A stretch of DNA of 24,722 nucleotides from a virus. Numbering within the stretch: position 1 is the stretch's first letter; each line of letters opens with the position of its first letter. The notes under the pieces are model-generated. The model ran no database searches. It had not been told where the DNA came from and saw nothing but the letters and a program-made list of their open reading frames with translations. Made by a program: the position numbers and the translations under genes. Below, piece by piece: positions 1 to 24,722 of this stretch. The stretch spans positions 1 to 24,722 of the IMG/VR virus record IMGVR_UViG_3300048925_000116; one strand, written 5' to 3'.

Positions 1-2524
1 CGGCATTTTCAATCAGATCCTTGAACAGTTCGGTATCCTTGATCTGCTCAAGCACGGCATCAGTGATGTCAGACACATCAACACTGGCCTGCCCCCTCAC
101 CCAGTCGGTGTAACCCGACTCGTTCCCTGTCCTGTCCACCAGTTGCGCGCGGTACCAGAAAATCTGCCCCGCTTTGAGGCCCATCTGCTGATATTTGCGC
201 AGCGGATACGGCACGTCTGCCAGCAAAACCGCATCATCAGTCGTCCCCGTGGCGCTGTACTGAATTTCCGTTTTCAGCGTGTCGTCCGTGTTCGCAGGGA
301 ATCCCCAGTTCAGTTCAATGCCGAAAACCACATTGTCTGATGCGGTGAAACCGACAGGTTTCGGCGGGTTTCCTGTTTTCCCGGTCAGTGTTGTCTCGGT
401 TGAATATCCCCAGCCTGAGGAAATTTCAGCCGCGTTAATAGCCCGCACCCGCGTAAGATAACGTCCGGTATAGATGGCTGGCACCTCAAACGACGCGGTA
501 GAGCTGCGGGGTACGTTCACCCAGTCGCCATCGTTGCGCCGCCACTGTGCCTCGTACGAAATAGCGTCTGGTGCCTGGTCCCAACTGACGCGCATTGTCT
601 CCAGGCTGATCCCCTGATTCACAACGGCATAGCTGGAAATGAGGATATTCGAAGGTGCAGGCTGATTACCCGGTGGAATGACACTTACCGGGCGCTGATC
701 GATAATCGCACCTGTATCGATGCGGGCATATTTATCCGGGTCGTGTGCGGCACCCACGATGGTGAATGTGCCGTCGTCATTTTCCGTAACACTGACGACG
801 CGGTATTGCTGGGCATAAAGCGAATCTGACTCAACCACCCACACCGCCTGGGCTTCTGGCGTTGTAGTGAACACCGTCGAAACGGTGACTTTATTACCGC
901 TGACAGCCTGAATGGTGCGGCTCTGTGATGCGCCTGTCGGGAGGTTCACCATGATGCGATCACCCGCTACGGCATCCGGCACACGGTCGAGCGTCAGTAC
1001 CCGACCGCTTACCGCGCTGATGCGGCCACCCGTTACTTTTCCGGCCAGGTCCCTGTCACTGACTGCAATGATGTATCCCGGCTGCGGAATATTCCCGTCG
1101 AGCCCGACAGAGAAGGTCACCACGCGGTCTTTGTTATTGGTCAGAATGCCCCAGCGTCCCTTACGGTTTGCCTCCGATTGTCGGGTGCAGCCGATAGCCG
1201 TCAGTTCAAGCTGGTTAAAGCCAAAACGACGCACCAGATCCTGCTCGAAGACAGGTTCCATTGCGTCGGCGTAGCCGTTCGCCGGGTCGGAGTATGAAAC
1301 CAGCGCAGTGGTATACCGGGTTTTTGAAGTGCTGCTGCTGTAAGTGAATTTACCGTCAAGGGTATTTGCGTTCGTGTAGCTGTAATCGACATCACGCGGC
1401 ATATCAGCCAGAGCAACAATCTGATTGCCGCCCCAGTACGTCATCCCCCGGAAAATAGCCGCAAAATCCCTCATGACTGTGTATGCGTCGTTACGGTCCT
1501 GGACGTAAACGTTGCAGGTGTAGCGAGGCTCCAGACCATCACCGCCTTTCCCGTCAGGGACCAGTTGATCGCAGTACTGTGCAACCTGGTACAGCATCCA
1601 TTTATCGATGTTAGCTGCCGTCAGCCTGTCGCCCAGCCCAAAACGATCGGTTACCACCAGATCATAAAATATCCACGCCGGGTTATCAGTCCAGGACCAC
1701 TTAAAACCACCCTGCCATGTTCCAGAATATGAACGAGTTACGGGATCGTAATTATCCGGCACGCGGATAACACGCATATAGGGTTCGCAGGAAATCTGCG
1801 GCACTGAGCCATTAAACTGGCTGGAGTCGAACTCAATATAGAGCAGTGCTGTGTTGGGGTAGCGAAGCTTGGCATCGATAACCTCCGTGTAACTCTGGAG
1901 CGTCATCGTGTCGCCGATTTTTGCGCTGTTTGCATCTGCCGTAATTTTGCGCAGTCGAACCGTCCACGTTGTGGAACCGGCTGGCAAATTGATGCGATGA
2001 CTGCGCTCGTAACCGCTGGTCGTTTTACCGCTGACTGAGGTATTGATTACCGTCTGGAACGCACCTCCGTTTGTCTGCAGATCAATGGCATAGTTAATGC
2101 TGTAACCCACCAGATCGCCATCATCTTCCTGCCTGAAAATTGACGGCCATTTAAGGCGCAGGCGAACTGCAGAAAGCTGGGGATTCGTAAATGTACGGGT
2201 CCAGGCTGTTGCGCTGGAAATAGTTATACCGCCTGCGCTGATCTCGTTTTCACTGCCCGGCATACCCTGAATGTAGGGTTGCGCCTGTGTGCCTGCACGA
2301 AACTCCCAGGTTACACCGCTGAAATTTGACGAACCGTCAGCATTAAGCAGCGGCGTACCATCCAGAAAAATAGACTGCCCGGTGAGGCCGCCAGAAAATT
2401 CGCCCTCACCCAGCGCCAGCAGGATTTTCGCTTTTGCGACTGACTGGAGATCGTCGGGCTGTTCTGTCGGAGTACGGGAAGATGAGGAGCCTCCCTTGCG
2501 GCCCTGAATTTTTTTATTTGCCAT
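1..2524 (-). CDS. J: Tail tip attachment protein J (host specificity), 3' end beyond the left edge
   Basis: This is the central tail fibre/tip protein of lambda-like siphophages; it sits at the tail tip and contacts the host receptor. The reading frame starts at ATG 2524 with MANKKIQGRKGG and stays open to the left edge, giving about 841 codons. J proteins usually exceed 1,100 residues, so the receptor-binding C-terminus is missing here. The first 100 residues match the J family (for example AKAKILLALGEGEFSGG). Around residues 620-800 there are two fibronectin type III-like modules with repeated W, Y and NPPKPVGF-type motifs, followed by a helical stretch (VSDITDAVLEQIKDTELF) typical of the region before the variable tip. 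A GGGCGA ribosome-binding site precedes the start, directly after a terminator-like hairpin. The identification is firm; host range cannot be read from this part. Confidence 0.95.
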   Translation of the reverse strand, partial: MANKKIQGRKGGSSSSRTPTEQPDDLQSVAKAKILLALGEGEFSGGLTGQSIFLDGTPLLNADGSSNFSGVTWEFRAGTQAQPYIQGMPGSENEISAGGITISSATAWTRTFTNPQLSAVRLRLKWPSIFRQEDDGDLVGYSINYAIDLQTNGGAFQTVINTSVSGKTTSGYERSHRINLPAGSTTWTVRLRKITADANSAKIGDTMTLQSYTEVIDAKLRYPNTALLYIEFDSSQFNGSVPQISCEPYMRVIRVPDNYDPVTRSYSGTWQGGFKWSWTDNPAWIFYDLVVTDRFGLGDRLTAANIDKWMLYQVAQYCDQLVPDGKGGDGLEPRYTCNVYVQDRNDAYTVMRDFAAIFRGMTYWGGNQIVALADMPRDVDYSYTNANTLDGKFTYSSSTSKTRYTTALVSYSDPANGYADAMEPVFEQDLVRRFGFNQLELTAIGCTRQSEANRKGRWGILTNNKDRVVTFSVGLDGNIPQPGYIIAVSDRDLAGKVTGGRISAVSGRVLTLDRVPDAVAGDRIMVNLPTGASQSRTIQAVSGNKVTVSTVFTTTPEAQAVWVVESDSLYAQQYRVVSVTENDDGTFTIVGAAHDPDKYARIDTGAIIDQRPVSVIPPGNQPAPSNILISSYAVVNQGISLETMRVSWDQAPDAISYEAQWRRNDGDWVNVPRSSTASFEVPAIYTGRYLTRVRAINAAEISSGWGYSTETTLTGKTGNPPKPVGFTASDNVVFGIELNWGFPANTDDTLKTEIQYSATGTTDDAVLLADVPYPLRKYQQMGLKAGQIFWYRAQLVDRTGNESGYTDWVRGQASVDVSDITDAVLEQIKDTELFKDLIENA

Positions 2525-2535
2525 ATTTCGCCCAT

Positions 2536-2558
2536 AAAAAAACCGCCAGGCGGCGGTT
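2536..2558 (-). terminator. Terminator-like hairpin between I and J
   Basis: On the minus strand AACCGCC pairs with GGCGGTT around a GCCT loop and is followed by a T-run. It lies 12 bases before the J start and 18 bases after the I stop. It is one of eight such hairpins oriented with late transcription. Confidence 0.75.
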
Positions 2559-2575
2559 ATTAAATTGAGGTGTTT

Positions 2576-3181
2576 TTATTGCTGGTCTTCAACGTAAATC
2601 CCCGCCGAAATAATTGCACCGCCGATACGACGCTTTCCATATCCCAATGGAACTGGATATCCTTGTGAGGCAGTATTCGTTACGCTCCCAAATGCATAAG
2701 ACGGCTTATTATCGGCGTCTTGTTTACTGGCTAATCCCGCTGTTTGCGGGGAAAGCATCTGAATAACGCCACCAGCCATCATTGAAATCCCAAGGCTGGT
2801 TATTGCCCCACCGACTCCAACCCCTGCAACTGTCCAACTCGTGAATGTACTTATTAAGACACCAGCAACAACGAGTACGGCTCCCAAAACTGTTTGAAGC
2901 ACTCCGCCACGTTTACTGCCAATCGCAACCGGAACAATTCGAATAACCTCACCCGACACAGGAAAACCAAGATCATCCTCACCAATATTCTTTTTGCCGC
3001 GAAAAACAGCATAAGTGAGCCCGCGGCGCTGGCTGGATATCATAAATTTTTCGAAGCCGGGAATGGTTGCCGCTAATGCTCGTGTTGCTTCATGAGTTGT
3101 ACTGATCAGGCGATGATGAATTTTACCGAAGGTTTTACCCAGGATACCGCCAAGCTCAATTCTTGTCATAATTTCAGCCAT
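2576..3181 (-). CDS. I: Tail assembly protein I (lambda gpI-like)
   Basis: This 201-residue protein belongs to the lambda tail assembly protein I family, needed to build the tail tip together with J, K, L and M. The N-terminal half has the family-typical RIELGGILGKTFGK start and a small alpha/beta region. A long Gly/Ala/Val-rich hydrophobic stretch covers roughly residues 93-145, as is usual in this family. The C-terminus has the GYGKRRIGGAIISAGIY motif found in I proteins. The start at 3181 is preceded by GGGGA four bases upstream; an in-frame Met at residue 5 is an alternative. In lambda, I follows K directly, but here a lipoprotein gene separates them. The gene looks richer in A+T than the head genes. 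Confidence 0.92.
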   Translation of the reverse strand: MAEIMTRIELGGILGKTFGKIHHRLISTTHEATRALAATIPGFEKFMISSQRRGLTYAVFRGKKNIGEDDLGFPVSGEVIRIVPVAIGSKRGGVLQTVLGAVLVVAGVLISTFTSWTVAGVGVGGAITSLGISMMAGGVIQMLSPQTAGLASKQDADNKPSYAFGSVTNTASQGYPVPLGYGKRRIGGAIISAGIYVEDQQ

Positions 3182-3192
3182 AGATTCCCCAT

Positions 3193-3218
3193 AAAAAAAC
3201 CTCCCGGAGGAGGTTTCT
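3193..3218 (-). terminator. Terminator-like hairpin between the lipoprotein gene and I
   Basis: On the minus strand AAACCTCC pairs with GGAGGTTT around a TCCG loop, followed by a T-run. It lies between the lipoprotein stop and the I start and would terminate unmodified RNA polymerase leaving the lipoprotein gene. Confidence 0.75.
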
Positions 3219-3220
3219 TA

Positions 3221-3646
3221 TTAATTTGATGTCGGCCTGATATCTAATCCAGCATTAGTATCACCCGCGATCCTGAATTTTTGAGTTTCATTATTAGAAA
3301 TAACAGTGCTTGTTTCTTTATAAGGTTTACCGTTCCCGAAGCCGCATAAACCTCCACCTTTAGGATCATCAGCAATGCCTAAAATATGTCTGCCAGCTTT
3401 AACTTTATAAGTGAGGGTCTCGCCCGTGCCAATTCTAGCAATGTGAGTACCGTCGAGAGTTAAAGTTGTGAAACAGCCACCACCGACCAACCATCCATTA
3501 TCGCGCGTCACAATTAACTGAGCATCACCCCCACCCTGGGTTAAAACACGTTCATCTGGAACGATTTTAGCCTTGCTGGGTGAAACCGCTTCTGTTGCAC
3601 AGCCAACTAAGCCCACAATCGCCAGCGCCAGTATGATTCGCTTCAT
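3221..3646 (-). CDS. Small lipoprotein inserted between tail genes K and I (DUF2846-like)
   Basis: The 141-residue product begins with a type II signal peptide: KR, a hydrophobic stretch (IILALAIVGL) and a lipobox LVGC with Cys16 as the lipidation site. The residue after Cys is Ala, not Asp, so outer-membrane sorting is expected. The mature part has a small beta domain (VTLDGTHIAR..GETLTYKVKAGRHILGI-like) resembling DUF2846/PEGA-type lipoprotein domains, and Cys58/Cys100-type cysteines that might pair. It has its own AGGGAT site. Nothing in tail assembly requires a lipoprotein here, and it separates two genes that are normally adjacent, so it looks like a moron. Surface modification or exclusion of other phages is a plausible but unproven role. 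Confidence 0.8.
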   Translation of the reverse strand: MKRIILALAIVGLVGCATEAVSPSKAKIVPDERVLTQGGGDAQLIVTRDNGWLVGGGCFTTLTLDGTHIARIGTGETLTYKVKAGRHILGIADDPKGGGLCGFGNGKPYKETSTVISNNETQKFRIAGDTNAGLDIRPTSN

Positions 3647-3677
3647 ATCCCTGCCCCTTCGTTTGTTTTGCCAAAGG

Positions 3678-4388
3678 TTAGCACAGAGTCTTATACCGCA
3701 GTATTTTCATTGTTCGTTCCATCCAGTAGCCGCCATAAGGAACGCGCCCGCTGAGCCTGCCATAAAGGTGATGCAACATCATATTGCCTCCCAGCAACAC
3801 CCCAGCATGATTCCATTTATTAGCCTGCACCTGCATGATCACAACATCACCCGGCTGTGGGGCATCAGTCACTTCCCTGAACCCGCATTTATGCCAGTTA
3901 TCCTGATATAAATTGTCGGGGTACTGGTCCTCCCACCACGGATAATCAACACGGTAATCTGGCAGTTCAATACCATACGTTTGCCGATAATAGGACATTA
4001 CCAGCCCCCAGCAGTCGTAAACCCCCAGCACAAAAGGCCGCTCCAGCAACGGCAATTCACCGCGCGGGTTGATTGTACGCAGATCGCCTTCCGGCCAACT
4101 GACAATGTGCCAGGGTACCGCCATCAGGTCGCATTGCGCCTTATCCAGTTCGCTGGGCTGCGTCGTTGCGTCAGGATGGCTATGCACGATAGCCGTTACC
4201 GTTCCCCAGTCCTCGGCGGCGGCGTAGTCTTCCGGGCAAAGGACAAAATTGTCCTCCGGCGCAGCGGCAAGATTCCGGCACGGAAAATACCGTTCAATGC
4301 GGCTTTTCTGTGCCACCACACCGCAGCATTCGCGTGGATATTCCGTTGCTGCGTGCGCCAAAATTGCATCAATCGTTTTCTGGCGCAT
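3678..4388 (-). CDS. K: Tail tip protein K (JAB/MPN plus NlpC/P60 peptidase)
   Basis: This 236-residue protein matches lambda gpK. The N-terminal JAB/MPN metalloprotease-like domain shows Glu20, the HSHP motif at 69-72 and Asp82 (HSH-x7-S-x2-D). The C-terminal NlpC/P60 domain has the catalytic-type Cys126 in YDCWGLV and His194 in NHAGVLLG. The pair of domains is used at the tail tip and may cut peptidoglycan during DNA entry or process tail proteins. The start lies one base after the L stop, indicating translational coupling. The 31-bp gap after its stop, followed by the lipoprotein gene, is not the usual K/I overlap. All key residues are present, so an active protein is expected. Confidence 0.95.
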   Translation of the reverse strand: MRQKTIDAILAHAATEYPRECCGVVAQKSRIERYFPCRNLAAAPEDNFVLCPEDYAAAEDWGTVTAIVHSHPDATTQPSELDKAQCDLMAVPWHIVSWPEGDLRTINPRGELPLLERPFVLGVYDCWGLVMSYYRQTYGIELPDYRVDYPWWEDQYPDNLYQDNWHKCGFREVTDAPQPGDVVIMQVQANKWNHAGVLLGGNMMLHHLYGRLSGRVPYGGYWMERTMKILRYKTLC

Positions 4389-4389
4389 A

Positions 4390-5145
4390 TCAGCTCCTGA
4401 TTAATGACGTGCCGGGGAAACCACCAAAGGAAAGTCCGTTATTTTCTCCGAATCGAAGTTTGCATGCGGTCAGGGTGCCGTTGCACTGGTCCAGGGAAGG
4501 ATCTGTCACCGGGTTGTTGTTTTTGTCGAAGTAGTTCGTGCCTGCATAGTCACAGCCATCACCGCTGCGGTACTTACCACGAATACACCAGGAGCAGAGA
4601 GAATGAAGCTGCCGGGTCGGGATCATTAACCCCTGCAGGTCCATCGGACTGGTTAACCGAAACTCGACAGCCTCTGATGTTTCGGTGTTTTTCCCGTCGA
4701 TATACCAGACCTGCAATGTTTCCTGAGTGGGATCTGCAGTGGTATTGCCGGATGGGAAATTGCGCGCATCCAGATACTGCGCCAGCGTGTCATGTATCGT
4801 GACCGTCGCTTTCAACAGGTCGTCATATGCAAGGCAAAGCGCCGTGATGGAGCCGTCAAGGTTCGCCACGGTCAGTTTTGGCGTGGCACCACTGCCGCTT
4901 GTCGATTTTTCCAGTCCGTCAATCTGGCAGGGCCACGCTGAATACTCGACACCCTGCCACCAGAGGGATTTTGCCGGAAGTTTTGACTCATCCCCACCAG
5001 CAGCGGTTATTTCCGCTTCTGTATGGGGAATATTGTGATTGTGAAACCTCAAAACCTCGCCAACGCCAAACGCGGTACCGTCCACCTCAAACAACCGAAC
5101 GGTGTTACCCGGTTCCAGTTTCTGATAATCGTTGTTTAAACTCAT
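4390..5145 (-). CDS. L: Minor tail protein L (Fe-S tail tip protein)
   Basis: The 251-residue product matches lambda minor tail protein L. The family has an N-terminal tail-hub-like domain and a C-terminal domain that binds an iron-sulfur cluster through cysteines in lambda gpL. Here the C-terminal third has Cys184, Cys187, Cys198, Cys221 and Cys228, enough for four ligands. The start overlaps the stop of M by 4 bases (ATGA), and K begins one base downstream, so M, L and K form a tightly coupled set. The identification is strong; the exact cluster ligands are inferred. Confidence 0.94.
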   Translation of the reverse strand: MSLNNDYQKLEPGNTVRLFEVDGTAFGVGEVLRFHNHNIPHTEAEITAAGGDESKLPAKSLWWQGVEYSAWPCQIDGLEKSTSGSGATPKLTVANLDGSITALCLAYDDLLKATVTIHDTLAQYLDARNFPSGNTTADPTQETLQVWYIDGKNTETSEAVEFRLTSPMDLQGLMIPTRQLHSLCSWCIRGKYRSGDGCDYAGTNYFDKNNNPVTDPSLDQCNGTLTACKLRFGENNGLSFGGFPGTSLIRS

Positions 5146-5480
5146 GGTGCAAACGCCTGTTCAAAAGTCACGGAAAGGTTGTATTTTTTGTTGCCCAGCG
5201 GCGTGGGTTTATAGCCTGCACAACGGTATAAGCCCAGCGGTTCAAGCGGCGGCGTCCACTGAAATGCTTTCACCCCACCATGCCTGTCCAGGAAGGCTTT
5301 TATCGCAGTGATATAGGTTTCGTTCCCCGTAAACTCCAGAGTCCACTTTTGCGAGCGCGGATTGAGCCCATCGCCGGAAACCTGCGCATAACCATCCCCA
5401 AACTGTGCTTTGCGTGTTCGGAAACTGACTTCCTGCTCCGGGTTGATGCGCGGGCACCAGGTAAATGTTTCGATAGCCAT
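5142..5480 (-). CDS. M: Minor tail protein M
   Basis: This 112-residue protein matches lambda gpM, a tail tip (distal tail) component. It shows the family features RKAQFGDGYAQ near residues 23-33, a central FLDRHGGVKAFQWTPP and a C-terminal LSVTFEQAF strand. A strong GGAGG site precedes the start, and the ATG overlaps the tape measure stop by one base (TAATG). Size and position directly after the tape measure gene are as expected. Confidence 0.94.
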   Translation of the reverse strand: MAIETFTWCPRINPEQEVSFRTRKAQFGDGYAQVSGDGLNPRSQKWTLEFTGNETYITAIKAFLDRHGGVKAFQWTPPLEPLGLYRCAGYKPTPLGNKKYNLSVTFEQAFAP

Positions 5481-8400
5481 TAACGACCTCCTTTAGCCAG
5501 ATTCCATACGGCACCGCCTGGGGCAATATCACGCGCCATCAGTTCGCGATAACGGCGCTCAACATAGCTACCAATATCCTTGCCGAATTGTTCTGTCATA
5601 CCGCCATCCGTCTGAACGCTGGCATTGCCATTACCTTCAATGGTGATATAAACCTGCGGCGAACCGCTGGCAGTCTGAACGTTATTTACACCTGAATTGA
5701 CAGCACGTACCCCAAGTGAACCATCAGCAGCACGAGTCAGCGGCATAATGGCTTCTGGTCCTGCTTCTCCGAAAATTCCCGCGCCTTTGGCAAATGCGAA
5801 TGTTTTCGGGGTGCTGTAAACACCATTACTGTATGCGCTAAGTGACGGTGAGTCGTACACACCACCCAGGGCCTCTAAATGCGGAGTGGGCACGGAAAAG
5901 GATTGGCCGGTGACAACCGTGCTGGATGTTGAAGACATAACCGAAGATGTGCCGCCACCGCCGATAAACCCGGCTATTCCGCTGACAAGAGAACCAAGCA
6001 GGCCAGAAGAACCTGATGCACCAGAAGTGCCGAGTGCATTAACCACTGCCATCTGCAGCGCGACTTTTTCAAGGATTTGCAGAACCGAAATACCCCAGGA
6101 TTTCCACGAGACCTTATTTCCCTCCAGCATGGATGTTACGTTGCTGAATGCGCCATCAAGCGAGGATTTAACGCCATCCGACACGGTTCCGGCGATATTC
6201 GACATTTCCTCAAGCCAGGTGTTGTACCCACGAGAAGCACCGCTTCGCCAGTCTGCCTCAGATTCGGCAATAGCCCGATACTTATTATCAAGCTCCGTTA
6301 ACGCTGCCGAGCGTGCTGCGATAGCCGCTGTGCCTTTGTCGGTTTTGTCGAACTGACGTTCAATCTGCTGGGTCTCGTCATAGCGCTGGCGCTGCCTGTC
6401 AGTCATTCCGTCGGTATCCGTCGCCGCCGTTGCCTCATCCTTAAATTTCCGTGCGGCTTCGGTGAGTTGTTTCAGCGCTTCGGCCTGATCGCGCTGTTTT
6501 TTAATGTTCTCTTCTGCTCGCTGTGTCCAGCGGGCTAACTCTGCTGAGGACTCACGGATCGCTTTGCGCTGTTCATCCGTCCATTTCGTACCTGCCTGAT
6601 TCGCGGCAGCGTAGAGATCTGCCGCTTTCTCGCCATCAGTCGCGCGGACTTTCTGCACCTCGATAGCCACGGAAAGATCAGCCATTTTTCGGCTGTACTG
6701 TTCAGTCTGAGAAGCCGCAGCACGGTCGGCTTTTTCCGCTTCACGCGTGGCATCTGCTTTCGCTTTCTGTGCCGCCGCCACGCTTTGCGCGTTGTTATAG
6801 TCTTTTTCTGCCGCAGCCCGATATTGAGACGCAAAAGTCGAGTTATTCGGGCCGGTTTTCCCCATATCCTGCAGATCAAAATCTACCTGCCGATTGACCT
6901 TAGCAATGCCCGTCAACCCGGCCAGTTCAGCCTGACGCTGTTTATTCAGAAGGGCTTTCGCATCCTTATCGGATACAGGCGCCTGCGGTAATGCCAGAGG
7001 CACCTGAACAAGACCGTTACGGGCAGACAACAGGGTATTACCAAGACTCAGCAGGCGGTTAAATTCAGAATGCTCCCCGTTCATCCTTATAAGGGACTGA
7101 TACGCTTCGTTCTGGCGCCAGGCCTGCTCCCGGATCAGATCATTGCGCCGGACATCAATATCATTGAGCGCCTGTTGAATGGTGCGTGACCGTTCGCGCA
7201 TCTGGTTCAGCTTGTTTTCTTCAACCGTTAGCTGGTCAGTCAGAATGCCGAGCGACTTAACGATATTTGCATCATTTTCGCTGGTAATGCCTGGTTTGTT
7301 CCGCGCTGAATTCAGATCATCGATCTGCGTTTTCAGTGCGGTCACTTTCCCGGCCTGCTCATCAATCAGCCGGTTTTGCTCAACCAGCGCATCGACAGTT
7401 TTTCCCCTGTTACTGTCTGCATCGCCCAGCGACATTGAGGTCGTTTTTTGTCGAATCAGGTCAATTTGCTGCGCATAATCCTGCGCTGACTGGCGGGCCT
7501 GTTCCTGCTGCTGGTACATGGTGTACCAGGCACCAGCCCCGAGCAATAACGCGCCGGGAATGCCACCGACCAGTGACAATAAGCCGCTGGCACCACTGCG
7601 CAGTAAGCCCACAGCGGACGTCGCGCGGTTTAATGCCTCCTGAGACGCGGTAACCGCACGGTTTGAGAGAACAAGCTCAGCATTCGCTGCGATCATTTCG
7701 CTGCGTTTTTTAATGACGTTATCAGCCGCCAGTACTGACGCATTAGAGCCTTTGGCTACATTTGCCTCGGCGATTGCAAGGTTATAGGCAGACGTGGCGG
7801 CGCTGGCATTAGCCAGAGCTTTACGTTGTGCCTGTGCTGCCGCGTAAGCCTGCGCATCAGCCAGAGCAATTTGTGCTTTTCTTGCATTTAGGAGGTCTGT
7901 AGCGGAGGAAGTCACACCAGACACCATGCTGCCTAACAGACGTGAACCGCCAACGGCGGCCAGCACAGCAGCACCAACCGCAACCGTGTTGAGATTGGTT
8001 GCCAGACCATCAAGAGCGCCCGCCAGCGCCGTGGATGCGCCCAGTGCATCATTTGCGCCACCAACCCAGGCCATAAAGCTGTTCTGGACTTTCTGTGCTG
8101 AGCCACTGATGGAGGCTGGTAACGTTTCAAATTCTTTGCGCAGCAATTCGACATTGGTCAGGAGGGGAACAATTTTATCTGTGGTGAGTTCACCGTTCTG
8201 CGCCATATTACGCAGCCCGCCCACCGTTGTTTTCATGCCATCGGCCAGCAGTTTCGAGAGGCGGCCACCGTTCTCCATAATTGCATTGAATTCTTCGCCA
8301 CGCAGAACACCGGAGCCAAGCGCCTGGCTCAGTTGCGTGATAACGGAACTGGCTTCTTCGGTGCTTGCACCGGACAATTTCAGTGATGTGGCGACCGTTT

Positions 8401-8863
8401 CCGTGACTTTTGCCACATCGGCTGACGCGTAGCCAGCATCACGCAGGGAAGATGCAATGCGGGCGTAAAGGGTTGCGTTAGCCTCAAACGAGGTGCCTGT
8501 GCGCTGGCTGATGTCCATTAATGACCGCTGCGCGGCTGTGAAATCTTCCGCGCCTGTAGATGCCAGGCGAAGACGCCCGCTTAACTGGTTCCAGGTATCG
8601 GCGTACTGGATAAGCTGATGCGTCGCAAACACCCCTGCAAATGCGCCCGCCAGGCCCGTGGCGGTAGATTTAACACTGACCAGCTCGGCATTCAGAGCCG
8701 CAATAGAGCGTTGCGTTTCACGGGTGACGGCAGCAGCCTGTTTGCCGCCCTGCTCCATTGTTTTGTAATAGTCCTGCCCCATCCGTGAGGCGCGGGCAAT
8801 TTCCCGCTGGAACGAGCCGGAGTCAGCGGAGACTTTAATGATCAGTTCGCGCAGCGTAGCCAT
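5480..8863 (-). CDS. Tail tape measure protein (lambda H-like)
   Basis: At 1,127 residues this is the largest complete gene in the window. It sets tail length and is ejected with the DNA. The N-terminus resembles tape measure N-terminal domains (RELIIKVSADSGSFQREI and the SGASTEEASSVITQLSQALGSGVLRGEEF region near residue 180). A long Ala/Gln/Lys/Glu-rich coiled-coil body follows. There is a hydrophobic segment near residues 428-450 (GGIPGALLLGAGAW) and a Gly-rich hydrophobic segment near 950. The C-terminus has the conserved GEAGPEAIMPLTRAADGSLGV motif found in lambda H-type proteins. The start follows a terminator-like hairpin and GGTGAA. The length suggests a tail somewhat longer than that of lambda, whose H protein is 853 residues. 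Confidence 0.95.
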   Translation of the reverse strand: MATLRELIIKVSADSGSFQREIARASRMGQDYYKTMEQGGKQAAAVTRETQRSIAALNAELVSVKSTATGLAGAFAGVFATHQLIQYADTWNQLSGRLRLASTGAEDFTAAQRSLMDISQRTGTSFEANATLYARIASSLRDAGYASADVAKVTETVATSLKLSGASTEEASSVITQLSQALGSGVLRGEEFNAIMENGGRLSKLLADGMKTTVGGLRNMAQNGELTTDKIVPLLTNVELLRKEFETLPASISGSAQKVQNSFMAWVGGANDALGASTALAGALDGLATNLNTVAVGAAVLAAVGGSRLLGSMVSGVTSSATDLLNARKAQIALADAQAYAAAQAQRKALANASAATSAYNLAIAEANVAKGSNASVLAADNVIKKRSEMIAANAELVLSNRAVTASQEALNRATSAVGLLRSGASGLLSLVGGIPGALLLGAGAWYTMYQQQEQARQSAQDYAQQIDLIRQKTTSMSLGDADSNRGKTVDALVEQNRLIDEQAGKVTALKTQIDDLNSARNKPGITSENDANIVKSLGILTDQLTVEENKLNQMRERSRTIQQALNDIDVRRNDLIREQAWRQNEAYQSLIRMNGEHSEFNRLLSLGNTLLSARNGLVQVPLALPQAPVSDKDAKALLNKQRQAELAGLTGIAKVNRQVDFDLQDMGKTGPNNSTFASQYRAAAEKDYNNAQSVAAAQKAKADATREAEKADRAAASQTEQYSRKMADLSVAIEVQKVRATDGEKAADLYAAANQAGTKWTDEQRKAIRESSAELARWTQRAEENIKKQRDQAEALKQLTEAARKFKDEATAATDTDGMTDRQRQRYDETQQIERQFDKTDKGTAAIAARSAALTELDNKYRAIAESEADWRSGASRGYNTWLEEMSNIAGTVSDGVKSSLDGAFSNVTSMLEGNKVSWKSWGISVLQILEKVALQMAVVNALGTSGASGSSGLLGSLVSGIAGFIGGGGTSSVMSSTSSTVVTGQSFSVPTPHLEALGGVYDSPSLSAYSNGVYSTPKTFAFAKGAGIFGEAGPEAIMPLTRAADGSLGVRAVNSGVNNVQTASGSPQVYITIEGNGNASVQTDGGMTEQFGKDIGSYVERRYRELMARDIAPGGAVWNLAKGGR

Positions 8864-8872
8864 ATTTCACCC

Positions 8873-8896
8873 ATAAAAAAGCCCGCAGCGCGGGCA
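8873..8896 (-). terminator. Terminator-like hairpin between GT and tape measure
   Basis: On the minus strand GCCCGC pairs with GCGGGC around a GCT loop, then TTTTTTA. It directly follows the stop codon of the frameshift product and lies 10 bases before the tape measure start. It looks like a textbook intrinsic terminator placed inside the late operon. Confidence 0.8.
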
Positions 8897-9163
8897 TCAG
8901 AGATCAGACATCCATTTTTCAAGCTCAAAAACTTCTTCACCCCCCTCTTCCTCAGCACCCCATTTCAGCAGCAGGTCAGCCATATTCGCTTTTCCGCCCT
9001 GGGCGTTGAATGCTGCCGCCGATATCTGTGCTGCCTGAACATCGCCGCGCCAGTCACCAACAGGGCTTATCCGGTCATAGGCAATCCACATTTTCAGCTC
9101 ACTGGCCGTCAGGGTGCTGCGTAGTTCGTGGAGTGTGCGCCCCAGCCGGAGCGCCAGCGTCAT
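8897..9163 (-). CDS. T part of the tail assembly chaperone GT (made by -1 frameshift from G)
   Basis: This 88-residue frame (MTLALRLGRTLHELRSTL..) is the GpT-like half of the lambda/HK97 tail assembly chaperone. In this family the frame is not translated alone but as a C-terminal extension of G through a programmed -1 slip. Here the frame is open upstream of this ATG to the slippery site at 9190-9196, giving a junction KKVKQPLTFFLMTLAL. The full GT product would be about 223 residues, joining 9567-9190 to 9190-8897. I see no good ribosome-binding site before the ATG at 9163, which supports synthesis as a fusion. Independent initiation cannot be excluded. Confidence 0.85.
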   Translation of the reverse strand: MTLALRLGRTLHELRSTLTASELKMWIAYDRISPVGDWRGDVQAAQISAAAFNAQGGKANMADLLLKWGAEEEGGEEVFELEKWMSDL

Positions 9164-9186
9164 GAGAAAGAATGTAAGGGGTTGCT

Positions 9187-9567
9187 TTACTTTTTTTCGG
9201 CCTGATCCTGATCCACGCCGAGCGCCAGCGCCATATTCAGTAGACGTTTGTGCACCTGGCCATAAACTTCTGCGACGGTACCGATATCATCATCAGAAAA
9301 AACAGGCTCGCCTGCTTCATCGCGAAGAACATCAACGAAGAGGATCGTGTCCGCCTCTTTATTGCGGATAAATTCCTGCGCAGCAGTCAGCTTCGGAGCT
9401 TCCTCACCCTCCCCCAGTTCCGGCGGGGTGAGAAATTCACGAAACTTAACCCAGGCATCGCCTGACGGCTCACGAAGAATGACTTTTGCGTTATTCCATT
9501 CAGGAACGGTGATGCTTTTTGTACGGAACGCCAGATTAGGTGTCAGAGCCAGTTCGCGTAAGGACAT
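9187..9567 (-). CDS. Tail assembly chaperone G
   Basis: The 126-residue product sits between the tail tube and the tape measure genes, the place of lambda G. It is the abundant, unshifted chaperone form that helps coat the tape measure protein during tube assembly. The sequence is acidic in the middle (GEGEEAPK) and ends in a helix (VYGQVHKRLLNMALALGVDQDQAEKK). The last codons GAA AAA AAG TAA contain the slippery heptamer at which a fraction of ribosomes would shift to make GT. The GAGAG site upstream of ATG 9567 is modest. The role follows from position and frameshift architecture more than from residue identity. Confidence 0.85.
   Translation of the reverse strand: MSLRELALTPNLAFRTKSITVPEWNNAKVILREPSGDAWVKFREFLTPPELGEGEEAPKLTAAQEFIRNKEADTILFVDVLRDEAGEPVFSDDDIGTVAEVYGQVHKRLLNMALALGVDQDQAEKK
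9190..9196 (-). other. Programmed -1 frameshift site (A AAA AAG) for G/GT
   Basis: The zero frame reads GAA AAA AAG TAA, so A-AAA-AAG fits the X-XXY-YYZ rule; the same heptamer drives strong -1 slippage in E. coli dnaX. Slippage reads through the G stop into the T frame, which is open to 8897. Upstream AGG-rich sequence (two GATCAGG copies about 10 bases away) could act as a Shine-Dalgarno-like stimulator. No strong downstream stem is obvious. Confidence 0.88.
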
Positions 9568-9596
9568 TTTTATACTCTCTGTTTGTAAAAAGTGGG

Positions 9597-9618
9597 GAAA
9601 AAGCGCCCGCAGGCGCTT
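9597..9618 (-). terminator. Terminator-like hairpin after the tail tube gene
   Basis: On the minus strand AAGCGCC pairs with GGCGCTT around TGCG, followed by further T residues and then CCCC. The tail tube stop codon overlaps its 5' arm. The short T-run makes it weaker than the others. Confidence 0.6.
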
Positions 9619-10087
9619 AAGAACCGGAGGCTACAATGCGTTTCGGCTTGCCTTTCACGCGCAGCGAATAGGTTGCGCCAACGACCTGAGATGTCGCTGC
9701 AGACCAGCTACTCTGACGAACTTCCACCAGCACATAAAAACCGTTACCGGAGGGGAAAACGACTTTCAACGCCCGCAGCTCGTCATTTTCATATGCCGTC
9801 TGCAGCGCCAGTTGCGCGGCTTCATCACCCACCCAGTTACGGGAAATGGACATTTCTGCCGGCGCCGCCAGGCCGTTGGTCTGCTCCTGCTCGGTGGAGC
9901 AGAGCGTGGTGACATCGATGTCACTTTTCTGGCCGCCTGTGTAGCTGATCTCCTTCGTGGCGCATTCAGCTTCAAGGAACGTCACGCCTGCCGTCGGGAA
10001 ACCTGCAGCCTTAAAATCGTCTTCTGTGACGGGTGAAGACGAGATACCGATCTGCGTGCCCTTTGTTTTTTCATACTTACTGGTCAT
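9617..10087 (-). CDS. Major tail tube protein
   Basis: This 156-residue protein is the predicted tail tube subunit, polymerising around the tape measure protein. Its position just before G/GT, its size and its beta-rich sequence (VTFLEAECATKEISYTGGQKSD.., SWSAATSQVVGATYSLRVKG) fit the small siphophage tube family without the extra C-terminal Ig-like domain of lambda V. A GGAGC site precedes ATG 10087. It is flanked by terminator-like hairpins on both sides, unlike the overlapping genes upstream, which fits a need for separately tuned high expression. Confidence 0.88.
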   Translation of the reverse strand: MTSKYEKTKGTQIGISSSPVTEDDFKAAGFPTAGVTFLEAECATKEISYTGGQKSDIDVTTLCSTEQEQTNGLAAPAEMSISRNWVGDEAAQLALQTAYENDELRALKVVFPSGNGFYVLVEVRQSSWSAATSQVVGATYSLRVKGKPKRIVASGS

Positions 10088-10102
10088 ATTTGCTCCAGAT
10101 GT

Positions 10103-10126
10103 AAAAAAACCGCCAGGTGGCGGTTA
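10103..10126 (-). terminator. Terminator-like hairpin before the tail tube gene
   Basis: On the minus strand AACCGCC pairs with GGCGGTT around ACCT and is followed by seven T residues. It lies between the tail completion gene and the tail tube gene. Its stem is identical to the one at 2541-2558. Confidence 0.78.
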
Positions 10127-10146
10127 TGTTTATGACGGATTTTTAC

Positions 10147-10494
10147 TTACTGCTGAACCGAAATTTCCAGCGTTGCCCGCCGCAATTTTGTATCAGGTTC
10201 GTAGCCGCCCGTTTTAGACATGCGGGTAAACTGCAACGGTGTAAGAGCGATGACAACCTGCTCCCGGAGTTCCCGTGACTCTTCAACACTCCTTGAGTAC
10301 ACATCAACCTGTACAAAGGTTGTTTCCTCTGCCGGTGAGCAAAAGGTGTCGCCGTAACTCTGGGACACAAATGTGAAAGTGATCCACGGAGGCACAACTG
10401 CAGGTTTCCCGGCATCATTCAACGGAACGATATCCATATATACCTGACCGTTCGCCAGTGAACCGATAAGGTGAAATACATCAGATTCCTTCAT
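10147..10494 (-). CDS. Tail completion/terminator protein (DUF3168-like)
   Basis: The 115-residue product lies between the gp10-like gene and the tail tube gene, the place of the tail terminator that caps the tube. Its sequence (WITFTFVSQSYGDTFCSPAEETTFVQVDVYSRS..) fits the DUF3168/gpU-type fold, in which input units, a VDVYS-type strand and a C-terminal beta strand are typical. It overlaps the upstream gene by 4 bases (ATGA). The family assignment is by pattern and position. Confidence 0.82.
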   Translation of the reverse strand: MKESDVFHLIGSLANGQVYMDIVPLNDAGKPAVVPPWITFTFVSQSYGDTFCSPAEETTFVQVDVYSRSVEESRELREQVVIALTPLQFTRMSKTGGYEPDTKLRRATLEISVQQ

Positions 10495-10937
10495 TTTGAC
10501 AGCACCTCATCAATCGCTGTGTTCATCCTGGCGATCACAGCACGGGTCCCCTCTTCCTGCCGGGTATCAAAGGCAGGACGAACGAAGGGGTGAGCGGGCA
10601 TGTTCGCTGTGCCTAACTCTACAAAACGCCAGTAAAACGCGTTCCGTCGGTTGCTGGCCTTCATGGTGTTGTCACTGTTACCCGTTGCCGGATTAACACC
10701 GCGGATATGAACACCCGAAGCGATCGCATTACGCTTGCCGCGCATTGTCACAACAACGACATTCTTTTTCAGTTTCCCGGTACGTTCTGGCGCGCGTTGG
10801 ATGACCTCTTGCTTCAGTACTTCCGCCCCTGCGCGCGTACCATCCCGCAGGACCTTTTTATTTTCCGCTTTGCTGAGCCGCTCAAGATCGTGAGAGATAT
10901 CCAACAGCCCGGAAAAATCCAGTGAATGGTCAATCAC
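10491..10937 (-). CDS. HK97 gp10-like head-tail joining protein
   Basis: This 148-residue protein fits the HK97 gp10 family. The N-terminal helix, the KVLRDGTRAGAEVLKQEVIQRAPERTGKLKKNVVV segment and FYWRFVELGTANMPAHPFVRPAF are the family hallmarks. It acts at the head-tail junction. It overlaps both neighbours by 4 bases (10934-10937 and 10491-10494), so it is translationally coupled. Confidence 0.92.
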   Translation of the reverse strand: MIDHSLDFSGLLDISHDLERLSKAENKKVLRDGTRAGAEVLKQEVIQRAPERTGKLKKNVVVVTMRGKRNAIASGVHIRGVNPATGNSDNTMKASNRRNAFYWRFVELGTANMPAHPFVRPAFDTRQEEGTRAVIARMNTAIDEVLSK

Positions 10938-11278
10938 GACACCACCCCCTGCTTACATAAAATTTCGAGTCTGGTACCGCGACTGTCAGGAATCGGCGGC
11001 CCTGACACTTCAAGGATCTGACCGCGAAAAGGGCCAGAAAGCACTTTTAATCGGGAAACTGCTGTAATACCTGCCCTGAACCGCACCCAGACACGAACCG
11101 TTGCCTCAGCTTTTTCAGCACCGGAAGTAATGAGTTCCCTCCCGCTTATCGCCCTGATATCTGCCCTGATCTGTTCACCATCGATCCATTCCTGAATAAG
11201 TTCGCCAAAGGGAGATCTGCTTGTGACAGCATTCTGGATGGTGACAACATGAATAAGACGTCCTGCCGCAATTGACAT
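10934..11278 (-). CDS. Head closure / head-tail adaptor protein
   Basis: The protein of about 114 residues fits the SPP1 gp16-type head-tail joining family: AGRLIHVVTIQ at the N-terminus, a central IRADIRAISGRELI and RFRAGITAVSRLKVLSGPFRGQILEVSGPP. It closes the portal vertex between connector and tail. I chose ATG 11278 because GAGG lies five bases upstream; a GTG at 11284 is in frame but has no proper ribosome-binding site. It overlaps the gp10-like gene by 4 bases. Confidence 0.9.
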   Translation of the reverse strand: MSIAAGRLIHVVTIQNAVTSRSPFGELIQEWIDGEQIRADIRAISGRELITSGAEKAEATVRVWVRFRAGITAVSRLKVLSGPFRGQILEVSGPPIPDSRGTRLEILCKQGVVS

Positions 11279-11285
11279 GCTCACC

Positions 11286-11612
11286 TCACATAATGGTTGG
11301 CCGGCGAAGGCTATAAATGAAAGCCGTCACAGAGAAAGGCAACTCACCGGGCTGCAGATCTTCCTTTTCCGCAAGGTCCGGGTTGCGGTATAGCATGCCC
11401 ACCAGGCGCATGGTTGACGCCTTCATGCGGGAAAGGGGCTCCCCCTGAATAAGATTGCCGCCGCTGTCCACCACCTTATCCCTGCACCCCTGGATATAAT
11501 CCAGAAGTACGGCGCTGGCCTCCTGGATTTTTTCTTTCAGCTCAGTGTCATCAATATCATGGTCAATTTTGAGGTGTGCCTTAATTTCCGCCAGAGTGAT
11601 CAATTCAATCAT
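11286..11612 (-). CDS. gp6-like head-tail connector protein
   Basis: This 108-residue, mostly helical protein matches the HK97 gp6 / SPP1 gp15 connector family: LITLAEIKAHLKIDHDIDDTELKEKIQEASAVLLDYI at the N-terminus is diagnostic. It forms a ring on the portal. The ATG overlaps the stop of the upstream repeat-bearing protein by 4 bases. Confidence 0.93.
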   Translation of the reverse strand: MIELITLAEIKAHLKIDHDIDDTELKEKIQEASAVLLDYIQGCRDKVVDSGGNLIQGEPLSRMKASTMRLVGMLYRNPDLAEKEDLQPGELPFSVTAFIYSLRRPTIM

Positions 11613-12826
11613 GGCCTGTCCCTCGCATCGCGCCCGCGTTTGGCCGCCAGTGTCCAGCCAGTCGAGCCGGGTTCACCAGGCTTGCCCTGAGTTTTCTCAT
11701 CGCAATGCCAGAGCGAACCACCCCATGTAACCGTATCACCAGGCAGATACTCATCACCGGACTTGAAAACGCCACGGTAAAGCATGATCGGCACATCAAA
11801 GGATTTGGTTTCACTGCCACCGCTCGAACGGTTTACCGTTAAGGTGAAATGCCGCTGGTCAGTGCGATCAATCTCGACACCTGCCACACCATCAACCACA
11901 CATTCCCAGCCGCGCATGCCGTGTGTTTTTTCGTATGCACGCCACAGACCGCCATTATGGGTTGCATATGACCCACGCGGATAGCTCTTACCATCATCAA
12001 TAAAAGGGAGTATCTCGAGCGCCAGCGCGTCGCGGCCATCTTCGCCATCCCTTGCGGGTTCAGCGGGTGGTATTGCGGCCACAGCATCAGCGATCAGCGA
12101 TTTGATATCGGGAAACACCGGCATAGATGCTGTAACCAGTTCCTCCAGCATAGGCTTAACATCGTCCGGCGTAATACTTTTCCCGTCCTGTGGTACCGGG
12201 ATGGAGCCCACCACTTCGCCTACTGCGTCGGCCACGGCCTGTTTCAGCACCACCGGATCATAATCTTTTCCGTTTTCCGGAACCGGTAGCTCGCTAAAGG
12301 CTTTATCCACCATCGCCTGCAGCATTGGTTGCATATCTTCCGGTGTGACGCTTTTACCGTCCTGCGGAACCGGGATAGCAGCCACCGCCTCACCCACCGC
12401 GTCTGACACGGCCTGTTTCAGCACCACCGGATCATAATCTTTTCCGTTTTCCGGAACCGGTAGCTCGCTAAAGGCTTTATCCACCATCGCCTGCAGTATT
12501 GGTTGCATATCTTCCGGTGTGACGCTTTTACCGTCCTGCGGCAGCGGCAGAGCAGCGACCGCTTCACTTATCATCAGGGCAATGTCGGGTAGTTGAGGTT
12601 CTGACGGTAAAGACATGGCAGCCACCGCATCGGCCACCATGGCAGCAATATCAGGAGATGGTGCGCCTTTAATTTCATCAATGGACGTTGAAATGCGCGA
12701 CAATTTTTTTTCAAATTCCTGGCGCTGTGCTTCGAGGGTTTTACTGAATACCTCACGCATTTCAGAAAGAACGAGGCCAAACTCTTCGCCTAACGCCTTT
12801 ATCAGAGATAATTCGCGTTCATTCAT
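11609..12826 (-). CDS. Head-module protein with coiled coil, tandem repeats and carbohydrate-binding-like C-terminus
   Basis: This 405-residue protein lies between the portal and connector genes, where HK97 has no such gene. Residues 1-50 look like a coiled coil. Residues about 55-260 are built of repeats of the type P(Q/E)DGKSVTPEDMQP..LQAMVDKAFSELPVPENGKDYDP, with two units of 58 residues almost identical in DNA. The C-terminus has two Gly/Trp motifs: GSYATHNGGLWRAYEKTHG, and YLPGDTVTWGGSLWHCDEKTQG with PGEPGSTGWTL. The second resembles the chitin/cellulose-binding CBM5/12 pattern. This looks like a trimeric or fibrous virion decoration near the portal vertex that could bind polysaccharide. 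ATGA overlaps link it to the genes on both sides. Function is inferred. Confidence 0.75.
   Translation of the reverse strand: MNERELSLIKALGEEFGLVLSEMREVFSKTLEAQRQEFEKKLSRISTSIDEIKGAPSPDIAAMVADAVAAMSLPSEPQLPDIALMISEAVAALPLPQDGKSVTPEDMQPILQAMVDKAFSELPVPENGKDYDPVVLKQAVSDAVGEAVAAIPVPQDGKSVTPEDMQPMLQAMVDKAFSELPVPENGKDYDPVVLKQAVADAVGEVVGSIPVPQDGKSITPDDVKPMLEELVTASMPVFPDIKSLIADAVAAIPPAEPARDGEDGRDALALEILPFIDDGKSYPRGSYATHNGGLWRAYEKTHGMRGWECVVDGVAGVEIDRTDQRHFTLTVNRSSGGSETKSFDVPIMLYRGVFKSGDEYLPGDTVTWGGSLWHCDEKTQGKPGEPGSTGWTLAAKRGRDARDRP
12233..12541 (-). repeat. Tandem 174-bp repeat inside the head-module protein gene
   Basis: The block 12233-12367 recurs at 12407-12541 with a 174-bp offset. By eye the two copies differ at one base in about 135. 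The offset is 58 codons, so the reading frame is kept. A third, diverged copy is recognisable in the protein (PQDGKSITPDD). Near-identity suggests recent duplication or gene conversion. Confidence 0.92.
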
Positions 12827-14172
12827 TTGGTAAGTAACCCCCGTAGCATCGCTTTTACCGCTGATTGCTGTGCATCAGATAACGACTTTCCTTCACTTTT
12901 ATCTGGTTGCTGTTGCGGTGCCTGGCTGCCTTTACCGAATGGATCCTCTGATGCATCGCGGCGGGCCAGTGCGCCAAGACTGTAATTCTGCTGCTGCAGG
13001 TACAATTCATCGCCACCTGTTACAGGTGGCAGATTTTCACTTCGCCGCGCTTCGTTCGGTGTCATGATGGTGTTTTTTACCCCCTCACCCAGCGTTTTTA
13101 TGCGGCGCTCGCTGTCCATCCTCAGAAGCGCATTTACGTCAAACTCGGTCCCGGTATCGTTTTCCAGTTCAAACGCCTCATCCAGTAGTAACTCGATAGA
13201 CTCAATGAGCGTCTGCAGGCACTGGGAATAGTACTGTTGCTCAAGAGCCTCAATATTGTCGTACGAAGGGAGTTCGCCGACTCCGGCCTTATAGGTCGGG
13301 ACATGGAACGCTGAACAGACGATTTTCGCGGACATCTGGAGCTGCTCAACCACCTTTGCATCATCCGCTGAAATTGAGACAGGGTTATATTTGGCACCAT
13401 TGCTGAGAAGCCCTGTTTTCCCGGCGTTTTCTCCTGTATACCCGGTTTCCCAGTTGGATTTAAGGATTCTGGCGTTTTCCTCCGTTATATTGCCAGGCAC
13501 CTCTATCACGCCGCTTGGCTTACTGCCATTGCGGAAAAAGAACGCTGAATTTTCCTGAATATGGTGCCCCTGCATCGCGGCAAGGCCCGCTGCGTAAATC
13601 GGGGAGAGACCGATAAGCGGATGAAACAGGCAGTTAAAACGGTCGTGAATAACCTCACGTGCCGGAACAGTGACTGACTTTTCGATACCCGTCATGTTGT
13701 CAGGGTTTATCTGGTAAAAGACTGATCCATCATCTGCAACCAGCGGGGTAACTTTGTTCCAGTCAATAATACGGAGTTCTGTAATTTGTCCCCGGGTGTT
13801 GCGGATTTTTAACACCACGGTATTCCCGTGGCATAACTTCGAGTTAAGCCAGCATTCGAAAAACTGGATCCTGTTCTGAAAGGTATTAGGCCGACGATAA
13901 AGCGCGGCAACAGGCCCGGCACTGTTTTCTTTCCAGATGCCGTCAGAATCACGGCGCATCATACGTAGTGGCATCTTTGAAATATCACTGGCTATCAGCG
14001 ATATACATGAAAAAACAGCATGAAAGGAAAGAACAGTTTGCTGATTTATTTCAAGGTTACGCTGCCATGCACCCGCAAAGGGTTCACGGACATAACTGAG
14101 GAGTGAGGTCCAGATCCCGCGAGTGGCAGGCTGTTGCAAGGCCTTCTCTTTTTTCCTGAAAGGGTTCCACAT
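12823..14172 (-). CDS. Portal protein (HK97 family)
   Basis: The 449-residue product matches the HK97-type portal, the dodecameric ring through which DNA enters and leaves the head. Recognisable parts are the N-terminal MWNPFRKKEKA, the CISLIASDISKMPL helix, NPDNM, the HPLIGLSPIYAAGLAAMQG segment near residues 195-215, and YKAGVGELPSYDNIEALEQQYYSQCLQTLIESIE in the stem/clip region. The C-terminal 50 residues are Gln/Ser-rich and probably disordered. Its start shares one base with the preceding 55-aa gene (TGATG) and its end overlaps the next gene by 4 bases. The portal usually precedes protease and capsid; here it follows them. Confidence 0.95.
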   Translation of the reverse strand: MWNPFRKKEKALQQPATRGIWTSLLSYVREPFAGAWQRNLEINQQTVLSFHAVFSCISLIASDISKMPLRMMRRDSDGIWKENSAGPVAALYRRPNTFQNRIQFFECWLNSKLCHGNTVVLKIRNTRGQITELRIIDWNKVTPLVADDGSVFYQINPDNMTGIEKSVTVPAREVIHDRFNCLFHPLIGLSPIYAAGLAAMQGHHIQENSAFFFRNGSKPSGVIEVPGNITEENARILKSNWETGYTGENAGKTGLLSNGAKYNPVSISADDAKVVEQLQMSAKIVCSAFHVPTYKAGVGELPSYDNIEALEQQYYSQCLQTLIESIELLLDEAFELENDTGTEFDVNALLRMDSERRIKTLGEGVKNTIMTPNEARRSENLPPVTGGDELYLQQQNYSLGALARRDASEDPFGKGSQAPQQQPDKSEGKSLSDAQQSAVKAMLRGLLTK

Positions 14173-14339
14173 CAGCCATTCCCCGCGTTATTTTTCTTTT
14201 TGCTACCACCAGCACGTTTGTTGCTGATGTATTCCGCTTTACCCAACAGAACCAGCACCCTGGCGCACCGGGCATTCACGTTCTTTTCATCGCCCGGAAC
14301 CGAATCGTGAGTGCGTTGCAGATACCTGATTTTTGCCAT
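14172..14339 (-). CDS. Small basic protein (55 aa) between capsid and portal
   Basis: The frame starts MAKIRYLQRTHDSVPGDEKN and ends in a Lys/Gly/Asn-rich tail (KKKNNAGNG). It has 55 residues and is strongly basic. Its stop overlaps the portal ATG by one base, a coupling that argues for real translation. The ribosome-binding site is poor: the nearest GGAG lies 15 bases upstream, inside a GC-rich hairpin. Small genes before the portal are common in head modules. No function is recognised; a portal-assembly or DNA-contacting role would be a guess. Confidence 0.7.
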   Translation of the reverse strand: MAKIRYLQRTHDSVPGDEKNVNARCARVLVLLGKAEYISNKRAGGSKKKNNAGNG

Positions 14340-14346
14340 GTATTAC

Positions 14347-14364
14347 GGCGGGGTCTCCCCCGCC
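14347..14364 (-). other. GC-rich hairpin with GAGA tetraloop after the capsid gene
   Basis: On the minus strand GGCGGGG pairs perfectly with CCCCGCC around GAGA, a GNRA-type loop. It lies 14 bases after the capsid stop and has no T-run, so it is not a typical terminator. It may block 3' exonucleases and stabilise capsid mRNA, or limit translation of the next gene by covering its upstream region. Confidence 0.7.
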
Positions 14365-14377
14365 CTCCGTTAGCACA

Positions 14378-16318
14378 TTAGCTGCCCTGGGTGGTGCCGT
14401 AGTTAACGCCGGAAATAACAGCAACGGCAGCAGTACGGCGGCGTTTCCAGTTGATCCAGCGCTCAGCACGGATGGCCACACTGTTCGTCTGGAACATGGA
14501 AACCAGCTCGGTACCTGTCGGCGTGATGCTGTCGCCAGTCGGATCGCTCTCCATTTCCAGAGACGCCTCGCGGGACATATCGACAGCAACACCGCCATCG
14601 TCAGCAAGGTACACATCCGGTGCATTAACCAGCACAAGCAGATTGCCAACGTACTGGGAGACAATCACCGGAAGGCCCTGGAAGGTCCCCCCAAGCAGTG
14701 TCATTTCCGGGTACTCTTTCTGACCCAGCGCGTTTTTACGCATCGACAGAGCAAGTGCGGTAGTACTGGACATCAGCCACACCGCACCATTTGGTTGCAG
14801 GCTGGCGGCAACGAACACCCCAAATGCCGCCGCCGCATCATCATCAGGGTTACCTGTTGACGGAATGGCGGCGATGCCGTTGGTGATGGATGCCGGAGAT
14901 ATACCGGCAACCTCTGCTTTCGACGGGGTGATAAAGTCCGTGTCCAGGCGCGCGATAACCGCCTCAGCCAGGGCGTTGCGCACCAGCGCGTCTGCAGCCG
15001 GGTTGGAAAAACGGATCAGTTCATCAGTGAGCACAGCAATTGCGGCTACTTTCGCAAAACTGAACGTAATCGACGCAAAGTCAAACTTCGTCAGCGGCTT
15101 GGCCTTACCCTGGCCAACCCAGTTTGCGGAACCACCGGAGGTCTGCGCCGGAATGCGGATGTTGAACGGTACCTGACGCAGTGCCGGGATATTACCCTGA
15201 CCAAAACGGCCGATGATCGTCTGTGGTCGCAGGAAATCCACAAAATCCTGTGCATAGTCCTGATACTCCACCAGCGCCCCGGCCCATGTCGGGTCAGTCG
15301 TGGTCCCGGCCCCTACAGCAGCCTTGAGAACATGATGGAGCTTCGCATCATCCGGATACTGCTTGCGGGCGATCTCCAGCGCTTCTGAACGGCTGCCATT
15401 CGCAGCGGCCAGAGCTTTGGCGAAACGGGCAAATGCAATGCCTTTTTCCAGCTTCTGTTCAACGCGGATGATACCTGGTGCGCTGGTTGTCACGGTGGTT
15501 ACGTCGCCGTTTGCAGCTTTGCTGACTGGCTTCGCTGTGATCGCAAGATTTGCTTCCATATCACGCAGGCGCTTAAGGTGCGCATCCACGGACTTGATTT
15601 CAGCGGACGTGTTGTCGTAGCTCTCTTCTTCCTCAGCATCCAGGGTACGGCCATCATCCGCCGCCTTCGCCATGATTTCAGAAAGGGAAGCTGCCAGCGC
15701 TGCACGTTTAGCTTCAAAGCTTTTGATTTGTTCTGCGATATTCATCGACGAGTTTCCTTTATTAATATTGATTTTCGGTGCTGTGGCGCCAGCGGGCTTA
15801 TGTGCTTTAACCACGGGTTTCTCATTGCCTGACGCGGCGAGTAACTGGCGGTCAAAAGATTTAACGGTCTGGATAGAGCATTCGGCGTTCGCCGGAATGG
15901 TCACTGCGGAGACTTCAAGCAGATCCCAGGACAGAAAGCGGATGCCACCTTCATCGAGGAACGAATATTCGATGGGGCGAAATCCGATAGACAGCCCGCG
16001 AACCAGCCCGGCCTTAATAGAAGCCCAGGCCTCATCAAGACGGGCTGCAAGCTGCGATGGCATGTCAGGCGTTGGTTTCACCAGCTTTGCGGTAATTTCC
16101 AGCCCCTCTTTCACCATCTTTGGCGTGCAAGTGCCGACAGGCTGGGAGCGGTCATGCTGCCAGAGGAATGGGGTATCGCTGCGGAACTTCGCGCCCCCCG
16201 GCTCCATGATGTCACCATCACGGTCAGGTGAAGGCGTGGAGGCGATGCCGGTGATTATCCGTTCGTCCTCATTTACCGCCTTGACCGTCATGATGGTACA
16301 TGCGCGGTTAAGGGTCAT
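14378..16318 (-). CDS. Fused prohead protease and major capsid protein (HK97 fold)
   Basis: The 646-residue product joins two proteins that are usually separate. Residues 1-160 match the HK97 prohead protease family: FLWQHDRSQPVG with the likely catalytic His55, GLVRGLSIGFRP with the likely nucleophile Ser110, and WDLLEVSAVTIPANAEC. Residues from about 192 on match the HK97 major capsid protein, beginning with a helical scaffold (delta) domain (MNIAEQIKSFEAKRAALAAS..), then the coat core (QVPFNIRIPAQTSGGSANWVGQG, VAAIAVLTDELIRFS, LGGTFQGLPVIVSQYV). An AGGAGG site precedes ATG 16318. An internal ATG at 15745 has its own ribosome-binding site, so free capsid may be made as well. The capsid stop is followed by a stable hairpin. 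Confidence 0.93.
   Translation of the reverse strand: MTLNRACTIMTVKAVNEDERIITGIASTPSPDRDGDIMEPGGAKFRSDTPFLWQHDRSQPVGTCTPKMVKEGLEITAKLVKPTPDMPSQLAARLDEAWASIKAGLVRGLSIGFRPIEYSFLDEGGIRFLSWDLLEVSAVTIPANAECSIQTVKSFDRQLLAASGNEKPVVKAHKPAGATAPKININKGNSSMNIAEQIKSFEAKRAALAASLSEIMAKAADDGRTLDAEEEESYDNTSAEIKSVDAHLKRLRDMEANLAITAKPVSKAANGDVTTVTTSAPGIIRVEQKLEKGIAFARFAKALAAANGSRSEALEIARKQYPDDAKLHHVLKAAVGAGTTTDPTWAGALVEYQDYAQDFVDFLRPQTIIGRFGQGNIPALRQVPFNIRIPAQTSGGSANWVGQGKAKPLTKFDFASITFSFAKVAAIAVLTDELIRFSNPAADALVRNALAEAVIARLDTDFITPSKAEVAGISPASITNGIAAIPSTGNPDDDAAAAFGVFVAASLQPNGAVWLMSSTTALALSMRKNALGQKEYPEMTLLGGTFQGLPVIVSQYVGNLLVLVNAPDVYLADDGGVAVDMSREASLEMESDPTGDSITPTGTELVSMFQTNSVAIRAERWINWKRRRTAAVAVISGVNYGTTQGS
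15745..15760 (-). promoter_or_regulatory. Internal ribosome-binding site for free capsid protein
   Basis: On the minus strand AAAGGAAA lies 7 bases before an in-frame ATG at 15743-15745 (Met192 of the fusion). The protein starting there, MNIAEQIKSFEAKRAAL, begins like a normal HK97-type capsid precursor and would have 455 residues. Confidence 0.75.
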
Positions 16319-16335
16319 TTGATGCCTCCTGAAAC

Positions 16336-16358
16336 GAAAAAACCCGCCGGAGCGGGTC
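16336..16358 (-). terminator. Terminator-like hairpin between TerL and capsid
   Basis: On the minus strand ACCCGC pairs with GCGGGT around TCCG, followed by TTTTTT. It lies between the TerL stop (16377) and the protease-capsid start (16318), and so separates packaging genes from the head genes. Confidence 0.75.
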
Positions 16359-16376
16359 GTTTACTGACGTTAAAAG

Positions 16377-18035
16377 TCATATGAAAATTACCTGATAATC
16401 CTGTTTCTTCGCCTCAGGATTCAGCGCCATAAGCGAAACCGCGTTGAACAGCGCCATAAGCGGGTCGATTTTCCCCTTACCGCTGGCCTGTTTGGTAATG
16501 AGGATGGCATTACCTTTAGGCTCAACCCTGGCATTGCCGACACACCAGGACATCATCGGCTGTCCGGCATGAATCAGCACCCCCTCGGCAAGCTTGCGTT
16601 CCGTGGTTTTTATCGCCCCGCCAAGACGCCAGCCCTGACTGACACCCACGACGGAATCAGCCGGGATTTCCGCTTCAATCAGGGCATCAAGAATTTGCCC
16701 CACGCCCGACGGGTCAATGCCAATTTTGTCGAGCAATTCAGCGGCGTGTATACGGCTGACATACTCAGCCACTTCCTCCGTGTCCTGTCCGACGCGTTTA
16801 ACGATGGTCAAATCACCGGCTTTCACGAAATCACTGAACCGGGACTCTTCGCTTTTGCGGCGTCTGATGGCTATCTCATGCGCCCAGGCGTGGCACCAGC
16901 AAAGCCATTCACGGGTTTCACCATCACGGCCAACGGCAGAAAAGCCCAGCAAATCGTCAAGACCGCCGCCATCGATTCCGACAGTGACCACCTCGGCGCG
17001 CCGGAGCAATTCCTCAAACGTCACCTTTCTGGCCTGCTGCTCCCAGAAATCCACTCCCGCCCAGCGGTCAGTACGCAGATTCAGGCCGATCTCAATGTTG
17101 AGGTGTTTGGCAAGAAACTGCTGCAGGGTTCCGTCAGTCTTCGCCTGATTTTTGCGAAGGTTATCGGCTATCCATTCAGAACTGACGGACAAACCGATGT
17201 TAGGATTGGTGATGTAAAAATTTTCTGGCTCGAGATATGCCTTGCTTTCAACCATGCTTTCCGGGAATTCGTAAAGAATCCCCAGTGTCTTAGGATCATG
17301 TAGTTTGCCATCACGCACATCACGCCAGTAATCCAGCCGTTCCTTAAACACCCCTGCAGGGGGCTCATCGCTTTGCGTGGTCAGGTAAATCACCCAACCT
17401 TCATTTCGCGAGACCTGCCCGCCCAGTGCCTCCATAAACATCGCTTCTGCGTTAGCACGCTTGCCAAACAACCAGAGCTCATCCACCAGGACGCGGCCCG
17501 ATTTTTTGCCGGAAACGGTGTCGGTATCAGCAGCGACAACTTTCAGCGTGTTACGCGTGACCCGGTGTGTGATGGTGCGAATGTGATCCTGGATCTGGAA
17601 CATATCCGACAACTCCTCGTCTGCACGTATCATCCCGGCGGCAGGCTTGAAACTGTTGTCGGCTACTTCCTTCGTCGGTGCCAGAATCAAATGCTCTTCG
17701 TCCTCACGCCAGCAAAGGATCAGCGCCGTCAGCATGATCCCGGCCGCGATGGTCGATTTTGTGTTTTTCTTCGATATCAACAGCCCGTATTCACGAATCA
17801 ACTGATTGCCGGTATCAGCCTCATAACCACCAAAGATGGCTTTAACAAAATCAAACACCCACTCCTCGGAGCATTCACCGAACGTTGGCTTGCCAGGCAG
17901 GTCAGAAACTCGCAGTTCACGAAATATACCCAGCGCCTGCTTCGCCTGGTCAGGAAAAATAGGGGGGGGAATGATTGACTGCCTGCTAACCAGAAGACTT
18001 TCCCAGTCAGGGCAAGCCGTGGACCATTGCGCCAT
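16377..18035 (-). CDS. terL: Terminase large subunit
   Basis: The 552-residue product is the ATP-driven DNA packaging motor and nuclease. The ATPase domain shows a Walker A-like SKKNTKST at 88-95, Walker B RVLVDEL with Asp185/Glu186, and a coupling motif YLTTQSD at 217-222. The C-terminal RNase H-like nuclease has VGIDGGGLDD at 352-361 (Asp355), IGIDPSGVG further on, and GKIDPLMALFNAV near the end, supplying the metal-binding acidic residues. A GGGAGGG site precedes the start, 3 bases after the TerS stop. With the HNH gene upstream, this is the packaging set of cos-type HK97-like phages. Confidence 0.96.
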   Translation of the reverse strand: MAQWSTACPDWESLLVSRQSIIPPPIFPDQAKQALGIFRELRVSDLPGKPTFGECSEEWVFDFVKAIFGGYEADTGNQLIREYGLLISKKNTKSTIAAGIMLTALILCWREDEEHLILAPTKEVADNSFKPAAGMIRADEELSDMFQIQDHIRTITHRVTRNTLKVVAADTDTVSGKKSGRVLVDELWLFGKRANAEAMFMEALGGQVSRNEGWVIYLTTQSDEPPAGVFKERLDYWRDVRDGKLHDPKTLGILYEFPESMVESKAYLEPENFYITNPNIGLSVSSEWIADNLRKNQAKTDGTLQQFLAKHLNIEIGLNLRTDRWAGVDFWEQQARKVTFEELLRRAEVVTVGIDGGGLDDLLGFSAVGRDGETREWLCWCHAWAHEIAIRRRKSEESRFSDFVKAGDLTIVKRVGQDTEEVAEYVSRIHAAELLDKIGIDPSGVGQILDALIEAEIPADSVVGVSQGWRLGGAIKTTERKLAEGVLIHAGQPMMSWCVGNARVEPKGNAILITKQASGKGKIDPLMALFNAVSLMALNPEAKKQDYQVIFI

Positions 18036-18038
18036 GAA

Positions 18039-18551
18039 TTACCCTCCCTTGTTATTGACGACCAGTTTTGGCGGAGCCATAGAGCCAAATTTTCCCGCGC
18101 CAGCGGCCACCTTCGCCGCCGCGTTTTTGGCATCTTTTTTCCCTGTCTCCCCTTTTTTGGGGTGAATATAGGGAAGCATTGCCTTTGCAGCATCTTTCCG
18201 GACGTCAATGTCTTCGCCTGTATTGTTCATCACCGCCATGAGGAACTTGAGCGGATCGTCATAAACCACCGCCACCGACGGTGAGGTAGGCGGTGATTCC
18301 GGTGGGGATGTTTTTTCGGGATTGTTTACCACTGGGGTATAAACATTTTTTCGGTAGATCGGAACCTCATCAACCTCGACAGTTTCCTTGTTTTTACGCC
18401 CAATAAACGCGATGACTTCCGGGTCTTTAGCCAGTTGCGAACCCTTAGACCGTGCGGATTTCTCAGAATACCCCGCCTTTATTGCCGCATCTTTTTTAGA
18501 CATACCGGACATCAGCGCGACCGCGAATTTTCGCTTTTGCGCTGTTAACAT
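18039..18551 (-). CDS. terS: Terminase small subunit
   Basis: The 170-residue product has an N-terminal helix-turn-helix (QKRKFAVALMSGMSKKDAAIKAGYSEKSARSKGSQLAKDPEV-type, residues 5-45) typical of the terminase_2 family, which recognises cos/pac DNA. A Pro/Ser-rich linker around residues 75-95 follows, then an oligomerisation helix (DPLKFLMAVMNNTGEDIDVRKDAAKAMLPYIHPKKG) and a Lys/Ala-rich tail. GGAGGG lies 8 bases before the start. Its position directly before TerL agrees. Confidence 0.93.
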   Translation of the reverse strand: MLTAQKRKFAVALMSGMSKKDAAIKAGYSEKSARSKGSQLAKDPEVIAFIGRKNKETVEVDEVPIYRKNVYTPVVNNPEKTSPPESPPTSPSVAVVYDDPLKFLMAVMNNTGEDIDVRKDAAKAMLPYIHPKKGETGKKDAKNAAAKVAAGAGKFGSMAPPKLVVNNKGG

Positions 18552-18700
18552 GTTTACACCCTCCAGAGGGGAATTTTTTCTGTGCGTGAGGGAGGCGGCG
18601 GTGTCCAGCGCGATCGAGGTTTACACCCAAACCTCCCCCCCCGGTGTTGATAATGAATATCATTTCAAATGTGATAGTTGCAATTTGAACTATCTCCTTA
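18552..18700. other. Predicted cos / terminase-binding region between HNH and TerS
   Basis: This 149-bp non-coding stretch holds three inverted repeats: GAGGTTT/AAACCTC at 18616-18635, TGATA/TATCA at 18648-18662, and GATAGTT/AACTATC at 18673-18694. It also has a run of eight C residues at 18635-18642 and a 10-bp direct repeat GTTTACACCC at 18552-18561 and 18619-18628. In HK97-like phages with an HNH protein the cos site lies here. The exact cut cannot be placed from sequence alone. Confidence 0.5.
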
Positions 18701-19069
18701 TCAAATCACCACGATATGCTGGAACTCCTCAGCCGCGGGCACCGCATGCTTCAGTGCTTCCTCATCAGGCTGCCTGGTTGCCGCTTCCCGCGCCGATTTC
18801 CCGGCGTGACATCCTTTGCACAGGGTCCAGAGATTACGCTCTGAGTTGTCGCCGCCGAACTGCAACGCGATGCGGTGATCAAGCTCGCTCTCGTGCAGCT
18901 CAATAACGCGGGCGCACATGCAGCAATGACCGCCGTCGCGTACCCAGATGCGACGTTTAAGACTGACGCGGGCGCTGCCGCTGATGCGGCGCTGCTCTCC
19001 GTATACAGGCTTGATCCGACGGGTATCGATAACCTTAAGTCGGGGCTTTAATGTCGTCAGCTTAGTCAT
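18701..19069 (-). CDS. HNH endonuclease of the packaging module
   Basis: The 122-residue product has a zinc-binding HNH domain: Cys49/Cys52 and Cys84/Cys87 bind the structural zinc, and Asp64-His65, Asn79 and His88 form the HNH triad. HNH proteins next to terminase work with the terminase in cos cleavage (HK97 gp74 type). I chose ATG 19069 because GGAGG lies four bases before it; an upstream Met at 19111 falls deep inside the previous gene. The gene overlaps the small glycosyltransferase by 8 bases, so it is translationally coupled to that cassette. Confidence 0.93.
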   Translation of the reverse strand: MTKLTTLKPRLKVIDTRRIKPVYGEQRRISGSARVSLKRRIWVRDGGHCCMCARVIELHESELDHRIALQFGGDNSERNLWTLCKGCHAGKSAREAATRQPDEEALKHAVPAAEEFQHIVVI

Positions 19070-19655
19070 ACAACCTCCATGCCCGTCGGCGCTCAGTTCG
19101 CGCTGTGCCATCAGGGTGACGCTCTACCGGTTCCCCGTCGGCATGATCCACCAGTGACCAGCAGGGATAAACCACCGGACCACCATATGCATTGCCCACG
19201 GCATAATCAGCAGCAGCGCTGTGATCCCATCGGGCCAGTACATCCGCAACCTTTGCAACCGGCACGCTGTAGCACACGCCATGAATCAACTGAGGAAGGG
19301 TAATGAAGTCAGCCCGCGTCTTATCAGCAGCAATCAGACGCTCAGCTATCGCCGCCTGATACTGAGGCGGGCGACCCGTGCCTAGGTAGAAGCTGATGAG
19401 ATCGTCAGGCTTATCATTGAGCCAGGCGCTGACCTTCTCGACGAAGCCATGCACAGGCCGAGCATCATCCTCCACGACTACGACCCGACAGTTCTGTCCG
19501 GCAGCCCATTCAAGCGCACGACGGTGATTCCAGTTTGCCCCGTGGTCTCCGGTATCAATCAACAGAACGGCGCCAAGAGATTCAGCCAGGCTAAGCGCCT
19601 GCTTGTGTCGGGAGTGATGACCGACAACGACAAACTTTATTTGTGCTGCCACCAT
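19062..19655 (-). CDS. Small glycosyltransferase-like protein (GT25-like)
   Basis: This 197-residue protein starts with a beta-strand/loop (IKFVVVGHHSRHKQALSLAESLG) and carries VVVVEDDARP at 58-67. That acidic motif resembles the metal/nucleotide-sugar site of GT-A enzymes, especially GT25-type LPS transferases. Residues 143-171 (DHSAAADYAVGNAY..VVYPCWSLVDH) resemble the acceptor-side Asp motif of such folds. The start has AAGGAGT upstream and overlaps the large glycosyltransferase by 19 bases. It is shorter than most GT25 enzymes. A sugar-transferring function is likely; donor and acceptor are unknown. Confidence 0.7.
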   Translation of the reverse strand: MVAAQIKFVVVGHHSRHKQALSLAESLGAVLLIDTGDHGANWNHRRALEWAAGQNCRVVVVEDDARPVHGFVEKVSAWLNDKPDDLISFYLGTGRPPQYQAAIAERLIAADKTRADFITLPQLIHGVCYSVPVAKVADVLARWDHSAAADYAVGNAYGGPVVYPCWSLVDHADGEPVERHPDGTARTERRRAWRLYD

Positions 19656-21100
19656 GCGTACTCCTTACCGATACCGTTTGTTTTGAATACTGTATGTACG
19701 CGAGGACCGGTGACCAGGCGATCACTAAACCGACGAGCCACAATGCCGAACGCAAGCATGTCGCCAACGGCTGCTGCAGCCGATTCTTTCTTCCAGAACC
19801 GGTTGCTTTCAGTCAGGTAATAAAGACGCACGATACCGTGAGCAATCGCCATGACATCCTCACGGGTGCCACCCAGCAGGCCTGCATTCAGCATTACATC
19901 ATTGCGGTGCTGCTCAATGAATTGCTGGTAGATGCTTTCGGGATGGTTGCTGGCTGCCCACGGGTCAGAATAGGTTTTCGGTTCGGAGCCAACGTAAATC
20001 TTGCCCTGCTCCATTTCTGCCCACGGCGCATGCAGCATTTCGACATCGGTCCCATCCGTGCACCAGACGAACCGGTATTCAGGATGATCCCGAAGGTGCT
20101 GCCAGATGTGCAGCCAGCGGCGGAAGTAGACATTCATCTTCACGTCAGGAACCCGCCACAGTTCAACGTCTGACGGTACGCTGGTCAGTTCATCCACCAG
20201 CGCGATACGCCCACACTGCCTAAGCGATGCAGACCACTTAGCCAGCATGTCAGGCGAGGCCGCCATTTTAGAACCGCGCTGCGTATCAGGCTGACTGGTG
20301 AGCAGCGTTGTGATAACCACGTCGCGCAGATGCCGGTATTCAACGTAACCAGTGAAACCTGTATCCCGCCGTTCGTTGTGGATCTTCACGTTACGTTCCA
20401 CCAGCGCCTGTCGGTCCGGTTTCGGTACCGAACGTTCCACTGCTTCATGTTCATCAAGGGAATGGATCAACTTTTCGGAGCCAGTCACATCAGCGTAAGC
20501 CCACGATGTCATACCCGCGTTATGGATGCGCAATGCGAGATCGCTGTGTTCGTACATCCCGCGACCATAAACCGGATCAAATCCACCCACTTTCTCTATG
20601 GCGCTGCGGTGGTAATACAGCATCACGCCACGCTGCCCGGTATAAGCAATGTGCTTATCGTCACGATAAAGAACAGCTATATCATTGAGCTTGTTAGGCC
20701 CAGCCAGATCAAGGAACTGATAAGCCAGATGCGGCTCTGGTGATTCGATATAAGGAAGATGCCAGTTATCGGCAATCGGCCATGCATCATCGTCAAACAA
20801 AAACAGATGTTCGCACCCTGCATCCATCAGGGCTGTCAGGCTGGCGTTCTTTGTAGTCACAATACCCTGTGAGGTTTCCAGACGAACAAGTTCGACGCCT
20901 TCCGGGATAGTTGCGGCAGGCTGTGAGCCATCATCTATAACCACAAGTAACGAACCAGCCGGGAGATAGTTAAGATGTTGCTCAATAGCCCTGGCTAAAA
21001 CTGCTGGCCTGTTGTGCGTGGTAATTGCTATGCCGATCCGTGCTGATACGCTACTGGCGGGAACATACGGGACACCATCAATAGTGACCTGCATAGTCAC
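19637..21100 (-). CDS. Two-domain glycosyltransferase (GT2 plus second GT-A-like domain)
   Basis: The 487-residue product has an N-terminal GT2 domain: GIAITTHNRP at 23-32, VVIDDGSQ at 53-60, LFLFDDDAWP with the DXD-type acids at 103-105, and GGFDPVYGRGMYEHSDLALRI at 172-191, the usual acceptor-side motif. From about residue 260 a second domain begins. It has FVWCTDGTDVEML at 344-356 and DVMLNAGLLGG at 401-411, which resemble the DXD and NAG-loop motifs of GT-A enzymes such as GT8-type. The gene overlaps its neighbours by 4 and 19 bases. No membrane segment is seen, so a cytoplasmic enzyme is expected. Acceptor candidates are virion protein, phage DNA or a cell-envelope glycan; the sequence does not decide. 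Confidence 0.85.
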   Translation of the reverse strand: MTMQVTIDGVPYVPASSVSARIGIAITTHNRPAVLARAIEQHLNYLPAGSLLVVIDDGSQPAATIPEGVELVRLETSQGIVTTKNASLTALMDAGCEHLFLFDDDAWPIADNWHLPYIESPEPHLAYQFLDLAGPNKLNDIAVLYRDDKHIAYTGQRGVMLYYHRSAIEKVGGFDPVYGRGMYEHSDLALRIHNAGMTSWAYADVTGSEKLIHSLDEHEAVERSVPKPDRQALVERNVKIHNERRDTGFTGYVEYRHLRDVVITTLLTSQPDTQRGSKMAASPDMLAKWSASLRQCGRIALVDELTSVPSDVELWRVPDVKMNVYFRRWLHIWQHLRDHPEYRFVWCTDGTDVEMLHAPWAEMEQGKIYVGSEPKTYSDPWAASNHPESIYQQFIEQHRNDVMLNAGLLGGTREDVMAIAHGIVRLYYLTESNRFWKKESAAAAVGDMLAFGIVARRFSDRLVTGPRVHTVFKTNGIGKEYAWWQHK

Positions 21101-21774
21101 TTCCTCGCGTACAGTAAACCACCCGGCTTGAGCGCATTGGCAATGGCATCTTTCACCACCTGATTAACGCTTTCCGTAATAGCAGCCTGAGTAGATGCCA
21201 GATCCGCCATCGCCGCATCTTGTCGGGCTAGTGCTGCTTTTGTCGCTTCAATAACAGCGTTAGCCGCCTGCTGGATTTGCTGCTGGATGGTGGGTTCACC
21301 GCTGGCGCTGACCTCACCCGTCACTTTGAAACGGTCAGCCCTGAACTCCACCGACTGCTGCTCGTCGCCAGTTGGTTTCTCAACGAACTGACCGCTTTCA
21401 CGAACAGCGGCAATAACAGCGTCACGCATCGAATCAGTCAGCCTGACCTTTGTCAATGCCGGGTTGATGTGGAGAACGCCTTGTAGAGTGGTGTTATTAA
21501 TGAACGTATCCCCCGCTCCAATCTGAAAATCCGCTTTCTTGCCGAAGCGACTTTCCACCAGGTAACTGATTGCGAACTCTTGCCCGGCAGGAGTGAGAAA
21601 GTTGAAATGGTGCTCACCACAGAACGGCGTTACCGTGTCCTGCGTCATCACGTAACCGAGTTCACGCAGTTCAGCAGTGCCAGCCTTTGATGGCAAGTCA
21701 CCATCCACCAGCGCGCCACGGAAGAAAAGCGCATGCAGGACATCGCCAGCAGCGCCGGAAAGTTCTTTGTTCAT
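21097..21774 (-). CDS. Unrecognised 225-aa protein leading the glycosyltransferase cassette
   Basis: The N-terminal 75 residues look like a small winged-helix-type domain (GDVLHALFFRGALVDGDLPSKAG.., FLTPAGQEFAISYLVE). Residues about 78-150 (KADFQIGAGDTFINNTTLQGVLHINPA, VEFRADRFKVTGEVSASG) faintly recall the DUF1983-type C-terminal region of phage tail tip proteins. Residues 163-217 form an Ala/Gln-rich amphipathic helix. AAGGA lies 8 bases before ATG 21774, and its end overlaps the large glycosyltransferase by 4 bases. It may be the substrate or partner of those enzymes, but no function is recognised. Confidence 0.75.
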   Translation of the reverse strand: MNKELSGAAGDVLHALFFRGALVDGDLPSKAGTAELRELGYVMTQDTVTPFCGEHHFNFLTPAGQEFAISYLVESRFGKKADFQIGAGDTFINNTTLQGVLHINPALTKVRLTDSMRDAVIAAVRESGQFVEKPTGDEQQSVEFRADRFKVTGEVSASGEPTIQQQIQQAANAVIEATKAALARQDAAMADLASTQAAITESVNQVVKDAIANALKPGGLLYARK

Positions 21775-21887
21775 GGATTTTTCCTTTTAGATGTGAGCCT
21801 GTCGCACGTGAAGACCGCCCGATAAAGCGGAATTCCCCAGGCTCGCGACTGAAACTTATCACTAAGATGTGCGCGTGCAACGCGCAT

Positions 21888-21908
21888 AAAAAAACCCGCA
21901 ATTGCGAG
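21888..21908 (-). terminator. Terminator-like hairpin before the glycosyltransferase cassette
   Basis: On the minus strand CTCGC pairs with GCGGG (one G-U pair) around AATT, then TTTTTTT. It lies between the small-gene cluster and the 225-aa gene. A second palindrome, TGCGCG/CGCGCA at 21870-21886, follows immediately downstream. Confidence 0.65.
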
Positions 21909-21938
21909 GCGTTATTACTGAGAGGTGCGAATAAGACT

Positions 21939-22175
21939 CTATTTTATGAAATTAACTGCTTTTTCTATTTCTATGCACGCTTTCGTGACGTGTTCATGGC
22001 CGACTTTGCGATACTCACTGCTTCCAATAATTAATCCCTGTGCCTCTCGCAGTAATTTATTAACATCACCACCGGCTTTTCGGTAGGCTCCGATCACAGC
22101 GATAAGAGCCTGCTCCAAATCAATTTCTCTGCTTGTCATAACATTCTCAACTGTTCTTTCGTTAGGATCTGTCAT
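21939..22175 (-). CDS. Unrecognised small helical protein (about 78 aa)
   Basis: The product is mostly helical (REIDLEQALIAVIGAYRKAGGDVNKLLREAQGLIIGSS.., THVTKACIEIEKAVNFI-type end) and soluble, without cysteine pairs or membrane segments beyond one Cys near the C-terminus. The start is uncertain. GTG 22187 directly follows the previous stop; ATG 22175 and ATG 22139 are in frame, none with a strong ribosome-binding site. Similar small proteins are common in lambdoid prophages between lysis and packaging genes. No function is recognised. Confidence 0.6.
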   Translation of the reverse strand: MTDPNERTVENVMTSREIDLEQALIAVIGAYRKAGGDVNKLLREAQGLIIGSSEYRKVGHEHVTKACIEIEKAVNFIK

Positions 22176-22187
22176 TATCACAGACAC

Positions 22188-22265
22188 TTAGTGAATGCCT
22201 GTTGTAATTCCCATTGTGAATGCAATGAAAATACCCCGAATCAGCAGATTCACGAACCATGACAT
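22188..22265 (-). CDS. Possible 25-aa single-span membrane peptide
   Basis: The frame MSWFVNLLIRGIFIAFTMGITTGIH begins one base after the YnfU-like stop codon, with AGG four bases before the ATG. The core is hydrophobic with one Arg, as in small prophage membrane peptides. Its tight spacing after the zinc-ribbon gene suggests coupled translation. It is too short to be certain. Confidence 0.45.
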   Translation of the reverse strand: MSWFVNLLIRGIFIAFTMGITTGIH

Positions 22266-22266
22266 A

Positions 22267-22431
22267 CTACCTGTGAATGACAAAAAGTGATTTACATCTA
22301 GGACAAAGCAGCGGTGATTGCTGGCGTACTTTCGCGGTTGAGTGGTTGGAATGATGCCCACATATCGGACACATAACACTTGTGTTCGCTACCAAGCCAA
22401 CACGCTTCATTGCGTAATCGAAAAATGACAT
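22267..22431 (-). CDS. ynfU: YnfU-like zinc-ribbon protein
   Basis: The 54-residue product starts MSFFDYAMKRVGLVAN and has two knuckles, CPIC (Cys21, Cys24) and CPRC (Cys43, Cys46), followed by KSLFVIHR. This is the pattern of the YnfU family of zinc-binding proteins found in lambdoid prophages such as Qin of E. coli K-12. AAGGTAAG lies 7 bases before the ATG. An extended -10 promoter and a palindrome lie upstream, so it may be transcribed independently of the late operon. Molecular role is unknown; zinc binding is predicted from the four cysteines. Confidence 0.8.
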   Translation of the reverse strand: MSFFDYAMKRVGLVANTSVMCPICGHHSNHSTAKVRQQSPLLCPRCKSLFVIHR

Positions 22432-22460
22432 GATGACTTACCTTTCAATGAATGAGACTC

Positions 22461-22492
22461 ATCATATCATGATTTGGTTATTTTTTAACCAA
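22461..22492 (-). promoter_or_regulatory. Extended -10 promoter and palindromic operator upstream of the YnfU-like gene
   Basis: On the minus strand TGATATGAT (22469-22461) is an extended -10 element. A perfect 7-bp inverted repeat TTGGTTA/TAACCAA with a 5-base A/T loop (22474-22492) covers the -20 to -38 region. This placement suits repressor control. The -35 match is poor. Confidence 0.5.
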
Positions 22493-22566
22493 AAAAGAAG
22501 TGCTATTTGGTACTATGCAATAGATGAATTGTAAATTTCAGTCAGCAAATACCAAACTTAATTACC

Positions 22567-22797
22567 TCACATAGTCACAAGAATGCGAGTGCATCTCCAT
22601 GGAGAACGGCACCATATTTGATGAGGTAAAGTGACCATAATAATGTCTGTTATCACATAATATGTTTCTGTTTCGTCCTGTTGCGGGGGTGCCTCACATA
22701 AGTACATTACACCGCTAAGCACATGTATTTTTACGTCTTGGGTCCCATCAGTAATTTGCTGCCAAACGGGGGTAATTATCATATCTCTCATTGACAT
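22567..22797 (-). CDS. Unrecognised 76-aa protein
   Basis: The product MSMRDMIITPVWQQITDGTQDVKI.. is beta-rich (VKIHVLSGVMYLCEAPP, TYYVITDIIMVTLP) and ends in WCRSPWRCTRILVTM, with three Cys. GGAGAAAC upstream of ATG 22797 is a good ribosome-binding site. It reads like a small conserved virion or capsid-associated beta protein of lambdoid phages, but I do not recognise the family. It lies after a terminator-like hairpin in the small-gene cluster. Confidence 0.65.
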   Translation of the reverse strand: MSMRDMIITPVWQQITDGTQDVKIHVLSGVMYLCEAPPQQDETETYYVITDIIMVTLPHQIWCRSPWRCTRILVTM

Positions 22798-22917
22798 AGT
22801 TTCTCCATACCCCTTGTCAAAGGTAATAAGGATAAAGGCTCATAACGTGAAGAGTGTACAATTACAGCCCTTCGCATGGAGTGGTATAACTGCTCTACAA
22901 ATTTATGTCGGTAATGA

Positions 22918-22940
22918 GAAAAAACCGCCCGAAGGCGGCT
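22918..22940 (-). terminator. Terminator-like hairpin after the 48-aa gene
   Basis: On the minus strand GCCGCC pairs with GGCGGT around a TTCG tetraloop, followed by TTTTTT. It lies four bases after the stop of the Asp/Pro-rich small protein. It is probably the terminator of the promoter at 23284-23313. Confidence 0.78.
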
Positions 22941-22943
22941 ATG

Positions 22944-23090
22944 CTAAAAAGGCTTTAAGGGTTTATCTGGATCATTAATGTCAGGCAAATCAGGTTCTAA
23001 AGGGTCCTCATTTGGCGGTAACCATTCTGGATCATCCGGTACTGGTTTGTCTGATGGCAGTGGGTCATCGTAATTGGGTTGCTGAGACAT
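22944..23090 (-). CDS. Asp/Pro-rich small protein (48 aa)
   Basis: The frame reads MSQQPNYDDPLPSDKPVPDD and continues with repeated DP/PD/LP motifs to DPDKPLKPF. It is very acidic and Pro-rich, so probably disordered. A strong GGAGGT site lies 5 bases before the ATG, which supports expression. It sits between the 40-aa Lys/Glu-rich gene and a terminator, so the two form a short operon of oppositely charged small proteins. The function is unknown. Confidence 0.7.
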   Translation of the reverse strand: MSQQPNYDDPLPSDKPVPDDPEWLPPNEDPLEPDLPDINDPDKPLKPF

Positions 23091-23135
23091 AATACCTCCA
23101 GCATTTTTAAATTTCTTTGCGTGAAGACCTGACCG

Positions 23136-23258
23136 CTATTTTTTATCGCGGTTAGGTTTATTTTTTTCCGAGTGATTTCGTTTATCAGAATCGGAACGCT
23201 TATCCGATTCTTTTTCTTTTTCTTTTTCATGGGCAATATTCGAACCGTTGATATTCAT
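23136..23258 (-). CDS. Lys/Glu/Asp-rich small protein (40 aa)
   Basis: The frame starts MNINGSNIAHEKEKEKESDK and ends in NKPNRDKK; it is almost entirely charged and very likely disordered. GGAG lies 7 bases before ATG 23258. It is the first gene after the promoter at 23284-23313 and is followed 45 bases later by the 48-aa gene. No family is recognised. Confidence 0.6.
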   Translation of the reverse strand: MNINGSNIAHEKEKEKESDKRSDSDKRNHSEKNKPNRDKK

Positions 23259-23283
23259 GATTAACTCCATTTGTGGTTGCAGT

Positions 23284-23313
23284 ATTTTACCGCCATTTGA
23301 TAGTAGCTGGCAA
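23284..23313 (-). promoter_or_regulatory. Sigma70-like promoter for the small-gene operon
   Basis: On the minus strand TTGCCA (-35, 5 of 6) is followed by an 18-bp spacer and TAAAAT (-10, 5 of 6). Transcription would begin near 23277, about 20 bases before the 40-aa gene. It could express the small genes in the lysogen, independent of late antitermination. Confidence 0.65.
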
Positions 23314-23763
23314 AGTGAAATAAAGCGAGCGCCACGGCTGACGCTATTTTTTACTAAAAAAACATTTCAACGATGAAATAAAAGAATAAATCCCTTTTCC
23401 CATTCAAACCAAAAAATTGCTTACACATCCCAAAACACACCTTACCTGTTAATTCAATTGAATTTTTATTTATGATTTTTTTAAAATAAAATTAAGATGA
23501 TTTTCAAACTTGTTATTCATAATAACATAGAATAAAAGTGCTATTTAATCTCGCCTGACCAGTTAACAGCTTAATTAATAAAGATATTTCATCTTTAGCT
23601 CGTCATTAGCAAACTAGCTTAATCATGATTATTTAATATAAATTCTTATACTCATATCCATTCGCTCTGAAAAGTACATACATCGTAAATGTAGAACGCA
23701 ACGAATGGTGCTTCTTATTGTACCATTCTCGAACCAGATGGATTTCCCATTCAAAGAGATTTT
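23314..23763. other. AT-rich gene-poor stretch with alternative inverted repeats
   Basis: No convincing gene is present in 450 bases. From 23340 to 23657 the DNA is very A+T-rich, unlike the head genes, as in silenced foreign DNA. At the right end three short segments can pair in two ways: CCATTCG (23658-23664) with CGAATGG (23702-23708), or GAATGGT (23703-23709) with ACCATTC (23722-23728). Confidence 0.6.
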
Positions 23764-23937
23764 TTATTCCAGGTACTGTTGACAAACATCCCTCCGCAGA
23801 CCAGTTAATTGGCTTGTAACGGCTTCAATTTACTCTCTGAGACGCCAAAAATCCCGTTCAGCAGCGTCGGAAAGCGTCAATGTCGCATCAACTCATGCGC
23901 TTTCCTGCATTGTCACCGGTATTCGGTGAATGTCTGC
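23764..23937 (-). pseudogene. Decayed C-terminal remnant of a second Rz spanin
   Basis: Read on the minus strand, 58 codons give a sequence ending SDAAERDFWRLRE-stop-IEAVTSQLTGLRRDV..YLE-stop. The AERDxxxLRE motif and spacing match the Rz C-terminus (lambda: AERDYFTLRERL), and an upstream stop lies where lambda has the SGVD segment (stop-VDATL). Two in-frame stops make it non-functional. It has diverged from the intact Rz tail at 24627-24722, so it is not a recent copy. It shows that a lysis cassette boundary once lay here. Confidence 0.78.
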
Positions 23938-23968
23938 TCAAACGATAACGATGATGTACGCGCTTTAA

Positions 23969-24004
23969 GATAAGTCTGAATAGCGCAGTCAGACAAAACT
24001 TATC
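23969..24004. repeat. Bulged inverted repeat, next to a direct repeat
   Basis: GATAA + GTCTGA pairs with TCAGAC + TTATC with a 5-base bulge and a 9-base loop. The right arm overlaps ACAAAACTTAT (23993-24003), repeated exactly at 24037-24047. The arrangement resembles an operator/promoter region before the putative plus-strand RNA. Confidence 0.55.
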
Positions 24005-24049
24005 CCGCGCTTACGCTTGTTAAATATTCGTTACCAACAAAACTTATTA

Positions 24050-24190
24050 TGTCTCATAAGGCAAGAGCGCCTCGCCAGGGCTGATCTCAGGGATGAGGAT
24101 TAACTCCTCTCATCAGTTCTGGCTGGCCCGCTTAAAGCCCATAAAAGCAGAACGGCATATTGAGCCCTACCACGATGGGGCTTTTTTTTC
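24050..24190 (+). ncRNA. Possible plus-strand small RNA in the Rz-flanking insert
   Basis: A segment without a convincing gene can form a long stem-loop: GCCAG (24074-24078) with CTGGC (24119-24123), CTGAT (24081-24085) with ATCAG (24112-24116), and GAGGA (24095-24099) with TCCTC (24105-24109). It ends in a strong intrinsic terminator. No good promoter is visible upstream. The layout, structured RNA then terminator then a small gene, recalls isrK of the Gifsy-1 prophage, but I claim no homology. The 5' end is a guess. Confidence 0.4.
24163..24190 (+). terminator. Strong intrinsic terminator on the plus strand
   Basis: AGCCCTA pairs with TGGGGCT (one G-U pair) around CCACGA and is followed by eight T residues. 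It shows that a plus-strand transcript, opposite to the late genes, ends here. Confidence 0.85.
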
Positions 24191-24302
24191 AGATAAAGAT
24201 TAAACACTGATCAGAGACCACTGGTATACACAAACTACACACTAGTACTATGGGCAAATTCTCATACTTACGCATGCTTTATCTGGCTGTTATTTTTGCT
24301 CG

Positions 24303-24331
24303 TTCAAAGTTTTAGATCTTAACGGTATAAG
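24303..24331 (+). promoter_or_regulatory. Candidate promoter of the 60-aa gene
   Basis: TTCAAA (-35, 4 of 6), a 17-bp spacer and TATAAG (-10, 5 of 6). The leader would carry a perfect GTGGG/CCCAC hairpin at 24350-24364 before the ribosome-binding site. Confidence 0.45.
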
Positions 24332-24405
24332 TCGCCGTATCTGCCACCTGTGGGTTCACCCCACTCGAATGTAGTACAAACGATTCGTCACGAGGAAAGA
24401 CTGTC

Positions 24406-24588
24406 ATGCCTACAGTGAAAGCTATCAGTTTAGAGCAAGCTCATAAGCTGCTTAAGTCCGGAAAACACACGGCGGTCGAGTTAGATTTCGATGTTGATGC
24501 CGATACCTTTTTTGCACTTTCTTCTGAGTATTGTAAGCACGGAGCAAAAATCTCACGACATGAAAATCATTTTGTTATAAAGACGTAA
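24406..24588 (+). CDS. Unrecognised 60-aa protein transcribed against the late operon
   Basis: The product MPTVKAISLEQAHKLLKSGK.. looks like a small alpha/beta domain: an N-terminal helix (SLEQAHKLLKSG), a strand (TAVELDFDV), a second helix (ADTFFALSSEYCKHG) and a final strand (NHFVIKT). GAGGAAA lies 8 bases before the ATG. It is the only clear plus-strand gene in the window and sits directly after Rz, the place where lambda carries the reverse-oriented bor gene. That fits a moron expressed in the lysogen. Its family and function are not recognised. Confidence 0.7.
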   Translation: MPTVKAISLEQAHKLLKSGKHTAVELDFDVDADTFFALSSEYCKHGAKISRHENHFVIKT

Positions 24589-24626
24589 AGAGCAGAAATC
24601 CCAGCGCTTAATTAAGTCTTGTTCAG

Positions 24627-24722
24627 TCAGTCCATACACTGCTCACGGACATATTGTTGCAGGCCCGACAGTTGCTTAGTGACGGTTTCGATTCGCTCTC
24701 TGAGGGTGAAATAATCCCGTTC
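24627..24722 (-). CDS. Rz: Rz inner-membrane spanin, C-terminal end only
   Basis: The last 31 codons before the stop read ERDYFTLRERIETVTKQLSG followed by LQQYVREQCMD. This matches the lambda Rz C-terminus (ERDYFTLRERLITMQKQLEG) with no break. Rz is the inner-membrane spanin that, with Rz1, fuses inner and outer membranes at lysis. The rest of Rz, Rz1 and any endolysin and holin genes lie beyond the right edge. The frame is intact, unlike the remnant at 23764-23937. Confidence 0.9.
   Translation of the reverse strand, partial: ERDYFTLRERIETVTKQLSGLQQYVREQCMD

Follow-up and report, generated by a model that had tools for sequence, protein, structure and literature searches.

A two-gene glycosyltransferase cassette of enterobacterial lambdoid phages and its predicted acceptor, the C-terminal serine of capsid and tail-tube proteins

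Glycosyltransferases of phages: the closest described systems

Virion glycosylation is reported to occur in the mycobacteriophages Che8 and Corndog (Che8 gp108–110; Freeman et al. 2023, Cell Host Microbe 31:1216). In such phages, glycans are reported at the C-termini of the capsid and tail-tube subunits (PMC12619734), and Che8 gp110 is reported to be essential for capsid glycosylation (PMC12363180). We compared these systems with a pair of glycosyltransferase (GT) genes harbored by the window, i.e., the whole stretch of 24,722 nucleotides analyzed here; the pair consists of a two-domain enzyme (GT1) and of a GT25-like protein. As in the window, the Che8 GT genes precede an HNH gene and the genome end/TerS, and the Che8 capsid and tube proteins end in KTGS and SDGS, respectively (TTQGS and VASGS in the window). 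However, Che8 possesses three separate GTs (391, 232, and 211 aa) and no significant GT1 homolog; moreover, its hosts are mycobacteria, whereas the window-type cassette occupies the interval between the lysis genes and TerS in enterobacterial lambdoid phages.

The cluster F phage Wee is similar to the window in that its GT set (gp104 and gp108) comprises a GT1 homolog (44.6% identity over 99% of the length) and a glucosyltransferase gene, followed by an HNH gene; its capsid and tube proteins also end in KTGS and SDGS. It differs in having a kinase gene and two small ORFs between the GT genes, and no report of Wee virion glycosylation was found.

Among enterobacterial phages, HK542, mEp390, ENT39118, Fostie, and SP-016 harbor a phrog_1579/phrog_854 pair between the lysis genes and TerS, of which the pair of the window is a member, and in these genomes it is annotated only as glycosyl- or glucosyltransferase. 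HK542 and mEp390 differ from the window in lacking the mini-J gene described below.

Organization of the locus and features of the two enzymes

In the window, the following genes lie on the minus strand: a 225-aa member of the mini-J family (21097–21774); GT1, of 485–487 aa (19637–21097; phrog_1579, E 3e-242); the GT25-like glycosyltransferase, of 197 aa and with an EDDA motif (19062–19655; phrog_854, E 4e-68); and an HNH endonuclease of 122 aa (18701–19069; PF01844, E 7e-07; phrog_589), which adjoins the terminase genes. A gap of about 150 bases separates the HNH gene from the small terminase subunit, TerS (18039–18551; PF03592, Terminase_2; phrog_641), which is followed by the large one, TerL (16377–18035; PF03354/PF20441, phrog_9). 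The GTG start at 21100 gives a 4-base overlap of GT1 with the 225-aa gene, though the relatives of GT1 begin at the ATG at 21094 instead. GT1 and the GT25-like gene overlap by 19 bases, and the latter overlaps the HNH gene by 8 bases if this starts at the ATG at 19069, the point where the alignment with the SP-016 homolog begins (the longest HNH ORF begins at 19111). Hence, the genes, the order, and the three overlaps listed in the initial annotation held, the 8-base one depending on the HNH start at 19069; its claim that the cassette leads into TerS/TerL held as well. The lysis genes S-R-Rz are found at the right end of the window and past it, in a 49-kb contig whose compared stretches are 100% identical to the window over 10–12 kb.

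Both GT genes are present in 236 out of 246 related loci, so their arrangement cannot be ascribed to chance; the pairing and the position of the two genes are thus shown. Relatives of GT1 are encoded by 569 IMG/VR stretches. The GT pair adjoins tube or capsid genes in ENT47670, in Leminorella and Brucella, and in Gordonia phages; the capsid and tail proteins of the Gordonia phages with the pair end in GS.

GT1 comprises two GT-A domains, spanning approximately residues 20–255 and 256–486; family alignments revealed the invariant residues D102-D103-D104 in the first domain and D348/D351, in the motif WCTDGTDVEML, in the second one. With 64 close relatives alone, AlphaFold reached a pLDDT of only 56; once relatives down to 42% identity had been added, the AlphaFold2 model had a pLDDT of 85.9, and its top Foldseek matches in the PDB are dual-domain GT-A enzymes, while sequence-profile searches of the PDB gave no match. 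The best fold matches, the polymerases PmHS2 and K4CP, have, like GT1, two GT-A domains per chain, but they share with it only 11–12% identity and a whole-chain TM of about 0.3, and there is no evidence of polymerization for GT1. The structure check that had initially been proposed, i.e., the search for a GT-A fold, was therefore passed by GT1 on the basis of AlphaFold2 and Foldseek; the GT25-like protein was outside the modeling. The fold of GT1 is thus shown, as is its homology to the GTs of cluster F mycobacteriophages (44–45% identity over 97–99% of the length).

As for the GT25-like protein, it matched no Pfam family, the GT25 profile included, up to E 1, and "GT25-like" is to be read only as a label. 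Its homology to Che8 gp110 is shown (36% identity over 94%, E 1e-25; hhalign E 1e-23 over 184 columns), that is, to a GT whose requirement for capsid glycosylation is taken from the literature.

The C-terminal Gly-Ser signature of capsid and tail tube

Exactly two of the 23 proteins of the window end in Gly-Ser. The former is the major capsid protein, a protease–capsid fusion of 646 aa (14378–16318, minus strand) ending in NYGTTQGS, with the Gly-Ser codons at 14381–14386; the latter is the short tail-tube subunit of 156 aa (9617–10087, minus strand), homologous to the HK97/HK542 major tail subunit and ending in KRIVASGS, whose Gly-Ser codons (9620–9625) encode a GS conserved in GT-positive relatives. 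Both are predicted acceptors. The resemblance of these C-termini, as read from the genes, to those of glycosylated virions is shown; the attachment of a glycan to them is inferred.

In enterobacterial phages, a terminal serine on the capsid was found in 55/55 distinct sequences from GT-positive phages versus 1/9 from GT-negative ones; after clustering at 90%, the figures are 19/19 and 2/5 (p 0.005). For the tail tube, GS is present in 18 out of 21 GT-positive clusters versus 4 out of 15 GT-negative ones (p 0.0005). These p-values are only indicative, the sequences being related, and the GT-negative capsid sample amounts to five clusters only. Within the short-tube family, GS is present in all 40 GT-positive members and lost in three of the nine GT-negative ones. 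Furthermore, only five of 49 Ig-domain tubes come from GT-positive contigs, against 40 of 49 short tubes (p 4e-13); in HK97-type tubes accompanied by the cassette, a short GS tail replaces the Ig-like domain. The link between the signature and the cassette is shown by these data, though exceptions exist: the capsids of HK97 and HK022 end in SSGS in spite of the absence of the cassette, several GT-negative contigs retain GS tubes, the five GT-positive contigs with Ig-domain tubes lack GS, and ENT47670 ends in TS/SS instead of GS. No GT25 or any Glycos_transf_2 protein was found in the GT1-negative contigs with GS tubes, and HK633 is the only GT25 carrier among all the GT1-negative contigs checked. 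Lastly, a jumbo Klebsiella phage supports the signature only partially: a structural protein of the head/packaging type ends in SAGS, while its major head protein ends in PAS.

Capsid and tube modules that travel with the cassette might also owe the terminal serine to common descent; the residue would then not be an acceptor, and the GTs would act elsewhere. The mosaic and related nature of phage modules and the persistence of GS in some GT-negative phages speak for this possibility. However, the signature recurs in the window, HK97, Leminorella, Che8, and Gordonia capsid/tube types, which we treated as separate families, and the serine is encoded by TCN as well as by AGY codons. Moreover, within individual tube families (HK97-, HK022-, and window-type), the presence of the signature follows that of the cassette, and the linkers preceding GS in the short tubes vary freely, while the terminal GS persists with the cassette. 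We consequently regard this explanation as very unlikely.

Possible substrates and the proposed role of the cassette

The 225-aa protein, listed as an unknown of the glycosyltransferase cassette in the initial annotation, requires a correction: it is likely a passenger, belonging to a mosaic tail-tip-like (mini-J) family, and not an enzyme. Members of this family bear PF09327 (Phage_Tail_Tip) and fn3-like pieces of fiber J with a C-terminal PGG motif; the window protein itself matches neither PF09327 nor phrog_31, whereas several members do. The possibility that this upstream protein is the substrate, an accessory of the tail tip that sugar would render sticky, would be in line with its 4-base overlap with GT1 and with the tail-tip-like pieces of the family. 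It is nevertheless hardly tenable, and was set aside: the family occurs without GTs (N15 gp59; L089–L091, L094, and L191), many GT loci have a different gene or no mini-J upstream, and the mini-J C-terminus lacks the GS signature. Co-occurrence with J (48/50) was judged uninformative, since nearly all such siphophages carry J.

Two substrates had been offered at the outset, virion protein or packaged DNA. Glycosylation of the packaged DNA against restriction finds a precedent in the many phage glycosyltransferases that use hydroxylated bases (cited in PMC12619734). However, a hydroxymethylase of the thymidylate-synthase family (PF00303) was found in none of 13 cassette-bearing records (other hydroxylation routes were outside the search), the DNA glucosyltransferases of T4 are GT-B enzymes while GT1 is a GT-A one, and the C-terminal signature would remain unexplained; this alternative appears highly improbable. 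The choice is narrowed to virion protein, which is strongly supported, and specifically to the C-terminal serine of capsid and tube.

A third alternative is that the enzymes modify the O-antigen or the LPS core of the host, either as lysogenic conversion or to stop the progeny from sticking to debris or to already infected cells. Indeed, PHROGs lists both GT families under moron/host takeover, and in Haemophilus and Neisseria the LPS core is built by GT25 enzymes that work in the cytoplasm and have no dedicated flippase. The GtrABC systems by which temperate phages convert the O-antigen also rely on phage-encoded glycosyltransferases, but they require the GtrA flippase and GtrB, and GtrA (PF04138) was found in 0/13 cassette-bearing records; according to hydropathy, none of the four cassette proteins has membrane spans (the maximum over 19 residues being 1.4 or less). 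The early remark that neither a flippase nor membrane spans were seen therefore held, but the lack of a flippase, taken by itself, is a weak argument against LPS, since the GT25 enzymes of the LPS core do not need a dedicated one. Further points against the polysaccharide reading are the separate gtrABC operon that ENT47670 harbors alongside the GT pair and three observations that it leaves unexplained: the C-terminal signature of capsid and tube, the homology of the GT25-like protein to Che8 gp110, and the location of the pair, inserted next to capsid and tube genes. A promoter scan gave sites no more numerous than in shuffled sequences, so there is no case for a lysogenic promoter. Overall, we give very little credit to this alternative.

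In our reading, GT1 and the GT25-like protein very likely represent a cytoplasmic O-glycosylation module that acts on the phage's own major capsid protein and, in most phages, also on its tail tube, though no experiment has been carried out on any enterobacterial member. On the terminal serine of these proteins, usually within Gly-Ser-COOH, the two enzymes would build a short glycan; its first sugar would come from one domain and its extension from the remaining ones, with hundreds of identical small glycans per virion as the outcome. This surface coat may take over adhesion or shielding from the Ig-like tube domain. The exact acceptor residue, the initiating domain, the sugars, the late timing, and the benefit are inferred; experimental data are lacking for the sugars, the acceptor, and late expression, and the late timing originally claimed rests on gene position only.

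A bolder reading, which we consider somewhat more likely than not, is that a general code exists in phage virions, whereby a mobile two-gene glycosylation cassette uses as its acceptor the free serine at the C-terminus of capsid and tube (usually Gly-Ser-COOH), and that this cassette and the Ig-like tube domain are alternative surface decorations exchanged by phages of both Gram-negative and actinobacterial hosts.

HK97 (no cassette, Ig-domain tube) and HK542 (cassette, short GS tube), whose capsid C-termini are identical, offer a ready-made laboratory comparison, suited to asking what the sugar coat does and whether, in this setting, proteins can be glycosylated at a C-terminal serine in the first place. 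If the proposed role is true, the acceptor could be recognized in the terminal residues that the capsid and tube genes encode, and both the presence and the target of the decoration could be predicted from sequence. To date, the sugar decoration of virions has been described mainly in mycobacteriophages, and our analysis predicts it for hundreds of phages that infect gut-type bacteria; glycosylated virions would then be common among the lambdoid phages and prophages of Enterobacteriaceae, including the classical coliphages HK542 and mEp390.

Gene order in the window and the 225-aa gene

The initial annotation had described a run of four overlapping genes leading into the terminase genes, and this claim held: mini-J (the 225-aa gene, 21097–21774), the two-domain glycosyltransferase GT1 (19637–21097), the 197-aa GT25-like protein (19062–19655), and HNH (18701–19069) were all found on the minus strand, overlapping as claimed. 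Two starts are possible for GT1, GTG 21100 and ATG 21094, and its relatives favour the second; the 8-base GT25/HNH overlap requires HNH to begin at 19069, a position supported by the SP-016 homologue. The family searches assigned GT1 to phrog_1579 (glycosyltransferase), the 197-aa protein to phrog_854 (glucosyltransferase), and the neighbours to HNH, Terminase_2, and TerL. Since a 49-kb virus contig, whose compared stretches are 100% identical to the window over 10–12 kb, has the lysis genes S, R, and Rz at the right end of the window and past it, the gene order runs from the lysis genes through a gene-poor stretch to mini-J, GT1, GT25, HNH, TerS (18039–18551), TerL (16377–18035), capsid (14378–16318), and tail. 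Late expression of the cassette (GT1 and the GT25-like gene) is inferred from two points: it lies downstream of the lysis genes, and a promoter scan revealed no convincing promoter for it.

The gene-poor stretch (about 22190–24630) comprises ~2.4 kb between Rz and an 82-aa gene, is AT-rich, and almost lacks convincing genes; two terminator-like sites lie in or near it on the minus strand (22940–22923 and 21908–21895). Elsewhere, a 405-aa protein between the capsid-side and tail genes (11609–12826) has long internal direct repeats (VPQDGKSVTPEDMQP...), a region giving several alignments to the near-identical contig, and a 141-aa lipoprotein-like gene (3221–3646; MKRIILALAIVGLVGC...) with a moron-like look sits among the minor tail genes.

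No J domain was directly matched in the window 225-aa protein itself by the family search. Its family is mosaic: other members have Phage_Tail_Tip (PF09327) and fn3-like pieces of the central fibre J, the N-terminal modules are exchanged between members, and a PGG motif is conserved at the C-terminus. Members range from 69 to 325 aa and are located just before GT1 (as in the window and in loci L019, L027, L047, L083, L104, and L177) or before the genome end. A homologue, gp59, occurs in N15, whose right end lacks such glycosyltransferases, and mini-J is also present in further contigs without the cassette (GT−). Its product probably associates with the tail or serves as a decoy, without depending on the glycosyltransferases; this function is inferred.

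Fold, homology, and distribution of the two glycosyltransferases

The AlphaFold2 model of GT1, built on a diverse alignment (A3), reached a pLDDT of 85.9 and a pTM of 0.74. Foldseek retrieved 402 PDB matches at E < 0.001. The top hits were GT-A enzymes with two domains (PmHS2 heparosan synthase and K4CP chondroitin polymerase); alpha-1,3-galactosyltransferases and one polypeptide GalNAc-transferase ranked lower. The whole-chain TM was about 0.3; thus, the domain folds match PDB enzymes, but their relative placement does not. The absence of a GT-A fold, which the initial annotation held would refute its proposal, is therefore not the case for GT1, the one of the two enzymes that was modelled.

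GT1 shares 44–45% identity, across 97–100% of its length, with glycosyltransferases of cluster F and other mycobacteriophages, and the 197-aa protein aligns along its length with Che8 gp110 (36%, E 1e-25; hhalign E 1e-23). Published work describes both Che8 gp110 and Corndog gp38 as essential to capsid glycosylation (PMC12363180) and places the glycans of Mycobacterium phages on the C-terminal ends of the capsid and tail-tube subunits (PMC12619734). The Wee genome has its GT1 homologue first, followed by a kinase, small ORFs, a glucosyltransferase, HNH, the genome end, TerS, and TerL.

GT1 relatives are encoded in 569 IMG/VR stretches, and both glycosyltransferases are present in 236 of the 246 loci examined. 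The two genes overlap as in the window in 126 of these 236 and lie 500–780 bases apart in many others. In HK542, mEp390, Fostie, and SP-016, both families have lysis genes on one side and TerS on the other. In ENT47670 (where a gtrABC operon is separately present) the pair comes immediately after the major tail gene, and in Leminorella immediately after the capsid gene; a Brucella prophage has it flanked by portal-side genes and the gene for the tail tube, and the Gordonia phages GMA2 and Phendrix have a GT25 homologue and a second glycosyltransferase among head-tail and tail genes. Host genomes with the cassette include Phytobacter, Enterobacter, Citrobacter, Kosakonia, Pantoea, Erwinia, Rahnella, Leminorella, and one Brucella.

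Insertions of ~500–780 bases separate GT1 from GT25 in many relatives (e.g., L005, 1296–1808); in mEp390 an HNH gene lies in this gap, which suggests that homing endonucleases target the cassette. The HK542 GT1 gene (L002, 1298–2755) is annotated 40 codons short, the open frame giving the full 485 aa, as in relatives. On a contig whose label names the actinobacterium Puerhibacterium puerhi, a GT1 with 65% identity is encoded (L542, 10001–11443), with neither GT25 nor obvious phage neighbours. HK633 (L647) has a GT25-like gene without GT1; its capsid ends in SSGS and its tube has an Ig domain, and it is a useful case for asking whether GT25 acts alone.

A C-terminal Gly-Ser on capsid and tail tube

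Only two of the 23 window proteins end in Gly-Ser (GS): the 646-aa protease-capsid fusion (TTQGS) and the 156-aa short tail-tube subunit (9617–10087, minus strand; VASGS), compared with KTGS and SDGS in the Che8 capsid and tube. Among 102 annotated background proteins (HK97 and parts of N15, lambda, and TM4), nine end in Ser and two in GS, namely the HK97 capsid and gp6. Similar ends occur in GMA2 (TGS on the major head protein, on the one that follows it, and on the major tail protein), Phendrix (NSGS, GTGS, VTGS, and QAGS on the head-tail adaptor), Leminorella (SPASGS on the major head protein and INQGS on the major tail protein), and Brucella (GGNAGS and EGAGS, respectively). In ENT47670, a capsid-region structural protein (ATS) and the tube (PSS) are the sole Ser-ending proteins among 21 read; TM4 C-termini are VAPAA and VISV. 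The terminal Ser is encoded by TCN in tubes and by AGY in several families of capsid, a difference that speaks against the motif having simply been inherited.

Terminal Ser was found in 55/55 distinct capsid C-termini of cassette-bearing (GT+) phages versus 1/9 of GT− ones; at 90%-identity clustering the figures were 19/19 versus 2/5 (p 0.005) for capsid terminal Ser and 18/21 versus 4/15 (p 0.0005) for tube GS. These p values are indicative only, because such clusters are still related to one another. GT+ contigs have short tubes in 40/49 cases and Ig-domain tubes in 5/49. The residues ahead of GS in short tubes are highly variable, and GS is kept in 40/40 GT+ contigs; the three contigs that lost it are all GT−. 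GT+ tubes with an HK97-like body (83–94% identity) have a short ...ESGS or ...DPGS end at the point where HK97 enters its Ig-like domain, and HK022-type tubes end in EQPGS, AQAGS, or KSGS in GT+ contigs versus VVTP, AAS, ASA, SD, or GD in most GT− ones.

There are exceptions. HK97 and HK022 capsids retain SSGS without the cassette; those of the close relatives L266 and L268 end in FSAD instead. Several GT− contigs retain GS tubes; in L190, L194, L211, and L213, the four capsid-region ORFs read end in Ala. A 28-kb fragment (L601) has both a GS tube and a GS capsid, yet no glycosyltransferase was found in it. Finally, five GT+ contigs have Ig tubes, with a GS capsid in 4/4 whose capsid was read.

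Proposed function

Virion-protein glycosylation is the best-supported function of the cassette and very likely the correct one; the acceptors are predicted and the mechanism is inferred. The two domains of GT1 and GT25 would work on capsid and tube subunits in the cytoplasm, placing a sugar on the C-terminal Ser, the only residue with a hydroxyl group that the tails share (compare ANPGS, VAAGS, and KTGS), and then extending it. The tube C-terminus bears a surface domain in siphophages such as lambda; a glycan there would thus be exposed. This would represent a known kind of system, now in a group of hosts that is new and convenient for experiments, and the predicted acceptor is specific and testable.
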